A stretch of DNA of 64,000 nucleotides from Candidatus Acidiferrum typicum (GTDB lineage Bacteria; Acidobacteriota; Terriglobia; Acidiferrales; UBA7541), in contig JAOAPV010000004.1 in NCBI GenBank assembly GCA_025463055.1, forward strand, positions 1 to 64,000, read 5' to 3'. A model generated the notes under the pieces. It did no database searches, was not told the origin of the DNA, and saw only the letters and a program-made list of their open reading frames with translations. How positions within the stretch are numbered: the stretch's first letter is position 1; the number at the start of each line of letters is the position of its first letter. A program made the translations under genes and the position numbers. This document shows positions 1 through 64,000 of this stretch, one piece after another.

Positions 1-2999
1 TGGCTGCGCTCGTCACCGCGGGCCGTGGATTTCAGAGCTTGGCGCTGGACAGCACTCTTTCCGCGTTGGCGAGCGGCGGATCCTCGGGAATGTCCCCTGG
101 AATGATGGGCGGCGGGCAAAATGGAAATGGCGGCGACATTTCTTCGCTGCCCTTGAATGGCGCCGGAGCCGAAGGTCCGACGGAGTCTGTGAGCATCACC
201 GGAGCGCAAGGGCGCACGCAGGATTTTGGTGGCGGCAGCGAAGATGATATCCAGGAGCGCATTCAGGAATTTCGAGACCGCGCGCAACGCGAAGGCGGTG
301 GTTTGCAAGGCGGTTCGCCCGGTGGCGGCGGTCCTGGTGGTCCGGGCGGCGGTGGACCAATGATGATGCGTTTGCCGCGCAATTTGAACATCAATCAGCC
401 GCACGGAATGCTCTACGTCTCTGACGATTCCGGGACGCTCGACGCAAAATCGTACTCGCTGACTGGCCTGTCGACTCCGAAAGCCAGTTACAACCTGCCG
501 CGCTTTGGTGCTTTTATCGGCGGCCCGCTGAACATTCCTAAAATGTTTAACGGCGGCAACAAAACATTTTTCTTCGCAGGCTGGAACGCCAACCGTGGTA
601 GCAGCCCGTACGATGCGTTCTCCACTGTCCCGACGCTGGCCGAGCGCTCCGGAGATTTTTCGGCTGCCACGTATAAGGATGGCAGCCCGGTCCAGATCTT
701 CAATCCTGCCACCGGGCAGCAATTTCAAAGCAATGGCCAGCTCAACGTCATTGATCCTTCGCTGATCAGTGCCTCGGCGAAAGCCTTGCTGGCTTTCATT
801 CCGCTCCCCAATCTGAATAGCCCGACGCAGAACTTTCATTACGTTACTTCAGGAAGCAGTAGCAGCGATTCTGTCAACTTTCGTTTGATTCACAATTTTG
901 GCTCGGGTGGCGGGCCTTTCATGAACTTCGGCGGCCCCGGTGGGGGCGGAGGAGGTGGCGGGCGCGGGCGAGCGCAAAACAACGTCAACTTCGGCATGAA
1001 CTGGACGCGCAGTTCGACGACGCTTGTGAATCCGTTCCCCTCGTTGGCCGGCGGCAACAGTTTGCAAGGGCTGAATGCTACCGCCGGGTGGGTTTATGGA
1101 CGCGGGCGCGCCACAAACAATTTCCGCGTGAACTACAACCACAATCACGTGTCCACCACGAACTTGTTCTCGAATGTTCAAAATGTTGCCGGGGAAGCGG
1201 GCGTTGGCGGCGTCTCGACGAACCCGTTCGACTGGGGGTTGCCCGGAATCAGCTTCACCACTTTTGCGGGCTTCACGGACCCGGTGCCGCGGCGCGAGCT
1301 CGATCAGACTTTCACGTTTTCGGACACCCTCTCTTGGAGCCGCGGCAAGCACAATTGGCGCTTTGGCGGAGACTACCGGCGCATCCTGCAAAGTTTTCGC
1401 TCGGCGAAGAACGCTGAAGGGAGCTTCGTGTTCACCGGCTTTGCGACGTCGCAACTCGCCAGCGGCGGCCTGCCGGCTCCGAACACTGGCTATGATTTCG
1501 CCGACTTTATGCTCGGCTTGCCGCAACAAACCACGCTTCAATCCGGCGCGAATTCCTATAATTTCCGCGCCAATGCGTTTGATGCTTACGCGCAGGATGA
1601 TTTCCGTTTCCGGCCTGACCTCTCTTTCAATCTCGGCCTGCGCTATGAATACAACGGGCCGTATACGGAAGCGAACAATCAGATCGCAAACCTGAACGTC
1701 ACTTCCGGATTCAGCGGCGCTCAGGTCTTAGTTCCCGCTGGCGCCGTTTTGCCGGGCTCTGTCAGCGGCACTGTTCCATCTTCGACGCGATCTCTGATTA
1801 GTCCGGACCGCAACAATTTTGCGCCGCGGATAGGCATCGCCTGGAAGCCCATGAAGCAAACCGTTGTTCGGGCGGGATACGGCATCAACTACAACCTCGC
1901 GCAGTACGGCGCGATTATTCAGAATTTCGCGTTTCAGCCGCCGTTCGCGATTACCTCTACAAATATTAGCTCGCATGGAGACCTGCTTACCCTGCAAAAC
2001 GGTTTTCCGGCCGTCAACGCTGCTGTCACCAACAATTTCGCTGTGGACCCTAACTATCGCCTCGGCTACGTGCAAATCTGGAACCTCGACATCCAGCGCC
2101 AGCTACCCGTGGGCTTGGTGATGAACCTCGATTACAACGGCTCAAAGGGGACCCGCCTTGATGTCGAGCGCGCTATCACGATCTCCGGAGTGCAACCCTT
2201 TATTTATGAGTCTTCGGCGGCCAACTCTGTTTTTCATTCGGGATCGATTCGTGTGCGCAAGCGTATGGCGCATGGTGTCGCTGTTTCGGCCACCTATGCG
2301 TATTCCAAATCGATTGACGACGCTTCTTCGATCGGTGGTGGTACTACTGTTGTCGCTCAGAATGCCTTCGACATCGCCGCGGACCGCGGGCTTTCCAGTT
2401 TTGATCAGCGCCATAAATTTACTGGCAACTGGATCTACGAGCTGCCCTTTGGCGAAAATCACCGCTTTGTCCGACGCGGACCGCTTTCGCACGTTTTGGA
2501 TGGCTGGCAGTGGAGCGGCGATTTCACTGTCGGCTCCGGATTTTATTACTCGCCGCGCGTTCTCGGTAATTCGCTGGACATCAATCGTGGCGTGAGCGGC
2601 TCGCTACGCGCCAATGCGACAGGCGCGCCGGTTTCATTAAGCTCGCCATCTACTCTGCAATGGTTCAACACGGCGGCCTTTTGTTCGCCGGCTTCTTCCT
2701 TTGGCTCCAGCACCCCCGGTTCTGGCACCACGTGCGCAAATCCCAGCGGCAGTTCCTTTGGCGATGCCGGGCGTGACATCATTCAAGGGCCCGGGCAGAT
2801 CACCTTTGACATGAACCTTAGCAAGACGATCACGGTAAGGGAATCGCGCGCACTGGAACTGCGCATCCAGGCGGCCAATGTTTTCAACACCGCCCACTTT
2901 ACGGGACTGAACACGATTGTGAATTCGCTAACCTACGGTGAAATCACTTCGGTGGGCAACATGCGGCGCGTCACGATGCTCGCGCGCTTTCGGTTCTGA
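1..2999 (+). CDS. TonB-dependent receptor, Oar-like (5' end missing)
   Basis: Outer-membrane transporter of the Oar/carboxypeptidase-regulatory-like family that is strongly expanded in Acidobacteria; the substrate cannot be told from sequence. The reading frame is open to the left edge of the window, and the TTG at 39 looks like an internal leucine codon, so the N-terminal regulatory domain and plug start lie outside. What is visible is a Gly/Met-rich linker (about residues 95-120 counted from 39), then the typical Oar segment with GAFIGGPLNIPK, a FFFAGWNANRG stretch and SGDFSAATYKDG, followed by a long beta-barrel rich in alternating aromatic strands. The protein ends in RFRF, with the C-terminal aromatic residue usual for outer-membrane barrels. 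The VWA gene starts 2 bp downstream on the same strand, suggesting co-transcription. Confidence 0.9.
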   Translation, partial: AALVTAGRGFQSLALDSTLSALASGGSSGMSPGMMGGGQNGNGGDISSLPLNGAGAEGPTESVSITGAQGRTQDFGGGSEDDIQERIQEFRDRAQREGGGLQGGSPGGGGPGGPGGGGPMMMRLPRNLNINQPHGMLYVSDDSGTLDAKSYSLTGLSTPKASYNLPRFGAFIGGPLNIPKMFNGGNKTFFFAGWNANRGSSPYDAFSTVPTLAERSGDFSAATYKDGSPVQIFNPATGQQFQSNGQLNVIDPSLISASAKALLAFIPLPNLNSPTQNFHYVTSGSSSSDSVNFRLIHNFGSGGGPFMNFGGPGGGGGGGGRGRAQNNVNFGMNWTRSSTTLVNPFPSLAGGNSLQGLNATAGWVYGRGRATNNFRVNYNHNHVSTTNLFSNVQNVAGEAGVGGVSTNPFDWGLPGISFTTFAGFTDPVPRRELDQTFTFSDTLSWSRGKHNWRFGGDYRRILQSFRSAKNAEGSFVFTGFATSQLASGGLPAPNTGYDFADFMLGLPQQTTLQSGANSYNFRANAFDAYAQDDFRFRPDLSFNLGLRYEYNGPYTEANNQIANLNVTSGFSGAQVLVPAGAVLPGSVSGTVPSSTRSLISPDRNNFAPRIGIAWKPMKQTVVRAGYGINYNLAQYGAIIQNFAFQPPFAITSTNISSHGDLLTLQNGFPAVNAAVTNNFAVDPNYRLGYVQIWNLDIQRQLPVGLVMNLDYNGSKGTRLDVERAITISGVQPFIYESSAANSVFHSGSIRVRKRMAHGVAVSATYAYSKSIDDASSIGGGTTVVAQNAFDIAADRGLSSFDQRHKFTGNWIYELPFGENHRFVRRGPLSHVLDGWQWSGDFTVGSGFYYSPRVLGNSLDINRGVSGSLRANATGAPVSLSSPSTLQWFNTAAFCSPASSFGSSTPGSGTTCANPSGSSFGDAGRDIIQGPGQITFDMNLSKTITVRESRALELRIQAANVFNTAHFTGLNTIVNSLTYGEITSVGNMRRVTMLARFRF

Positions 3000-3001
3000 G
3001 A

Positions 3002-5326
3002 ATGACGATGGAAATAGCTAAAAAAGCTCGCGCGATACTGACGGTGGCACTTCTGGCGTTCAACGTGTCGTTCTCATCCCTTGCGCAGAGCGCGCCGCAG
3101 AACCCGCAATCGCAACAAACACAGCCGGCGCAGCAGCAGCAGTATCGCGTTCGCGTCACCTCGGAACTGGTCCTGGTCAACGTGGTCGTTCGTGACAAGA
3201 AAGGCAATCTTGTCCGCGATTTGAAAAAAGACGACTTCACGCTTCTGGAAGAAGGCAAGCGACAGGCCATTTCCACCTTCGACTTCGAAAATGTGGACGA
3301 GCTCGCCACCGCTGGCGCCGCGGAATCCACCGTCTCGGGCACGGCACCGGAGCGAGGCCTGTTACGTTCTGCGGACCAGTCGGGTTCGCTGAACGCGCGC
3401 GATCGCCGGTTGATGCTTCTCTTCTTCGATTTTTCAGGGATGGAGCCTGAGGATATCGAGCGCTCCGTGAATGCCGCAAAGAAGTTCGTGCAGACGCGCA
3501 TGCAGCCGGCCGATATGATCGCGCTGGTTTCGCTGGCTACCAATATGCGAATCGATCTGGACTTCAGCGACGACAAAACGAAAGTGCTTAGCGTGCTGAA
3601 TTCCTATACTTCCGGCCAAGGGCAGGGCTTTGATAATGGCTTGACCGGCAGTTCCGAAGGCGCAGCGGAAACCGGCGGCGCGTTCACTGCCGATGACACC
3701 GACTACAATACGTTCAACGCCGATCGCAAGCTGCTCGCGCTGCAAGCCATCATGCAATCGCTCGGAAAAATCTCGCAGAAAAAAGCGATTATTTATTTCA
3801 GCAACGGCATCAGTCAAAACGGAGTCGATAATCAATCGGCATTGCGTGCCGCCACCGCTGCCGCGGTGAAAGCTAACGTCTCCATTTATCCTGTCGATAT
3901 TCGCGGCTTGCAGGCATTTCCTCCCGGTGGGGAGGCGCAGAGCGCCAGCTTGCACGGGCAATCGGCTTACAACGGCGCCGCGGTACTCAACGACCTCAGC
4001 AGCAATGCATCAACGCAGGACACGCTTTCCACGCTGGCTTCCGACACCGGCGGAAAGGCTTTCTTCGATTCGAACGATTTCGGCGCGGTATTTTCCCAGG
4101 TGCAAAAAGATAGCTCCGCGTATTACGTTCTCGGTTTCACCAGCACAAATGCGCAGAAAGACGGAAAGTTCCGCCATCTGAAAGTGCAGCTCAACCGGCA
4201 GGACCTGAAGCTCGATTATCGCTCCGGCTATTATGCCGGCCGCGATTTCGAACACCTGAATCGCGCGGATCGCGAGCAGCAAATTCAGGACGAACTGGCG
4301 TCGGAGTTGTCGCAGACCGATGTCTCCGTGTATGCGGGCGCGTCCTATTTCCGGCAGGATGATTCGCATTATTATCTTTCCGTTTCGCTGGTAATTCCTG
4401 GCACGCAAATTCCATTCGTGCAAGCGAAAGACAAAGACAACGCCACGATCGATGTGATCGGAGAAGTGCGCACCGGCGACGGAAAATTTGCCGTCGGCCA
4501 TCAGCGCGACACGGTGAAGCTCGCGGTCGACAGTGCGCAACAGGTGCGCCGCAAAAATGTGCAGTACAACACAGGCTTCCTTCTTGCGCCCGGCAGCTAT
4601 CACTTAAAATTTGTTGTGCGTGAAAACCAAACTGGACGAATGGGTTCATTCGAAACCGATGTGCAAATTCCCGACCTGCGCAAAACGCCGCTGCGCATGA
4701 GCTCCGTCGTGCTTAGCAGCCAGCGGGTGCCGGCCGGCACGAAGAAGGCCAGCGGGCCGCATCCGCTGGTGCAGGATCAGACGGAGCTGGTGCCGAACGT
4801 CACGCACGTTTTCACGCAGGATCAGCACTTGTATCTGCAATACGAAGTGTATGACGCAGCGCGGGGGAAGAATCCCGCGGCTGCATCGGGCGCGAACGGA
4901 TTGGCGAACTCGGCTGCAAGTGCGAATGGCGGCGCGAACTCGGCCGCGACTGCAGCGACCAACGGCGGCGCGAACTCTGCGGCAGCCAAGGGCAACGCGA
5001 ACGCTGCATCCGCTGAAGCTGCCAAAACTCCGCCGGCGAAAGCTCCTAAAGATAGCGTGCGCGTTTTCACTAGCATCGAGTTTATCCAAGGCAGCACTAA
5101 GGTTTACGAATCGAAGCCTATTGTGGCTAATGAAGTTACTGCGCCGGATCGCAAGGCCGTCATTTTCCAGATCGATTTGCCGCTGCAATCGCTGAAGCCG
5201 GGCTTTTATGTTTGCCAGGTCAACGTTGTCGATGATGTTTCCGGAAATTTTGCTTTTCCGCGTTCGCCTATTTTGGTGAAAGAGGCGGTGCCGCAAGCCG
5301 CTTCGACCGCGCCGACTGGAAAATAG
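3002..5326 (+). CDS. VWFA-related acidobacterial secreted protein
   Basis: 774 residues. An N-terminal hydrophobic signal (about 8-30) is followed by a Gln/Pro-rich linker and the region characteristic of the acidobacterial VWFA-related family: VRVTSELVLVNVVVRDKKGN and DDFTLLEEGKRQAISTF (about 50-95). The von Willebrand A fold begins at about 137. Its MIDAS-like motif is D143-F-S145-G-M147, so the third metal-ligand serine of DxSxS is a methionine. Residues about 620-670 are an Ala/Asn/Gly-rich low-complexity insert made of NSAA/NGGANSAA-like units. The role is unknown; an extracytoplasmic adhesion or protein-interaction role is inferred. It follows the Oar-like receptor with a 2-bp gap and its stop lies 1 bp from the convergent hydrolase stop. 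Confidence 0.88.
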   Translation: MTMEIAKKARAILTVALLAFNVSFSSLAQSAPQNPQSQQTQPAQQQQYRVRVTSELVLVNVVVRDKKGNLVRDLKKDDFTLLEEGKRQAISTFDFENVDELATAGAAESTVSGTAPERGLLRSADQSGSLNARDRRLMLLFFDFSGMEPEDIERSVNAAKKFVQTRMQPADMIALVSLATNMRIDLDFSDDKTKVLSVLNSYTSGQGQGFDNGLTGSSEGAAETGGAFTADDTDYNTFNADRKLLALQAIMQSLGKISQKKAIIYFSNGISQNGVDNQSALRAATAAAVKANVSIYPVDIRGLQAFPPGGEAQSASLHGQSAYNGAAVLNDLSSNASTQDTLSTLASDTGGKAFFDSNDFGAVFSQVQKDSSAYYVLGFTSTNAQKDGKFRHLKVQLNRQDLKLDYRSGYYAGRDFEHLNRADREQQIQDELASELSQTDVSVYAGASYFRQDDSHYYLSVSLVIPGTQIPFVQAKDKDNATIDVIGEVRTGDGKFAVGHQRDTVKLAVDSAQQVRRKNVQYNTGFLLAPGSYHLKFVVRENQTGRMGSFETDVQIPDLRKTPLRMSSVVLSSQRVPAGTKKASGPHPLVQDQTELVPNVTHVFTQDQHLYLQYEVYDAARGKNPAAASGANGLANSAASANGGANSAATAATNGGANSAAAKGNANAASAEAAKTPPAKAPKDSVRVFTSIEFIQGSTKVYESKPIVANEVTAPDRKAVIFQIDLPLQSLKPGFYVCQVNVVDDVSGNFAFPRSPILVKEAVPQAASTAPTGK

Positions 5327-5327
5327 T

Positions 5328-6131
5328 TTAGTCCTCCAGAAATTTGCTCAACTCGTGGGTAAAAGCTTCACGCTGCTCTATGTTCGATAGGTGTGCGGCG
5401 TCTAGCTCGACGTAACGGGCGTTGGCGATTTGGTTTGCTATGAATTTGCCGTCCGAGGGCGGCGTGCCCGGATCGTGTGTGCCGGAGATTACTAACGTTG
5501 GTGTGCGGATTAGCGCGATGCTTTCGCGGAAGTCGGCTTCCCGCAGGGCTTCGCAGCAGGCGATGAAACCTTCGAGGTTGGTGCTTTCCACCATTTTCTG
5601 GATGCGCTCGACGGTTTGCGGTTCGCGCTGGCGGAAACTTGCTGTGAACCAGCGCTCCATCGTTCCCGGGGCTACTGCTTTCAGTCCGCCTTTTCGCACT
5701 GCATCGATGCGTGCGTTCCATGCGTCTGCGTTGCCGATTTTCGCCGCTGTGCTGGACAGCACCAACTTGTGCATGCGATAGCTTGCGTTAATGCCGAGCC
5801 ACATTCCGGTGACGCCGCCCATGGATAATCCGCAGAAGGAGAACTCGCCGATGCCCAGCTCATCGGCAAGACCGAGAACATCGCGGCCGAGCTTGTCGAA
5901 ATCGTACGGGCCGCGACTGATTTCGCTTTGGCCGTGGCCGCGCGTGTCGTAGCGCAGAACTCGGAAGCTCTTGCTGAGCTGCGGCAGTTGCGCGTCCCAC
6001 ATCGTAAAGTCTGTGCCGAGCGAGTGTGAGAGCAGGAGAACTGGCGCGTTTGCTGCGCCGGAAAAGTCGTAATGGATCTGAGTAGCATTTACTTTAACGA
6101 CGTTATTTTTTTCTGCTGGCGCGAGAGGCAT
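5328..6131 (-). CDS. pcaD: Alpha/beta hydrolase, probable 3-oxoadipate enol-lactonase
   Basis: 267-residue alpha/beta hydrolase. The oxyanion-hole region is LLLSHSLGTDFTMWD, followed by the nucleophile elbow GLSMGG, the acid in SGTHDPGTPP and the catalytic His in LDAAHLSNIEQ. The overall pattern matches PcaD, which hydrolyses beta-ketoadipate enol-lactone in the beta-ketoadipate pathway. The frame stays open upstream to 6563, but that part is antisense-like, Arg-rich and lies inside the thiolase gene, so the ATG at 6131 is chosen. It sits 5 bp after the thiolase stop, which supports an operon acting on neighbouring steps of aromatic catabolism. Specificity is inferred; a generic hydrolase is possible because no other pca gene is in the window. 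Confidence 0.85.
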   Translation of the reverse strand: MPLAPAEKNNVVKVNATQIHYDFSGAANAPVLLLSHSLGTDFTMWDAQLPQLSKSFRVLRYDTRGHGQSEISRGPYDFDKLGRDVLGLADELGIGEFSFCGLSMGGVTGMWLGINASYRMHKLVLSSTAAKIGNADAWNARIDAVRKGGLKAVAPGTMERWFTASFRQREPQTVERIQKMVESTNLEGFIACCEALREADFRESIALIRTPTLVISGTHDPGTPPSDGKFIANQIANARYVELDAAHLSNIEQREAFTHELSKFLED

Positions 6132-6136
6132 GGTGA

Positions 6137-7342
6137 TTACACGCGCTCCAGGATTACGGCGATTCCTTGGCCGACGCCGATGCACATGGTGCACAGCGCA
6201 TAGCGGCTTTTTGTGCGCTGCAGTTGATACGTGGCAGTGGTCACCAGGCGGGCGCCGCTTGCACCGAGCGGATGGCCGAGCGCGATGGCGCCGCCGTTCG
6301 GGTTCACGTGCCCTGCGTCGTCCGGGATGCCTAGCTCGCGTAAAACGGCGAGAGCTTGGGATGCAAATGCTTCGTTCAATTCGATGACGTTGATTTGCTC
6401 GACAGTGAGATTTGCTTTGGCCAAGACTTTGCGCGTGGCTGGGACCGGCCCGATGCCCATTACGCGCGGTGTTACGCCGGCTGCTGCTGCCGCGACTACG
6501 CGCGCTTTCGGCGTGAGTCCGTGCTTTCGCACTGCGGATTCGGACGCGAGGAGTAACGCGCATGCGCCGTCGTTCACTCCGGAGGCGTTGCCGGCGGTGA
6601 TTGTTCCGTTGGGCTTTACGATTGGTTTCAATTTAGCGAGCGCTTCGAGTGTTGTGTCGGGCCGGGGATGTTCGTCCACGGAGAAGGAAGTTGTCTCACC
6701 CTTTTTGCCTGGGACCGGCACGGCGACGATTTCTTCGCTCATTCGGCAGGCGCGCATGGCGTCCGCGGCGCGCTGCTGGCTGCGCAGCGCGAAGGCGTCC
6801 TGATCTTCCCGCGAGATGTGGTACTCCTCGGCGACGATCTCGCCGGTTTCCGGCATGGAGTCGGTGCCGTACATTTCCTTCATGCGTGGATTGACGAAGC
6901 GCCAGCCAATGGTTGTGTCTTCCAACCGCATGGAACGCGAAAATGCCGAGTCCGCTTTGCCGACTACGAAGGGCGCACGCGACATGTTTTCCACGCCGCC
7001 GGCGATTACCAAATCCACCTCGCCGCTTTTGATGGCGCGGGCGGCGCTGGCCACTGCGTCCATGCTCGAGCCGCAGAGTCGATTCACCGTGGAACCGGGC
7101 ACTTCTTTGGGCAGGCCTGCGAGGAGCAGGGCCATGCGCGCGACGTTGCGATTGTCTTCGCCGGCCTGATTGGCGCAGCCGAAGAGTACGTCATCGAGCG
7201 CGGCCCAATCGACCTTGGCGTTGCGCGAGACGAGCGCGGCGATGGGGATGGCGGCGAGATCGTCGGCGCGGACGGAGGCGAGCGCGCCGCCGTAGCGGCC
7301 TATCGGCGTGCGAATCGCGTCGCAGATGTAGGCGTCGGTCAT
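6137..7342 (-). CDS. pcaF: Thiolase, probable 3-oxoadipyl-CoA thiolase
   Basis: 401 residues, the standard length of a degradative thiolase. Visible motifs are the active-site cysteine in NRLCGSSMDA (about 90), VENMSRAP, the conserved NEAFASQAL segment, the NPNGGAIALGHPLGASGAR signature and the second catalytic cysteine in CIGVGQG near the C-terminus. The start MTDAYICDAIRTPIGRYGG is typical of PcaF/PaaJ-type enzymes, which split 3-oxoadipyl-CoA to succinyl-CoA and acetyl-CoA. The lactonase-like hydrolase immediately downstream supports the beta-ketoadipate assignment. A general acetyl-CoA acetyltransferase role cannot be excluded. Confidence 0.9.
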   Translation of the reverse strand: MTDAYICDAIRTPIGRYGGALASVRADDLAAIPIAALVSRNAKVDWAALDDVLFGCANQAGEDNRNVARMALLLAGLPKEVPGSTVNRLCGSSMDAVASAARAIKSGEVDLVIAGGVENMSRAPFVVGKADSAFSRSMRLEDTTIGWRFVNPRMKEMYGTDSMPETGEIVAEEYHISREDQDAFALRSQQRAADAMRACRMSEEIVAVPVPGKKGETTSFSVDEHPRPDTTLEALAKLKPIVKPNGTITAGNASGVNDGACALLLASESAVRKHGLTPKARVVAAAAAGVTPRVMGIGPVPATRKVLAKANLTVEQINVIELNEAFASQALAVLRELGIPDDAGHVNPNGGAIALGHPLGASGARLVTTATYQLQRTKSRYALCTMCIGVGQGIAVILERV

Positions 7343-7725
7343 GGGGCGTCAGTCATGGGTCAGTGCGGGTCGTCGCTATCTTAGCGCAAGGCTCCATTCT
7401 GCGCAGGTGGGGCAGCGGATGACCCTTGAACTTGAAAGTGACAGGGAGCCCCCCACACTCGGTGCGGATACGTAAATACGGTAGATAAAGGACTTAGAAG
7501 CCGATTTGGCGTAAAAGCGGTAGATAAAGGACTTACGGGCGAAATCCAAAAATAGGCAAGCGGGAAATCGAGGAGCGAGACTTGAATGACCGGCTGATGG
7601 TTTTAGCGGAAATGCGGGAAGGAAAGGAGTTAGGTGACTGGTAGGGTATTTCATGGGATATTATACCATTTGGTTAGCTCTTGTCAATAGAAATTTTGTC
7701 CCGTTTTGGGAATTGAGTGGATTCG
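7343..7725. other. Intergenic region, left edge of accessory block
   Basis: 383 bp without a credible gene. It carries a direct repeat with 39-bp spacing (listed separately). Its right part, around 7640-7720, is distinctly AT-rich compared with the flanking GC-rich genes. No tRNA or integrase was seen. It separates the pca-like pair from the large nuclease-like gene. Confidence 0.6.
7472..7535. repeat. Two direct repeats of 25 bp with 39-bp period
   Basis: Copies at 7472-7496 and 7511-7535 share 23 of 25 bases, with core cggtagataaaggactta. The spacing between starts is 39 bp. The repeat is noncoding. It resembles dispersed intergenic repeats of acidobacterial genomes, but that comparison is from memory and not checked. 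Confidence 0.75.
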
Positions 7726-10700
7726 CTAACAATAGCGCAGTTGATGAAGCTGCGCTTCGCTGTCCGCCCGGCTCGCATGGCGGTCCCAATCTTCGGCGAT
7801 TCGACTCAATAGTGCGCTGGTGCGGGGCCAATTCCGGGTGACCTGCGCCCAATTGCGATATTGATGAGATAGTGCTCTCTCCTGTCTCCCTCCGTCATAC
7901 AGGGCTTTCGTAAAGGAGCCCCGCTGATTGAACCTGGAGATCGCAATGCCCGTTTCGACCTGCTCAGCCGCCAATTCTTCAATCAAATCCCTTATTGGCT
8001 TTGATGGCCACCCGGCGTCTTCGGTATCGGAGGGCGCATAGGCGAGGATTTGCCCAATTTGCTGGTCCGTAATGATGGCGCGATCAGCCTCTTTTGCCAG
8101 CGTTCTCACTGTAGAGATCCAGGATCGCAGGTAACTGAGATCTTCGATGCCTGACGAGAACCCGGGTACCGTTTTGATCGATTGCAGCAACTGGTACGCC
8201 AGTCGCGCACGCAGGCGGCGTTCGTCAGTGATTTCTCCAATCTCGCCTGACGCCGGCGAGAATGCATCACGGATAACGCTTATAAAAAGCTGTGGCGAGG
8301 TGGCAAGTAGACGATTAAGGGCGGTGGGCTCCCCTTGGAGTTCCAGCACCGGAAGATATTGGTACTCGATCGCCGCTAGATCTTCGAGATCGACATCTTC
8401 TCGCTGCTGCAGTGCTTGAATCATGTGAACTACCTCATACTGCACTCGCCGCAACTTCCCGGTCTCCTTGCTTAGTTCCAGAATGAGGCCGCGAAGGACC
8501 TGAATGCACTGAGGTGTTGAAAGAAGATTCTCGCCGTATGCAACCATGTCAAGAATCGCGCTGAACCGCTCGATCTTGGTGTACTTGTCGAAGGCGAACA
8601 CCAAGTCTTCCGGCGAGGATGGCCTGAACGCCCACTTCCGACTCCAATATTCATTATCGATGTGCGGCGAGAGCGAGGCCACAAAATCCCAAGTCTCGCG
8701 CGAGTCAGGCCATCGTAAAAAAAGGTTTGCTGCAGTGCCAGGCTCCATCTTCGCTGCGAACCGTCCAAACCAACTGTCCCAGGCTGGGCCGTGCAAGTTG
8801 TGTGCCGCAGCCGAAAGCGCCATCGCAAAATCTACACTCACGCCGGAATTCGCTTCGCAGGCCAGGGAAATGCCCTCCTGCAGCGTTTCCAAATTAGGAG
8901 AAGTCTCCGCAAGAGCAATCCCGACGAAATGTGGAAGTTTCGCCGTCCTCGCGAGCACTAAGACCGCCGGAAGTCCATTCTCTCGCAGAAGAACACGCAA
9001 AGCCTCGTTGCGAGCCTGGTTTGCATCTCCGATATAGTCCTGTCCTTTTGGCAAACCAGCGTCGGGAGCATAATCATTGAAGAGCCACACGATCCGGCGA
9101 ACAGGGTCGAGTGGTTCAATCTGTTGACAGAGTTCCTCGAAAGGCTTGATTTGATCTGCCTTCAGTGCCCAAGCCGCCTCTTGGAAATTTCGATGTTTCC
9201 GCACAAGAGCGTGTAGCTTAGACCAAATCTGAAACACGGCCTCAGAGCTCACATTCTGCGCCGAGGCTCTAATCGCCAGAATGGCACGCGTGCGACTTTC
9301 CGTGTCTAGCCGCGGCAAGTTATCGATAAGTTCGGTGAGGAGAGAGATGTCACTCCCGGCTAACTCGACGGCAATGTCCGCATACTGCTGAAAGGCATGT
9401 TGCGCGTCGGCTACCGTTGTTGCTTTGCTCTTTGCCTCGCCAAAATCCCTGAGGTGTGGTCTAGCCGTCCCGCTTGAGATATCGTGGCCCGCGGGGAGCA
9501 GGGACATCGCCAGTTGGAGCCCGATTTTAGGACGCTTGCGACAAATCGAGCGGAAGATCGCAATCCTATCGTGGAGCGACGCATACGTATTGGGCCGCCA
9601 AGCGAGGAAAATCTCGCGCAGACTGCTCAGGGGGCGATTCGCGAGGCTGCCTCCCGGATCAAACTCGGCGAGGGTCATTAAGCTAGACGCCGCTCGATAA
9701 AGGTATTCTGGATTCCACGCCATGGTCTCGAGGGCCCACAGTACGTGGGTGTGGGGACTAGATGAGCCCCAGAACGATGCGTCTTTCCTGTCACGGAAGA
9801 TGACCGACGTCCAGTTCTTGCTCTCGCCCTCGAGCACTCGCTCGAGGGCGTGGGCCAAAGGGAATGGTGCGGCCTCCGCAAAGTGAGGAAGCTCCGATTT
9901 CAGGCTCGCAAGGACTCGGATGTCTTCGGCGAGCCCCGGTATGGAGCCGACGACACCGTCAACATACTGTTCCGCCGTGAGATCGATGACTTTAAACCTA
10001 GCCGCTTCGTGCAGACCGGAGATCAGCACGAGTGTCCTTGCTAGTCCACGTCTCAACCATTCCGAGTGGCGAAAATCATCTCCTCTTATAGGGACCGCCG
10101 GCCTCTTATCTTCTGGAATTTCGAGCCTACGATCCGTTTCGGAGAACACTTCGATGCAGGCCTCACTCAGTCGCCGCTGAAATCCACTGTCAATAAGGCA
10201 CCCGAGCACGGTAAATGCGTCCGCGTGGGAGCGAAGTGTCCAGATCGAACCCTCGAGATCAACGGGGGCGTCGGAGAGAGAGGCGAGCCTACGGGCCTCC
10301 GAATCAACATACTCGTACGATGTGTTACTTAGCTTCGCGAGGATAGCTCGATCGTGTTCGTTGGAGGCGTTCCATCCTCCCGCCAAGACAAAGGGAACCA
10401 ACCTAGCATCACCATGCCATTTGGGAGGGGTCGCGATGGCGCTAGCATTTAATCGCGAGAGCACCGTGAGACTCCGACCGCACCTGCCCGCCAGTCTAAA
10501 GGCCTCCCCCTCCTCGATACCCATTGATCTCAGGCCCGCAGCAAAATCGTTGACATTCATGCGATCGAGCGTTTCCGATTCTCCGGCCCGGTCGTCGCTG
10601 CCGAGAGTAAGAATAACCTGACTCGTTCTAGCCAGCGCCGGAGCGACGCGGCTTACCGAAGGCGAAAGGATAAAAACGAAGCGACTTGTGGTCGGCACGG

Positions 10701-11481
10701 TTTGCGCCGCGGCCATCGTGTCAACAATGAGGGTCTTGGCCCGAAGAAAGCGGGAAGTCTCCGATTCGGCACTCATAACTGCCGCAGCGACAAAAGCGGC
10801 CGCCTCCTCCGGCGAATCGGCTTGCCACTTGCTCAGATTTGGGAGTCCAGCGCTCAAAGCTTCACATAAACGCTTTGCGCGATCCGCTCTACCCGTTAGT
10901 AGCAGTTCCTCTTTCAACGTAGGGGCAAAATTCAGCCGGTACTCGTCCCAGAAATCCTGCACTGTTCTGATTCCGGCCGGCGGAATTATCCCGAGCTTTC
11001 GTGCCAGTGGTAGTGCCACAGCTGGATAGTCTGCAAGCCAGAGTTCCAGTGAGGTAGCATCGAGAATCCGTACCTTCAGCCATCCATCCGCCGAGCGATC
11101 TTGCTCCCATTGATCGAGCCCTGTATCCCATTTGCGCGAAGTCACGAAAGTGAACGTCTGACCAGCTCGCTCTGCTGGCGTCGATTTATCTGTTCGCTTT
11201 TTATAGTCACTCTCCGCCTTCGATTTATAATCTTTTCCCGCTCCAAACTCCCAAATCGAACGGCCTTCTGGCACGAAGACATTACCTTCCAGGACTTCGG
11301 CGACTCCGTCGAAGCCATGGGTTTGCGAAGCGTCACCGCTGGGGAAACGATACGACTGCAAGCTCGGGCAGGACGCCCGGATTAGTGAGGCAACGAGGCC
11401 CGGAAGGTCCGCCCTCGCAGCGAGACTGTTGGACCAGGACTCCAAATGTTGTGCCGTTACGATGTTCACTGTCGAATTCAC
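7726..11481 (-). CDS. Large REase-like / STAND-like protein, candidate defence gene
   Basis: 1,251 residues from a GTG start; function not established. Residues 20-165 look like a PD-(D/E)XK-type nuclease domain: DLPGLVASLIRAS, then HGFDG (D58), SIWEFG (E78), a KAESDYKKR lysine block and FTFVTSRKW. Residues about 190-345 resemble the nucleotide-binding and winged-helix part of STAND/AAA proteins (LTGRADRAKRL, RFVFILSPS, LAGRCGRSLTVLSRL). However, no Walker A motif is present: where GxxGxGKT would be expected the protein reads WQADSPEEAAAF. Residues about 400-1251 are alpha-helical, repeat-like and Trp-rich, as in sensor domains of Avs-like proteins. It stands alone, flanked by repeats and a RAYT transposase. 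A defence role is inferred from architecture and context only; a metabolic or regulatory scaffold is possible. Confidence 0.75.
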   Translation of the reverse strand: MNSTVNIVTAQHLESWSNSLAARADLPGLVASLIRASCPSLQSYRFPSGDASQTHGFDGVAEVLEGNVFVPEGRSIWEFGAGKDYKSKAESDYKKRTDKSTPAERAGQTFTFVTSRKWDTGLDQWEQDRSADGWLKVRILDATSLELWLADYPAVALPLARKLGIIPPAGIRTVQDFWDEYRLNFAPTLKEELLLTGRADRAKRLCEALSAGLPNLSKWQADSPEEAAAFVAAAVMSAESETSRFLRAKTLIVDTMAAAQTVPTTSRFVFILSPSVSRVAPALARTSQVILTLGSDDRAGESETLDRMNVNDFAAGLRSMGIEEGEAFRLAGRCGRSLTVLSRLNASAIATPPKWHGDARLVPFVLAGGWNASNEHDRAILAKLSNTSYEYVDSEARRLASLSDAPVDLEGSIWTLRSHADAFTVLGCLIDSGFQRRLSEACIEVFSETDRRLEIPEDKRPAVPIRGDDFRHSEWLRRGLARTLVLISGLHEAARFKVIDLTAEQYVDGVVGSIPGLAEDIRVLASLKSELPHFAEAAPFPLAHALERVLEGESKNWTSVIFRDRKDASFWGSSSPHTHVLWALETMAWNPEYLYRAASSLMTLAEFDPGGSLANRPLSSLREIFLAWRPNTYASLHDRIAIFRSICRKRPKIGLQLAMSLLPAGHDISSGTARPHLRDFGEAKSKATTVADAQHAFQQYADIAVELAGSDISLLTELIDNLPRLDTESRTRAILAIRASAQNVSSEAVFQIWSKLHALVRKHRNFQEAAWALKADQIKPFEELCQQIEPLDPVRRIVWLFNDYAPDAGLPKGQDYIGDANQARNEALRVLLRENGLPAVLVLARTAKLPHFVGIALAETSPNLETLQEGISLACEANSGVSVDFAMALSAAAHNLHGPAWDSWFGRFAAKMEPGTAANLFLRWPDSRETWDFVASLSPHIDNEYWSRKWAFRPSSPEDLVFAFDKYTKIERFSAILDMVAYGENLLSTPQCIQVLRGLILELSKETGKLRRVQYEVVHMIQALQQREDVDLEDLAAIEYQYLPVLELQGEPTALNRLLATSPQLFISVIRDAFSPASGEIGEITDERRLRARLAYQLLQSIKTVPGFSSGIEDLSYLRSWISTVRTLAKEADRAIITDQQIGQILAYAPSDTEDAGWPSKPIRDLIEELAAEQVETGIAISRFNQRGSFTKALYDGGRQERALSHQYRNWAQVTRNWPRTSALLSRIAEDWDRHASRADSEAQLHQLRYC

Positions 11482-11626
11482 GACCTGACCGCTCTTGCTA
11501 CCTCAGATGATAATTCATCTTGACCCTTCTTGCGTACTGTGGACGAGGCGTGGCGCGCCGACTTAAAAGGCGGACGCCCGGACTGGAATTCCGGGGCTCC
11601 CACCTCAAACCGCTATATCGGAAAAA

Positions 11627-11812
11627 AGAACGTGTGGTGTGCCACAGGCGATTACGCCGGAGCTTGTGGGGTTGGAGGGAGGGTGGGTTGTGACGTGGTG
11701 TTATTGGATTCGGCGGGCGGAGAGTGCGGAGGAAGTTGCGCGGGTGATCGAGATTATTCAGAAGCGGGAAGGGTTTTCGTTCACGTCCGAGGGCGGGAAA
11801 GCGCCCATCTGA
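11627..11812 (+). pseudogene. Gene remnant, copy 1
   Basis: In frame 2 the sequence reads as protein-like text, including TWCYWIRRAESAEEVARVIE followed by IIQKREGFSF, and ends at a TGA lying inside the first REP-like element. No start codon with a ribosome-binding site was found. A second, frameshifted copy lies about 311 bp downstream. The parent gene was not recognised. This could also be coincidental openness in GC-rich repeat DNA. Confidence 0.35.
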
Positions 11813-12082
11813 AGATGGCCGCTACGTAAGAGCGACAAGCAGCCCCGAAGCTGAAGCCCGCCGCTACGTCCTGCGAAAAGCGGATCCCTCCAAGCGGCGG
11901 CGACTCGCGGTGATTTTTATGTGGAGGACGGGTGTTGCATGAGCTGTGGTGTTTGCAGTTGATTGCGTCGGAGGTTGTGAGGTGGAGGGATGAAGGGTCG
12001 CTGACGTGGTGTTATTGGATTTGGCGGGCGGGAGAGTGCGGAGGAAGTTGCGCGGGCGGTCAGGATTATTCAGGCGCGGGAA
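11691..12082. repeat. Pair of approximately 80-bp direct repeats
   Basis: The segments 11691-11770 and 12002-12082 align nearly base for base (tgacgtggtgttattggatt at the left end, gattattcag near the right end) with a few substitutions and a 1-base insertion in the second. Offset is 311 bp. Each is followed downstream by a REP-like palindrome, so the unit may have duplicated together with it. Confidence 0.8.
11791..11829. repeat. REP-like element, copy 1
   Basis: Shares the core gcgcccatctgaagatggcc followed by gctacgtaa with two more copies at 12184-12222 and 12827-12865. The core contains the perfect hairpin ccatct-ga-agatgg, within a near-perfect gcgcccatct/agatggccgc stem. This is the geometry of REP sequences mobilised by RAYT transposases. 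Confidence 0.8.
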
Positions 12083-12090
12083 TTGGAGTG
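11932..12090 (+). pseudogene. Gene remnant, copy 2 (frameshifted)
   Basis: This stretch reads LHELWCLQLIASEVVRW and then LTWCYWI. One extra G near 12032, relative to copy 1, shifts the frame. After the shift AEEVARAVRIIQARE matches AEEVARVIEIIQKRE of copy 1. This pattern indicates a duplicated and decaying coding segment. Confidence 0.35.
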
Positions 12091-12170
12091 GCGGCGGTCT
12101 GGGGGAGGATCGCGCGATTGTTGGGAGGGTGGCGCGGGGGGGATTTTTTCTTTACGGAGAGGGATTTTTC

Positions 12171-12222
12171 CGTTCCCGCCATAGGCGGGAACGCGCCCAT
12201 CTGAAGGATGGCCGCTACGTAA
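12171..12222. repeat. REP-like element, copy 2, with extra palindrome
   Basis: The REP core at 12184-12222 has one extra G (gaaggatgg). It is preceded by a perfect inverted repeat, cgttcccgcc-ata-ggcgggaacg, at 12171-12193. The stop codon of the RAYT gene lies inside this element (12215-12217), so the transposase frame reads into the repeat. Confidence 0.85.
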
Positions 12223-12739
12223 CCCCTTGGCTACGCCACGGGGGTGACCACGGCTCGGTTGGTGGAGTTGAATTTGGTCTTGCGCCTGTTAGGGAGCCGG
12301 ACCACGGATATTCGTTTGCGGTGGCGCATAGGTTGGCCCGGACGGGATTTAGCCAGATGTACCAGGCTACTTGGTCGGTTGGGTCGGTGGAGCGGAGGGC
12401 GTGGTCGTAGGATTTTTTCTGCCAGAGTTGCTGGGCGGTTTTTTGTTTGTAGGCGAAGCCCGTTTTTCGTTTTAGGGATTTTAGGAATTGGAGCAGGTTG
12501 GTGGTTGGCGTTTGGCTTTGCGTGAGAAGGTGCACGTGATTGGGCATTATGCAATAGGCGTGAATTGCGACGGTGTGGGTGAGGGATTCTGAGCGCAGGT
12601 TGTCTACGAACCATTTCGCGCGGGTTGGGTTGGCGAAGATTTTTTCTCGGTGTTCGCAGCAGAACGTCACGAAAAACCAGGCGGTGCCTACGTAGCGATT
12701 GAGGGGTAGGCGGATGGATTTGTGGTGGAAGGTTTTCAT
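12215..12739 (-). CDS. REP-associated tyrosine transposase (RAYT, IS200/IS605-like)
   Basis: 174-residue Y1-type transposase of the RAYT group, which processes REP palindromes as single-stranded DNA. Visible motifs are GTAWFFVTFCCEHR (about 18-31), the metal-binding HUH motif MPNHVHLL (H68 and H70), LWQKKSYDHALR (about 105-116) and the helix YIWLNPVRANL, whose Y127 is the likely nucleophile. The frame is open to 12982, but upstream sequence crosses a REP element and the ABC permease gene, so the ATG at 12739 (MKTFHHKSIRLPLNRYVG) is used. REP-like copies lie on both sides. The last codons and the stop come from REP copy 2, so the native C-terminus may have been altered. Confidence 0.88.
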   Translation of the reverse strand: MKTFHHKSIRLPLNRYVGTAWFFVTFCCEHREKIFANPTRAKWFVDNLRSESLTHTVAIHAYCIMPNHVHLLTQSQTPTTNLLQFLKSLKRKTGFAYKQKTAQQLWQKKSYDHALRSTDPTDQVAWYIWLNPVRANLCATANEYPWSGSLTGARPNSTPPTEPWSPPWRSQGVT

Positions 12740-12826
12740 GTGTGGTGTTGGTGGGATTTTAATGCGGATTGGGGAAAAGCCGGAGTAGGAGTTGGGGACG
12801 GTCGGAGTTTGTTCCCAGCCCGCCAC

Positions 12827-12865
12827 GGGCGGGGAAGCGCCCATCTGAAGATGGCCGCTACGTAA
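12827..12865. repeat. REP-like element, copy 3
   Basis: Same core as the other two copies, with the perfect ccatct-ga-agatgg hairpin at 12842-12855 and a preceding ccgcc-acg-ggcgg palindrome around 12820-12832. It ends 2 bp before the stop codon of the ABC permease gene (12868-12870). Confidence 0.82.
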
Positions 12866-12867
12866 CC

Positions 12868-14247
12868 CTACTCGTAACGTAACGCTTCGACTGGGTTTAG
12901 TTTTGCGGCGCGGGAGGCTGGGTATAGGCCGGCGGCTAGGCTTACTGCTACTGCGAAGAGGATTGCGCTGGCGGCTAGCCACCAGGGGACGTAGGAGATT
13001 TTTACGCCGGGGAGGTCTTGGCGGCGGAGATAGATTGTTGTGCCGTAGGTTAGGGCTTGGCCTATTAGCCAGCCTAGAGTTACTCCGAAGAGGCCGCCGA
13101 CTACTCCCATTGCGCCGGCTTCGGCGAAGAACAGGCTGCGGACGTCGCCGTCCGTTGCGCCTAGCGCTTTTAGTACGCCGATTTCGCGGCGGCGCTCTAG
13201 GATGGCCATCACTAGCGTGTTGATTATGCCTAGCGAGGCGACCGTTAACGCTAGGCTGCCGAACAATCCTAGAAACAAATCAAACACGGTGAAGACTAGG
13301 CGGAGGCTGCGGGCGGCGTCTAGGAGGGAGAAGGCGTTGAAGCCTTGTTTTTTTATGGCGTCTTCTACTTTGAGGACGTCTTTGGGATTTTTTACGCGGA
13401 TGGTTAGCGCGGCGTAGGTGGGCTTGCCGTTGCCGCCGCCGCGGACGAAGTCTTGGACGTCGTTGGCTTGCGCGGCGTGAAGCTGCTCGGCTACGCGGAT
13501 GGGAAGGAAGACGCGGCCGCCGCCGAATCCGCCGATGCCGGCGGAGGGGTCGGACTCGATTACGCCGACGATGCGAAGTTTTTTCTCGCGAGAGACGATG
13601 GAGATGCCGCCGGACATCATGGCGTCGAGCTGGGCGTCGATATCTTTTTCTTTGGCGATTTCGTCGGAGGAGAGCGCGCGGCGCTCGGCGTAACGCAGAG
13701 TGATTTCTTTGCCGACGAGGGATGCGGGCTGAGGCGAGAGGTCCTTGGCGAAATCCTGTTGGAGGATGGCTTCTTCGGCGGTGGAGGAGGAAAAATATTT
13801 TCCGGTGATGCCGTCGAAGGCGCTGGCGGAGCGCGAGGATTCGGGGACGCCGAGGACGTTGGTGGAATAGGTGTTGTTGTCGAAGCGGACGTCGGTGAAG
13901 AAGCGGATTTGCGGGTAGACGTCGACTACGTTGGGTAAGGCGGCGAATTTTTGGCGGGCGTCTTCGTCCAGGGGCTTGGGATTTTCTTTGGGCGTGGTGG
14001 CGGACGATTTGCGCGGGCCGTCGCTGCCGGGGCCGCGAAACTCTCGACGCGAGGTGACGAAGACGGCGTCGAATAGGCCGGACTTGGTTAGGCGATCGGA
14101 GGCTAGCGTTTGCAGGCCTACGCCTAGGGAGAGCATGGCTACTAGCGAGGCGACTCCGACGGCTACACCGAGCGTGGTGAGGGAATTGCGCAGGATGGCT
14201 TCGCGGAGATTGCGGGCGGCTAGCTCGCTTAGGTCGCGTAGCTTCAT
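12868..14247 (-). CDS. ABC transporter permease, MacB/FtsX family
   Basis: 459 residues with the MacB layout: TM1 at about 22-45 (TTLGVAVGVASLVAMLSLG), a large periplasmic MacB_PCD domain of about 270 residues, then three C-terminal TM segments (from about 320, 365 and 425). The FtsX signature LERRREIGVLKALGATDGDV precedes TM3 and the protein ends in SRAAKLNPVEALRYE, the usual family terminus. The ATPase gene overlaps by 4 bp upstream, forming a two-gene exporter. No periplasmic adaptor or outer-membrane partner gene is adjacent, so the substrate (lipoprotein, peptide or drug) is not determined. Confidence 0.92.
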   Translation of the reverse strand: MKLRDLSELAARNLREAILRNSLTTLGVAVGVASLVAMLSLGVGLQTLASDRLTKSGLFDAVFVTSRREFRGPGSDGPRKSSATTPKENPKPLDEDARQKFAALPNVVDVYPQIRFFTDVRFDNNTYSTNVLGVPESSRSASAFDGITGKYFSSSTAEEAILQQDFAKDLSPQPASLVGKEITLRYAERRALSSDEIAKEKDIDAQLDAMMSGGISIVSREKKLRIVGVIESDPSAGIGGFGGGRVFLPIRVAEQLHAAQANDVQDFVRGGGNGKPTYAALTIRVKNPKDVLKVEDAIKKQGFNAFSLLDAARSLRLVFTVFDLFLGLFGSLALTVASLGIINTLVMAILERRREIGVLKALGATDGDVRSLFFAEAGAMGVVGGLFGVTLGWLIGQALTYGTTIYLRRQDLPGVKISYVPWWLAASAILFAVAVSLAAGLYPASRAAKLNPVEALRYE

Positions 14248-14960
14248 GCGCGGGCTCCGGTTTGCATTGCGAAATGATCTATTAGCTTGCCGTCGGATAG
14301 GACGGCGATGCGATTGGCGAAGCGCTCGGCTAGCGGGCGCTCGTGCGTGACCATGATGATGGTCATGCCTAGCGTGTCTTGGATTTCGCGGAGTAGCAGG
14401 AGGATTTGCTCGCCGGTGGTGCTGTCGAGATTTCCTGTGGGTTCGTCGGCGAAGAGAATTGTTGGCTGATTTACTAGCGCGCGGGCTAGGGCGCCTCGCT
14501 GCTGTTCGCCGCCGGAGAGTTCGCTGGGGCGATGCTTACTGCGTGCGCCGAGCCGCACGCGGTCGAGCGCTTGGGCTACGCGGCGGCTGCGCTCGCTACG
14601 ATCGATTTCGGCGAGGCGCAGGGGGAGCTCGACATTTTCTTCGAGGGTCATGCGCGGGAGGAGATTGAAGGATTGGAATACCATACCCACGGTTTCACGG
14701 CGATAGCGGGCGAGTCCCTGCGAATCGAGGGCGGCTAGATTTTTTTCTTGCACGTGGATTGCGCCGGAGGTGGGGCGGTCGAGCCCAGCCATTAGATTCA
14801 GCAATGTAGACTTGCCCGAGCCGGAGCTCCCTAGCAGAGCGAGAAATTCGCCGCTGCAAATTTCGAGTGAGAGATCGTTGACCGCGCGTATTGTCGTTTC
14901 GCCCAGACGGTAATCGCGCGAAACGTGGTCTACGTGGATCAGCGGTGGCGTCGATGGCAT
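14244..14960 (-). CDS. ABC transporter ATP-binding protein, MacB/LolD type
   Basis: 238 residues. The complete nucleotide-binding domain shows Walker A LGSSGSGKSTLLN (about 41-53), a Q-loop in GMVFQSFNLLP, signature LSGGEQQRGALARAL, Walker B ILFADEPTGNLDS and the switch His in IMVTHERPLA. The phrase DEPTGNLDS is typical of the MacB/LolD/FtsE subgroup. Its stop overlaps the permease start (ATGA), so the two are translationally coupled. It energises the mechanotransmission-type exporter formed with the permease. Confidence 0.93.
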   Translation of the reverse strand: MPSTPPLIHVDHVSRDYRLGETTIRAVNDLSLEICSGEFLALLGSSGSGKSTLLNLMAGLDRPTSGAIHVQEKNLAALDSQGLARYRRETVGMVFQSFNLLPRMTLEENVELPLRLAEIDRSERSRRVAQALDRVRLGARSKHRPSELSGGEQQRGALARALVNQPTILFADEPTGNLDSTTGEQILLLLREIQDTLGMTIIMVTHERPLAERFANRIAVLSDGKLIDHFAMQTGARA

Positions 14961-15254
14961 TGGGAGGTCTTCACCATAGTAATACGCTTAGGGAGGTCCG
15001 CAAATTTCCGACACGCCCGAATGGGGGGGATTTGCGCTCCGTCGAGCGGAAGGCCTCAGGTCCAAAAAAGCGGACCCTCGAGAATCTGGGTAAACCTGAG
15101 CTACAGTTTTTGTCCATTACGTTTTAGTTGTGCGCACCGTTCTAGTGGTCAGTCGGGGGTGGAAATGGCGGATGACCGAAAATTGGCCGTGCTGCCAGTT
15201 TCGCGGGGAATCGCGCGGCGGTAGTGTTTACGGGAACCTGTCAAAGGCCAACTT
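14961..15254. other. Intergenic region between divergent genes
   Basis: 294 bp between the divergently transcribed ABC operon and the small membrane protein gene. It probably contains promoters for both, but no convincing -35/-10 pair or conserved RNA structure could be picked out by eye. Confidence 0.5.
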
Positions 15255-15857
15255 ATGACTGAAATAACGGATTGGTTCCAGAATAACTGGATTGATCTGG
15301 CGCGGTTGCTGGTGCAAGGCGCCATTTTGGCGGCTGTCGTGCGGTACGGCCGCAAACTGCTGGCTACGCTGCGCGCGTCTCAGGAACAGGTGGGCGCGCT
15401 ACTGAAATTATCGGTTTCGGATACGGTGGGGGAGCAGCCTGCTCCGACGCCGGAGCCTAGCAGGCGCTACGAGGCGCCGTCACTAAATCTGCGAGAGCCA
15501 GAACCAGAGCCTCAGCCGGAACCGGAGCCTGAACCAGTTTTTGCTGGCGGCTTTTCGCGCGATAACTACGCTGGCCAGCGCGAACAAAGCCTTGGTGGGC
15601 GCGTGATGGGTGCGCAGGCGCCGGCTTTTTCGGCACCAAATCCGGTGTTTTCTACGCCGGTGGCGCGCGCCGAGAGCCCTTCGCTTACGCCGTGGGTGTC
15701 CGCGCCGGCTGTTGAGCCGGAACGCTTGAGTACCCCCGTACCGCCGATTGGCGGGCGAGCCGGCGTATCCAGTTGGTTGCAGACTCCGATGCGCAGCAGT
15801 GGCGGCAGCCCGTGGCGGAAAGTGGTTCGCTGGCTGCAGACCCCGACCGGACGATGA
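15255..15857 (+). CDS. Small membrane-anchored Pro/Glu-rich hypothetical protein
   Basis: 200 residues, not recognised. An N-terminal hydrophobic helix (about 14-30, ARLLVQGAILAAVVRYG) is followed by a short basic/coil stretch, a PEPEPQPEPEPEP low-complexity spacer (about 78-93) and a Pro/Ser-rich tail with two SWLQTP/RWLQTP motifs near the C-terminus. The pattern suggests an inner-membrane anchor with an extended periplasmic or cytoplasmic linker. An AAAGG ribosome-binding site lies 7 bp before the ATG. Confidence 0.65.
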   Translation: MTEITDWFQNNWIDLARLLVQGAILAAVVRYGRKLLATLRASQEQVGALLKLSVSDTVGEQPAPTPEPSRRYEAPSLNLREPEPEPQPEPEPEPVFAGGFSRDNYAGQREQSLGGRVMGAQAPAFSAPNPVFSTPVARAESPSLTPWVSAPAVEPERLSTPVPPIGGRAGVSSWLQTPMRSSGGSPWRKVVRWLQTPTGR

Positions 15858-15880
15858 AACACACTGATCGCGGATGCAAA

Positions 15881-15922
15881 GAAAAACCCTGCGCGACTTG
15901 AAATGCAAGGCGTCACGCAGGG
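15881..15922 (-). terminator. Rho-independent terminator
   Basis: Inverted arms ccctgcg (15887-15893) and cgcaggg (15916-15922); read on the minus strand the stem is followed by TTTTTC. It lies 40 bp after the stop of the lipoprotein gene and between two convergent genes. Confidence 0.7.
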
Positions 15923-15961
15923 CGTAAAGGATGGAAAGTGCAGAGAATTAGTTTTCCCGGC

Positions 15962-16657
15962 CTAGCGCCTGGGCTTGATCTCCAGCGGATCCACCAGCTT
16001 GAAACTGATCGGGGTCTCCGCCGGGAGCGTGATGTCGCGATTGCCGGTCAGTCCGGCGCCGCCCGTTCCTGCTGCCGCGCCAATTAATCCGCCGATCAAC
16101 GCGCCCTTGCCGCCGCCAGCCAGTCCGCCAATCAGCGCGCCGCCGCCGGCGCCGCCGCCGACCATGGCCGCTGTGCGCTTACCTTTGCCCTTGCTGGTTT
16201 CGTTGGGCGCGGTGGTATGCACATCGTAATTCGTGCCGTGGATGTCGATGCTCGTAAGCGTCAGCTCCAGCGATGCTCCGCCCTTGAAGCGGCCGGCGGG
16301 CTTGGCGTCTTTCACGATGCCGGTCGCGCGAGCGCCCTTCGGAATGGCGACCCTGCCGTCGACTTCAACAGGTTCGCGCACGGAGGCAGAGAATTGTTGA
16401 CCTGGAGTGCTGATTTTCGAGCCGACGGTTTCGTCCAGCACGACGGAGATCACTGTCTCCGCAGGAACGACGATTGGCCTCGGTCGGGGTGCAGCTTCCC
16501 GCACAGCAGGCTTGCTGGAACTTGTGCCCGAGTCAGGCGAGGACGAATTTGCATCCGATGCCGCGGCTTGCTGCTGGTCCGCGCTTTTCTGGCATCCCGC
16601 CAACGCAAACAAAAGGCAGAGCGCGGATAGAGGTGCAAGGGCAAGACGACGATTCAT
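15962..16657 (-). CDS. Lipoprotein with glycine-zipper segment
   Basis: 231 residues. A type II signal peptide ends in the lipobox LAGC (Cys at about 22). After a Ser/Gln/Asp-rich linker comes a beta-rich domain (about 60-150) with VPAETVISVVLDETVGSK and VAIPKGARATGIV, similar in feel to TrbI-like beta domains. A glycine-zipper segment follows (GGGAGGGALIGGLAGGGKGA, about 167-186) and the protein ends with DITLPAETPISFKLVDPLEI. Glycine zippers insert in or associate with membranes; an envelope role is inferred. The start has a clear GGAGG site 6 bp upstream. An imperfect inverted repeat at 16707-16726 could be a control site. Confidence 0.78.
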   Translation of the reverse strand: MNRRLALAPLSALCLLFALAGCQKSADQQQAAASDANSSSPDSGTSSSKPAVREAAPRPRPIVVPAETVISVVLDETVGSKISTPGQQFSASVREPVEVDGRVAIPKGARATGIVKDAKPAGRFKGGASLELTLTSIDIHGTNYDVHTTAPNETSKGKGKRTAAMVGGGAGGGALIGGLAGGGKGALIGGLIGAAAGTGGAGLTGNRDITLPAETPISFKLVDPLEIKPRR

Positions 16658-16706
16658 GAACTACCTCCAGTGGGAGTGGGCTCCATTAACGATACTACGA
16701 ACACGT

Positions 16707-16726
16707 TCGATGTCAATTTTGACGTC
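16707..16726. promoter_or_regulatory. Imperfect inverted repeat upstream of lipoprotein gene
   Basis: The segment around gatgtcaattttgacgtc (16709-16726) forms two near-symmetrical 9-base arms with two mismatched pairs. It lies about 50 bp upstream of the start at 16657 and could be an operator. There is no second copy in the window to support this. Confidence 0.3.
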
Positions 16727-16752
16727 GCGGATGTGGTCGGAACGAACAACGG

Positions 16753-17421
16753 CTACTGCAGTACCCACTGTCCGGATTTGTCCTCAAAACGGAAAGCGTG
16801 CCGGGGATAGGGAGTGTCCGTCACTTCCGAGCGAATGAGGCGTGCGCGGCCGACGAATTGCTCGCCACCGCTGAGGAGAAAGACATTCACCAGGGAAGCG
16901 GGCTTCATTGCGGCGCTACAGCCGCAGAAAAACGCGTTCAGGCTGACATTGTCTGTGTGAGTGCGCTCTTCAAAGGGCTTGCCATTGGAGTCGGTTCCGG
17001 ACAATTTTAGCGGCGCGCGCAAGCGGACTCGAACGTCGCTCCGCCTTTCGGGGCGTTTGGCGATCAGCACTTCCGCGAGACGCGTGCGTAACGCGTCAAA
17101 ATCGATGGGTTTCTCGAAATAGGCCGTGGCGCCGAGCTCCTTGCATAGGGACTTGGTGGTGGAGCCGGCTTCGCCACTCACGATGAAAACGGGAGTCAAT
17201 TGCGTTGAGGTCAGTGCGCTAAAGGTGCGGCACAGTTCGAAGCCGGAGAAACGCGGCATTCGCAGATCCAGCAAAATGGCGGAAGGTTTGTTCTGCATGG
17301 CCAAGGCTAAACCTTGTTCCGGGTCACCGGTTTCAATGACTTCATATAAGTCAGAGAGATTGATGCGCAGCAGGCGGCGCATGGCCTCTTCGTCGTCGAT
17401 TACCAAGAGCTTTTGCATCAA
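16753..17421 (-). CDS. Response regulator with C-terminal PilZ domain
   Basis: 222 residues. A receiver domain (about 4-120) has acidic D9/D10, phospho-acceptor D52 in LLDLRMP and K104 in EKP. A PilZ-type domain follows (about 122-215), beginning ERRSDVRVRLRAPLKL. The c-di-GMP RxxxR motif is present (R127 and R131), but the second motif reads N158-V-S160-L-N-A163, with Ala in place of the conserved Gly, so binding may be weak or lost. It is the last gene of the REC-HD-GYP / hybrid kinase / REC-PilZ operon and is the likely effector. A tandem 17-bp repeat carrying the ribosome-binding site precedes the start. Confidence 0.88.
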   Translation of the reverse strand: MMQKLLVIDDEEAMRRLLRINLSDLYEVIETGDPEQGLALAMQNKPSAILLDLRMPRFSGFELCRTFSALTSTQLTPVFIVSGEAGSTTKSLCKELGATAYFEKPIDFDALRTRLAEVLIAKRPERRSDVRVRLRAPLKLSGTDSNGKPFEERTHTDNVSLNAFFCGCSAAMKPASLVNVFLLSGGEQFVGRARLIRSEVTDTPYPRHAFRFEDKSGQWVLQ

Positions 17422-17426
17422 TCAAT

Positions 17427-17466
17427 CTCCTATGAATCCCGGGCTCCTATGAATCCCGGGCTCCTA
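17427..17466. repeat. Tandem 17-bp repeat duplicating a ribosome-binding site
   Basis: Two exact tandem copies of ctcctatgaatcccggg (17427-17443 and 17444-17460) plus a partial third (ctccta). On the minus strand each copy supplies a TAGGAG Shine-Dalgarno-like motif between the kinase stop and the REC-PilZ start. The kinase TAG stop lies in the partial third copy. Confidence 0.9.
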
Positions 17467-19692
17467 CGATTTCGGGCCGGGTTCGACTCCAGCAAAGGCT
17501 GGGGCAGACGGGGAGGCCACCTTTTCTTTACCGGCGGATTCCTTGTCCGCGGAATTACCTGCGTCTAAGACCTCGCGAACCTTGCGAGTGAGGGTTTCTT
17601 GAGTGAACGGCTTGTGCAGCAGGTGCGTGCCACGCTCGAGTACGCCATGACCTGCTATGAAGCTATCTGTGTAGCCGGACATATAAAGCACTTTCATCCC
17701 AGGCTGACTGGGCGCCAAACGCTCACCGAGGACGCGACCATTCATGCCGGGCATGACTACGTCCGTAAGCAAAAGGTCGATCGGGCCGGGGTGCTGCCGG
17801 GCGGTTTGCAAAGCTTGCTGACCATCGGGTGCACTAAGAATGTGGTAGCCGCTTTCTTTCAAGAACATCTCAGCCAGTTTGCGCAGGGGGTCGGCATCTT
17901 CTACAAGCAAGATCGTTTCTGTCCCTTGAGTATTTACAGGCACAGCAGCTGGTGACGGAATCGAGTCTGCGAGCGGCTGCTCGAGGCGCGGAAGGTAAAC
18001 AGAGAACGACGCGCCTTTGCCTTTTTCCGAATCGACAGCGATGTATCCACCGCTTTGCTTAACAACGCCATAAACTGTGGCCAAGCCTAGCCCCGTTCCC
18101 TTGTCGCGCTCTTTGGTCGTGAAAAAGGGCTCGAATATCTGCGATTGAATCTCGGGATCTATGCCTGTGCCGGTGTCGACGACGCGAAGCATTACATAGG
18201 AGCCGGGCCGCGAGCCTGGGTGACCGCGGGTATACGCGGTGTCCAGGTTCACATTGGCGGTTTGAATGAGGAGTTTACCCCCGTCCGGCATGGCATCGCG
18301 CGCGTTGACGGCCAAATTCAGGATGACCTGTTCAATTTGACCCGGATCGGCCTTTACCTGCGAAAGGCTAGTATCAAGCTCCAGTTTTAACGCGATATCC
18401 TCGCCGATTAGACGAGGCAGCATTTTTTCCATATCGGAAACCAAGGTGTTGAGGTTCAAGACGACGGGTTCGAGGACTTGCTGACGGCTGAAAGCCAAGA
18501 GTTGACGGGTCAAGGAGACTGCGCGCTGGCTAGCCCGTTCAATTTCTTCGGCATGCTCAAACGAGGGGTTCTGGGGACCGAGAGTCCGCTTCAGTACTTG
18601 GCTGTAACCGATAATCACACCCAGCAGATTGTTGAAATCGTGCGCGATTCCACCGGAAAGACGCCCAACAGCCTCCATTTTCTGGGCCATGCGGAGTTGC
18701 CGTTCCAAGCCACGCCGCTCGGTCACGTCCTCCGCGAAAACCTCGATATACGCGACTTCGCCATTTTCATCCTTAATGGAACAGCCGCTGCACCGCACGG
18801 TGATGGGAGTGCCATCTTTGCGCTTCCACTCCACTTCGATGTCTTTAAAATTTTCGTCGCTGAGAAGAATTTGGTTGAGCTTTTGATGTTCGACGGGATA
18901 GCGATAAACATCATTGGCCAGATTCGTTTGCAGAAGCTCTTCTTGTGAAGAGTAGCCAAGCATTTTTTCCAGGGAGGAATTCACGAGCGCCAGTTCGCCC
19001 GACAAACTCGATCGATAGATGCCATAGGGAGCGTCTTCCACCACCGAACGAAAGCTGGCTTCGGAACGCCGCAAAGCTTCTGCCGAGCGCTTTCGTTCCG
19101 TGATGTCACGGTTGACGATCACCAAGTTTTCGGGATCGCCATGGGAGTTTCGGATAACGCTGGCTGTGGACTCAAGCACTCGCCATGTTCCATCTTTATG
19201 GCGCACGCGGTATTCGAGAAGTTTTCCCACTCCCGTGCGGCGCGCCTCTTCGGCCGCGTGCGTAACTTTCTGGCGGTCTTCCGGGTGGATCTGCTCGAAG
19301 GCGGATGATTTCTGCAACTCCTCCAAGGAATAGCCGAGCACTTTCTCATAAGAAAAACTGTTAAAGACGCGCCGGCCTGCCATGTCGACAACGGCAATCA
19401 AATCCGCGGCATTTTCGGAGATGAGGCGGAAAAGCTCCTCTCCGCGAATTAGCCTGCGGCGCATCCGGTGAATTTGTAGCTGCTGATATAAGGTGTAGAT
19501 ATTAAAGATCAGGACAAGCGCGATAAGCCCACGCACCGTTTGCGGAAATCCGAAGAGAATATCGTCTTCGCGCAACAAGAACGATGCTAGCCCTACGGTC
19601 AACAGCAAAGTAACAGTCACGGCGGCTGACCACAAAAACCACTCGCGCCTCTCCATTTTTCCGATATTTGCTCCAATTGTGTCAGGGGTCAT
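17464..19692 (-). CDS. Hybrid sensor histidine kinase, PAS-PAS-HisKA-HATPase-REC
   Basis: 742 residues. Two N-terminal TM helices (about 20-40 and 52-70) are followed by two PAS domains (about 86-200 and 212-326, each ending in DITER/DVTER), and a HisKA domain with phospho-accepting H351 in GGIAHDFNN. The ATPase has N (ILNLAVNARDAMP), G1 (VVDTGTGID) and G2 (DKGTGLGLATVYG) boxes. A C-terminal receiver (about 607-720) carries LLTDVVMPG and HKPF. It is a membrane-attached hybrid kinase; the ligand sensed is unknown. Its start overlaps the HD-GYP gene stop by 4 bp, so it probably feeds phosphate to HD-GYP and PilZ partners. Confidence 0.92.
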   Translation of the reverse strand: MTPDTIGANIGKMERREWFLWSAAVTVTLLLTVGLASFLLREDDILFGFPQTVRGLIALVLIFNIYTLYQQLQIHRMRRRLIRGEELFRLISENAADLIAVVDMAGRRVFNSFSYEKVLGYSLEELQKSSAFEQIHPEDRQKVTHAAEEARRTGVGKLLEYRVRHKDGTWRVLESTASVIRNSHGDPENLVIVNRDITERKRSAEALRRSEASFRSVVEDAPYGIYRSSLSGELALVNSSLEKMLGYSSQEELLQTNLANDVYRYPVEHQKLNQILLSDENFKDIEVEWKRKDGTPITVRCSGCSIKDENGEVAYIEVFAEDVTERRGLERQLRMAQKMEAVGRLSGGIAHDFNNLLGVIIGYSQVLKRTLGPQNPSFEHAEEIERASQRAVSLTRQLLAFSRQQVLEPVVLNLNTLVSDMEKMLPRLIGEDIALKLELDTSLSQVKADPGQIEQVILNLAVNARDAMPDGGKLLIQTANVNLDTAYTRGHPGSRPGSYVMLRVVDTGTGIDPEIQSQIFEPFFTTKERDKGTGLGLATVYGVVKQSGGYIAVDSEKGKGASFSVYLPRLEQPLADSIPSPAAVPVNTQGTETILLVEDADPLRKLAEMFLKESGYHILSAPDGQQALQTARQHPGPIDLLLTDVVMPGMNGRVLGERLAPSQPGMKVLYMSGYTDSFIAGHGVLERGTHLLHKPFTQETLTRKVREVLDAGNSADKESAGKEKVASPSAPAFAGVEPGPKS

Positions 19693-20894
19693 GCTCGTCC
19701 TTGCCTCGAAGAGAGAGGTGTGTTCGGTGGATGAGCCGGGCAGGTAACAATCCCGGCTGGCGGCAGACGCGAATCATTTCCTGAGACGAGCTTTTGGACC
19801 GATGCCCTTTGCGAATCCTCTCCGATCATTGTCCAAGTGTCTTCGCCCACAGCGAGGAAAGCGTCCACGATCTGCGGATCAAACAGTTCTCCACGCCCAA
19901 CATCGATTATGCTTCGGGCTGTTTTCATGGGGAACGCGGAGCGATACGGACGATCAGAGGTCATGGCATCGAAACTATCGGCGATGGCGAAAATGCGCGC
20001 CTCAAGGGGAATGCCTTCGCCACGCAGGCCGCACGGATATCCGCTTCCGTTGTAGCGCTCGTGATGAGCAAGGATGATTTCAGCGGCATCGGTGAGGAAA
20101 GGTATGGATTTCACCAAGTCATACCCGATCTCAACATGACGCTCCATTTTTTGGCGCTCCGCGCGGGTCAGCGCCCCGGGTTTGAGGAGAATGCTGTCGG
20201 GGATGGCCAGTTTTCCGATGTCGTGCAACCACGCTCCCATTCCCAACGTTCTCAACTGATCTTCCAGGCCGCCAACTTCCTGGGCTATCTTGAGGGAGTA
20301 CAAAAGGACACGCTTGGAGTGGCCCGCGGTCGGGCCGTCGCGCAGATCGATGGCGCTCCCAAGAGCTTCGAGGGTGGCCGAATGGCTATGTTCGAGCTCA
20401 GCGAGGGCAGCTTGCAATTCTCGCGTGCGCAGGGAAACCATTTGCTCCAGATGCAGGCGGTAATTTTCTAGCTCGCTTTCTAATTGTTTCCGCTCACGGG
20501 CACGCTGAAGGCTGGCTAAGACGACATCAATATCGAATGGCTTTAGAAGATAATCGTCGGCGCCCGCCTTCATGGCTTGTACCCCCACCCGTACGTCATC
20601 TACACCAGTAGCCATCACAAATGGGAGATTGGGAAAGCGCTTGCGGACTTCCTGCAGCAACTCGAAACCGGAATCAGGACCCATGCGCAGGTCAGAAATG
20701 ACAGCTTCAAAAGCGGTCTTCTCTAACAGGGCCAAGGCTTCTTGAGGATTTGCCGCGACGCTGGAAGAGATGCCCGCCTGGGACAGCAACGTGGCCAACA
20801 CTTTGCGAACAGCGGGCTCGTCGTCCACGATTAGTACGTGAGCGGGGGCAGAATCGGGCGAACCGTGGTTGGCGCTGCGCGCGCGCATAAGCAT
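19689..20894 (-). CDS. Response regulator with HD-GYP c-di-GMP phosphodiesterase domain
   Basis: 401 residues. The receiver domain (about 18-132) has acceptor D68 in VISDLRMG and K118 in LKPF. A coiled-coil linker (about 132-178) leads to an HD-GYP domain (about 180-350) with GHS (H192), HDIGK (H224 and D225), HHERYNGSGYP (277-287) and AIADSFDAMTSDRPYR. All expected metal and GYP residues are present, so it should hydrolyse c-di-GMP when phosphorylated, like RpfG. It is the first gene of the three-gene signalling operon and is coupled by ATGA to the hybrid kinase. Confidence 0.93.
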   Translation of the reverse strand: MLMRARSANHGSPDSAPAHVLIVDDEPAVRKVLATLLSQAGISSSVAANPQEALALLEKTAFEAVISDLRMGPDSGFELLQEVRKRFPNLPFVMATGVDDVRVGVQAMKAGADDYLLKPFDIDVVLASLQRARERKQLESELENYRLHLEQMVSLRTRELQAALAELEHSHSATLEALGSAIDLRDGPTAGHSKRVLLYSLKIAQEVGGLEDQLRTLGMGAWLHDIGKLAIPDSILLKPGALTRAERQKMERHVEIGYDLVKSIPFLTDAAEIILAHHERYNGSGYPCGLRGEGIPLEARIFAIADSFDAMTSDRPYRSAFPMKTARSIIDVGRGELFDPQIVDAFLAVGEDTWTMIGEDSQRASVQKLVSGNDSRLPPAGIVTCPAHPPNTPLSSRQGRA

Positions 20895-21094
20895 GGAAGG
20901 TTGAATGCAATACGAAGGCCAGCGTGCGCGCCGGGTTTCGTGAAGAGCGCGTACTTTCAGTTACTTAGCGAGCACGCAGAAATGGATGAGGGCGCGCGGG
21001 ACTGCAATGCGTTCCAAACGAGTACGGTGGAGTCGCCGCAGTATCAAAGTGGAACAGCGTACCCCATTCCAAATTTTGCGGTTCGAGTGTGCCG

Positions 21095-21781
21095 ATGCGT
21101 ATCCTTCTCGCTGAAGATGACGCGCCGCTCGCTGACTTTCTGCGTCAGCGACTGGTGCAAGAGCAGTTTGCCGTGCAGCTTGCGTCCGATGGAATCGAGG
21201 TGCAACGCCTAGCCGCTAACCAAGCGTTCGACCTGGTGATTCTGGATTTGAACCTGCCGGGAGCTGCCGGGCTGGACGTGCTGCGAAACATCCGTGCTCG
21301 AAAACCGGACTTGCCAGTGATGGTGGTCACGGGTTCTTCGATGGTGGAAGAGCGGGTTCGCGGGCTCGACGCGGGCGCGGATGACTACGTTGCGAAGCCG
21401 TTTGTGTTCGCGGAGCTAGCAGCGCGAATCCGGGCAGTACTGCGGCGGGGAACCCGGCCGGCCAATGCGGTGCTTACCGTGGCCGATCTCGCGCTCGACC
21501 GCATGGATCATACAGTGAAGCGCAACGGGCATAGCGTCGACCTCAGCCCCAAAGAGTTTGCGCTGCTCGAATTTTTGATGCGGCACGCAGGGCAGCCCGT
21601 CACCAGGACGGCAATCGTTGAGCAAGTGTGGAAGCTACATTTCGATACGATGACGAATGTCGTGGACGTGTACATTAATTATTTGCGGCGCAAGGTGGAT
21701 ACGGGCTACGACCATGCGCTGATTCAAACGGTACGAGGCGTTGGCTATCAGATTGGCGGCAATGGCGCCGCCGCAGGATAG
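21095..21781 (+). CDS. OmpR-family DNA-binding response regulator
   Basis: 228 residues. A receiver domain shows ED8/D9, acceptor D51 in LDLNLPG, T79 in VVTGSS and K101 in AKPF. A winged-helix trans_reg_C domain (about 130-222) contains LSPKEFALLEFLMRHAGQPV, VVDVYINYLRRKVD and the terminal TVRGVGYQI. The frame also offers a GTG at 21089, but the ATG at 21095 begins the normal MRILLAEDD motif. No partner histidine kinase is adjacent on this strand. It is divergent from the HD-GYP operon, so the 200-bp gap between them may be shared regulatory DNA. Confidence 0.92.
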   Translation: MRILLAEDDAPLADFLRQRLVQEQFAVQLASDGIEVQRLAANQAFDLVILDLNLPGAAGLDVLRNIRARKPDLPVMVVTGSSMVEERVRGLDAGADDYVAKPFVFAELAARIRAVLRRGTRPANAVLTVADLALDRMDHTVKRNGHSVDLSPKEFALLEFLMRHAGQPVTRTAIVEQVWKLHFDTMTNVVDVYINYLRRKVDTGYDHALIQTVRGVGYQIGGNGAAAG

Positions 21782-21951
21782 GCTGGAAATCCCTCACCCT
21801 TTTGGTTGCTAAACCAATTCATAAAAATCCGACGTGAATATGCAGAAAAAGGCGCGGAGCGCTGGAGCGGTGTTCCCTGTTGTCGTATCATTTCTGTCTC
21901 CTCGGAACAAAACCACCGAATTTTTGGATGGAGTCCGAGCTCGACAATGCC

Positions 21952-23292
21952 ATGGCCATCCATCGCACCACTGCTCTGATCGTCGGCGTCACCGGCGTTA
22001 TAGTCCTGGCCGCGTTGATTTTTGTAGTACCCGCTTTCATCAATGTGGATCGCTATCGCCCCCAGTTGATCGCCTACCTGCAACAGAAAACGGGAAAGCA
22101 AATCGAGATCGGCCGGCTCGCATTGTCTCTCACTCCTCTTTCGATTCAGATCGATGGATTCGGTGCGAAGAATTCGTCACTGTTTCCGCCCGGTTATATT
22201 GTCAAGGTCGCGAAAATTGATGCGGCCCTGGATGCCGCTGCGCTGCTGCACCGCCAGGTAATCGTCACGTCGCTGGTGTTGGACAACCCGGTTATCCATC
22301 TTATTTCGGATCCCGACGGTCCATGGAACTTCGAAAACCCTCAATCTAAGACTTCCGGCAACATTTTCCCCCTTGGAGCGATTGCCTTGGTACAAATCAA
22401 GGGGGGTAAAGTGATTGCGTCGAGCCTTCTGGCATCCGATGCTCCGGGACCCACATTATTAGAGGCCGATGACATCTCGAGTGAACTTACGCATGTAGAT
22501 CTCGGGGCAATTCTCAATCCTTCTTCTTCGTCCGTCGACGGCCAGGGCACCTTGAAGGCCGGCCGGCTGCGCTTTGGTGCGGTTCACGCGACAAATGTAA
22601 ATGCGAAGCTCCGCCTGGAGGCGAGGCAGGTTATTTTCAACAATGTCCGGGCGGAGATGTACGGCGGAAGCGTGAACGGAGAGTTGGTCTTCAAGCTATC
22701 GGGGAAAACTCCGAGCTTTGCGACCAGCGCGCAAGTGCATGGGTTTGACATGGCTCATCTTCTGGCGGCATTTGGAAATGCACGCGGCACGATGACCGGA
22801 AAAATGGCGGGCGACCTGACGCTTAGCGGAGAAGTCGAGCACTCCTCACACCCGCTGGCGGGGCTCCGTGGAGTTGGACACGTGATGGTGCGTAATGGTC
22901 AAGTGCCGAGTCTCGCGCTCAATGAGAATCTGATGAAGCTGATGCACTTCAACGATTTGGGTCCCGCGAAAGCTGATCCGTCCTCATTCAATCTTATTTC
23001 CACCGATTTGCAGCTCGCCAACTTGCGGATTGTCAGCACGAAGATAGATATCGATGGCTATGGAGTCGATATTGATGGGTCCGGCAGTGTCAGCGTCTCC
23101 GGCTCCGACCAACTCGACTATAGCGGCGTTGCACAAATCACTACGAAGCAAGGCTTTTTCACCAATACCTTCGCTCGTCTGTCTGGAGCCACACTGGTGG
23201 ACGGCAAGCTGACGTTTCCTTTCCGCATCGGCGGCACGATTGAAAATCCGACGTTTTCAAAGGGAGAACACCATTTTGGAGAGTCTCCTTAG
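21952..23292 (+). CDS. AsmA-like envelope protein
   Basis: 446 residues from the ATG at 21952; in-frame ATGs at 21928 and 21880 are alternatives. An N-terminal TM helix (ALIVGVTGVIVLAALIFVV, about 7-26) is followed by the AsmA N-terminal pattern (NVDRYRPQLIAYLQQKTGKQ, IEIGRLALSLTPLSIQIDGF) and a long beta-rich part with DLTLSGEVEHSS and a C-terminal LVDGKLTFPFRIGGTIENPT typical of AsmA_2/DUF748-like proteins. The family spans the periplasm and is linked to lipid or outer-membrane homeostasis; the precise role here is unknown. Convergent with the Asp-box protein gene through a shared terminator. Confidence 0.82.
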   Translation: MAIHRTTALIVGVTGVIVLAALIFVVPAFINVDRYRPQLIAYLQQKTGKQIEIGRLALSLTPLSIQIDGFGAKNSSLFPPGYIVKVAKIDAALDAAALLHRQVIVTSLVLDNPVIHLISDPDGPWNFENPQSKTSGNIFPLGAIALVQIKGGKVIASSLLASDAPGPTLLEADDISSELTHVDLGAILNPSSSSVDGQGTLKAGRLRFGAVHATNVNAKLRLEARQVIFNNVRAEMYGGSVNGELVFKLSGKTPSFATSAQVHGFDMAHLLAAFGNARGTMTGKMAGDLTLSGEVEHSSHPLAGLRGVGHVMVRNGQVPSLALNENLMKLMHFNDLGPAKADPSSFNLISTDLQLANLRIVSTKIDIDGYGVDIDGSGSVSVSGSDQLDYSGVAQITTKQGFFTNTFARLSGATLVDGKLTFPFRIGGTIENPTFSKGEHHFGESP

Positions 23293-23347
23293 ATGGCATT
23301 CATCATGTGGCTGGAAAAGAGCGCTGCCGGAAGAGCGGTTCAAAAAG

Positions 23348-23382
23348 AAAAGAGGCGCCGAATTTCTTCGGCACCTCTTTTT
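23348..23382. terminator. Bidirectional rho-independent terminator
   Basis: A stem built from agagg-cgccgaa and ttcggc-acctct (23351-23378), flanked by A-rich sequence on the left and TTTTT on the right, lies between two convergent genes. It can act in both directions. Confidence 0.8.
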
Positions 23383-23397
23383 GTCCAAGGAGTCGGA

Positions 23398-25416
23398 CTA
23401 CTGCCGGGGTTTTTGCGCGCCGGTGCCTGTTGAACCAGAGCCGTTCAGGTCCGCCGAACGCCCTTCGGGTTCGTAGGCCAGCAATCCCTCGGTGGCCGAG
23501 GCGGCGACTAATGCGCCATCGCGCCGCGTGCGCACAACGGGGAAGTAGCCTTCCGCCAACGGGCTGTTCACGCGCTGCCAGGACTTGCCTCCATCGAAGG
23601 AAGCCAGCAGGCCGTGCCGCTGCAACGAAACCACTAGAGCGTTACCGAAGCCGGCGGCATCTTGAAATTGCAGATCGCGGATGTCCGCGCGGTTCCATTC
23701 GCGGCCGGCATCTTTGGAGACGTACAGTCCGGAGTTGGAAGTGATGAGCAAGTTGGAATCGTTTAGACGGTGCACGCGCAAGTTGCCGGCCGAGGCAAAG
23801 GCTAGCTCTTTGGCATCCCAGTGCGCGCCGCCGTCGGCGGAGTAGATGAGGTTGCGCTGCGCGATCGCCCACACATGCGAGCCGTCCGTAGAGGCATCGA
23901 CGGATTGCGCGGTTTGCCTGGCGAATTCGTCGCGTGCGGCCAATTTCCAAGAAGTGCCGCGGTCACGCGAAACCAATACACCGGCGCTTGTTGCGGCATA
24001 CCATCCGGCGCTGGTAAAGGTTAGATCGTTGATCTGAGAGGCGAGAAGCTGGGGCACCTTCGACGAAGTAGAGACGCGTTGGGCTGCGGCGCCTTTCTTA
24101 GTTCTTGACGAGGCCGGCGCAGCGGAATCACTCGAGAACAGTCCCGCTCTCACCCACTTTGCGCCAGTTTCTTCATACTTCATCAAGCCGCCCTTGTTGA
24201 GGGAAGCCCACCAGCCGGTCGGGGAAGCGTATACATGCTTTAGATCGGTCCGCTTGAGGCCCGGTCCCAGGGGTGCCCAAGTAGCGCCGCCATCTTTTGT
24301 GACCAGGAAAGCATTCGTGTCGAACGTGAGCACGACGAGCTCGCGCTCCGGACGGTCGCGATCCATGGCGACGTCCAGAATGTGCTGATGATGGAAGCCG
24401 GCGTTCGCTGAAGAGAAAGTCGTTCCGCCGTCTTCGCTGATCTGCACGCCTTCACGTTCTGTGCCGATGATAATGCGCTGCGTATTCTTCGGATCAATCA
24501 ACATCGCGTTGATGACCCAATCGACTGGAGTCACGCGGTTCCATTGCCCAGCTTCGCTGGTGGTCTTCCAAAGGCCGCTAGTCGTGCCGGCGTAGAGTGT
24601 TTCCGGGTGCTGAGGATCCTGGGCAATCAATTGCGTGCGGCGGAAAACGAAGGGAATGCCCTTGTATTTGCTCCATTGCTGCGCGGAATTGGTGCTGTGG
24701 TAGATGCCCGAGCACGCGGTGGCATGGACGTTCTCCGGATTTGCCGGATCAACGATGATGCTCATGACGTCGGAATCGTCAATCATGCCTTTGGAAATTG
24801 GCGACCAGTTCTTGCCGCCGTCCGTGGTCTTCCAGGGAAGGTGATAGGTTCCAGCGTAGATGACGTTATCGTCGCGCGGGTCAAAGGCGACGGAATCGAA
24901 ATTCTTGAGGTCATCGTGCTTGGCCGGCGTGATGCGCTCCCAATTTGCGCCTTCGTCGGTGGAGCGATAGACGCCGGTCAGGGAACCTGCAAGCCAAGTT
25001 TTCGGATGCGTGGGGGACTGAGCGAGCGCGCGAACGGTCTCGTGAGGGAGACCGATATTTTGCCATGTGCGGCCGCTATCGTTGCTGCGGTACACGCCGC
25101 CGCCACCGGTGTAGAGACTCCACGTGCTGGCGAAGACGCGCTTGGAATCGCGGGAATCGACAATGATGTGCGTGATTACGTCATCCTGGCCGGTGCCAAT
25201 TCGGGACAAAAGCTGCCAGTGCGCACCTTCGTCCGAGGAGGTGAATACGTGGCCGTCCGAGGTGCCCAAATAGAGTTTGCTGGCGTCGCGAGGATCTGCG
25301 CCCAAAGAGATGACGGTGCCTCCTGGAGGCCCGACTTGGCGCCAAGTTTGCGCAGGTGTTGCGACCACTGCTGCGGTCAATGCCAATGCCGCCACTCCGA
25401 ACCAGTTCATACGCAT
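23398..25416 (-). CDS. Secreted Asp-box / YCF48-like beta-propeller protein
   Basis: 672 residues with an N-terminal signal peptide (FGVAALALTAAVVATPAQ). The rest is built from many repeats of S-x-D-x-G-x-x-W Asp-box type: TSSDEGAHWQLL, RSNDSGRTWQNI, RSTDEGANWERI, KTTDGGKNWSPI, VSKDAGREWNRA and ASFDGGKSWQRV. This is the pattern of BNR/sortilin-like propellers and YCF48-type proteins. Intervening GTSDGHVF and DPRDDNVIYAGT units mark propeller blades. Acidobacteria carry many such proteins with unknown targets. It has no visible catalytic signature, so glycosidase activity is not claimed. Confidence 0.85.
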   Translation of the reverse strand: MRMNWFGVAALALTAAVVATPAQTWRQVGPPGGTVISLGADPRDASKLYLGTSDGHVFTSSDEGAHWQLLSRIGTGQDDVITHIIVDSRDSKRVFASTWSLYTGGGGVYRSNDSGRTWQNIGLPHETVRALAQSPTHPKTWLAGSLTGVYRSTDEGANWERITPAKHDDLKNFDSVAFDPRDDNVIYAGTYHLPWKTTDGGKNWSPISKGMIDDSDVMSIIVDPANPENVHATACSGIYHSTNSAQQWSKYKGIPFVFRRTQLIAQDPQHPETLYAGTTSGLWKTTSEAGQWNRVTPVDWVINAMLIDPKNTQRIIIGTEREGVQISEDGGTTFSSANAGFHHQHILDVAMDRDRPERELVVLTFDTNAFLVTKDGGATWAPLGPGLKRTDLKHVYASPTGWWASLNKGGLMKYEETGAKWVRAGLFSSDSAAPASSRTKKGAAAQRVSTSSKVPQLLASQINDLTFTSAGWYAATSAGVLVSRDRGTSWKLAARDEFARQTAQSVDASTDGSHVWAIAQRNLIYSADGGAHWDAKELAFASAGNLRVHRLNDSNLLITSNSGLYVSKDAGREWNRADIRDLQFQDAAGFGNALVVSLQRHGLLASFDGGKSWQRVNSPLAEGYFPVVRTRRDGALVAASATEGLLAYEPEGRSADLNGSGSTGTGAQKPRQ

Positions 25417-25714
25417 GCATTCTCCCAGAGCGCAGAGGCGCTCACAATAAGTTAGTGTAGGGGGTTAGTGTAGGGTGTGGGGATGAGGAGAGCGCCTGTC
25501 CTAAAGACCGGATTTTGGGCCAGCTATTGACAGTACCAGTACTCGCTGGCTTTTGGGCGGAAGGTGTCCCAAAATGAGAATCGGGCGGCAGCAACTTAAT
25601 TCCTACCACCGGGTTCCATTGGTTGGGAGTATCTAGGCCAAGTCCGCTATGCCCACGGATGTGCTCCCAATCGGCCGCAGCCTCAGGAGAGCGGCCGGAG
25701 ACAGGGGAAACAAC
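25417..25714. other. Intergenic region between divergent genes
   Basis: 298 bp upstream of the first FecR-like gene. It contains a short tandem gttagtgtaggg duplication around 25449-25475 and a possible promoter (listed separately). A good ribosome-binding site (AGGGG) sits at the right end. No other gene was seen. Confidence 0.5.
25527..25555 (+). promoter_or_regulatory. Possible promoter of first FecR-like gene
   Basis: A consensus -35 hexamer TTGACA (25527-25532) is followed after 17 bp by CTTTTG, which is a poor -10 match. It is about 160 bp upstream of the start codon. The call rests on the -35 match alone. Confidence 0.3.
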
Positions 25715-28093
25715 ATGCAGGCCACTTTAGCCGGAAAAAGCAGAGCGACGATCTTCGCGTCCTTAGCCGGCTTATTGCTATTTGTCGCGCCAAGAGCGCG
25801 GGCGCAGGACCGCGCGAATGAAGGCGACCCGCCAGCGCGCGTTGCGCGCATCAGCTATTTGGATGGCAACGTGTCGTTTCAGCCGTCGGGAACGGAAGAC
25901 TGGGCGGCAGCGGCGAAGAATCGGCCTGTTACGGTTGGCGACAAGTTGTGGACAGATCAGGACTCCCGGGCCGAACTGGAAGCGGGAGCAGCGACGGTGC
26001 ATCTCGGCAGCATGACTGCGCTTTCCTTCTTGAACCTGGACGAAAACATTCTGCAAGCGCGCATCGCCGAGGGCGCCATTAACTTCCGCATTCGGGAAAT
26101 GCGGGAGGGCGATTTGTATGAGGTCGATACTCCGAACCTGGCGTTTACAGTGAAGGAGGCGGGAGCCTTCCGCGTCGATGTTAATGAGAATGGTGACGGC
26201 ACGCGGGTCACGGTGATTCGCGGAGAAGGCGAAATCACAGCGGGTGGGCAGACGTATGAGGTGCATGCCGGCGAGCAGGCGGAACTCAACGGTGTGGACA
26301 ACCCGGAATACAACGTGGAGCGCGCTCCAGCTCCGGACGACTTGGATCGTTGGGCTTCGGATCGGGACCTCAAAGAAGATAACTCAGTATCGGCGAAATA
26401 TGTGAATCGCGACGTTCCCGGTTATTCAGACCTGGATGACTACGGATCATGGCGCGAAGAGCCGGACTACGGCCCCGTCTGGTACCCGCACACAGTGGCT
26501 GTCGGATGGGCTCCGTATAGTTACGGATATTGGAATTGGGTTGGGCCGTGGGGCTGGACTTGGGTGGACTATGCGCCTTGGGGCTTTGCGCCGTTTCACT
26601 ATGGCCGATGGGCATATGTTGGCGGCGGGTGGGGCTGGTGCCCGGGACCTGTCTACGAGCGTCCGTTCTATGGACCGGCGTTTGTCGGATTTGTGGGCGG
26701 AGAGCATTTCGGATTTGGGTTTGGATTTGGCGGTGGCTTTGGCGGCGGGATCGGGTGGTTCCCTCTGGGTTTTCGCGAACCGTTCCATCCCTGGTATCAC
26801 GCCAGCGACCGCTACTTCCGGAACGTAAACATCACGAATACGCGCATCACAAACGTGAATGTGCTAAACGTCCACAATAATAATTACAACTACGCTTATG
26901 CGCACAACGTTCGTGCAGTGACGGCGGCTTCCCGCAATGCGTTTGTGAACGGACAAGCTATTAATCGCGGATCGATGCGTGTAACGGAATCGTCGCTGCG
27001 CGGTGCGCAGGTGACCAACCGCGCGAACTTCACGCCGACGCGGAGCAGTTTCACCGGCGCGGCAAATGCTCGCGGACGAGTGTCGACTCCGCCATCTTCT
27101 GTGACGAATCGATCTGTGGTGGCACGGACAGCTCCGGGTGCCGCTGCTTCGCACATGCCGGTGCGGACTATGGATACTCGCGGACTCTCCGCGGGTCGCG
27201 CAGGAAATGGCGCGGCCAACGGCGGAGTGAATCGCGGAGGGAACAACGCGGGCTTCGGAGCTCGCAATGGCGCCGGAACTTCTGTGTCGCCAAATAATCG
27301 CCCCGGCAGTGAAGTAAATAATGGCGCGATGTCTTCGCGACAGCGCGAGCTCTCCAACAATCGGCCGCCGTCGGCGAGCGCAAACGCTGGCGTGAATGGA
27401 CGCGCTTCCGTGAACGGCAACGCTTCGGCGAACCGACCGGGAAATAGCGGATCGCGAAGCTGGTCGGCGCAAGGAAATAGTACGGATCGCGGACGGGCGC
27501 CGCAGGGGTTCGGTAGCGCTTCTTCCAACCGTCCGAATGCGGGCAGCCAAACGGCACCCTCTGCAAGTACAAACCGGCCGCCGTTGGCAGGGTCGGGAAA
27601 TAGCCGGCCGGCCGAAAGCGGAAACTCGCGCTCGAACGCCCCGGCTTATAACAGCAACCGGCCATCGTCTTCGCCATCGAATGGTGGGCGCGGCTACTCG
27701 AACGGGAACCGCTCTTATCAGCCGCCCGCTCGCTCGGGTGCGCCAAGTTACTCGAACTCGCCGTCATACAACAATCGCGGAGGCAACGGCTCGTATCAAC
27801 CGCCAGCACGCTCTAGTGCTCCGAGCTACTCAAATGCGCCGTCGTACAACAATCGCGGAGGCAGCGGCTCATATCAGGCGCCAGCGCGCTCCTATTCTGC
27901 GCCTTCGTACTCGGCCCCAGCGCGCTCTTCCTCGGCGCCCTCGTACTCAGCACCTTCCCGCTCTTATTCCGCTCCTAGTCACAGTTACGGGGGCGGCGGA
28001 GGCGCGAGTCACGGTGGTGGGGGAGGTGGCGGCAACTCTCGCGGCGGTGGTGGCGGTGGTGGCTCTCACGGAGGCAGCCCTCACGGACGCTAA
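25715..28093 (+). CDS. Secreted FecR-like / DUF6600-type protein, paralogue 1
   Basis: 792 residues from the ATG at 25715, which has AGGGG about 9 bp upstream. A signal peptide (ATIFASLAGLLLFVAPRARAQ) is followed by a FecR-like beta domain (about 38-210: VARISYLDGNVSFQPSG, LYEVDTPNLAFTV, GEGEITAGGQTYEVHAGEQA). A Trp/Tyr/Gly-rich module follows (about 240-345: GSWREEPDYGPVWYP, WAPYSYGYWNWVGPWGW, PWGFAPFHYGRW), matching what is called DUF6600 in similar proteins. The C-terminal 400 residues are Asn/Ser/Arg/Gly-rich low complexity, ending in glycine runs with SHGG. A cell-surface or matrix role is inferred. The next gene is its paralogue. Confidence 0.85.
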   Translation: MQATLAGKSRATIFASLAGLLLFVAPRARAQDRANEGDPPARVARISYLDGNVSFQPSGTEDWAAAAKNRPVTVGDKLWTDQDSRAELEAGAATVHLGSMTALSFLNLDENILQARIAEGAINFRIREMREGDLYEVDTPNLAFTVKEAGAFRVDVNENGDGTRVTVIRGEGEITAGGQTYEVHAGEQAELNGVDNPEYNVERAPAPDDLDRWASDRDLKEDNSVSAKYVNRDVPGYSDLDDYGSWREEPDYGPVWYPHTVAVGWAPYSYGYWNWVGPWGWTWVDYAPWGFAPFHYGRWAYVGGGWGWCPGPVYERPFYGPAFVGFVGGEHFGFGFGFGGGFGGGIGWFPLGFREPFHPWYHASDRYFRNVNITNTRITNVNVLNVHNNNYNYAYAHNVRAVTAASRNAFVNGQAINRGSMRVTESSLRGAQVTNRANFTPTRSSFTGAANARGRVSTPPSSVTNRSVVARTAPGAAASHMPVRTMDTRGLSAGRAGNGAANGGVNRGGNNAGFGARNGAGTSVSPNNRPGSEVNNGAMSSRQRELSNNRPPSASANAGVNGRASVNGNASANRPGNSGSRSWSAQGNSTDRGRAPQGFGSASSNRPNAGSQTAPSASTNRPPLAGSGNSRPAESGNSRSNAPAYNSNRPSSSPSNGGRGYSNGNRSYQPPARSGAPSYSNSPSYNNRGGNGSYQPPARSSAPSYSNAPSYNNRGGSGSYQAPARSYSAPSYSAPARSSSAPSYSAPSRSYSAPSHSYGGGGGASHGGGGGGGNSRGGGGGGGSHGGSPHGR

Positions 28094-28108
28094 AATTTCC
28101 GGCACGAA

Positions 28109-28137
28109 GCCCGCCCCAAATCGGGGCGGGCTTTTTT
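28109..28137 (+). terminator. Rho-independent terminator
   Basis: Strong GC hairpin gcccgcccc-aaat-cggggcgggc followed by TTTTTT, 15 bp after the stop of FecR-like paralogue 1. Confidence 0.93.
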
Positions 28138-28392
28138 GTGTTTAGAACGTCTGTGAACCGAAACATTCCTCGCGCAACTCTGCGCAACTCTTAGATCTCC
28201 AAGGTGTTTATTCAGAATGAGAGACTCGGGCCTTTTCTGATTAGACATAGGGAAAATGCCCGATAGGGGAAGGTGCCGGATGCGGTTCATACTCGTACCA
28301 TCGGCTCCCAGGTACCCAGATCCAACCAAGTAAAAATAAACGCGGCCAATGAAGGCAGACCTGCCGCGACAGGTTCAGGAGAGAATCTGATT
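28138..28392. other. Intergenic region between the two FecR-like genes
   Basis: 255 bp holding a tandem 10-bp repeat gcgcaactct (28172-28191) and, at its right end, an AGGAGA ribosome-binding site. The preceding terminator implies that paralogue 2 has its own promoter in this stretch, but none could be picked confidently. Confidence 0.5.
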
Positions 28393-30990
28393 ATGAGAAA
28401 ACACGCGCTCAAACTTACAAGTCTGATCGCCATGGCACTAGCCGTGACATTGTTGGGACCGGCGCGAGCAGCAGCCGATGATGACGATCCGCCCTCACGC
28501 GTGGCTCGTCTTAGCGTTGCTGATGGCTCTGTTTCGTTTCAGCCGGCGGGAACGCAGGATTGGGTTGGTGCAGTGGTGAACCGGCCCATGACCACCGGAG
28601 ACAAACTTTGGGCTGACCGTGATTCGCGCGCGGAGCTGCAAATCGGCTCGGGCTCAATTCGTCTCGGCGCGAACACTGGCTTTTCGTTTTTGAATCTGGA
28701 CGACAGAACCGTACAACTGCAGTTAACGGAAGGAACGGTGCGAATTCGTTTGCGGCGCCTGAATCGCGGCGAAATTTTTGAGGTCGATACGCCAAACCTG
28801 GCCTTCACCGCTTTGCGCCCCGGCATTTATCGCATCAACGTGAATGAAGCGGGCGACACCACGGTGGTCGTGGTTCGCGATGGCGATGGAGAAGTCACCG
28901 GTGGTGGCCAATCCTATAGCGTGCACGCGGATGAAACCGGGATATTTAGCGGCACCGATCAACTGAACGCCGATATCGAAGGTGTAGGCAATGACGACGA
29001 TCTCGAGCGCTGGTCGTATGAACGCGACCGCCGGGAAGATCATTCTGCGTCGCGGCGGTACGTTTCGGAAGAAGCCATCGGATATGAGGACCTCGATCAA
29101 TATGGGGGATGGCGCGACACGCCCGACTACGGCACTGTCTGGTTTCCACGTACTACCGTAGTTGGTTGGGCGCCTTATCGCTACGGCCATTGGGTTTGGA
29201 TCGCGCCATGGGGCTACACGTGGGTCGATGATGAGCCGTGGGGTTTCGCACCATTCCATTACGGCCGCTGGATAGCCGTTGGCGGAGCTTGGGGCTGGGT
29301 GCCGTGTCGGCCGGGTGCAGTGGGTGTGGCGTATGTGCGTCCGGTTTACGCGCCCGCGCTTGTCGCTTGGGTCGGCGGACCTCACGTGGCAGTTGGAGTC
29401 GTGGTTGGTGGCGGTGAATCCGTGGGCTGGTTTCCGCTGGGACCGCGTGAAGTCTACGTTCCTTCCTATCGCGTAAGCCGGAATTATGTGAACAACGTGA
29501 ACGTCACGAACACCACGGTAAACACAACTGTGGTGAACAACTACTACAACACGGTGGTGGTGAATAAGACCACGGTCAATAACGTGACGTATGTAAATCA
29601 ACGCGTGCCTGGCGGGGTGACCGCGACATCCGCGCAAGTTTTGTCGACCTCACAGCCTGTGGGGCGGAACGTCATGCGTGTGGACGAGAGGCAAATGGCG
29701 AGCGCGCATGTAAACGTACGCGGACCCGCCGTGGCGCCCGAGCGTCAGGCGTTCGTGGGAGCCGGCAGACCAGCGCAAGCACGCCCGCCCGAACAAGTTG
29801 TGACTCGCGCCGTGGTCGCGAGAACGGCGCCGCCACCACCGCCAGCACCGATTGACAGGCAGCAGGCGCTTATCCGGCAAAATGGCGGCCAGCCGCCCGC
29901 GGCTTCGCAGGTTCGGAGCGCTGAGGCTCAACAGGCGAGACCCGCGGCTGTCGTCAGGATGGCTCCCGCGGCCCGGCCGACAACGCCGCAGCAACGGAAC
30001 GCCGGAAACGCGCCACCGCAGAACGAAAATCAGAACGTGAATCGGCCGATGCAGCAGCAAGGCAACGTTCAGCCAAACAATCGGCCGGGCACGCCGCCAG
30101 CAAATGCCGAGCGGCCAAACAACGCGCCACCGAACCGTCCGCAAAATGCACAGGCTCCGAATGCGCCTGCGCCGAACGACCGGCCCAATAACCAGCATAC
30201 TGATCGTCCGCCATCGGCGCGGCCGCCGGCCGAGCAGCCGAATACTGCGGCTCCGAATGCGCAGCCGAATCGTCCATCGAATAACGATAGGCCGAACGCA
30301 GCGCCTCCGGCTCCGAACGGGCAGCCCAACCGGCCACCAAACGACAGGCCAAACACGCCGCCGAATGCGCAGCCCAATCGTCCATCGAATAACGATAGGC
30401 CGAACGCAGCGCCTCCGGCCCCGAACGGGCAGCCCAACCGGCCATCAAACGATCGGCCGAACATTGCGCCGCCGAATGCACAACCCAATCGTCCACCGAA
30501 TAGCGATAGGCCGAACGTAGCGCCTCCGGCTCCGAACGGGCAGCCCAATCCGCCTGCAAGCAACAATCGGCCGGTCAATGAACGCAATGATCGGCCTCCA
30601 TCGGCGACCCGGCCAGCGAATCCGCCGCCGAACGGCAATCAGCAGCAACCTCCGCCGCAAGCGGAGCGTCAACAGGCGCCCCCGCCGCGTCAGCAGCAGC
30701 AACCTCCGCCACAAGCGGAGCGTCAACAGCAGCCGCCGCCGCGTCAACAGCAGCAAGAGCGTCCGCCACAAGCGGAGCGTCAGCAGGCGCCTCCGCCGCG
30801 TCAACAGCAGCAACCTCCGCCACAAGCGGAGCGTCAACAGGCGCCTCCGCCGCGTCAACAGCAGCAAGCGCCTCCGCCACAAGCGGAGCGTCAGCAGGCG
30901 CCTCCGCCGCGTCAACAGCAGCAAGAACGCCCAAAGCAACAGGAAAAACCCAAGGAAAAGGAAAAGGACAAGCCGCCTAATAAGGGGTAG
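28393..30990 (+). CDS. Secreted FecR-like / DUF6600-type protein, paralogue 2
   Basis: 865 residues from the ATG at 28393, with TCAGGAGAG upstream. Same order as paralogue 1: signal peptide (LTSLIAMALAVTLLGPARAA), FecR-like domain (VARLSVADGSVSFQPAG, GDKLWADRDSRAELQ, IFEVDTPNLAFTAL), then the Trp-rich module (YGGWRDTPDYGTVWFP, WAPYRYGHWVWIAPWGY, PWGFAPFHYGRW). The C-terminal region differs: instead of Ser/Gly it is Asn/Pro/Gln-rich, with about 37-residue RPNNAAPPAPNGQPNRP-like units and then five 18-19-residue QPPPQAERQQAPPPRQQ units, ending KEKEKDKPPNKG. This suggests ancient duplication with free divergence of the tails. Function unknown; an envelope location is inferred. Confidence 0.85.
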   Translation: MRKHALKLTSLIAMALAVTLLGPARAAADDDDPPSRVARLSVADGSVSFQPAGTQDWVGAVVNRPMTTGDKLWADRDSRAELQIGSGSIRLGANTGFSFLNLDDRTVQLQLTEGTVRIRLRRLNRGEIFEVDTPNLAFTALRPGIYRINVNEAGDTTVVVVRDGDGEVTGGGQSYSVHADETGIFSGTDQLNADIEGVGNDDDLERWSYERDRREDHSASRRYVSEEAIGYEDLDQYGGWRDTPDYGTVWFPRTTVVGWAPYRYGHWVWIAPWGYTWVDDEPWGFAPFHYGRWIAVGGAWGWVPCRPGAVGVAYVRPVYAPALVAWVGGPHVAVGVVVGGGESVGWFPLGPREVYVPSYRVSRNYVNNVNVTNTTVNTTVVNNYYNTVVVNKTTVNNVTYVNQRVPGGVTATSAQVLSTSQPVGRNVMRVDERQMASAHVNVRGPAVAPERQAFVGAGRPAQARPPEQVVTRAVVARTAPPPPPAPIDRQQALIRQNGGQPPAASQVRSAEAQQARPAAVVRMAPAARPTTPQQRNAGNAPPQNENQNVNRPMQQQGNVQPNNRPGTPPANAERPNNAPPNRPQNAQAPNAPAPNDRPNNQHTDRPPSARPPAEQPNTAAPNAQPNRPSNNDRPNAAPPAPNGQPNRPPNDRPNTPPNAQPNRPSNNDRPNAAPPAPNGQPNRPSNDRPNIAPPNAQPNRPPNSDRPNVAPPAPNGQPNPPASNNRPVNERNDRPPSATRPANPPPNGNQQQPPPQAERQQAPPPRQQQQPPPQAERQQQPPPRQQQQERPPQAERQQAPPPRQQQQPPPQAERQQAPPPRQQQQAPPPQAERQQAPPPRQQQQERPKQQEKPKEKEKDKPPNKG
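30259..30560 (+). repeat. Three coding repeats of about 105-111 bp in paralogue 2
   Basis: Units beginning near 30259, 30364 and 30475 each encode an AQPNRP...NDRPN...PPAPNGQPN-like segment with high nucleotide identity (for example, cgaacgcagcgcctccgg occurs twice unchanged). They lie wholly inside the reading frame. Confidence 0.8.
30649..30924 (+). repeat. Five tandem 54/57-bp coding repeats in paralogue 2
   Basis: Units at 30649-30702, 30703-30756, 30757-30813, 30814-30867 and 30868-30924 encode PPPQAERQQ-APPPRQQQQ-like peptides. The 57-bp units carry one extra codon. Length always changes by multiples of three, so the frame is kept. Confidence 0.9.
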
Positions 30991-31011
30991 TTCTCCTTTC
31001 CAGGACGTTTC

Positions 31012-31050
31012 GGGCGGAGCAGTCGCCGAAAGGCAGGCTCCGCCCTTTTT
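31012..31050 (+). terminator. Rho-independent terminator
   Basis: Hairpin arms gggcggagc (31012-31020) and gctccgccc (31037-31045) followed by TTTTTATTTT, 22 bp after the stop of FecR-like paralogue 2. Confidence 0.92.
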
Positions 31051-31145
31051 ATTTTGACTCGCGAATTATTTCCGATCTTCCGGAGTCAGCAGCGCCCAGC
31101 CGATGCATTAATTGCTCCCTTCGCATAAACTCAATTTGCGCGGAC

Positions 31146-31937
31146 ATGGCGAAAAATGTGAGCACGAGTGGCTTGAGACGGCGATCCCCAGGTTGCATTG
31201 AGCTAATACCCGTCCCCGGTTTGCCGGAGATTCGTGAGGGCAATGATCTAGCAGGCCTAATTTTTGCGGCGGCCCGTAAGGCGAGAATAGTATTCGAGGA
31301 CGCCGATATTGTGGTGGTCGCGCAAAAAGTCGTTTCTAAAGCGGAGGGTCGTATTGCAAGGCTCTCCACTGTTGAGCCTTCCGGAGGCGCAATGCAGCTC
31401 GCTGCCAAGGGCGGCAGAGATCCGCGTTTGGTGGAGGTTATTCTGCGGGAGTCAGGGCGGATCGTGCGCGAGCATCCGGTGCTGATCGTGGAAACGCACC
31501 ACGGTTTTGTTTGCGCCAATGCGGGAGTGGATCACTCGAATGTACCAGGAGACGACGTGGTCACGCTGCTTCCGAAAGACCCGGACCGCTCGGCACGTGT
31601 ACTAGCAGAAGCGCTCAGACGACTAAGCCAGAAGCGCGTCGCCGTGGTAATTAGTGACACGTTCGGCCGGCCATGGCGCCTCGGACTGACGAACGTCGCG
31701 GTCGGCGCGGCAGGCATCCCCGTGCTGCTGGATTTGCGCGGGTCGCGCGACCGCAACTCGAAACCATTGCAAGCCACGATACTGGCGATCGCGGACGACC
31801 TCGCTGCCGCTGCCGGGCTGGTGATGGGCAAGCGGGAAGGCCTCCCTGCGGTCATCATTCGTGGGTATAAATACCGGCCCGCACAGGAACCTGCCACAAA
31901 AATCATCCGGCCTGCGGGCGAGGATTTATTCCGCTAA
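31146..31937 (+). CDS. cofE: Coenzyme F420-0:L-glutamate ligase
   Basis: 263 residues, the length of the stand-alone archaeal-type enzyme; the C-terminal nitroreductase-like domain of actinobacterial FbiB is absent. Typical CofE segments are IELIPVPGLPEIREGNDLAGLI, DIVVVAQKVVSKAEGR, RIVREHPVLIVETHHGFVCANAGVDHSN, VVISDTFGRPWRLGLTNVAVGAAGI and DDLAAAAGLVMGK. It adds glutamates to F420-0. It is the first gene of a cofE-cofG-cofD cluster; its TAA is 1 bp before the cofG ATG. Confidence 0.95.
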   Translation: MAKNVSTSGLRRRSPGCIELIPVPGLPEIREGNDLAGLIFAAARKARIVFEDADIVVVAQKVVSKAEGRIARLSTVEPSGGAMQLAAKGGRDPRLVEVILRESGRIVREHPVLIVETHHGFVCANAGVDHSNVPGDDVVTLLPKDPDRSARVLAEALRRLSQKRVAVVISDTFGRPWRLGLTNVAVGAAGIPVLLDLRGSRDRNSKPLQATILAIADDLAAAAGLVMGKREGLPAVIIRGYKYRPAQEPATKIIRPAGEDLFR

Positions 31938-31938
31938 G

Positions 31939-33189
31939 ATGGACTTGAGAGATTGCTGCGCCGCGGACCATGACTCGACCACCATGGAACTACTGCCACA
32001 ACGAGAAGCAAGTAGACTCCCCTCTGACGTGAGCCATAGCGCGCTGACGGAGTTGCTCGAGGTGGGGCGGGATACGGGGTCGCTGGATCGCGAAGCCGCT
32101 CTTTTTTTGGCCTCGCGCGCGCCGCTTGCGGATCTAATTGCGGTTGCTAGCGAGCTTCGCGCGCGCGGGAAGGGAACTGTCGTTTCGTTCTCAAAAAAAG
32201 TCTTCATTCCGCTGACCACACTTTGCCGCGATTACTGCAGCTATTGCACGTTTCGCAAAGATCCGGGGCAGCCTGGAGCGCACTTCATGACTCCCGACGA
32301 AGTGCAGGGACTGGCCGAGCGAGCGCGCGATGCTGGATGTAAAGAGGCGCTATTCAGCCTCGGCGACCAACCGGAGCGCATTTTTCCGGAAGCGCGCGAT
32401 TTTCTGCGTCAGCAAGGGTTTACGCGCACGCTGGATTACGCTGCGGCGATGTGCGAAATGGTGCTCGAGCGTACGGGTTTGCTGCCTCACGCGAATCCCG
32501 GAGTTATGGATCGCGCGGCGTTGGAGAGGTTCAGGGAATCGAACGCCAGCGTGGGCTTAATGCTCGAAACGGTCAGTACCCGCCTAATGCGCAACGGCTT
32601 GGCGCATTTCAAAGCTCCTGACAAGGTTCCGGCACTGCGTTTGCGCACGATTGAGGAAGCAGGAAAACTTTCGATGGCGTTTACGACGGGAATCCTGATC
32701 GGAATTGGAGAGACCTTCGAGGAGCGTGTTGATTCACTGTTTGCGATCCGCGCTCTGCACGAGAAGTACGGTCACGTTCAGGAAGTGATAGTGCAGAACT
32801 TTCGCGCTAAGCCGGATATTCCCATGGCGCATCACCCTGAGCCATCGATGGACGATATGCTGCGCACTATTGCGATTGCACGTTTGATTCTTGGTCCGCA
32901 CATGAACTTGCAAGCGCCGCCGAATCTCAGCTATGCGGATTTTCCCCGCCTGCTTGAGGCAGGAATCAATGATTGGGGCGGGATCTCGCCGGTCACAAAA
33001 GATTTCATTAATCCCGAGGCAGCGTGGCCGCAAATCACGAAACTGCGCACCGAGACCGAAGCGCGCGGTTTCATTCTGCGGGAGCGGCTTGCGCTTTATC
33101 CCCAATTTGTAACGAGTGGCAAATTTCTGTCGGCTCGCGTGCGCGAACGTGCACAGAGTTTGGCCGATGCCGAGGGTTTTGCGGCGTAG
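31939..33189 (+). CDS. cofG: 7,8-didemethyl-8-hydroxy-5-deazariboflavin synthase, CofG subunit
   Basis: 416 residues. The radical-SAM motif is C96-R-D-Y-C100-S-Y-C103 (CxxxCxxC), followed by RKDPGQPGAHFMTPDEV, EALFSLGDQPE and a C-terminal half with TTGILIGIGETFEERVDSL and NFRAKPDIPMAHHPEPS, all typical of CofG. With CofH it builds the deazaflavin FO from tyrosine and a pyrimidine. The frame is open upstream into cofE; the ATG at 31939 follows the cofE stop directly (31984 is an alternative). The partner cofH is not in this window and the protein is not an FbiC-type fusion, so CofH must be encoded elsewhere for F420 to be made. Confidence 0.95.
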   Translation: MDLRDCCAADHDSTTMELLPQREASRLPSDVSHSALTELLEVGRDTGSLDREAALFLASRAPLADLIAVASELRARGKGTVVSFSKKVFIPLTTLCRDYCSYCTFRKDPGQPGAHFMTPDEVQGLAERARDAGCKEALFSLGDQPERIFPEARDFLRQQGFTRTLDYAAAMCEMVLERTGLLPHANPGVMDRAALERFRESNASVGLMLETVSTRLMRNGLAHFKAPDKVPALRLRTIEEAGKLSMAFTTGILIGIGETFEERVDSLFAIRALHEKYGHVQEVIVQNFRAKPDIPMAHHPEPSMDDMLRTIAIARLILGPHMNLQAPPNLSYADFPRLLEAGINDWGGISPVTKDFINPEAAWPQITKLRTETEARGFILRERLALYPQFVTSGKFLSARVRERAQSLADAEGFAA

Positions 33190-33210
33190 CGGCTGCCTAT
33201 CCATACCTTC

Positions 33211-34155
33211 ATGCCCCCTGCAAAGCGCGAAACTATCACTGCATTGGCTGGAGGCGTAGGCGCCTCCAAACTCCTGCTTGGCCTTCATGAGGTAATCGAC
33301 CCGCGAGACCTTACGGTAATTGTGAACACTGGCGACGACATCACTCTGCATGGTCTGAAAATTTCGCCGGACCTCGATATCGTCACCTACACACTGGCGG
33401 GGATTGTCGATGAGGCAAAGGGGTGGGGCTACCGCGACGAGACGTTTCACGCGCTGACGCGTCTGGCAGCGTTCGGTCGTATCAACTGGTTCAATCTTGG
33501 CGACCGCGACCTGGCTACGCACATCCACCGTTCGGCAATGCTGGCTGAAGGCAAGTCACTGAGCGATGCGGCGGAATCGATTCGTGTTGCACTAGGCGTG
33601 AAGACGAGCATCTTGCCGATGTGCGACGAATCGGTGCCGACGATGATTGACACCGCGGAAGGCGAGCTACATTTCCAGGAATACTTGGTGAAGCGCCGCG
33701 CGGAGCCGGTCGTGCGCCGCATCCGCTTCGATGGCGCCGACAAGGCGCGACCGGCGAAAGGTGTGCTTGAAGCGATTCGAGATGCGGATCGGATTTTGAT
33801 CTGCCCCAGCAATCCGCTCATTAGCATCGGACCGATTTTAGCGGTGCCAGGCATTCGCGAAGCTTTGCGCGCGCGCAAGGAACGTGTTGTTGCTGTTTGC
33901 CCGATTGTAGGCGGCAAATCACTGAAGGGCCCGTCGGACAAGATGCTCGCCGAGCTTGGGTATGAGCCTTCGGCGCTGGGCGTAGCGAAGCTCTATGTTG
34001 ATTTTAGCGGGACGTTTGTAATTGACTCCGCGGATAAAGAGCAAGCAAACGATATTCGCAAGTTAGGAATGAAGGTTGAGGTCGTCCCGACCGTAATGGC
34101 GACTCGCGCGCAAAAGCGCGAACTTGCGCGTTCGCTCGTTACTTTGAAAATGTAG
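33211..34155 (+). CDS. cofD: 2-phospho-L-lactate transferase
   Basis: 314 residues. The N-terminus ITALAGGVGASKLLLGLHEV carries the GGxGxxKL signature of CofD/UPF0052 proteins. Other family segments are VIVNTGDDITLHGLKISPDLDIVTYTLAG, GRINWFNLGDRDLATHIHRSAML, ILICPSNPLISIGPILAVPGI and VCPIVGGKSLKGPSDKMLAELG. CofD joins FO to the activated phospholactyl-type side chain, giving F420-0 or dehydro-F420-0. It follows cofG by 21 bp. The gene making the activated side chain (cofC/fbiD) was not seen here. It converges on the deaminase gene with a 2-bp gap. Confidence 0.95.
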   Translation: MPPAKRETITALAGGVGASKLLLGLHEVIDPRDLTVIVNTGDDITLHGLKISPDLDIVTYTLAGIVDEAKGWGYRDETFHALTRLAAFGRINWFNLGDRDLATHIHRSAMLAEGKSLSDAAESIRVALGVKTSILPMCDESVPTMIDTAEGELHFQEYLVKRRAEPVVRRIRFDGADKARPAKGVLEAIRDADRILICPSNPLISIGPILAVPGIREALRARKERVVAVCPIVGGKSLKGPSDKMLAELGYEPSALGVAKLYVDFSGTFVIDSADKEQANDIRKLGMKVEVVPTVMATRAQKRELARSLVTLKM

Positions 34156-34157
34156 GC

Positions 34158-35144
34158 TCAACCCGCAGTGCGGGAGTGCTGTCGCTCAAACGCGAAATCA
34201 AAACTCATTTGGGCCAAACGCAGGAGCTCGTTCTCGGTCATGCCGAGCTGCTGGGCATGCTCATACTCTTGGACAAGTGTGGTGTGGAACATCGCAGGAT
34301 CGTCGGTGGATAGCACGATTGGAATGCCGTGGCGAAAGAGCGCCGGTAGTGGATGCTTGTCGATGCTCGCCTCATCGCGACGCAACTGTAACGCGAGCGC
34401 ACCGGTGCGGACATTGCTTTGGGGGCAAACCTCGAGCGGAATGCGGCGATCGGCGAGAAGATCCATAAGAGCTGGGTCATTCATCGCCGCGATACCGTGC
34501 CCAATCCTTTCAACGCCGAGAAGCTCGATCGCTTCACGAAGTTTTTCTGGGCCGCCGACTTCGCCTGCATGAATCAGACGATGTAGGCCCAGGGCCGCGG
34601 CTTGGTCATATACTGGCCGCAATTCTCTGGTGGGCACGCTTAACTCATCGCCTCCAATGCCAAAGGCGACGATGGACTTCGATGCGCACTGCTTGGCAGC
34701 ATCGAGTACACGCATCGCTGCTTCCGCGCCAAATTGACGGACGGCATCAAAGATCCAATTCATGCGCAGCCCGCGAGACAGGAAGGATTCAGCGGCCGCT
34801 AAAATTGCCTCGAAGTTGGCTTCCGCGCGCTGCTTGCGCAGCAGCATCACGCCTATCGAAATCGTAATTTCGGCATATACCACGCGTTGCGATAGCAAGT
34901 ATTCCGCGAGGTCGCGAGTTACCAGGGCATAGTCGTTCGGCTCGCGCAAAAAGGAGGTGACCCACTTGAATGTTTCGAGGAACTCCAAGAAATTCTGGTA
35001 CGCGTAGCGGCGGCGCACTTCCTGCTCGGTGACTTCGAGGCCATGCCTTGCCGCCAACGCGCAAACGGTGCTCGGCTGGATCGAACCTTCGAGGTGAAGG
35101 TGCAACTCCGCTTTGGAAAGTGAGGCGATGGTCTCAGGAAGCAT
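34158..35144 (-). CDS. Adenosine deaminase family protein
   Basis: 328 residues from the ATG at 35144; a TTG at 35210 would overlap the nuclease gene. It is a TIM-barrel metal hydrolase with the zinc pair HLHLEGS, then FGIGGDE, HAGEVGGPEKL (third His and catalytic Glu), ERIGHG and STDDPAMFHTTL (metal Asp). The family deaminates adenosine or related compounds; the RIGHG signature fits adenosine or aminodeoxyfutalosine deaminases more than the RIDHG of adenine deaminases. It follows the S1/P1-type nuclease by 17 bp, consistent with nucleic-acid salvage, but the exact substrate is inferred. Confidence 0.87.
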   Translation of the reverse strand: MLPETIASLSKAELHLHLEGSIQPSTVCALAARHGLEVTEQEVRRRYAYQNFLEFLETFKWVTSFLREPNDYALVTRDLAEYLLSQRVVYAEITISIGVMLLRKQRAEANFEAILAAAESFLSRGLRMNWIFDAVRQFGAEAAMRVLDAAKQCASKSIVAFGIGGDELSVPTRELRPVYDQAAALGLHRLIHAGEVGGPEKLREAIELLGVERIGHGIAAMNDPALMDLLADRRIPLEVCPQSNVRTGALALQLRRDEASIDKHPLPALFRHGIPIVLSTDDPAMFHTTLVQEYEHAQQLGMTENELLRLAQMSFDFAFERQHSRTAG

Positions 35145-35161
35145 AGTGGCGGCAGACAAAG

Positions 35162-36019
35162 CTAGTGCGGTAAAGCAGGCTTGCCGGCATTCGTCCACGC
35201 GGTGAGCCAATAGGAGCCAACATCGGTAGCGGCATCCGAGAGCTGGCGAATCAGCGTGCCCGCCGATTGATTGTAGAAGCGATCGAAAAATTCATCGTTG
35301 TACGACTTGCTTTCCCGCCGCGCATTGCGGTCCGCGAGCTCGATTACCTCGAGCCAGCTATGCGCGCTCAGGCAGGCCTCGAAAGCGTGATCCGTGGGAT
35401 CGGTGATGAAGGAACCATCGTTGGGACGCATTGGGAAAAAGGAAGAAAAGCGATCGATGAGAGTTGTTCCAAATCGCTCGTTGATCCCTCTTTGGTCCGT
35501 GAGGTGGCCATCGAAATTTTCCGTAGTGTTGAAGGGGTCATGCGCCTCGGCAACATAGAACGCGAGAATCGCAGCGTTAAGCCTCGCTTCATCCCAATGG
35601 CCAAGCTTCATCGCTTCAGTAAGCTTCGCGCTGTACACGCCAATTTCCCAGGGTAGCAGGCCACTGGCATCGATTTTGGATTTGCCAAATTTGTTGACCG
35701 CGGCTTTGTAGCTGCGCGGCAAAGCGTCAAAAGGGAAGTGCCCGTACTTGTCGAGCCGGATGAAGTGGTTATGCCGCTCGGTGGGAGTTTTGGCTTCGGC
35801 ATCCAGCGGGTCGGTCACGTGTTGCACCACGAACGACCGCTGACTCTCAAAGTACGCGCGTAGATCGGCAGGCAGCGTGTCGATGGCTTGATTGACCACG
35901 ACTCTTTGCCCATTGCCACCCCAGGCGTAAGAGCCGCTCGGAAGAAGCGCGACGCTCACGGTGACGGCGAGGCCAGCGTTGAGGGATTTTCGCAACAAAT
36001 TGGGAGACATGCGCCTCAT
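35162..36019 (-). CDS. S1/P1-type zinc nuclease or phospholipase C-like, His-to-Gln at first ligand
   Basis: 285 residues from the ATG at 36019 (36010 is an alternative); the open frame further upstream lies inside the permease gene. The signal peptide ends in YA before W33, and an N-terminal Trp after cleavage is a zinc ligand in the S1/P1 and phospholipase C fold. Other expected ligand regions are HVTDPLD, ERHNHFIRLDKYG, VAEAHDPFN and NFDGHLTDQRG. The usual W-G-x-x-G-H motif reads W33-G-G-N-G-Q38, so the first histidine ligand is glutamine. The protein is probably periplasmic. It sits between an amino-acid permease and a deaminase gene. Activity is uncertain because of the ligand change. 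Confidence 0.8.
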   Translation of the reverse strand: MRRMSPNLLRKSLNAGLAVTVSVALLPSGSYAWGGNGQRVVVNQAIDTLPADLRAYFESQRSFVVQHVTDPLDAEAKTPTERHNHFIRLDKYGHFPFDALPRSYKAAVNKFGKSKIDASGLLPWEIGVYSAKLTEAMKLGHWDEARLNAAILAFYVAEAHDPFNTTENFDGHLTDQRGINERFGTTLIDRFSSFFPMRPNDGSFITDPTDHAFEACLSAHSWLEVIELADRNARRESKSYNDEFFDRFYNQSAGTLIRQLSDAATDVGSYWLTAWTNAGKPALPH

Positions 36020-36030
36020 TTCAAAACGCT

Positions 36031-37566
36031 CTAAGCGGGATTGGCGGCGCGTAGCGTGCTGCGCCTCCGTCCATAGTTGTAGTAAATCACGAGTCCGATT
36101 GCCATCCACACGAAGAATCGAATCCAGTTCGTAATTGGCAGGCCGGCCATCAGCAGGAGGCAGGTGACGATGGTGATGATTGGCGCGAGCGGGCCGCCCG
36201 GGGCGCGGAAAGCGCGCGGGCGGTCAGGTTCGCGGTAACGAAGAATCAATACTCCCGCAGCCACAAGAGCGAAGGCAAAGAGTGTGCCGATATTGGAGAG
36301 GTCGGCCAGCGTTCCGATGTCCAGAAGGCCGGCGGGAATGCCGACCAGAAAACCTGCCATCCACGTGGAAAAATCCGGTGTGCAGAAGCGCGGGTGCACC
36401 CGGCTAAAGATACGGGGCAGCAAGCCGTCGCGAGACATGGCAAACCATACGCGCGCTTGGCCAAGTTGAAAGACAAGCAGCGAAGAAATCATACCCATGA
36501 GCGCGCCGATCAGCACGATAAGGCGCACGCTATTGAAGTGGAGTTTTTTGAGCGTATTAACCACGGGAGCGGCATCGTCCACCAGGGTCTGCCAGGGCAC
36601 GAGCCCGGTCAAGACGACGACCACGCCAACATAGAGAATCGTGCAGACCACTAGCGTGGCGATGATGCCGATAGGAACGTCGCGTTGAGGATTCTTGCAT
36701 TCCTCGGCCGCCGTCGAGACGGAATCGAAGCCGATGTAGGTAAAAAAGACGATTGAGCCGCCGGTGAGGATGCCTGGCCACCCATTGGGCGCGAACGGAT
36801 GCCAGTTGGCGGGGTGAATGAATCGCGAGGCGAAGCTGATGAAAACGAGAATGGCGACAATTTTCAGCAAGACCATTATGTTGTTAGTTTCGGCGGACTC
36901 GCGGATGCCTCGAACGAGAATCATAGTTAATAACATCACGATGATGAACGCCGGCCAATTGAAACCAAGGTGCCAGCCAGGCTCATAGAGGACGTTCCCT
37001 TGCAGATCGGAGAGGCCGCCTGGAAGATACGCGGGGGAGATCCAACGTGGGTTGGGATGAAGACCAAACCAATCAAGCAGGTTCACAATATGCTGGGAGA
37101 AGCCCACGCTGACCGCCATATTGCTGACCGCGTATTCGAGAATTAAATCCCAGCCTATGATCCAGGCGATGAGTTCGCCCAAAGTCGCGTATGTGTACGT
37201 GTACGCGCTTCCGGCAATCGGGATCATGGCGGCCAATTCCGCATAACATACCGACGCGAACCCGCACACGATGGCCACTAGAAGGAAGGACAGCGCGATG
37301 GCTGGTCCCGCCCCAGGACGTCCAAAAGAAGGCGAATGGTAAATCAAATATTCCAACAAGGGTGCGTTCAGAATGGATTTTACTTGCAGTTGTTGTCCGG
37401 CGATAGCCGTGCCAACGATGGTGAAAATTCCCGAGCCGATCACGGCGCCGATTCCGAGCGACGTGAGGCTCACCCACCCCAGCGTCTTTTTCAATCGAAC
37501 TTCGGCGTTCTCGGAATCCGAGAGCAACTGGTCGATGCCCTTACAGCGGAACAGAGGTGACGCCAC
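36031..37566 (-). CDS. APC-family amino acid permease
   Basis: 511 residues from the GTG at 37566, which has GGAGAG a few bases upstream and gives the common family start VASPLFRCKGIDQLL; the frame is open to 37617. About 12 TM segments are visible. Signature parts are LTSLGIGAVIGSGIF (TM1 substrate loop), CYAELAAMIPIAGSAYTYTYATLGE, GWDLILEY, GGSIVFFTYIGFDSVSTAAEECKNPQRDVPIGI and a C-terminal RAFRAPGGPLAPIIT. It resembles the cationic/general amino acid transporter group (YfnA/CAT-like). Substrate not determined. The nuclease gene starts 11 bp downstream. Confidence 0.9.
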   Translation of the reverse strand: MASPLFRCKGIDQLLSDSENAEVRLKKTLGWVSLTSLGIGAVIGSGIFTIVGTAIAGQQLQVKSILNAPLLEYLIYHSPSFGRPGAGPAIALSFLLVAIVCGFASVCYAELAAMIPIAGSAYTYTYATLGELIAWIIGWDLILEYAVSNMAVSVGFSQHIVNLLDWFGLHPNPRWISPAYLPGGLSDLQGNVLYEPGWHLGFNWPAFIIVMLLTMILVRGIRESAETNNIMVLLKIVAILVFISFASRFIHPANWHPFAPNGWPGILTGGSIVFFTYIGFDSVSTAAEECKNPQRDVPIGIIATLVVCTILYVGVVVVLTGLVPWQTLVDDAAPVVNTLKKLHFNSVRLIVLIGALMGMISSLLVFQLGQARVWFAMSRDGLLPRIFSRVHPRFCTPDFSTWMAGFLVGIPAGLLDIGTLADLSNIGTLFAFALVAAGVLILRYREPDRPRAFRAPGGPLAPIITIVTCLLLMAGLPITNWIRFFVWMAIGLVIYYNYGRRRSTLRAANPA

Positions 37567-37688
37567 TCGTACTCTCCGATTCGCATCCGTTTGAGTTACG
37601 GCTGTCCTGCCGGACACGCTGTACTAGATGGGATTGCGCGCCTCAATGTACATTGAGAGGCGCAGCCGCGCAACATTGGCTGTCCGCG

Positions 37689-39950
37689 TTATACGTGTTG
37701 CAGTTGGGCGTAGCGCTCGACGAACTTCTTTGTGCCTCTTCCGGGGAAGCTGACCGAGAGGCGGCGATCCTCATCGTCGCCTTCCACGCCGACGATTGTG
37801 CCGACCCCATAGTTCGGGTGGCGAACTTTCTGGCCGAGAAGGGGATTCGCGTCGGCGCCGCGTCTGGTAGGAGGACGCGTAAACGTGCTGGAACCGGTGG
37901 AGGGGCGGCGAGTGGCGGAAGGCGGTTGCGATTGGCCGCGCACGCGCCGCAAAAATTCTTCGGGCGAGTATGAATACTCCGGATCGGGCTCATAGCGACG
38001 CGTTTGCCCGATCTCGGCCATTGAGCCGCGCACCGTTTCCACAAGCTCGACCGGAATTTCGGCAAGGAACCGCGACGGTAGGGAAGCGCGAAGTTGCTGC
38101 TCATTGCCAAAAATGCGGCGATACACCGCGCGCGTGAGCGTAAGTGACTTTCGCGCGCGGGTCATGCCCACGTATACCAGCCGGCGCTCTTCCTCAATCC
38201 CTTTCTCTTCATTCAGCGCGCGGCTGTGCGGAGAAATGCCTTCTTCCATGCCGGTCAGGAACACGTGGTCGAACTCGAGGCCCTTCGTGCTATGCAGCGT
38301 AATCAGCGTAACTCCGGGTTTGCCTTCAAAGGTGTCCGCGTCGCTGACCAGGGCTGCGGCGTCTAGAAAGTCCGAAAACGATTCGCCGTTTTCAATTCCT
38401 TCAGCGACGGCGCGAACGAGCTCCTCGAGATTTTCAATACGCGCGACGTCCTCGGGCGTATTGCGGTCTTTGAGCATGCCCATGTAGCCGGTTTCGTCGA
38501 GAACGGCGCGAAGGAAATCAGGAGCCTCGCTCGTCGCAAGAGATTCCTGCAGCTTGGCGATGATCTCCTGGAACGCGCGGAGCGGGGCTACAGCGCGGCC
38601 GCCGGCAGCTCCGGAAACGAATTTCTCAATCGCCGCCCACAAGCTGGAACCATCGGCGCGAGCCGTGGCTTGCAGCGCATCCACTGTGGTCTTGCCGATG
38701 CCGCGGGGTGGCACATTTAACACGCGCAGCAGCGAAATGTCGTCTTCCGGGTGCATCGCCAGGCGCACATACGCCAGAGCGTCCTTCACTTCGGCACGAT
38801 TGTAAAAGCTAAAGCCACCCACCAACTTGTAACGGAGTCCGCGTCGGCGAAACACTTCTTCAAACGCCCGCGACTGAAAGTTCGTGCGATATTCCACTGC
38901 GCAGGTCTGGGACGAGTCTTCATTGAGAATGCGTTCCAGTTCGCCCGCGACGAATTCCGCCTCGGCGTGTGCGTCTCGCCCCTCGAAATATCTTAAGTTG
39001 GCGCCTGTGCCGTTCTCCGCGCTCAGAGACTTGCCAAGGCGTTCTGGGTTGTTGGCCACGACCGCGCCAGCGGCGTCCAGGATTTGCTGCGTCGAGCGGT
39101 AATTTCGCTCCAGCTTGATAACTCGAGCTGCAGGGTAGTCGCGCGAAAAACTCATCAGGATGGACACATCCGCACCGCGCCAGCGATAAATGGATTGGTC
39201 CTCGTCACCGACTACGCAGACGTTTTGTTTTGGGCTGGTAAGCAGTCGAAGAAGCTCGTACTGCACCCGGTTGGTGTCCTGGTATTCGTCGACGTGAATG
39301 TATTGGAAGCGTGTCTGCCACTTTTCCCGAACCGCAGGAGAATCCCGCAGCAATTTGACGGTTCGCAGCAAAAGATCATCGAAATCGAGAGCGTTGCTTT
39401 GACGCAGCAGTTGCTCGTAAGCGGCGAAAATATCGGCCACGCGCCGACCGTCTTTGTCGATGGCCTCACTTCGCATCTTCTCCGCGCTCTGCCCATGATT
39501 TTTCGCGTAGCTGATCCGGCTCAGAACATTGCGCGGCGTCAACGTCTCATCATCGATTTCCAGATTTGCCATGACAAGCTTCACCGCGGCGAGCTGGTCG
39601 TCATCATCGTAAATGGCAAAATCACGGGGCAGGCCGGCATTGGCGGCTTCGCGCCGAAGGAGCCGCGCGCAAAGCGAGTGAAATGTGGACAACCACGGTT
39701 GCGCGGGCGGCACGCCTGCACGCAGCAGCAAATCGGAAACGCGGTTGCGCATCTCCTCCGCGGCCTTGTTCGTGAACGTGACTGCAAGTATCGCTTCCGC
39801 CGGCACACCGCTGGCGATGAGATGCGCCATCCGGAAAGTAATGGCACGCGTCTTGCCTGTGCCAGCGCCTGCAAGAATCAGCAATGGACCTTCCGTTGTT
39901 TCCGCCGCTGCGCGCTGTTCAGGGTTTAGTTCTTGGAGAAGAGTGAGCAT
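37689..39950 (-). CDS. pcrA: ATP-dependent DNA helicase UvrD/PcrA
   Basis: 753 residues from the ATG at 39950 (MLTLLQELNPEQRAAAETTEG); a TTG at 39965 is less likely. It is a superfamily 1A helicase with a Q-motif LNPEQR, Walker A AGAGTGKT, motif Ia FTNKAAEEM, motif II VDEYQDTN, motif III GDEDQSIYRWRGAD, motif IV KLERNYRS, motif V TLHSTKGLEFDHVFLTG and motif VI RRLVYVGMTRARKSL. A C-terminal Tudor-like segment (VRHPNYGVGTIVGVEGDDED) is present as in UvrD/PcrA. The role is nucleotide excision repair, replication restart and anti-recombinase activity. Confidence 0.96.
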   Translation of the reverse strand: MLTLLQELNPEQRAAAETTEGPLLILAGAGTGKTRAITFRMAHLIASGVPAEAILAVTFTNKAAEEMRNRVSDLLLRAGVPPAQPWLSTFHSLCARLLRREAANAGLPRDFAIYDDDDQLAAVKLVMANLEIDDETLTPRNVLSRISYAKNHGQSAEKMRSEAIDKDGRRVADIFAAYEQLLRQSNALDFDDLLLRTVKLLRDSPAVREKWQTRFQYIHVDEYQDTNRVQYELLRLLTSPKQNVCVVGDEDQSIYRWRGADVSILMSFSRDYPAARVIKLERNYRSTQQILDAAGAVVANNPERLGKSLSAENGTGANLRYFEGRDAHAEAEFVAGELERILNEDSSQTCAVEYRTNFQSRAFEEVFRRRGLRYKLVGGFSFYNRAEVKDALAYVRLAMHPEDDISLLRVLNVPPRGIGKTTVDALQATARADGSSLWAAIEKFVSGAAGGRAVAPLRAFQEIIAKLQESLATSEAPDFLRAVLDETGYMGMLKDRNTPEDVARIENLEELVRAVAEGIENGESFSDFLDAAALVSDADTFEGKPGVTLITLHSTKGLEFDHVFLTGMEEGISPHSRALNEEKGIEEERRLVYVGMTRARKSLTLTRAVYRRIFGNEQQLRASLPSRFLAEIPVELVETVRGSMAEIGQTRRYEPDPEYSYSPEEFLRRVRGQSQPPSATRRPSTGSSTFTRPPTRRGADANPLLGQKVRHPNYGVGTIVGVEGDDEDRRLSVSFPGRGTKKFVERYAQLQHV

Positions 39951-40056
39951 GGGTCCCGGGGACAAAAAGATTTTGCCGCACAGTCATGGTAGCCGAGGGG
40001 AGTGATGCGCGCAAACGCGCCTGTGGAAAGCGGGCTGGAACATTGCCGCGCTGAAA

Positions 40057-40692
40057 TCAATGTCCGAGGTCAATATCGAAGTAAGTCAGCGCTCGATTTC
40101 CGCGCATCAGCACCAGTTCCGGCACGTAGAGGTGAGCCGTGTCGACCAGATCAAACTGCTTTTGTAAATCAAAATACAGAAGCCCTTTCACCGTGCTGTG
40201 CGGCGCGACGACTCCAGTGGGCACGCTCGCTTCCTGCGCCTGCCGCTGCAATTCCTCTGCATTCTTGCCGCCTCCACCCTTGGGAATCGGGACCGGAAGA
40301 GGAATCTTATTACGCTTCGCGGTCGGATCCTTACCTCCCGGTTTCAACACGGCTTGCACCAGTTCCTCTGCGCTGAGCGAAGGTAGTTCCTGAGTATTTT
40401 CCGCGTCAAGATGCACGGTCAGGCGAATTCGTGACAAGTTGACTCTAACGCTTTCATCGGAGTCGTTGCGAAACGATACTTCCAGCGCAAGTATTCCCGA
40501 GGCGTACGGAGACTTCTTCGGGAATGTTTCTTTGTACTTCGCTGCGTCCGTCCACGGATTCGCAGTGATCGTCAAGCCTTCGTGCGACTCCAGCGAAGCA
40601 GTTCGCAAGGGCGCCTGCTGCGCGCCTGCGAACGTGGCGAGAAGAGAAAGGGAAGTGGCGACTGTCGGAATTCTGAAAGCGGCTATTCGCAT
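40057..40692 (-). CDS. Secreted hypothetical protein
   Basis: 211 residues from the ATG at 40692 (MRIAAFRIPTVATSLSLLAT), with a signal peptide ending near AGA/QQ. The mature part is beta-rich, with GILALEVSFRNDSDESVRVNLSRIRLTV (about 68-95), a Gly/Pro/Lys-rich loop (PLPVPIPKGGGGKN) and VVAPHSTVKGLLYFDL. The order resembles small extracytoplasmic immunoglobulin-like domains that follow polar side groups, but no family was recognised. The gene stands alone between the helicase and the kdtA operon. Confidence 0.7.
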   Translation of the reverse strand: MRIAAFRIPTVATSLSLLATFAGAQQAPLRTASLESHEGLTITANPWTDAAKYKETFPKKSPYASGILALEVSFRNDSDESVRVNLSRIRLTVHLDAENTQELPSLSAEELVQAVLKPGGKDPTAKRNKIPLPVPIPKGGGGKNAEELQRQAQEASVPTGVVAPHSTVKGLLYFDLQKQFDLVDTAHLYVPELVLMRGNRALTYFDIDLGH

Positions 40693-40809
40693 GTGGTTAT
40701 AATAGATGTTTCTCATCTCGACGCCTTCGATTCCTGGGGGACGTGCGGGGTTGCCCTGCGCCTCGCATGAGTTCCGCGGCGCAGCGATAAGGGACCGGAG
40801 CCACGCTTA

Positions 40810-42171
40810 GTGTATTTTGTTTACAGTTTTTTAATGAGTGCCGCAGCGCTCTTGCTCTTGCCGTATTGGCTGATTAAGGGGCTGCGTCAGAGAAAGTACC
40901 TCTCCAACTTGCGCGAGCGGCTTGGCTTGTCAACTAGCCCGCTCGACAAATTGCCCGCAGACCGTCCCGGCGCCATCTGGATTCATGCCGTATCCGTGGG
41001 TGAGCTTCTTTCTAGTATTTCCCTGGCGAAGCGATTAAAAGAAGCGTATCCGAACCGTCCGCTCGTAGTGTCGACGACGACGATCACTGGGCAATCATTG
41101 GCCCGCGAACGGATTCAATTTGCCGATGCGGTGTTCTATTTCCCGCTGGACTGGAGTTTTTGCGTACGCCGCGTCTTGCTCGCGGTTCGCCCATCCCTCG
41201 TCGTAGTGTTGGAGACCGAGATTTGGCCTAACTTTCTGCGCGAGACTCGCCGGAAAGACATTCCCGTGCTTTTCGTGAGTGGAAGAATCTCGGATCGTTC
41301 TTTCGCGCGTTACCAGCGATACCTCGGTAGGTTCGGTTTTCTTCTTCGGCCCTTTCTGCGAAGCGCGCTGGCAAATGGAGCCGCGTTTCTGATGCAGAGC
41401 GAGAAGGATGCGGAGCGTATTCGCGCACTGGGCGCGCCCGCCGACCGCGTTTCGGTCAGTGGCAACCTGAAATACGACATGGAGCTGCCTGCCGCAACAC
41501 CGCTTTCGAGCTGGCTCGAGGCCGAAGCTCGCCGCCAAGGCCGTTCGCCCATCGTAGTCGCCGGCAGCGTCGTGGCCACGGAAGAGCCGCTCGCATTGAT
41601 AGCCTTTGGCGTTGTGCAGGGCGAACACCCCAACGCATTGTTGGTTCTCGCCCCCCGCAAGCCGGAACGCTTTGAGGCCGCGGCGGATTTTATTCATGAG
41701 TCGCGCCGCAAGTTTATTCGACGTTCCGAGCTGGCGCTAACCGCGCATGCGGAAGGAATGGCAGGCGGCAACAATGGGTCAATCTCACGCGACGTCACCG
41801 TGATTCTTCTCGACAGCATCGGCGAGCTCGCGTCAGTCTATCGGTTAGCGGATGGCGCGTTCGTCGGTGGCTCTCTGGTGCCTTCGGGCGGGCATAATAT
41901 TTTGGAGCCTGCGGCATTCGGTAAAATTCCAGTGTTTGGGCCTTCGATGGAAAATTTTGCCGATATCGCCGCGCGTTTTGTTGCGGCCGACGCAGCCATC
42001 CAAGTCGAGAGCCCCGAAGACGCCGGCGTAGCCTGGATCGAACTGCTGCGCAGTCCGGAGCGCCGCCGCAAGATGGGCGAAAACGCCAAGCAACTGGTAG
42101 ACAGCAGCCGTGGCGCAACAGACCGAGCTCTGGCTGAAATCGCCAAATTCCTCGGCAGCCCAGCACAATGA
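40810..42171 (+). CDS. waaA: 3-deoxy-D-manno-octulosonic acid transferase
   Basis: 453 residues, GTG start. An N-terminal membrane anchor (YFVYSFLMSAAALLLLPYWL) is followed by the GT30 domain: NLRERLGL, IWIHAVSVGE, TTTITGQSLARER, FYFPLDWSFCVRRVL, ETEIWPNFLRETR, SGRISDRSFARYQR, then the second Rossmann half with VSGNLKYD, GGSLVPSGGHNILEPAAFGKIPVFGPSMENF. It transfers Kdo from CMP-Kdo to lipid IVA on the inner membrane. It is the first gene of the LPS core operon; its stop overlaps the lpxK start by 4 bp. Confidence 0.96.
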   Translation: MYFVYSFLMSAAALLLLPYWLIKGLRQRKYLSNLRERLGLSTSPLDKLPADRPGAIWIHAVSVGELLSSISLAKRLKEAYPNRPLVVSTTTITGQSLARERIQFADAVFYFPLDWSFCVRRVLLAVRPSLVVVLETEIWPNFLRETRRKDIPVLFVSGRISDRSFARYQRYLGRFGFLLRPFLRSALANGAAFLMQSEKDAERIRALGAPADRVSVSGNLKYDMELPAATPLSSWLEAEARRQGRSPIVVAGSVVATEEPLALIAFGVVQGEHPNALLVLAPRKPERFEAAADFIHESRRKFIRRSELALTAHAEGMAGGNNGSISRDVTVILLDSIGELASVYRLADGAFVGGSLVPSGGHNILEPAAFGKIPVFGPSMENFADIAARFVAADAAIQVESPEDAGVAWIELLRSPERRRKMGENAKQLVDSSRGATDRALAEIAKFLGSPAQ

Positions 42172-43166
42172 ACTTGCCGCGCGCGCTCCGAATTCTGCTC
42201 TGGCCCCTTTCTCAGTTGTACGGGTTATACGTTCGGTGGCGCGCTGCCTTTTACGCTAAGGGATGGCTTAAAGCGAAGCGCTTGAAAGCCAAGGTAATCA
42301 GCGTCGGGAACTTAACCGTCGGCGGTACGGGAAAGACTCCTATGGTTTTATGGCTCGCGGAAAAGTTTTTAGGGGAAGGAAAGAGTGTCGCGATTCTCAG
42401 CCGCGGTTATCGAGGCACCCTCGGCAGCAGCGACGAAATCGAGCTCCTTAAGCGACGGCTCGGCGATAAAGTTCAGTTCGGTGTCGGTCCCGATCGGTTT
42501 GCTTCTGGTACCCGCCTGGAATCCGCGAATGCCATCGATGTGTTCCTATTGGATGACGGCTTCCAGCATCTGCAACTTGCCCGCGATTTGGATGTCGTGA
42601 TGCTCGACGGTTCACGCAAACTCAAGGAAGAGTGGTTGCTCCCAGCGGGTCGGCTGCGCGAGCCGATCGCAGCATGCCGGCGCGCCGATATTGTGGTGGT
42701 ATCACGAAAATTTGAGACACCTTTCAGTGAGGCCAGAGACGCTCGCACATTCGCGATCTTCTACGCGCAGACAAGGCTACTTGGTTTTCGCCGGTTCGGA
42801 TCCGACCAGTCGGAAAAATATCTTAGTGAAATAGGTTCTGGCCCTTTCCTCGCCTTCTGTGGTATTGGAAACCCGGACGCTTTTTTTCACGATCTGAGTC
42901 GGTGGCACGTGCCCGTGGCGGACAAGAGGGCGTTTTCTGATCACCACAAATATTCTCTAAGGGAGCTGAGCCAGCTCCAATCGCGTGCGGAAGCCCGTGG
43001 TGCGGCTGGTTTGGTAACAACGGAGAAGGACGCCGAGAATCTTCCTAACACGAACCTGCGCTTGCCAATCTGGATCGCCGTTATCGATTTTGCATTCACG
43101 GCGGAAAGCGAACTCCTAGCGGCGATTGACCGCAAACTCGCGACCGGCCAAGGTGCGGCAGCGTGA
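42168..43166 (+). CDS. lpxK: Tetraacyldisaccharide 4'-kinase
   Basis: 332 residues. The P-loop is seen in [21 protein letters not shown], preceded by the basic amphipathic N-terminus ([21 protein letters not shown]). Also present are SRGYRGTLG, the [19 protein letters not shown] motif with catalytic Asp and His, and [23 protein letters not shown]. LpxK adds the 4'-phosphate of lipid A. It overlaps waaA upstream (ATGA) and waaF downstream (GTGA), pointing to coupled translation across the operon. Confidence 0.96.
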
Positions 43167-44209
43167 AGATCCTCGTACGCGCCACGAATTGGGTAGGCGA
43201 CGCCATTATGGCAATGCCGGCCCTCCGAGCGGTTCGCACGCACTTTCCAGAGGCAAGGATTGCGATCGTTGCCCGGCCTTACGTCGCGGACATCTATCGC
43301 GGCCAGAAAGTCTGCGACGACCTCATTTCGTATGATCCGATGGGCGCACACGCAGGCCTGAGTGGTCGCGAGCGTTTGGCACGAGAGCTGCGCGCACAGA
43401 AATTCGACGTCGCGCTCCTGCTGCAAAACGCATTTGATGCTGCTTGGCTGGCTTGGCGCGCAGGTATTCCCGAGCGCATCGGTTATGCCCGAGACGGGCG
43501 CAGCTTGCTACTGACCAAGAGAATTCGGCTTCCAAAGCGCGGCGAGATACCGCCTCACGAGCAATTTTATTATCTTGAACTCTTGCGGCGTGCCGGTTGG
43601 ATCGATTCTCTCCCAACAGGATCCTTCGTGCGACTCGATATCACACAAGATCGGCGCCAGCGCGCCGAGCAAACTCTCTCTGCCGCAGGCGCTCGCCACA
43701 ATGTCCCGCGAATCGCCATTGGCGCAGGTGCATCCTACGGTTCCGCGAAGTGTTGGCCACCAGAGCGCTTCGCCGATTTCGTAAACTGTTTTCGCGTGCA
43801 CACGGATGCCGACGTGATTCTGTTTGGGACGGCGTCGGAGCAGACGGTTTGCGATGCGATTACTGCCGGAATAAAAGGTCCATCGATCAGCTTGGTCGGC
43901 AAAACCACGATCGCCGATCTCCCCGCGCTTCTTTCGCAATGTCAGCTTTTTGTCGGCAACGATTCGGGTGCGATGCATGTTGCCGCCGCGGTCGGCTTGC
44001 CAGTGGTGGCGATCTTTGGACCCACGGATCCCCACGGCACCGCGCCGGTGACTCCGCGCTGCACAGTCGTGCAACAAAAGCCGTATTGCAGTCCTTGTTT
44101 CCTACGACGCTGTCCGATAGACCACCGCTGCATGACTAGCGTCACGCCGGAAGCCGTGGAAACGGCAGCGCGTGGCTGGCTTCGCTCCGCGGAGGTGGCT
44201 TCTGGCTGA
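43163..44209 (+). CDS. waaF: Lipopolysaccharide heptosyltransferase II
   Basis: 348 residues, GTG start overlapping the lpxK stop. GT9 features are ATNWVGDAIMAMPALRAVR, DVALLLQNAFDAAWLAWRAGIPERIGYARDGR, IGAGASYGSAKCWPPERFADF and the donor-binding LFVGNDSGAMHVAAAVGLPVVAIFGPTDPHGTAP. A WaaF-type C-terminal Cys cluster PYCSPCFLRRCPIDHRCM is present. It transfers the second L,D-heptose of the inner core. A second GT9 gene, waaC-like, lies four genes downstream. Confidence 0.94.
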   Translation: MKILVRATNWVGDAIMAMPALRAVRTHFPEARIAIVARPYVADIYRGQKVCDDLISYDPMGAHAGLSGRERLARELRAQKFDVALLLQNAFDAAWLAWRAGIPERIGYARDGRSLLLTKRIRLPKRGEIPPHEQFYYLELLRRAGWIDSLPTGSFVRLDITQDRRQRAEQTLSAAGARHNVPRIAIGAGASYGSAKCWPPERFADFVNCFRVHTDADVILFGTASEQTVCDAITAGIKGPSISLVGKTTIADLPALLSQCQLFVGNDSGAMHVAAAVGLPVVAIFGPTDPHGTAPVTPRCTVVQQKPYCSPCFLRRCPIDHRCMTSVTPEAVETAARGWLRSAEVASG

Positions 44210-44771
44210 AGCTGAGTCCCTGCGTCCTGCAGTCTTCCTCGACCGCGACGGAACCATTGCCGAAGAGGTCGGCTACTTGAATCACGTCAGCCGTTTTCGA
44301 ATGTTTCCGTTCGCCGCACAAGCGATCCTGCAGCTAAACCATGCAAAGCTGCCCGTCATCGTGATCACGAACCAATCCGGCGTCGCGCGCGGATATTTTC
44401 CGGAGTCGTTGGTCGGCGCCGTTCACGAATTGATGACAACTCAACTAGCCAAAGAGGGAGCGCACACTGACGCGCTGTACTATTGTCCGCATAAAGGAGA
44501 CGACGCATGCGCGTGCCGCAAGCCAAAGCCCGGGATGCTCGAGCGTGCCGCCCGTGAACACGGCTTGGATTTGCGCCGCTCCTTTGTCGTCGGCGATCGT
44601 TACGGCGATATCGAGTTGGCTCATCGCGTCGGAGCGCGCGCGATCCTTGTGCGTACCGGATATGGAGAAGGCGAAATTCGGTGGCACTCCGCGAACTGGC
44701 CCGTGCCTCCGGATTTCATCGCCGACGATCTTGCTGCTGCGTCGGAGTGGATCGTGAGGCAGCCCAAGTGA
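44172..44771 (+). CDS. gmhB: D-glycero-D-manno-heptose 1,7-bisphosphate 7-phosphatase
   Basis: 199 residues from the GTG at 44172, which overlaps waaF by 38 bp; no better in-frame ATG/GTG/TTG lies nearer the first motif. HAD phosphatase motifs are FLDRDGTI (nucleophile and acid Asp), VIVITNQSGVARGYF, and KPKPGM with VVGDRYGDIELAHRVGA. The zinc-binding loop YYCPHKGDDACACRKPKPG with Cys-His-Cys-Cys is characteristic of GmhB. It removes the 7-phosphate in ADP-heptose synthesis. The downstream kinase gene starts at its stop (GTGA). Confidence 0.94.
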   Translation: MAGFAPRRWLLAEAESLRPAVFLDRDGTIAEEVGYLNHVSRFRMFPFAAQAILQLNHAKLPVIVITNQSGVARGYFPESLVGAVHELMTTQLAKEGAHTDALYYCPHKGDDACACRKPKPGMLERAAREHGLDLRRSFVVGDRYGDIELAHRVGARAILVRTGYGEGEIRWHSANWPVPPDFIADDLAAASEWIVRQPK

Positions 44772-45823
44772 CTCGCACTCTCGCCCAAACACAATCGACG
44801 TCCGTCGATTTGCTTGCCCTCGGGGAGTGCGTCGAGAAATTTTCGTCCAAGACGGTCGTGCTGTTAGGCGATTTTGTTGCCGATGAATTCCAATTCGGCG
44901 ACATCTCGCGCGTTTCTCGCGAAGCGCCGGTGCTGATTCTGCGGCACAGGGAGACGCAAGTTGTGCCGGGCGGAGGCGCGAACGCCGCGAACAATCTCGC
45001 GGCTTTCGGAGCGCGAGTCCTTCCCATTACAGCCGTAGGGCAGGACGCCGCAGGAGACGCGCTGCTCGAATATTTTCGTGGCAAGCGCGTGGACGTATCC
45101 GGAATTATTCGAGTGATGGGCTGGACCACGCCAACCAAGACGCGTTTCGTTGCCGGCTGGGCGCACACTGTAGGTCAGCAGGTCCTTCGCGTGGACCGCG
45201 AGCCGCAAGTTCCCCTGCCACAAGCCGCGCGCAAAAAGGTGCAACAGCTCTTATCGGCAAAGATTCGTTCGGCGGACGCACTAGCGGTGTCCGATTATGG
45301 CTTTGGCGTCGCGAACCCCGAGTTGGTTCGCGACGCGGCCACAAAGCGCAAGCGCGGACTACTCGTAACGCTTGACGCTCGATATCAACTCGGCGCTTAT
45401 GCCAAGGCGGGAATCACTTCGGCGACGCCGAATGAAGCCGAGGTCGAAGCTTTGCACCACACAGCTATCGGCTCAGATTTCAACGAGCTGACCCGCTGTG
45501 GCAAAGCGACGCTCGCCGCCATGAAGCTCCGCGCGCTTCTCGTAACGCGCGGACGCGACGGTATGGCGCTATTTGAATCCCGCGATCGCGTTACGCGCAT
45601 ACCCGTTCACGGCAGCGATCAGGCAGTTGACGTCACCGGAGCCGGCGATACGGTGCTCGCCGCCTATACACTCGCGTTGGCATGCAGCGCATCGCCCCTG
45701 GAGGCGGCCCACATCGCTAATATCGCTGGCGGACTCGTCGTGATGAAGCGCGGCACCGCGACCGTATCGCGTGCGGAACTCCTTGAAGCGATTCGCCGCG
45801 ATGCCGGCGGCTCGGGTCAGTGA
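44768..45823 (+). CDS. hldE1: D-glycero-beta-D-manno-heptose 7-phosphate kinase (HldE domain I type)
   Basis: 351 residues from the GTG at 44768, which overlaps the gmhB stop; the open frame further upstream lies within gmhB. PfkB-family kinase with TVVLLGDFVADEFQFGDISRVSREAPV, PVVPGGGANAANNLAAFGA-type substrate region, SDYGFGV, and the C-terminal anion-hole signature VDVTGAGDTVLAAYTLAL. It matches the RfaE/HldE kinase half, which here is a separate gene from the adenylyltransferase half directly downstream. It phosphorylates heptose-7-phosphate at C1. Confidence 0.93.
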   Translation: MTRTLAQTQSTSVDLLALGECVEKFSSKTVVLLGDFVADEFQFGDISRVSREAPVLILRHRETQVVPGGGANAANNLAAFGARVLPITAVGQDAAGDALLEYFRGKRVDVSGIIRVMGWTTPTKTRFVAGWAHTVGQQVLRVDREPQVPLPQAARKKVQQLLSAKIRSADALAVSDYGFGVANPELVRDAATKRKRGLLVTLDARYQLGAYAKAGITSATPNEAEVEALHHTAIGSDFNELTRCGKATLAAMKLRALLVTRGRDGMALFESRDRVTRIPVHGSDQAVDVTGAGDTVLAAYTLALACSASPLEAAHIANIAGGLVVMKRGTATVSRAELLEAIRRDAGGSGQ

Positions 45824-46317
45824 TGATGCGCAGCGCCGAATCCAAGATCGTAGCGCGAGAGCGCCTCCGCGAATTGTTCGCTGAACATCGCCGGCGCGGA
45901 CAAAAACTTGTGCTCGCGAACGGCTGCTTTGACACACTACACGTGGGCCACATTCGATATCTCGAAGGCGCCCGCCGAGAAGGCGATATTTTGGCCGTAG
46001 CCGTCAATTCAGATTCGAGTGTCTGCGCCTTAAAGGGCGCCGGGCGCCCCATCCTGCCCGAAACTGCACGCGCAGCGCTAGTTGGCGCATTGCGCGCCGT
46101 GGATTATGTCCTGGTCTTCAGCGAGCCGACTGTAGAAGCGCTGCTCGAGGATTTGCGTCCGGACGTTCATGCCAAAGGAACGGATTACACCACTGAGACT
46201 GTCCCTGAGCGCGCGACATCGGCGCGCCTTGGCATCCGTGTGGCGATCGTCGGCGATCCCAAGGGTCATTCGACGCGCGAATTTCTCAATTCCGTACGCA
46301 AGGCGCCGCATGCCTGA
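45823..46317 (+). CDS. hldE2: D-glycero-beta-D-manno-heptose 1-phosphate adenylyltransferase (HldE domain II type)
   Basis: 164 residues from the ATG at 45823; GTG at 45820 and ATG at 45826 are close alternatives. Cytidylyltransferase-like fold with LVLANGCFDTLHVGHIRYLEGAR (HxGH motif), LAVAVNSDSSV, RPILPETARAALVGALRAVDYVLVF and GTDYTTETVPE. It makes ADP-heptose precursor from heptose-1-phosphate. The start overlaps the kinase stop, so the two halves of HldE are adjacent but not fused. The epimerase (hldD) and the isomerase (gmhA) were not found here. Confidence 0.93.
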   Translation: MMRSAESKIVARERLRELFAEHRRRGQKLVLANGCFDTLHVGHIRYLEGARREGDILAVAVNSDSSVCALKGAGRPILPETARAALVGALRAVDYVLVFSEPTVEALLEDLRPDVHAKGTDYTTETVPERATSARLGIRVAIVGDPKGHSTREFLNSVRKAPHA

Positions 46318-47335
46318 GCCACGCTTTCTAGTGGTTCGGCTCGGATCGCTCGGCGACATCCTTCACACATTCCCCGCGGTCGCGGCCTTACGCGAATCTT
46401 TTCCGGCGTCTCAAATTGTTTGGCTCACTCATCCCCGCTGGACGTTTCTAGTCGGTACGAGCGGCCTGGCGTCGGAAGTCTGGACCATCGAAACGCGCGC
46501 CTTGTCCTCTTTGCGAGAAACAATTAGGCGTTTGCGGCAGAGTTCTTTTAACGCCGCGATCGATTACCAAGGCTTATGGAAGTCGGCTATGCTGCCGTTT
46601 TTCGGCGCGGTGCCAAAGCGGATCGGTTTTTCTTCAGCGACAGTTCGTGAATTCGGCGTCCCGCTTCTTTACACCGACCGCGTGAAGACAACCAAGGCAC
46701 ACATTGCAGAGCAAAATGGCGAGTTGTCGCTGCGCGCTGGCGCACAACACGGCACGGCCCCAGTGAGCCTGCATATTCCAGCGCAGGATAAGGCCGCAGT
46801 CTGCACCCGTCTGCGCGCGCAAGGAGAGGATCGTTACATTGTCTTCAGCCCCGGCGGCGGCTGGCGCTCCAAGTGCTGGCCGCCAGAGCGCTTCGGAGCT
46901 TTGTGTAGCAAGCTACGCGAATCTTTCGGCCTGCGCACTATCGTGAATGCCGGACCGGGAGACGACGATTTGGCGGCAGCCGTGGTTCGCGCAAGCGGGG
47001 ATGCCGCGCCGTTTGTTCACCATGGCAGCCTCGGCGAACTGATGGCGCTGTTACGCGGCGCCGCGTGCGCTGTTGCTGGCGACACAGGCCCTCTACATCT
47101 CGCGGCGGCGATAGGTACGCCCCTTGTCGCTCTTTTTGGCCCCACCGATCCCGCGCGGAACGGTCCCTATCAGGCTGTCGAGTCCCACGCGAGTGAGCGC
47201 AAGAATATGGTGCTGCGCGTTCCAGGAGTCCGCACAACTCATGCGCGCGGAGAGCAAGCACACGCCTCAATGCTCGCTATCAGCGTTGATCAAGTTTTCG
47301 ACGCCGTGCGTCGTTGCCTCGGTGCTGCAAAGTGA
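46310..47335 (+). CDS. waaC: Lipopolysaccharide heptosyltransferase I-like (GT9)
   Basis: 341 residues from the ATG at 46310, overlapping the adenylyltransferase end by 8 bp; earlier in-frame starts lie inside that gene. GT9 motifs are FLVVRLGSLGDILHTFPAVAALRESFP, VWLTHPRWTFLV, AIDYQGLWKSAMLPFFG, PKRIGFSSATVREFGVPLLYTD, VFSPGGGWRSKCWPPERFGAL and AVAGDTGPLHLAAAIGTPLVALFGPTDPARNGPY. The pattern fits WaaC, which adds the first heptose to Kdo. A WaaQ-like role cannot be excluded from sequence alone. Confidence 0.92.
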   Translation: MPEPRFLVVRLGSLGDILHTFPAVAALRESFPASQIVWLTHPRWTFLVGTSGLASEVWTIETRALSSLRETIRRLRQSSFNAAIDYQGLWKSAMLPFFGAVPKRIGFSSATVREFGVPLLYTDRVKTTKAHIAEQNGELSLRAGAQHGTAPVSLHIPAQDKAAVCTRLRAQGEDRYIVFSPGGGWRSKCWPPERFGALCSKLRESFGLRTIVNAGPGDDDLAAAVVRASGDAAPFVHHGSLGELMALLRGAACAVAGDTGPLHLAAAIGTPLVALFGPTDPARNGPYQAVESHASERKNMVLRVPGVRTTHARGEQAHASMLAISVDQVFDAVRRCLGAAK

Positions 47336-47886
47336 GCGTGGCGGCGTTTTTCGCGCGCTGGCGCGTGCGCCTCGGATATCCGCTGGCCATTATTGTTCTG
47401 TGGCTCGCGCGGCCCACGCCCAAGAGCATTTTAGCCGGAGCAATCATCGGAGCGATTGGCCTATGGATTCGCGCGCGTGCTGCGGGCCACCTCCGCAAGC
47501 AACAAGTTCTCGCCGTTACCGGACCGTACGCGTATACGCGCAATCCGCTATATCTCGGCAGCTTCATTCTAGTAGTCGGGGTAGCCGTCGCAGCGTATTC
47601 GTGGGCGTCCGCGCTGATCCTGTTTGGCTATTTTGCGGTGTTCTATTCCTTTGTTATGCGCCGCGAAGAGCGCGAACTGTACCAGCATCACGGCGACGCA
47701 TTCCAGGAATATGCGCGAACCGTGCCGCTGTTTTTTCCGCGGCTGACGCCAGCGAAGGTATCAGCCGAAAATGCCGGCGCGTTTTCATTCGCACAGTACA
47801 AGAGAAATCGCGAGTACCGCGCGGCGATCGGCTTTTTGTTACTGCTCTTAGTTTTTGTCGTGATCTGGCGCTTGCGCTTGTTGTAA
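47332..47886 (+). CDS. Isoprenylcysteine carboxyl methyltransferase-like membrane protein
   Basis: 184 residues from a GTG that overlaps the waaC stop (GTGA). Several TM segments (about 10-26, 30-50, 75-105 and 160-180) surround the PEMT/ICMT-type signature: RARAAGHLRKQQVLAVTGPYAYTRNPLYLGSF and, further on, RREERELYQHHGDAFQEYARTVP. Bacterial members methylate lipids or unknown substrates. Its place at the end of the LPS operon suggests lipid or envelope modification, which is an inference. The 3' end overlaps the comEC gene on the other strand by 39 bp. Confidence 0.87.
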   Translation: MSVAAFFARWRVRLGYPLAIIVLWLARPTPKSILAGAIIGAIGLWIRARAAGHLRKQQVLAVTGPYAYTRNPLYLGSFILVVGVAVAAYSWASALILFGYFAVFYSFVMRREERELYQHHGDAFQEYARTVPLFFPRLTPAKVSAENAGAFSFAQYKRNREYRAAIGFLLLLLVFVVIWRLRLL

Positions 47887-50529
47887 GTCATCCGCTTTAA
47901 CCGGCAGGCAGGGAACGAAGCACCTTACCTCCAGGCGCTTGCTATCCATCAGAATGTGCACCGCACCATTTCGGTCAGTCCGTAGGACGCGAACACCGGC
48001 GTTTGCAAGCCGCTGCAGCAGTTCGGCATTGGGATGTCCATACGGATTGTCTTCCCCCACGGAAATAATGGCGACGCGCGGTTTCACGGCCGCCAAAAAT
48101 TCCGCGGTCGTCGAATTCTTGCTGCCATGGTGCCCAATCTTCAGCACCTCCGCCTGCAGCTCATCCTCGCCGTTTTCCAAAAGTATCTCGCGCTCAGCCT
48201 CCTTTTCAGCGTCGCCAGGCAGCATCAACGCGCGGTCCGCATACCGCAGCCTCAGTACAAGCGAATCATCGTTTTTCGCAGCGTCCGAGGCAGCGGCTGA
48301 AGACGGCTCCGGCCACAAGAACTTACCCCGCACGTCATCCCACGCAAAGGTATTCGCGCGCGTTTCGTATTCGATCCAAATCTTCCTGTCCCTTGCCAAT
48401 TTCTCGACATTCGCGAGCGCTTGCGAATGTACCTCGCGGCCAATCCACAATCGGCCGACACGAAAATTCTCGAGCACCGCGGCCAAGCCTCCCAGGTGGT
48501 CTTGATGCGCATGTGTCAGCGCGACGACATCGATCCTCTGAAAACCGCGCGACCACAAATATGGCGAGACCGCCTCTTCGCCGGGGTCTATTCCGTGATT
48601 GCTCTGTCCTCCGAAACCGCCGAACGCGCCTCCACCGTCGATCAGCATTGTCTTGCCATGTGGTGACACAACAAAAAGCGAATCTCCCTGCCCAACGTCT
48701 AGGACGCTCAACTCAAGTCTTCCAGCAGAGCGCGCTGCAGAAAACGGGAACAGCGCAATAAGTAGCGAGCACGCCACCAAGCCCGCGCTAAAACTCGACG
48801 CGATTCGTTGTTGCAGCGGATGTGCTATTCGCATGATTGCCGTTAGGAGAAAAGCAAAAACGAAGAACGCAACTACGAGCCACAGGTGCGGCCCCGGAAT
48901 GCGATAGCTCCACTTCGGCAAGCGCGCAAACCAATGCACGATATGCAGGAGCATCAGCGTTATATAGCTGAGCGGAACTGCAATTATCCTAGCAAGTCCC
49001 GGCAACACCATCGCGCTGCCAAGCGTCAGGAAACCCAGCGGTACGACAATGCCCGTGAGCGGCACAGCCGCCAAATTTACTATTGGCGCAGCCAGTGTGA
49101 TGCGATGAAAATCCCGAGCCATCAGGGGTAGCATCCCAATCTGCAAAGCCAACGTAAGCACCATCAATTGCCAGGCTCGCAGCGTCAACCCAATTCCGCC
49201 CGCAAGACCATTTTCCACGCGAGCGGCAATCCGAGTCGGAAGTTTGGCGGACAGCCAGCCTGCTGTACTTCGCAAATCGATCCGGAATTGCGCCGCGCGC
49301 GGTTCATGCGCCGCGTCTCGTGTCACGTCGCGCCAACCTCGTAGTGCCCCCGCGTAAGGCTGTACATTTCGCTCGAGCCAAGGCGCTGCGAGCCCCGCGA
49401 TGCAGCCAATCGCCAAAAACGTCAATTGAAAACTGGAATCCCGCAGCGCGAGCGGCTGCGCCACCAAAAGAACTAGCGCCGCTATCGCGGCGGAGTTCAG
49501 TACATCGAGCCGCCGGTAAAAAAAACCGCCAAGCACAACAATCGCCGCCATCAGTGCCGCTCGCAACACGGGAGGCCGTTGCTCAATCACCGCCACGTAC
49601 GCCAAAAGAAGCGTGAGCGTGAAAACCATGGTCGCGGACCGAGAAAGCCGCAGCCGCCGGGCGATCCAGTACAGAAAAAACGCCAGCGCGCCCACGTGCA
49701 ATCCCGCCACAACCAGCACGTGGAACACGCCCGTCTTCTGAAAATCCACCGCCTCGTCCCGCTCCACAAAGCTGCGATCGCCCAGCAGCATCGCGCGAAG
49801 CACGGCCGCAACCTCTGGTCGGCCATCAAATAGGCTATCGACTTCGTCTCGCAACCGGTGCCGCGTGTGCGAGAGCACGGTACCGGTCGACGGCGGCGCC
49901 ACGGATAATTGCTGGATCAATGCGGGCGAGCGCAGCGTCGCAACCAAATCGATGCCTTGTGTAGCCAAGTACGCGCGCCGATCAAAAGCGCCTTCATCTC
50001 GGAAAATCTGCGGTCGTCTTGCCTGTGCGATAACACTCACTGCATCGCCTGCATGTAGATCCGGCAAGCCCAAATCATCTGGCTTCGGCGAGAAGCTCAC
50101 TCGCAACCCACCCCGAGCCTGAAGTTGGCTGTTCTCGTAATCTACGCCGTCCAACTCGATTTCCAGCCCGAAGCCCCAGGGCAATCTCGTAGGCTCATCG
50201 CGCAGCGTTCCGCGCCATCGCAGCGGCGTGTGCAAATCAATTCGGCCGCTTTCGATTAGGCGGGTAACGTGAGAGGAGGGAACTGGCTGCTCGCAAATCC
50301 ATGCCCCGAGCACGCCGAGAAGAATCCAACTCACGCCAGATACAACGGCCGCCCCAGCCAAGCGCGCTCGGTTTAGCGAAATCATTCCCGCGATCACGAG
50401 AAGAACAGCGGAAAGGAAGCCGCCAGCAAGATAAGAATGAGAAGTGGCCAGACGTGAAATCGGCGGCCAAAGGCCAAGAGCGACACCGCAAGCAAATGCC
50501 GCAGTAATCGCTACGGCCGGAAGCTTCAC
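47848..50529 (-). CDS. comEC: ComEC/Rec2 family DNA-uptake protein
   Basis: 893 residues, GTG start overlapping the upstream methyltransferase stop. N-terminal TM helices and an OB-like DUF4131 region (about 90-200) are followed by the Competence domain (about 230-540) with VLRAMLLGDRSFVERDEAVDFQKTGVFHVLVVAGLHVG, and a C-terminal metallo-beta-lactamase domain with LSVLDVGQGDSLFVVSPHGKTMLIDGGG, the metal motif THAHQDHLGG, LVLRLRYADRALMLPGDAEKEAE and LKIGHHGSKNSTT. It forms the inner-membrane channel for single-stranded DNA uptake in transformation. No other competence gene is adjacent. Confidence 0.94.
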   Translation of the reverse strand: MKLPAVAITAAFACGVALGLWPPISRLATSHSYLAGGFLSAVLLVIAGMISLNRARLAGAAVVSGVSWILLGVLGAWICEQPVPSSHVTRLIESGRIDLHTPLRWRGTLRDEPTRLPWGFGLEIELDGVDYENSQLQARGGLRVSFSPKPDDLGLPDLHAGDAVSVIAQARRPQIFRDEGAFDRRAYLATQGIDLVATLRSPALIQQLSVAPPSTGTVLSHTRHRLRDEVDSLFDGRPEVAAVLRAMLLGDRSFVERDEAVDFQKTGVFHVLVVAGLHVGALAFFLYWIARRLRLSRSATMVFTLTLLLAYVAVIEQRPPVLRAALMAAIVVLGGFFYRRLDVLNSAAIAALVLLVAQPLALRDSSFQLTFLAIGCIAGLAAPWLERNVQPYAGALRGWRDVTRDAAHEPRAAQFRIDLRSTAGWLSAKLPTRIAARVENGLAGGIGLTLRAWQLMVLTLALQIGMLPLMARDFHRITLAAPIVNLAAVPLTGIVVPLGFLTLGSAMVLPGLARIIAVPLSYITLMLLHIVHWFARLPKWSYRIPGPHLWLVVAFFVFAFLLTAIMRIAHPLQQRIASSFSAGLVACSLLIALFPFSAARSAGRLELSVLDVGQGDSLFVVSPHGKTMLIDGGGAFGGFGGQSNHGIDPGEEAVSPYLWSRGFQRIDVVALTHAHQDHLGGLAAVLENFRVGRLWIGREVHSQALANVEKLARDRKIWIEYETRANTFAWDDVRGKFLWPEPSSAAASDAAKNDDSLVLRLRYADRALMLPGDAEKEAEREILLENGEDELQAEVLKIGHHGSKNSTTAEFLAAVKPRVAIISVGEDNPYGHPNAELLQRLANAGVRVLRTDRNGAVHILMDSKRLEVRCFVPCLPVKADDLQQAQAPDHDKN

Positions 50530-51830
50530 GGAGTGCGCCTCAGGCGCACCAGCGTCTCGATGTGGTACGTCTGCGGAAAAAGATCAAACAAATGCATGTC
50601 AACAATCTCGTAATGCGGTGACGCGATCGCGGCGTCCCCGCTCCTCTTCGATCCAGTCATCACCGCGAGGTCCCTGGCAAGCGTCGATGGATCGCAGGAT
50701 AGATATACGATTTCCGCAGCGCCCAATTCCGCCAACTTCGCTGCTGCTTCCGCCCCCAGCCCAGAACGGGGAGGATCAAGCACGACAAAATCCGGTCTCT
50801 CATTCGTCTTGCGTAGAAATTCTTCCACGTGCTCGCCGTGAAAGATGACAGTGACGCCCGCGCTTTCCGCATTGACTTGCAGATCGCGCGTAGCCGCCAA
50901 GTTGGCATCTACGCTCACTACTCTCTTGAAAGTCCGCGTCAACGGCAGCGTAAAGAAACCGACACCTGCATAAAGATCAAGCGCGTTTTCCCCCTTTGCG
51001 CCCGCAACAACCGTTTGCAACAAATCCTCGACCAAAAATCGATTGACCTGAAAAAAAGAAAGATGACTCACGCGATATCGGAATCCACCAGCTTCCTGAA
51101 ACAAAAATCCCGGCCCTGTCAGCTCGAACCGGTCCTTGCTCTCCTCTGCCAGCAATAAGCTTTCCAGTTGAGGCAAGGCCTCGCGAAACGCTGCCGCCAA
51201 CTCCTTCGCCGGTTTTGGAAAACGCTCAAATGCGACGTTCAACGAAATCTTCCCGTCCGCTGAATCGGCGAAAGCTTCGATTTCCAGCGCACGTTCCGGT
51301 AATCGATTCGAGCGCGCTAGTTCTTGCAGTTGGCCAAAAGTTTTTGCCAGTAAAGGCGACAGCACCGGGCACTCATCGATCGGCACAATCACCGAACTTT
51401 CCGGCAAAAAATATCCGATCGCCCGCGGATTTGCATCGCGGACCGCCCACTGCGCGCGATTCCGATAACCATATGGCTCCGCTGAGTGCTCCTGAATCGC
51501 TCCGCTCCATTGAATCCCGCCAAGCCGCGAGAGCGTCTCGCGTAAAATCTCTTTCTTCAACCGCAATTGTTCCGCAGCCGAAATGTGCTGATAATGGCAC
51601 CCGCCGCAAGTCTGAAAATGTGGGCAGCGCGCACCTTCGCGTTGCGCCGAAGCAGAAGTTACTTCCAGCAGTTTAGCCCACACTAATTTTTTGCGTTTCG
51701 ACTTGGTCGCCGCGCGCACTTCTTCTCCCGGCAGCACGTACGGCACAAAAACCGTGTTCCCGTCCGCGTGGGCCAGTCCGTCGCCACCGTATACAAGCTT
51801 CTCAATCGATATGCGTAACTCATCTGACAT
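50526..51830 (-). CDS. RlmD/TrmA-family RNA (uracil-C5)-methyltransferase
   Basis: 434 residues. An N-terminal TRAM domain (ISIEKLVYGGDGLAHADGNTVFVPYVLPGE) precedes the iron-sulphur cysteine motif CPHFQTCGGCHYQH. The SAM-dependent domain shows ALDLYAGVGFFTLPL, DPPRSGLG and the catalytic-Cys motif VYLSCDPSTLARD. This is the RlmD/RlmCD/TrmA family, which methylates U in 23S rRNA or tRNA; which position is modified cannot be told. It overlaps the comEC start by 4 bp. Confidence 0.92.
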   Translation of the reverse strand: MSDELRISIEKLVYGGDGLAHADGNTVFVPYVLPGEEVRAATKSKRKKLVWAKLLEVTSASAQREGARCPHFQTCGGCHYQHISAAEQLRLKKEILRETLSRLGGIQWSGAIQEHSAEPYGYRNRAQWAVRDANPRAIGYFLPESSVIVPIDECPVLSPLLAKTFGQLQELARSNRLPERALEIEAFADSADGKISLNVAFERFPKPAKELAAAFREALPQLESLLLAEESKDRFELTGPGFLFQEAGGFRYRVSHLSFFQVNRFLVEDLLQTVVAGAKGENALDLYAGVGFFTLPLTRTFKRVVSVDANLAATRDLQVNAESAGVTVIFHGEHVEEFLRKTNERPDFVVLDPPRSGLGAEAAAKLAELGAAEIVYLSCDPSTLARDLAVMTGSKRSGDAAIASPHYEIVDMHLFDLFPQTYHIETLVRLRRTP

Positions 51831-51891
51831 ACTATAGTCCTATTCTGCGACGATTCGCGCGGAAAGAAAAGGTCCGCTCCAGAAAAAAAAC

Positions 51892-52611
51892 TCAAGAAAA
51901 GTAGTAGAGGCTAAGCCGCGGCAATCCAAACTCTTCCAGCAATCGCTTCTGCGTGTACTTCTTCTCCACCAGCGCCAGTTGCTCCGCCTTCATTTTTCGC
52001 CGGTAAGCTGACAACTGCCCATCGACCTCGCGCCGAATGCGCAACATCAATTCTTCCGTCGCCTGCGTCATCAAAAGCGCGGAAAGTTTATCGTCGAGCA
52101 TCGTCAACCGGCGTTCCAAGTCCTCCAAATCGAGCTTGCCCGGCGATTCCACAAGCACCGAACTCGCCCACACAGACTCCGCTATCTCCGCCAGCCGCGC
52201 AGCCATTTCCGTATGCGCGGCCCCATTTTTCTTTGCTGCGGCCGCAACCTGCGCCGCGTTCCCCTCAAGATACGCCTTCAACTCTTCACGCGGGAACGCT
52301 TCCTTCGCCTCGCGACCATTCTTTGGCGCGCTACCAGCCGCTGCCTCAAGTCCCTCCTCAGCGACCTGCAGCACAGCATCCGTGCAGTAAGCCAGACTCT
52401 TCAGCGGTTTCCCCGCGCCCCGTCGCGAGCGTCCATAGCTCTCAAAAGCGCGATCAATCCCTTTTAGCGCTGCCTCGAGAGGCACTCCCGCGCGCTGCCA
52501 CGTTTCCATGATCGCCCAGTCCAGCGGCGACACTAGCAAGTGCGCGCCTCGTTTCTTCCAGAAATACTCTTCGATTTCCGTGAAGTAGTTGAAGTAATTC
52601 CAGCCGTCCAT
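51892..52611 (-). CDS. Conserved-looking hypothetical protein
   Basis: 239 residues from the ATG at 52611 (MDGWNYFNYFTEIEEYFWKK); a TTG at 52632 is an alternative. No known family was recognised. The N-terminal part (about 1-75) reads as a compact helical domain with YFTEIEEYFWKKRGAHLLVSPLDWAIMETWQRAGVPLEAALKGIDRAFE, similar in rhythm to DnaD/primosomal-type helical folds. The remainder is strongly alpha-helical and charged (about 110-225, probable coiled coil), ending LPRLSLYYFS. It lies between coaX and the methyltransferase gene on the same strand, with small gaps, so it is probably transcribed with them. Confidence 0.75.
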   Translation of the reverse strand: MDGWNYFNYFTEIEEYFWKKRGAHLLVSPLDWAIMETWQRAGVPLEAALKGIDRAFESYGRSRRGAGKPLKSLAYCTDAVLQVAEEGLEAAAGSAPKNGREAKEAFPREELKAYLEGNAAQVAAAAKKNGAAHTEMAARLAEIAESVWASSVLVESPGKLDLEDLERRLTMLDDKLSALLMTQATEELMLRIRREVDGQLSAYRRKMKAEQLALVEKKYTQKRLLEEFGLPRLSLYYFS

Positions 52612-52666
52612 GCCGTTGAAGTCCGCTGCCAAGCGACCATAGCGCGCCCGTACGCGCGCTCCCCGT

Positions 52667-53506
52667 TCAGTTCTTTATCTTCTTAACGTCCGTGATCGAT
52701 CGCGGTTCGCGAGTCCCGCCACCAGTCTTCGCCGTCTCGACGCCTTGATTTTTACTCCAGATAATCCGCAATCCCGTCAAAGTCAAAAACTCATCCGTAT
52801 GCTGAATGTGTTTCGACCCGCGCGCCACTAACTTAGCTTGTCCACCCGTCGCCACCACGGCGGCATCCTTTCCCAGCTCCGCCTTAATCCGCGTCAACAT
52901 CCCGTCCACCATATCCACCGCGCCATAATAAAGCCCGGCCTGAATATGCGTGATCGTATTCGTGCCAATCACTTTCCCGGGATCCTTGATCTCCACCCGC
53001 GGCAACTTCGCCGTGCGCGAAAACAGCGCCTCAGACGAAATGCCCAGCCCCGGCGCAATCACCCCGCCCAAATATTCGCAGCGCTCCGAAACCACATCAA
53101 ACGTAATCGCCGTGCCAAAATCCACCACAATGCAGGGCCCGCCATATTTGTGAAACGCCGCGACTCCATTCACGATCCGATCCGCGCCGACTTCCAGCGG
53201 ATTATCGACCAGCACCGACATCCCGGTCTTTACGCCCGCTTCGACAAACAGTGCCTTCTGCCCAAAATAAATCCGCGCCATCTCCCCCAGCGTCCAATTC
53301 ACCGGCGGCACCACCGAACTGATGATCACGCCTCCAATCGAATCGCGGTCCAGCCCCGCCAGCGTGAACAAGTTGCGCGTCAGCACGCCATATTCATCCA
53401 CCGTCTGCTGCCGCGCCGTTGTGAGCCGCCAATTCGCAATCAGCTCCTCGCCGCGAAACACGCCGAGCACCGTATTCGTGTTGCCAACATCAATGGTGAG
53501 CAGCAT
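52667..53506 (-). CDS. coaX: Type III pantothenate kinase
   Basis: 279 residues. ASKHA-fold motifs are MLLTIDVGNTNTVLGVFRGEEL (phosphate 1), SSVVPPVN, VDNPLEVGADRIVNGVAAFHKYGGPCIVVDFGTAITFDVV (phosphate 2) and GGVIAPGLGISSEALF. It phosphorylates pantothenate, the first step of CoA synthesis, and needs a monovalent cation. Its ATG follows the birA stop without a gap, giving TAGATG, a coupling arrangement common for birA-coaX pairs. Confidence 0.95.
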   Translation of the reverse strand: MLLTIDVGNTNTVLGVFRGEELIANWRLTTARQQTVDEYGVLTRNLFTLAGLDRDSIGGVIISSVVPPVNWTLGEMARIYFGQKALFVEAGVKTGMSVLVDNPLEVGADRIVNGVAAFHKYGGPCIVVDFGTAITFDVVSERCEYLGGVIAPGLGISSEALFSRTAKLPRVEIKDPGKVIGTNTITHIQAGLYYGAVDMVDGMLTRIKAELGKDAAVVATGGQAKLVARGSKHIQHTDEFLTLTGLRIIWSKNQGVETAKTGGGTREPRSITDVKKIKN

Positions 53507-54529
53507 CTACGGCGCCTCCGCCACGTCGCCCGCAATCACTGTCGTCACTTGTCCGCTGTCGCGCTTCACCTGCAGCAATCCTTCCGGCCCGAGTCCCGCG
53601 GTCGTTCCCGTAAAATTCTCCTTGCCGTTGCTCACGCGAACGCGCTTCCCCTGCGCATAGCTCGAAACTCGCGTGAATCGCTCGATCACTGCCGCCGGTC
53701 CCTCGCTCAAGAAGTCATTGTAGTCGCGCTCGAATTCCCGCAGCAATCGTACCAGCAACTCCAGTCGCGATTGCGGCCGACCGCTCTCCACCCGCAGTGA
53801 TGTGGCGCTTGCCGCCAGCTCGGACGGAAACTTCTCCTGGTTCACGTTCAATCCAATCCCCACAATTACAAAACGAACTTGTGCCGGTTCTGCGTGCATC
53901 TCCGTCAAAATCCCGCCAGCTTTCTTTCCACCAATCAGCAAATCGTTCGGCCACTTCAAATCGACGGCCAGCCCTGTCTGCGCTTGAATCGCCGTATGCG
54001 CCGAAAGCCCCGCCATCATGGTTAGCAGCGGCGCCTGCACCGGCGCCAACTTCGGCCGCAACAGCAACGTCACGTAAATCCCCGCAGCCCGTTCGGAATG
54101 CCACGCCCGCCCAGCCCGTCCTCGCCCAGCCGTTTGCTCTTCCCCCAATATGAGGGCGCCCTCCGGCTCACCCGCGTGTCCCAGTTCCAGTGCCACGCGA
54201 TTCGTCGAATCTACCTTGAAAAAATGATAGATGCGCTTCCCGAACAGGCTGCCCTTCAGCCGCTGCCGCAGCATGTCCGCCGTAAGAATGTCCGGTACGC
54301 GCTCCAAAAAATATCCGGTCCTCGGATGCCCCTTCACCCGCACGCCGAGTTCGCGAAGCCGCTCCACCCACTTCCAAACAGTCGACCGCGACACGCCAAT
54401 CTGCCGCGCCACGCGCGCTCCGCTAACTACAACCGTCGCGTTTTCCGCCAGCAGCGTGACCAACGCCGCGATTCGCCGGTCCGTCGTCCCGGGAAGTGTG
54501 TCTGTCGCCGTTTTCTTTGTGCGTCTCAT
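53507..54529 (-). CDS. birA: Bifunctional biotin ligase / transcriptional repressor
   Basis: 340 residues. An N-terminal winged HTH (about 18-65: ARVARQIGVSRSTVWKWVERLRELGVRV) is followed by the ligase catalytic core with VDSTNRVALELG, EEQTAGRGRAGRAWHSERAAGIYVTLLLRP, LKWPNDLLIGGKKAGGILTEMH and IVGIGLNVNQ, then a C-terminal SH3-like domain (QGKRVRVSNGKENFTGTTAGLGPEGLLQV). It attaches biotin to acetyl-CoA carboxylase and may repress biotin genes, although no bio gene is in the window. It abuts coaX with no spacing. Confidence 0.95.
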   Translation of the reverse strand: MRRTKKTATDTLPGTTDRRIAALVTLLAENATVVVSGARVARQIGVSRSTVWKWVERLRELGVRVKGHPRTGYFLERVPDILTADMLRQRLKGSLFGKRIYHFFKVDSTNRVALELGHAGEPEGALILGEEQTAGRGRAGRAWHSERAAGIYVTLLLRPKLAPVQAPLLTMMAGLSAHTAIQAQTGLAVDLKWPNDLLIGGKKAGGILTEMHAEPAQVRFVIVGIGLNVNQEKFPSELAASATSLRVESGRPQSRLELLVRLLREFERDYNDFLSEGPAAVIERFTRVSSYAQGKRVRVSNGKENFTGTTAGLGPEGLLQVKRDSGQVTTVIAGDVAEAP

Positions 54530-54580
54530 GATAGCGAGCTGGCCGCCCGCCGCGTTATGCGCGCGCTCGTAAGCTTACGT

Positions 54581-55507
54581 TTACGCGACGCGCTCTACAA
54601 GTAGGCTCAAGTTAGCCGCAGGCGCGGAATGCGTCAGCGCCCCGGAAGAAAGGAAGTCCGCGCCGGTCTCCGCATACGCCCGCACATTCTCCAGCGTAAC
54701 CCCGCCGGAAATCTCAATCACGCAATCGCGCCGCAAACTCCGCGCCAACTGCACGCAGCGCTTCGCCGCCTCCGGCGTCATGTTGTCCAGTAACACGGAC
54801 TCCGCTCCCGCTTCGAGCGCATCGCGCAACTCTGCCTCATTGCGCACCTCAATCTGTACGGACAAAGGGCCGGGCCCGACCACCTCCGGGTCCAGCCCAG
54901 CAGCATCGTAAGCGCTCGCCGCGCGAGGAGCCGGCATTTTCAGCGACGTATACGCGTGCGCTCTATCCAGCGCCGCCTTCACCCCACCCGCAATCGCGAT
55001 GTGGTTTTCCTTAATTAAAATCGCGTCATACAGCCCAAAGCGATGGTTTGAACCTCCGCCCGTCTTGACCGCATATTTCTCCAGCACCCGCAATCCTGGT
55101 GTAGTTTTACGCGTGTCCCGTATCCGCGTATGCGTTCCCGCCAATTGCTCCGCAAACCGCCGCGTCAACGTCGCGATCCCGCAAAGATGCGCCAAAAAAT
55201 TGAGCGCCGTCCGCTCGGCGGTAAGGATCGCCTGGGCCTCGCCCGCCAACTCGATCAGCTCCGTGCCAGGTTCCACGAAAGATCCATCATTGTGCAGACA
55301 GCCGATGCGCATCTCTCGATCCAGCGCCCGAAAAACATTCTCCACTACCGGGAGCCCCGCGCAGACCAGGGTCTGCCGAGCCAATATGACAGCCTTCGCC
55401 GGAGTCCCCTGCGGCACAATAGCAGTAGTAGTGGCATCGCCCGTGCCGACGTCTTCGGCCAACGCCTGGCGCACCAATCCTTCAATCTCATCGGAGTGCC
55501 AATTCAT
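54581..55507 (-). CDS. nadC: Nicotinate-nucleotide pyrophosphorylase
   Basis: 308 residues from the ATG at 55507 (MNWHSDEIEGLVRQALAEDV); a TTG at 55525 is less likely. Typical NadC segments are EDVGTGDATTTAIVP, ERTALNFLAHLCGIATLTRRF, RDTRKTTPGLRVLEKYAVKTGGGSNHRFGLYDAILIKENHI, VQIEVRNEAELRDALEAGAESVLLDNMTPE and IEISGGVTLENVRAYAETGADFLSSGALTHS. It converts quinolinate and PRPP to nicotinate mononucleotide in de novo NAD synthesis. It begins 18 bp after the valS stop. Confidence 0.95.
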   Translation of the reverse strand: MNWHSDEIEGLVRQALAEDVGTGDATTTAIVPQGTPAKAVILARQTLVCAGLPVVENVFRALDREMRIGCLHNDGSFVEPGTELIELAGEAQAILTAERTALNFLAHLCGIATLTRRFAEQLAGTHTRIRDTRKTTPGLRVLEKYAVKTGGGSNHRFGLYDAILIKENHIAIAGGVKAALDRAHAYTSLKMPAPRAASAYDAAGLDPEVVGPGPLSVQIEVRNEAELRDALEAGAESVLLDNMTPEAAKRCVQLARSLRRDCVIEISGGVTLENVRAYAETGADFLSSGALTHSAPAANLSLLVERVA

Positions 55508-55525
55508 GAAAGGGAACCGCGGCAA

Positions 55526-58231
55526 CTACGCGGCGGCTTTGAGCTCCTCTAACCGCGAGCGCAGCTTTTGCAATTCCCTGGTTTGTTCCGCGAGGGTGGC
55601 TTCCAATCCACGCACAACTTTCTCTGGCGCACGACTGCGGAAGACGTCGTCAGCCAACTGCTTTTCCTTCGCCGCGATCGCCTTCTCCAAGCCCTCGATC
55701 TGTTTGCGTAGCCGCGCAGCCTCCGCGGCCACGTCCATCGCCTCCGCAACATACGGAATCCGCACATCGAACAGCGCCGTAGAGCGAACCGCGCCGCCTG
55801 ACTGCGGCAAACGCTCGGCGCTCACCTTCAATTCCGATACCAACGCCAGTCTCTGGATTCCTTCACGGCTCGATTCGATTACTTGCCGTGCTCGTTCATC
55901 GGAACTCGAAAATTCCGCGGGAACCCTCTTCTTTGGCTCCAGCTTCATTTCCGCGCGGATGTTGCGCAGCGCAACAATCACTTCCTGAACAAGCGAAAAC
56001 TGCTCCAAAGCTTGCGCGTTCTTCCAGTCCGTCCGCGCTTCCGGAAACGCATCAAGCGCAATGGATTTCGCTCCGGCGCGCTGCGGAAACTGGTGCCACA
56101 GCTCCTCGGTGATGAATGGCATGAATGGATGCAGCAAGCGCAGTGCCGCGTCCAACGCCGCAAAGAGGTTCCGCCAAGCCATCACCGCGCGTTCTCTGTC
56201 AGTGCTTTGAACTTCTGGCTTCACCCATTCGATGTACCAGTCGCAAAGATCGCCCCAGAAAAACTGATAGATACCCTGCGCAGCTTCGTGAAACCTATAA
56301 CTCTGCAATGCCTCGTTGACCAAGCTGATCGTTGTCGCCAGTCGGGCGAATAGCCACCCGTCTATAAGCGCGATCCCGCCCCCGGAATCATAAGGTGCCT
56401 TGTCTCGAATCTCCGGTGCCGCCAATTCTTCGAGCGAAATGCTCTGCTCCTTGAGCATTTCTAATTTCCCAAACAAAAACTGTGATGCGTGCCAAATCTT
56501 ATTCGCAAAATTCCGCGCGCTCGCCAGACGATCATCCGACAACACGATATCCGTCCCCGGCGCTGCCATCGACGCCAGGCAAAAACGCATCGCATCCGTA
56601 CCGTATTTCTGGTTCAGCGCCACCGGATCAAGTCCCGTGCCCTTCGACTTCGACATCTTCTCCCCGCCCGCCGTGCGCACCAGCGAGTGCAAGTACACGG
56701 AGCGAAACGGCACGGTGCGCGTGAAATGCAGCCCCAGCATAATCATTCGCGCCACCCAAAAAAACAGGATGTCGTAACCGGTGATCAGTAGGCTCGTCGG
56801 GTAGTACCTCCGATAATCCGGCGTCTCCTCCGGCCAGCCCAGCGTTGAAAAGGGCCACAGTCCGGAGCTGAACCACGTGTCCAACACGTCCGGGTCCTGC
56901 CTCAACTTGCCTGAACCGCACCGCATGCACTTCGATGGATCATCCACCGCCACGTTCACCTGCTTGCAGTCCTCGCAATACCACGCCGGTATCCGGTGTC
57001 CCCACCAAAGCTGCCGCGAGAGTGTCCAGTCGCGAATATTTCGCATCCAGTTAAAATATTCCTGGCGCCGATTTTCCGGCACGATTTGGATATCGCCGCG
57101 CTCGACGGCCGCAATCGCGGGTTCCGCCAGCGGTTTCATCTTGAGGAACCACTGCGTCGAGGCCCGCGGCTCCACAATCGTCCTGCTGCGCTCGCAGATC
57201 CCCACGGCATGCGTGTGCTCCGTAATCTTCTCCAGCAACCCGCGCGCCTTCAAATCTTCGACAATCTTCTTACGCGCCTCAAACCGTTCCAATCCCGCAT
57301 AAGCGCCCGCCGCCGCGCTCATGTGCCCGTCGTCGGTCATCACATCAATTTCCGGTAAATGATGCCGCTGCCCGACCTCGAAATCGTTGGGATCATGCGC
57401 CGGCGTAATCTTTACCGCGCCAGTGCCAAATTCGCGGTCCACCATCTCATCCGCAATGATCGGAATCTCGCGCTCCATCAAAGGCAGGAGTACGTTGTTG
57501 CCGACCAAGTGCTTGTAGCGCTCGTCCTCCGGGTGCACCGCCACCGCGGTATCGCCCAGCATCGTCTCCGGCCGCGTAGTAGCCACAACAATGTGCTCTT
57601 GCGTGCCGACCACCGGATATCGTATGTGCCAGAGATGCCCTTGCCGATCTTCGTGCAAAACTTCCAGGTCGCTCAGCACCGTCAAGCACACCGGGCACCA
57701 GTTCGTCATCCGTTGCGCGCGATAGATCAGCCCCTGCTCGTACAATTGCACGAACACCATGCGCACCACGCGCGAAAGCTCCGGCGAAAGCGTAAATTTC
57801 TCCCGCGACCAGTCGCAGCTCTCGCCAATCTGCTTCATCTGCCGCGTGATCGTCCCGCCGCTCTCTTCCTTCCATTTCCATACGCGCCGGATAAATTCTT
57901 CGCGGCCTAGCGTGCGGTAATCGATTCCTTGCTCCGCCAGTTCTCGCACCACCACGCGCTGCGTGGAAATCCCCGCATGGTCCATTCCCGGCAGATACAA
58001 CGTGTTGTATCCGCGCATGCGGTGCCAGCGCGTCAAAATATCAATCTCCGTGTGGTCCAGCATGTGCCCGATGTGCAGGGAACCAGTCACATTGGGCGGC
58101 GGTATGACGATCGAAAACACCGGTCCCGGCGCATTCGGGTCCGCCCGAAACAGCTGTTCGCGCACCCAGAAATCAGCCCACCTTGGCTCAATCTGTTGCG
58201 GTTCGTAATTTTTGGCGATTTCGCGAGCCAT
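55526..58231 (-). CDS. valS: Valyl-tRNA synthetase
   Basis: 901 residues, full length for ValRS. Class I signatures HIGH (in PPPNVTGSLHIGHMLDHT) and KMSKS (in AGGEKMSKSKGTG) are intact. Also present are the editing domain threonine-rich region VVATTRPETMLGDTAVAVHPEDERY, two Cys pairs in NWCPVCLTVLSD and YCEDCKQ...KCMRCGSG, the anticodon-binding helical domain and the C-terminal coiled coil (about 830-895: AARLRKQIEGLEKAIAAKEKQL). It heads the long minus-strand housekeeping run. An AGGAG ribosome-binding site precedes the start. Confidence 0.97.
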   Translation of the reverse strand: MAREIAKNYEPQQIEPRWADFWVREQLFRADPNAPGPVFSIVIPPPNVTGSLHIGHMLDHTEIDILTRWHRMRGYNTLYLPGMDHAGISTQRVVVRELAEQGIDYRTLGREEFIRRVWKWKEESGGTITRQMKQIGESCDWSREKFTLSPELSRVVRMVFVQLYEQGLIYRAQRMTNWCPVCLTVLSDLEVLHEDRQGHLWHIRYPVVGTQEHIVVATTRPETMLGDTAVAVHPEDERYKHLVGNNVLLPLMEREIPIIADEMVDREFGTGAVKITPAHDPNDFEVGQRHHLPEIDVMTDDGHMSAAAGAYAGLERFEARKKIVEDLKARGLLEKITEHTHAVGICERSRTIVEPRASTQWFLKMKPLAEPAIAAVERGDIQIVPENRRQEYFNWMRNIRDWTLSRQLWWGHRIPAWYCEDCKQVNVAVDDPSKCMRCGSGKLRQDPDVLDTWFSSGLWPFSTLGWPEETPDYRRYYPTSLLITGYDILFFWVARMIMLGLHFTRTVPFRSVYLHSLVRTAGGEKMSKSKGTGLDPVALNQKYGTDAMRFCLASMAAPGTDIVLSDDRLASARNFANKIWHASQFLFGKLEMLKEQSISLEELAAPEIRDKAPYDSGGGIALIDGWLFARLATTISLVNEALQSYRFHEAAQGIYQFFWGDLCDWYIEWVKPEVQSTDRERAVMAWRNLFAALDAALRLLHPFMPFITEELWHQFPQRAGAKSIALDAFPEARTDWKNAQALEQFSLVQEVIVALRNIRAEMKLEPKKRVPAEFSSSDERARQVIESSREGIQRLALVSELKVSAERLPQSGGAVRSTALFDVRIPYVAEAMDVAAEAARLRKQIEGLEKAIAAKEKQLADDVFRSRAPEKVVRGLEATLAEQTRELQKLRSRLEELKAAA

Positions 58232-58447
58232 CCGAGACTTTGCTCCTGAACATTACTTCCGACGTCAATCCGCACGCACAGCGCGATCGCACGCCATCAG
58301 CCTAATCTTTGACTATACGAGGCGCAATCCAGCGGCGTCAATTCATAGGAAAGGCGGGTACTGGCCAGTTTGGAAGCCCAATCTTGTATCAATTCCGGAT
58401 TGCCGACAATCCAACCAGAATCGCCAGTGCGGCAGGCGGGAAGTGAG

Positions 58448-59851
58448 ATGACAATGGGCCTCGACAAACTCGTGAGTAACAACATAAATATTTCAGGCTT
58501 GAGCGATTCGCACGTGGGTGGTGGAACGAGTCGAAACACTGACAAAACGCGAATCGTCATTTTAGGTGGCGGGTTCGCTGGCGTTGCGGCTGCGCAGTAC
58601 CTTGATCGGACGGCGGCCAAGAAGACTGATGTCGAGGTAACGCTCGTCAGCAGGGAGAACTTCACTCTCTTTACGCCTATGCTTCACGAGGTGGCCGCCG
58701 GTGATCTCGAGCCGGTCCACATTTCCAACCCGCTTCGCAAACTGCTCCGGCGCGTCACCATCTTGATTGGGGACATCACAACGATTGACCTTGCGGCGCG
58801 GCGAGTGACGATCTCCTACGGAGTCCGCAGACTTTCCGTGGACTTGCCGTTTGATTACCTCCTCCTCGCGCTGGGGTCGGAGACGAGCTACTTCGGAATC
58901 CCGGGTGTGGCCGAACGCGCGCACGGCATCAAGAGCCTTGGTGATGCCGTGATGCTCCGAGCCGGAGTGATCGCGATGCTGGAATTGGCCAGCGTCGAGC
59001 CCGACCCTGATCGCCGGAAGCGGATGCTCACGTTCGTGGTTGCGGGCGGCGGCTTCGCGGGGGTCGAGACGGTCGGGGCTATCAATGATCTCGCTCGCGA
59101 AAGCCTCCCTCACTATGGCCGGATTGATCCGCGCGAAGTCCGCGTTGTATTGATCCATGGCGGACCAGTCATCCTCCCTGAACTCGGGGAGGCGCTTGGC
59201 CTGTACGCGCAGCAGAACCTCAAGAAACGCCAGGTGGAGATTAAACTCAGGACCAAGGTCATCGCGTACAAAGATGGCGCGGTGCTCTGTGATGATGGCG
59301 AAAAGGTCCCGGCCGAAACTGTGGTGTGGGCCGCTGGCGTTTCGCCGAGCCCGATGCTGAAAGAAATCCCATGGGAACTGCAGAAAGGAAGAGTAGTCGT
59401 TGACCCGAATCTGGAAGTCCCGCAGTTCTCTGGCGTGTGGGCAGTGGGCGATTGCGCGGCGGTCATCGACCCAACTTCAAAAACCCCATATCCTCCCACC
59501 GCCCAGCACGCTCTTCGCGAGGGCCGGCGCGCTGGCAAGAACATATACGCTCGGTTGAAGGGAGAAAAAACAACTCCCTTCGTATACAAGGCACCCGGAC
59601 AACTTGCATCAATCGGCAGGCGCACTGGCGTTGCCAGGATCTTCGGCCTCAAGTTTTCGGGGGTTTTGGGATGGGTGCTATGGCGGACGATCTATGTGAT
59701 GAAGTTGCCGAGGCTAGAGAAGAAGTTGCGTGTCATGCTGCAATGGGTTCTCGATGTGGCCTTTGAGCGCGACCTTGGTCAGTACGTCACCCTCAGGGAC
59801 GTTGAGACCCTCAATCGGCTGCTCGAAACAGCGAGGCACCACAACGCTTAG
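58448..59851 (+). CDS. Type II NADH dehydrogenase-like FAD oxidoreductase
   Basis: 467 residues from the ATG at 58448, which has GGGAAG about 5 bp upstream; a TTG at 58370 would add 26 low-quality residues. Two dinucleotide-binding motifs are visible: RIVILGGGFAGVAAAQYLD (FAD) and LTFVVAGGGFAGVETVGAIND (NADH). Other NDH-2 features are NFTLFTPMLHEVAAG, TVVWAAGVSPSPM, GVWAVGDCAAV and PPTAQHALREGRRAGKNIY. The C-terminal VLGWVLWRTIYVMKLPRLEKKLRVMLQW amphipathic region fits membrane association. It would pass electrons from NADH to quinone without proton pumping. Confidence 0.92.
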   Translation: MTMGLDKLVSNNINISGLSDSHVGGGTSRNTDKTRIVILGGGFAGVAAAQYLDRTAAKKTDVEVTLVSRENFTLFTPMLHEVAAGDLEPVHISNPLRKLLRRVTILIGDITTIDLAARRVTISYGVRRLSVDLPFDYLLLALGSETSYFGIPGVAERAHGIKSLGDAVMLRAGVIAMLELASVEPDPDRRKRMLTFVVAGGGFAGVETVGAINDLARESLPHYGRIDPREVRVVLIHGGPVILPELGEALGLYAQQNLKKRQVEIKLRTKVIAYKDGAVLCDDGEKVPAETVVWAAGVSPSPMLKEIPWELQKGRVVVDPNLEVPQFSGVWAVGDCAAVIDPTSKTPYPPTAQHALREGRRAGKNIYARLKGEKTTPFVYKAPGQLASIGRRTGVARIFGLKFSGVLGWVLWRTIYVMKLPRLEKKLRVMLQWVLDVAFERDLGQYVTLRDVETLNRLLETARHHNA

Positions 59852-59884
59852 GGTAGGACGGGGAAATGCTCTGGGGGCAGGGAA

Positions 59885-61558
59885 TCAGGACTTCTTGCCG
59901 TTGATCTCGTCGCGAATCATCGCGGCCACCACCGGCTTCAGGATCTCGCGAGTCACCGCCTGCAGCATCTCCGGGCTCATCTTAGCCAGCACGTTCGCCA
60001 CCAGCGTATCCATGTCCTGTTGCGAGGTCTCCGAAATCTTTGCTGCAGCCTCCACAGGCTGCGGCACCTCAGGCTGCACGACACTCTCTAACGCATAGCT
60101 TGTTTCCTGGCGAATCGTCTCGACGGTTTCAGGGGAAATCGAACCGTCCGAAATCAGGTCGGGCAATGGATCGTGCGCCGCAATTTCGTTCCCCACCAAG
60201 CCAGGATCGGCTACGTAGTGAACCGGTTCCTCACTTGGTGCTTCGGAAACAAAATCATACGAGACCGGGGTTTCTGGCTGAGGCGGTTCCACGATCTGCG
60301 GCTCTTCCGCGACTAGTTCGGCAGTGGCGCTCGCCTCCGGGGACGTCGGGGCATCCCACGTCGATGCCAACTGGTTGGCCTTTTGAGCCTCAGCTTCCCA
60401 TGGGCTGCTGCTAGTGCTGAACCAGGAATTTCCCGCGTTCGGTTTTGCCGCTTCCGGCAAGGCCTCTTCGGGAGCGCTCGCGATAACCGGGGGCGCAGTC
60501 TCAATGGTTGCCACCGCCACTTCGGTAGGTTTGGATTCCACAAACTTCGGCTCGGCCGGCCTCGCCGTATTCCACGAATTTTGTGGCGCCGCTTCGGAAA
60601 TGACGATCGGGGCTGGCGCGGGAAAACTCGGCATAAACTCCGGCGCTGCCGCCTCTTCCAACAGATCCTGTGCCTTCTCCCTGGTCGGCGTCCAGCTTTC
60701 GCGTCGTTTGCTGCGTGCCGCTTTCTCCGATGCCGTTTCCGTTACTGTTTCCGCCGCAAGGTCTTCGCTGCCGCTGTCGGGCCGCCATGACGCCGATTCT
60801 TCTTCTTCTTCCTCTTCGTCCTGTTCTTCCCCGCCATTCCAATCGCGGTCCGCGAGTTCCGGGCTCGGCGGCGCTACGAATACGGCATCGTCCTGTATCT
60901 CCGCAGCCGACGTCTCCATCAAGCTTCCGAAAGCCAGCGGCTTGCCGGCAGACTCAATATTCAACGTCTCAGGCTTCGCCGGAATTTCGTCGACAAACGA
61001 CTCACTCTCGATCGCCGGCTCTTCCTTAGTCACTGCAAGAACTGTCGGCGCCGCGCTCACAACCGTGCCGTTCCGTCCACCTACTTGCGTAGATTTGCCC
61101 GTTATGGCTGCGCCTCCGGCCGTAACCGGTCCGCCTATTACCGCCGACGCGTTTTCTTTTTCGGCCGCCGCCACAGCCTTCGCCGCGCTAGCGCGCTGCA
61201 ACGCGGATTTCACCATCGAGATCAACGGATCGGGCGGAACAAACGGTTTCTTCAGCACGCCGTCAGCGCCCACTCGCTGCGCTTCTTGCTCATCCAGTGG
61301 GTCAAACGCGCCTACCAGCAAAATCACCGGAATGTGCGCCAGCGTGGAATCGTCTTTCACATACTTGCAAACTTCATAGCCGTTTCGCACCGGCATAAAC
61401 ACATCGGCCAGCACTAGATCTGGCCGCAAATCGGAAATCTTGCGTACGGCGGCCTCTCCATTGCCAACGGCAACCACGTCTATGCCCTGATCCTTCAGGG
61501 CTAGACCTACCATCTTCTGGATGTTGCTATTATCGTCCGCAACCAAAATCCTGGCCAC
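59885..61558 (-). CDS. Receiver-domain protein with very long acidic tail
   Basis: 557 residues from the GTG at 61558, which has GGAGGA about 7 bp upstream; the open frame beyond is not coding-like. The receiver domain (about 3-122) has D8/D9, acceptor D52 in LVLADVFMP and K104 in LKKPF. The usual switch Thr/Ser is missing: the stretch reads PVILLVGAFDP (positions 82-84, V-G-A). The following about 380 residues are Ala/Glu/Pro-rich low complexity with acidic runs. The last 40 residues form a helical block (DMDTLVANVLAKMSPEMLQA, then VTREILKPVVAAMIRDEING). It has no output domain by known family. A pseudo-receiver scaffold like those in gliding or polarity systems is possible. Confidence 0.8.
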   Translation of the reverse strand: MARILVADDNSNIQKMVGLALKDQGIDVVAVGNGEAAVRKISDLRPDLVLADVFMPVRNGYEVCKYVKDDSTLAHIPVILLVGAFDPLDEQEAQRVGADGVLKKPFVPPDPLISMVKSALQRASAAKAVAAAEKENASAVIGGPVTAGGAAITGKSTQVGGRNGTVVSAAPTVLAVTKEEPAIESESFVDEIPAKPETLNIESAGKPLAFGSLMETSAAEIQDDAVFVAPPSPELADRDWNGGEEQDEEEEEEESASWRPDSGSEDLAAETVTETASEKAARSKRRESWTPTREKAQDLLEEAAAPEFMPSFPAPAPIVISEAAPQNSWNTARPAEPKFVESKPTEVAVATIETAPPVIASAPEEALPEAAKPNAGNSWFSTSSSPWEAEAQKANQLASTWDAPTSPEASATAELVAEEPQIVEPPQPETPVSYDFVSEAPSEEPVHYVADPGLVGNEIAAHDPLPDLISDGSISPETVETIRQETSYALESVVQPEVPQPVEAAAKISETSQQDMDTLVANVLAKMSPEMLQAVTREILKPVVAAMIRDEINGKKS

Positions 61559-61708
61559 CGAACGTCCTCCGGAGATACTGCTACCGCCCCACACACGACC
61601 GCACAACTGTATTGGAGCATTCGGCCTAACATGCGTCAACGTGAACCGGAAAGGTGTGTGTCGGAAGGTGAATACCCGATTTCTACTTGCAGTACGTGCG
61701 AACAAACG

Positions 61709-61735
61709 AAAAAGGCGGGCTGAGCCCGCCTTTTT
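61709..61735. terminator. Bidirectional rho-independent terminator
   Basis: Hairpin ggcgggc-tga-gcccgcc (61714-61730) flanked by AAAAA on the left and TTTTT on the right, so a U-run results on either strand. It ends the BamD-like transcript and isolates the receiver gene. Confidence 0.93.
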
Positions 61736-61761
61736 CGCTAAATTGGAACTCTTGTTCTAAA

Positions 61762-63147
61762 TTACCAGGGAACCACTTTCCGCAGCCCCTTCTTTTTCTT
61801 GCTGCTCGATTCCTTCTTGGAGTCCTTCTTGTCATCCGAGCTTTGCGACCCGTCCGTCTTGCTAGCATCCGCGCCTTGTGAGTCACCGCTGGCCGAAGAA
61901 TCCGCCTTGGCCGGCTGTTCGCTCCCGGACGCACTCGTCGCGGCATTCCCGGTCGGCTCAATCGCAGGCGCCGCGCTTGGTGCATTCGCGTCGCTCGCCG
62001 CATCCGGACTTGTCCCAGCAGCCTTGCCGTCCCCTGGCGGCACTGTCTCCGTAGGCGTCGGCGCCGGACCTCCCGGCGTAACCGTCTCGATCACTGCCGT
62101 GTTCGCCGCCCCGCCTCCAGACCCGCCAAGCTGCGATCTGTTCCCGCCGGTCAAAATATCCGTTGCCGAGGTGTTATCAGCCTCCGGCTCTAGCGTCGGC
62201 GTGCCGCTCTTCGCGGACGCAACCATTTCCCCGTGTGGCCCGGAGCGCACCAGCGCCAACGGTCTCTTTACGAAGCTGTCGCGCGGGCGCGGCGTGTTCT
62301 GCTCCGCCGTCATCCATGCCACGGCCTTGGGATCCGGCTGCGGCACCGGCACCTTGAACGCCACCAGCTTGTTCTTGGCATTCGGCGCCAAATCCGAAAG
62401 CGGATAATTCTTCACAATGTTTCCGTAATAGATTGAAGCGATTTCCTTGTGCTCGCTCTTCTCGAAAATATCCCCCAGCATCCACTGCACTTTGTCTGAC
62501 CTGCTGTAGAGCGGATATCGCTTCGAAATCGAGACCAGCCGTGCCGCCGCCGCGCGCTTGTCTCCCTTCACATAGTAAAAATACCCAATCCTGTAGTCGC
62601 CTTCCGCGATGATTTCCTGCACGTCCCTGAGCCTCTGCTCGGCTTTGGGCGCCAACGGATCTTTGGGATACTTCGAGAGGAACGTCTGATACTCGTCTTC
62701 CGCCGCTTTAGCTTCCGAGCGGTCCCGGTCTGGCTTGGCCATCTGCTGATAGTGCGCGTTCGCCACCTGCAACTGCGCATACGCCGCTTCCGGCAGGAAA
62801 GGGAAGAACACGATGAAATCTTTATAGCCCTGGATCGCCTGCGTCATGTTCGCCGTGCCGGCCTCTTTGTAATAAGAGTCCGCGATCCCCAGCTTGGCCT
62901 TGGCCAAATATTCGCTGTCCGGATAAGTGTTGATCAGCGTCTGCAACCCGAGCCGGCCCACTTCTTGCCGCCCGTGCTTGATGTCCTCCACCGCCCGGTT
63001 ATAGAGCACCTTGTCCGGCTCAGCGGAGTTGTCCGCGCTGGTCGACTTATTTACCTTCTTCTTTTTCTTGTGCAGGATTTGGGCATCGCTGTAGCTGGCG
63101 CTCAGCAGCATCCCGGCCAGCAAAGTCCATGTAAGAGTTCGGCGCAA
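61762..63147 (-). CDS. BamD-like TPR protein with long C-terminal tail
   Basis: 461 residues from a TTG at 63147, which has GGGAGAGGTG just upstream and gives a proper signal peptide (RRTLTWTLLAGMLLSASYSDAQ); longer frames run into unlikely sequence. The BamD-type region (about 43-265) has TPR units: KVLYNRAVEDIKHGRQEVGRLGLQTLINTYPDSEYL, AQLQVANAHYQQM and a repeated DxYxTFLxxYPxDP-like pattern. BamD is a lipoprotein of the outer-membrane barrel assembly complex, but no lipobox Cys is visible here. The tail (about 270-461) is Ala/Ser/Pro-rich and ends in lysine runs (KKKKGLRKVVPW). YbgF/CpoB-like function is an alternative. Confidence 0.8.
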   Translation of the reverse strand: MRRTLTWTLLAGMLLSASYSDAQILHKKKKKVNKSTSADNSAEPDKVLYNRAVEDIKHGRQEVGRLGLQTLINTYPDSEYLAKAKLGIADSYYKEAGTANMTQAIQGYKDFIVFFPFLPEAAYAQLQVANAHYQQMAKPDRDRSEAKAAEDEYQTFLSKYPKDPLAPKAEQRLRDVQEIIAEGDYRIGYFYYVKGDKRAAAARLVSISKRYPLYSRSDKVQWMLGDIFEKSEHKEIASIYYGNIVKNYPLSDLAPNAKNKLVAFKVPVPQPDPKAVAWMTAEQNTPRPRDSFVKRPLALVRSGPHGEMVASAKSGTPTLEPEADNTSATDILTGGNRSQLGGSGGGAANTAVIETVTPGGPAPTPTETVPPGDGKAAGTSPDAASDANAPSAAPAIEPTGNAATSASGSEQPAKADSSASGDSQGADASKTDGSQSSDDKKDSKKESSSKKKKGLRKVVPW

Positions 63148-63444
63148 AGCTTCACCTCTCCCAAGAAAATCTTCCGCCGCCAACAGATGGCTAGGGCATA
63201 TCCGTTTTGCTCGGTTATGTCCCCAGTATACCTGAACCAAAGGACAGGCTTCACCAAGAACTTCCCATCCGGCCTGGCTCTCTGTCTTCTCGGAATGCTC
63301 CGGGGCACCGCGGGTTGCCTCACACCTGCCGCTTCGCCCGGAAAATTTCAACAAACTGTTACAATGCCCTACGCGCTTGCTACTAGAATTCCTGCACGCT
63401 GTCCGCAGGGATCGGGCTGCGCTGTTCTAAGGGCTGCACTTTTG
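63148..63444. other. Intergenic region between divergent genes
   Basis: 297 bp between the divergent BamD-like and PurD-like genes. It should contain promoters for both. No clear hexamer pair, RNA fold or small gene was recognised. Confidence 0.5.
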
Positions 63445-64000
63445 ATGGACAAACGTAAATTCCTCTTCGTCTCGCTATCAGGTCTCATCGGCGATATCGC
63501 CTGGCAAGTCCTAAAAGAAGGCCACGACGTCCGCTACTACATCGACAACGAAAAAGAGCGCGACATTGCCGACGGCTTCGTCCCCAAATCCAAAGATTGG
63601 GAGAAAGACGCCAAGTGGGCCGACATCGTCGTTTTCGACGACACGCTCGGCCAGGGCGCCAGAGCCCAAGCCCTTCGCAAAGAGGGAAAACCGGTCATCG
63701 GCGGCTCGGAGTACACCGACCGCCTCGAAGACGATCGCTCCTTCGGCCAGGAAGAGCTAAAGAAGGCCGGCGTCAACATCATCCCCTACGAGGATTTCGA
63801 CTCTTTCGATCCCGCCATCGAATTCGTCAAGAAAAATCCCGACCGTTACGTAATCAAGCCTAGCGGTGAAGCCCAAAACGTCAAGCGCCGCCTCTTCGTC
63901 GGGGAAGAAGAAGATGGCGACGACGTAGTCCGCATGCTCGAAGCCTACAAAAAAGCCTTCGCCGACGAAATCAAAGTGTTCCAGCTTCAGCGCCGAATCA
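63445..64000 (+). CDS. ATP-grasp protein, PurD-like (3' end missing)
   Basis: The first 185 codons of a gene that runs off the right edge, beginning ATG at 63445 (MDKRKFLFVSLSGLIGDIAW). The N-terminal Rossmann-like part reads LIGDIAWQVLKEGHDVRYYIDNEKERDIADGFVPK, followed by ADIVVFDDTLGQGARAQALRKEGKPVIGGSEYTDRLEDDRSFGQEELKKAG and an ATP-grasp lead-in (NPDRYVIKPSGEAQNVKR). The layout matches phosphoribosylamine-glycine ligase-like ATP-grasp enzymes, but the sequence looks divergent from canonical PurD, so a different carboxylate-amine ligase is possible. No clear Shine-Dalgarno sequence precedes the start. Confidence 0.8.
   Translation, partial: MDKRKFLFVSLSGLIGDIAWQVLKEGHDVRYYIDNEKERDIADGFVPKSKDWEKDAKWADIVVFDDTLGQGARAQALRKEGKPVIGGSEYTDRLEDDRSFGQEELKKAGVNIIPYEDFDSFDPAIEFVKKNPDRYVIKPSGEAQNVKRRLFVGEEEDGDDVVRMLEAYKKAFADEIKVFQLQRRI

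Follow-up and report, generated by a model that had tools for sequence, protein, structure and literature searches.

P0001, the product of an intact gene of 1,251 codons with a GTG start (positions 7726..11481 on the minus strand, from the open reading frame call), is probably a defence receptor encoded by a single gene and directed against phages or other mobile DNA, a homologue of PD-Lambda-4_A that is Avs-like in plan and whose STAND NTPase has turned into an inactive STAND domain, or iSTAND. The gene lies in a window of 64,000 nucleotides from Candidatus Acidiferrum typicum, which is the whole stretch of DNA that was analysed. Our results demonstrate how the domains are arranged in predicted models, that the protein is homologous to PD-Lambda-4_A, that the P-loop is lost while the nuclease residues are kept, and that the setting is accessory and often defence-associated; the antiphage activity and the independence from ATP are inferred. 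The prevailing view of STAND/NLR receptors, from bacteria to plants, is that they are nucleotide-driven switches. On our reading, the P0001 family is an NTPase-dead single-gene relative of the Avs/PD-Lambda-4 nucleases, with defence activity and ATP independence again as inferences, and all full-length relatives examined have the P-loop replaced, which points to a phage sensor that might be triggered in the absence of ATP. A P-loop-less single-gene family beside a P-loop-bearing antiphage sister offers a natural test of the switch's need for ATP, and a testable mechanism is now attached to a widespread family whose function is given as unknown in PHROGs.

P0001 is not a chance or decayed open reading frame because it has full-length relatives (E values to 1e-136 on plasmids), a full-length PHROG match, and a dN/dS of 0.19. 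The match is to phrog_18693 in PHROGs v4 (E 7.8e-238, residues 7-1249 on 3-1255 of 1,258), which the relatives L025, L005, and L030 also match at full length, and the dN/dS comes from a single pair, P0001 and the copy in genome G035, over residues 601-1249. A genome-wide search with the 1,251-residue protein found one match in its own genome. Nothing in Pfam or NCBIfam scored above cut-off, a PDB sequence search returned no useful match, and PADLOC gave no Avs match at E ≤ 1; the family is unnamed in the Pfam, NCBIfam, and PADLOC sets searched. A preliminary description, which gave no strand, had put the gene forward as the window's best candidate for an undescribed system. phrog_18693, which is the same family, is catalogued as of unknown function with no mechanism or domain reading attached; the PHROG listing itself, the homology to PD-Lambda-4_A, and the iSTAND modules found elsewhere mean that the protein does have kin.

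One pattern scan found 425 relatives, the best 80 of which cover many phyla and one archaeon; a single-sequence scan of genome contigs found none. From 112 relative open reading frames, 21 were counted as not full length on the grounds that they were tail-only (L019, L020, and L108-L115), fused (L002, to GHKL), split, short, or truncated (L018, L041, L042, L046, L058, L064, and L101), or had a match starting past residue 15 (L085, L098, and L103, in which it begins at residue 26). Removal of near-copies reduced the 91 full-length sequences to 77, and 63 of those, from the sources that could be used with the structure tool, together with P0001 make up the alignment of 64 used below.

Residues 1-165 (10987..11481, minus strand) form a PD-(D/E)XK restriction-endonuclease-like head according to AF2 and VIA. 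The AF2 model of residues 1-420 has a pLDDT of 94.1, and in it residues 2-154 match FokI 399-560 with a VIA Z of 8.2 over 139 residues (rmsd 4.3) and residues 5-165 match EcoT38I with a Z of 8.1, where Z values of 8-9 are close to the level reached by common arrangements. The nuclease-like head of the preliminary description is borne out by the predicted fold and by nuclease-fold matches, whose absence it had named as counting against the idea, and D58 (GFDG), E78 (WEFG), and a lysine block are found where it had placed them. D58 and E78 supply the metal-binding acids expected of PD-(D/E)XK nucleases. D58 (codon 11308..11310, minus; family consensus GWDG) and G59 are each present in 64/64 sequences, E78 (codon 11248..11250, minus; WExG) in 63/64, R96 in 63/64, and K88 (codon 11218..11220, minus), in the helix after strand 73-80, in 62/64 of the aligned sequences. 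Residue 80, where a canonical ExK motif has its lysine, is a glycine; catalysis would rest on K88, which we infer to be a candidate migrated catalytic lysine. Migration of the catalytic lysine to the corresponding helix is described for other families in the accessible part of the source (PMC1913061).

The head is followed by an AAA+/STAND-fold core without Walker motifs, residues 166-345 (10447..10986, minus), identified by AF2, VIA matches, and hhalign. ClpC, RFC, and CED-4 structures match residues 169-348 in VIA, and the CED-4 and NRC4 alignments extend to residue 420, across a segment (residues 346-420; 10222..10446, minus) that we infer from AF2 secondary structure to be winged-helix-like. 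In the hhalign alignment, the place of the PD-Lambda-4_A GxSGxGKT motif is taken by ADSPEE, residues 221-226 (10804..10821, minus), and the last of these residues, 226, is acidic throughout the 64 aligned sequences (E in 58, D in 6). None of the 91 full-length relatives has GxxxxGK[ST] in the core (residues 170-350), and the only two matches to this pattern in all 112 open reading frames lie near residue 80, in the head. Nor was a P-loop found in 15 further loci, 3 of which re-sample genomes already counted and several of which are incomplete, or an intermediate in a scan of 274 genomes, 4 of which hold relatives, the source genome included. Decay of the P-loop confined to the P0001 copy is rejected, as the loss is family-wide in our sample. 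Distant members could still differ because only the best 80 of the 425 relatives and the other sets were checked. P0001 fulfils the criterion for an iSTAND, a STAND/AAA+ fold with the Walker motifs lost, and the P-loop-less STAND-like core expected earlier is upheld by structure prediction and by the motif search across relatives.

The remainder of the protein, residues 421-1251 (7729..10221, minus), is a helical solenoid in AF2 and presumably the sensor. The model of residues 345-1251 is confident (pLDDT 91.5), in agreement with the helical tail of the preliminary description, and the HEAT/karyopherin-like PDB structures that match it carry no specific meaning. The most conserved 60 residues of the whole protein lie here by conservation profile (571-630; 9592..9771, minus) and overlap the stretch matched by the PADLOC PD-Lambda-4_A model (578-716). 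A nested branch of the family keeps the tail but lacks any core, mostly with another nuclease-like head in place of the usual one; its members are found in E. coli, next to a prophage, on other viral contigs, and on Shewanella and Buttiauxella plasmids. The tail of one member, L108, matches phrog_18693. The tree is from FastTree only, includes the tail-only rows, and comes with a flag for joined long branches. The head of L108-L113 and L020 may be Cap4-like; L020 has nothing in Pfam at E ≤ 1, a PDB search with this other head gave nothing useful, and PADLOC returned DUF626_VIII alone (E 0.0022).

A described relative is PD-Lambda-4_A of the E. coli anti-phage system PD-lambda-4 (Vassallo et al. 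2022; PADLOC PDLC03991), which has the same length and domain order as P0001. Alignment of the P0001 family with PD-Lambda-4_A by hhalign gave a probability of 98.7 and an E of 3.6e-16 over 1,072 columns (7-1202 on 8-1214), and the relationship holds for the head and core alone (88.9, 2.4e-6) as well as for the tail alone (95.0, 3.9e-8), whereas an AAA/TPR protein and a histidine kinase as controls, both single sequences rather than alignments, gave 0.2 and 0.1. In pairwise BLAST between members of the two families, the tail reached 3.8e-8 and the head 1.6e-6. The PADLOC PD-Lambda-4_A model itself matches P0001 only weakly (13.7 bits, 141/1,283 positions, E 0.0022), as against 707-1,235 bits for five strong members, and at E ≤ 1 it also matches in 2/14 control genomes. 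All five of these members carry G[LM]SG[LV]GKT and QVK, whereas the P0001 family has no P-loop and has ExG with a conserved lysine in the next helix. That the PD-Lambda-4_A head is also PD-(D/E)XK is our own reading of its D...QVK motif. PD-lambda-4 is listed by a review among the systems of Vassallo et al. (PMC10952713), every candidate of which was confirmed to lower plating of the selecting phage (PMC9519451), as far as the available portions of these two sources go. The suffix _A implies a partner component (B).

Structure comparison leads to Avs proteins. The sole PDB match of residues 1-420 at E ≤ 0.001 in Foldseek is Avs4 with phage portal (8dgf_B), and this match is globally weak (TM 0.27 on the query, rmsd 15.2); the 50 VIA rows do not include Avs4, even though it ranks first in Foldseek. 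In Avs/AVAST proteins, the sensor binds the phage portal or terminase. Their layout of nuclease head, STAND core, and helical sensor tail is that of P0001 in the predicted models, and the Avs-type domain order suggested beforehand agrees with Avs4 being the best PDB match. The two differ in the switch, as tested Avs5 requires Walker A and nucleotide binding and is dead when Walker A is mutated (PMC12931631, from the part available), whereas the P0001 family has no Walker A. In what is accessible of the sources (PMC8195603, PMC7159879, PMC12839542), a STAND fold without Walker motifs also occurs in the conflict-system modules iSTAND, iSTAND2, and BrxB, but these are parts of multi-gene systems (MoxR-vWA, GT4/HEPN, and BREX), while in P0001 nuclease, iSTAND, and sensor share a single chain, the iSTAND taking the middle position that an active STAND would occupy. 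LypA of the CARD-NLR-like system of Caulobacter likewise has an ATPase domain in which the Walker A/B residues are not conserved, although, unlike P0001, it is the peptidase-bearing part of a three-protein system in which the partner LypB has an intact P-loop (PMC13236601, again in its accessible portion). A keyword search of the literature turned up no account of an Avs/PD-Lambda-4-like family that is encoded by a single gene and lacks the P-loop, a search with the accessions of six relatives found no paper, and no phage assay was found in the literature for any P-loop-less member.

We infer the following mechanism. In the resting state, the PD-(D/E)XK head would be kept apart or blocked by the helical tail together with the iSTAND/winged-helix core. 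By inference from Avs, the tail would bind a component of the invader, and the resulting rearrangement would travel across the dead core via protein contacts rather than nucleotide exchange because the P-loop is lost in every full-length member sampled. The heads might then pair or assemble and cut DNA, so that the population would be protected or the invader destroyed. A more general reading, which we offer only tentatively and would not yet expect to hold, is that these are NLR-like receptors without a nucleotide switch, where the tail alone senses and gates whatever nuclease is attached, with the P-loop having been lost first and then, in the nested branch, the core, most of that branch having gained a new nuclease-like head. 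If this is true, such pattern recognition needs no ATP-driven assembly.

The retained AAA+ fold leaves room for a core that binds nucleotide in an unusual way, i.e., a divergent ATP switch in an Avs-like ATPase that is otherwise ordinary but whose motifs have eroded. We regard this as unlikely, given an acid at residue 226 in 64/64 sequences with GK[ST] absent, no position from 273 to 276, just past the Walker-B-like strand 269-272, that is acidic in more than 28/64, and a nested branch with no core at all. The same branch bears on type-IV-like restriction, in which the iSTAND core would sense foreign or modified DNA, the head would cut directly, and the tail would be a scaffold: it is the tail and not the core that persists there, and the most conserved stretch is in the tail as well. 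This alternative remains rather unlikely, even with a DNA methylase gene adjoining that of L025, the closest full-length relative, and with inactive STAND domains having been proposed as nucleic-acid receptors (PMC8195603; for the BrxB iSTAND, PMC12839542; accessible portions only).

The genomic setting raises a role in maintaining plasmids or other mobile elements, or in acting against plasmids, instead of antiphage defence, with the HTH-bearing members as autoregulated addiction or exclusion proteins. Relatives occur in 23 plasmid records, 11 of them typed conjugative and 18 with a single place that covers at least 80% of the protein; N-terminal extensions carry HTH_3 in 33/39 and HTH_17 in 4/39 cases, and the AbiE toxin-antitoxin is a neighbour. 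We consider this distinctly unlikely, since an N-terminal extension of 70 residues is absent from 38/77 members and from P0001, and relatives are also held by chromosome-described records (e.g., L028, L040, and L050). In the roughly half of the family that has it, the HTH is perhaps for autorepression or DNA targeting. It is also the source of the transcription regulator annotation of 8/23 plasmid matches, a label that we reject for P0001, which lacks the HTH. For the defence receptor that we favour, homologues do not occupy the constant, non-defence contexts that the preliminary description had named as counting against the idea: their contexts vary, with some relatives carried by plasmids, others close to prophages, and AbiE or restriction genes as frequent neighbours. 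In 9/16 annotated plasmid loci, an Abi, AbiE, R-M, restriction/PDDEXK nuclease, SIR2, or Shedu-domain gene lies within 8 kb, and AbiEi makes up 11/109 nearest neighbours but is absent from the 25 families listed, of 96, for 79 far genes (Fisher p 0.012 with a single AbiEi assumed among the far genes, 0.002 with none). These context counts are post hoc and without outside control, and the near/far control is coarse, with genes from the same loci and a simple gene caller. When 401 neighbour proteins, three genes on each side, were clustered by single-linkage BLAST, no family recurred in more than 12/76 loci, the most frequent being AbiEii (12/76) and AbiEi (10/76), named by eye and from annotated loci L010, L022, and L023. 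A fixed partner gene nearby is not supported, as no neighbour family is constant.

The window copy itself has no recognised defence island around it by PADLOC, where the matches of the nine other open reading frames in the first 21 kb are either generic ABC-type ones, led by LolD to mad3 (3.6e-31), or weak. A REP-associated Y1 transposase (12215..12982, minus; NF047646, 7.6e-28; PF01797) lies upstream of the P0001 gene. The gene is an insertion, and two congeners hold other DNA at the site. The conserved flanks are, on the right, a LolE/FtsX-type ABC permease (12868..14247, minus; profile match and flank comparison) and, on the left, a thiolase (6137..7342, minus; PF00108, 7.8e-75) with nucleotide identities of 73.7 and 74.1% in G028 and G013.

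The 1,251-residue protein that the preliminary description had claimed for window positions 7726-11481 is real: its minus-strand gene has a GTG start in an open frame of 1,258 residues, and the protein (P0001) has a single match within its own 5.33-Mb genome. No Pfam or NCBIfam model matched P0001 above cut-off, and PADLOC gave one match, weak but collinear, to PD-Lambda-4_A, the model for a protein of the E. coli antiphage system PD-lambda-4 (E 0.0022; model positions 594-734 of 1,283 aligned with residues 578-716). In PHROGs, the family is present at full length as phrog_18693, of 'unknown function' (E 7.8e-238), and keyword searches of the literature found no description of this P-loop-less family.

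Profile-profile alignment joined the P0001 family to PD-Lambda-4_A over 1,072 columns, with 7-1202 lying on 8-1214 (probability 98.7, E 3.6e-16), and the match held when only head and core (probability 88.9, E 2.4e-6) or only the tail (probability 95.0, E 3.9e-8) were aligned; an AAA/TPR protein and a histidine kinase, used as controls, gave probabilities of 0.2 and 0.1. The PADLOC model itself gave weak matches to 9 of 18 family members, none better than 4.4e-5. When we searched with it 119 genomes from the genus of a Pseudomonas locus carrying a P0001 relative, six proteins matched, namely five strong PD-Lambda-4_A proteins of 1,245-1,292 residues and, weakly, the relative itself; none of 14 control genomes matched at E<=0.001. 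All five strong proteins have the motif G[LM]SG[LV]GKT together with QVK and keep the P-loop, whereas none of 91 full-length ORFs of the P0001 family has one in the core. PD-lambda-4, with its P-loop NTPase, is named among the systems of Vassallo et al. in the available part of a review (PMC10952713), and each of these systems lowered plating of its selecting phage, according to the accessible portion of the original paper (PMC9519451). On these sequence comparisons and plating results, P0001 belongs to a sister family, lacking the P-loop, of a protein whose system is proven to act against phages.

P0001 had been read as a nuclease-like head, a STAND-like core without Walker A and a helical tail, and all three parts held up in the predicted structure. 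Residues 1-420 were modelled (pLDDT 94.1, pTM 0.90) with the element order typical of PD-(D/E)XK nucleases, followed by an alpha/beta core and a winged-helix-like part. In Foldseek searches of the PDB, the sole match of this region at E<=0.001 was the phage sensor Avs4 with phage portal (2.7e-4), despite a low TM of only 0.27, and the second was CED-4 (2.4e-3). With VIA-align, CED-4 scored Z 9.4, the AAA+ domains of ClpC and RFC matched 169-348, and the FokI cleavage domain (Z 8.2) and EcoT38I (Z 8.1) matched 2-154 and 5-165; Avs4 was not among the 50 VIA-align matches listed, and Z values of this size are suggestive, not decisive. Residues 345-1251 (pLDDT 91.5) are predicted to be helical except for a few short strands, with a likeness in the PDB to helical solenoids in general.

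In an alignment of 64 members, D58 is kept in 64, E78 in 63, K88 in 62 and R96 in 63, and residue 80, the lysine place of ExK, is mostly G (49), otherwise S (12), T (2) or K (1). In other PD-(D/E)XK families, this lysine can migrate to the helix following the third strand (PMC1913061, in the text available), and K88 is placed in the same helix of P0001. The P-loop place mostly reads A-[DE]-[ST]-x-[ED]-[ED], and residue 226 there is E in 58/64 and D in 6/64; by this sequence pattern, the P-loop has been replaced in a conserved way rather than lost through random decay.

The family is widespread but sparse: relatives in our tree fall in 15 phylum-level groups, yet the tail profile matched 12 of 297 genomes of the window's phylum (own genome and fragments counted). 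By tblastn, four of 101 genomes from kin of the window, its own among them, carry a match. An alignment-based pattern scan gave 438 matches in genome_contigs, 425 of them P0001 relatives, and 11 relatives in viral contigs. We sampled the best 80 of the 425, which come from Acidobacteriota, Pseudomonadota, Nitrospirota, Actinomycetota, Bacillota, Bacteroidota, Planctomycetota, Chloroflexota, Chlamydiota, Verrucomicrobiota, Myxococcota and others, and include the archaeon Methanosaeta. By tblastn, P0001 matched 23 plasmid records, in 18 of which one place spans at least 80% of the protein (24-31% identity); one phage record matches residues 4-621.

These relatives often lie near defence genes. 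We inspected 19 plasmid loci, 16 of them annotated, and a defence-type gene (Abi, AbiE, SIR2, Shedu-domain, R-M, restriction or PDDEXK nuclease) lies within 8 kb in 9 of the 16; of the 109 genes closest to relatives in genome or viral contigs, 11 match AbiEi at E<=1e-10. For 79 genes at a distance of over 6 kb, AbiEi was absent from the 25 families listed of 96, and models for Gabija, Hachiman, DISARM and type I R-M matched one each. The closest full-length relative (54%) lies between DNA methylase and TrbC/VirB2 pilin genes. A ~213-aa family of unknown kind is the immediate upstream same-strand gene in 6 of 76 loci.

As a point against the defence reading, no recognisable defence gene lies near the window copy, and PADLOC gave ABC-type and weak matches only for nine other ORFs of the window's first 21 kb. 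The P0001 gene is flanked by thiolase (6137-7342, minus strand) and ABC permease genes. Both flank queries fell on one contig in 2 of the other 35 genus genomes (G028 and G013), the flanks being on separate contigs or missing elsewhere; in these two, thiolase and permease are ~1.4 and 4.1 kb apart, with other DNA and without the P0001 gene. A tail copy in another genome of the genus, G035, has 82% DNA and 80% protein identity to P0001, against 61% for the permease of the same pair. Together, the setting of the relatives, the sites without the gene and this difference in identity speak for a mobile accessory gene.

What we have shown for the P0001 family is its predicted layout, its homology, its mobility and the loss of the P-loop with nuclease residues retained. 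The rest is inferred from Avs and PD-Lambda-4 as analogues: the tail would sense an invader, the head would be gated without ATP, and P0001 would protect from phages. The view of P0001 as a defence-type protein is supported by the Avs4 match, the PD-Lambda-4_A homology and the setting, while antiphage activity is inferred only. The dead core has precedent, since inactive STAND modules are known within multi-gene systems (PMC8195603, PMC7159879, PMC12839542) and LypA is a further bacterial case without Walker residues (PMC13236601), as stated in the accessible parts of these sources; those modules are parts of multi-gene systems, whereas in P0001 the dead core replaces an active one within a one-protein nuclease receptor.

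An N-terminal extension of at least 70 residues occurs in 39 of 77 non-redundant full-length members (33 match HTH_3 and 4 HTH_17) and is lacking in P0001. Seven tail-only relatives in the tree (L020, L108, L111-L113, L019 and L114) have no STAND core; by FastTree they nest within the P-loop-less family, forming with full-length L008, L091 and L102 a ten-row clade with support 100. Five of the seven have a ~275-residue head with invariant TDDL and GQ-x-K, which may be Cap4-like, a reading that searches did not confirm. In E. coli NZ_AP027748.1 (L116:12007-15549), the 1,180-aa 'hypothetical protein' WP_000182525.1 has a TDDL/GQxK nuclease-like head fused straight onto a P0001-type tail, and its gene adjoins phage tail-fibre, lysis and antitermination genes. 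Among 5,426 E. coli genomes, 8 carry a close copy, nearly complete in 7 and labelled 'hypothetical protein'. In L019 (7875-10640) and L114, the tail stands behind only a ~40-residue GHN...DL lead, and in L019 a 106-aa ORF precedes it; this may be a two-gene arrangement in which the effector stands apart. The G035 copy (L126:7470-9971) has a GHKL (HATPase_c_3) N-terminus in frame with P0001 residues ~598-1251, without the head, core and first part of the tail, and is an in-frame fusion or recombination product; nearby, an XRE-HTH is paired with a DUF6036 nucleotidyltransferase, and there is also an AAA/TPR protein.

Within the window, the thiolase gene overlaps a 411-aa ORF whose start is doubtful and whose C-terminal part (163-410) carries a PcaD-like hydrolase. 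Between the P0001 gene and a REP-associated Y1 transposase (12215-12982) stand direct repeats of 76, 52 and 23 nt (11645-12206), ~310-390 bp apart, which perhaps form with it a REP/RAYT unit.
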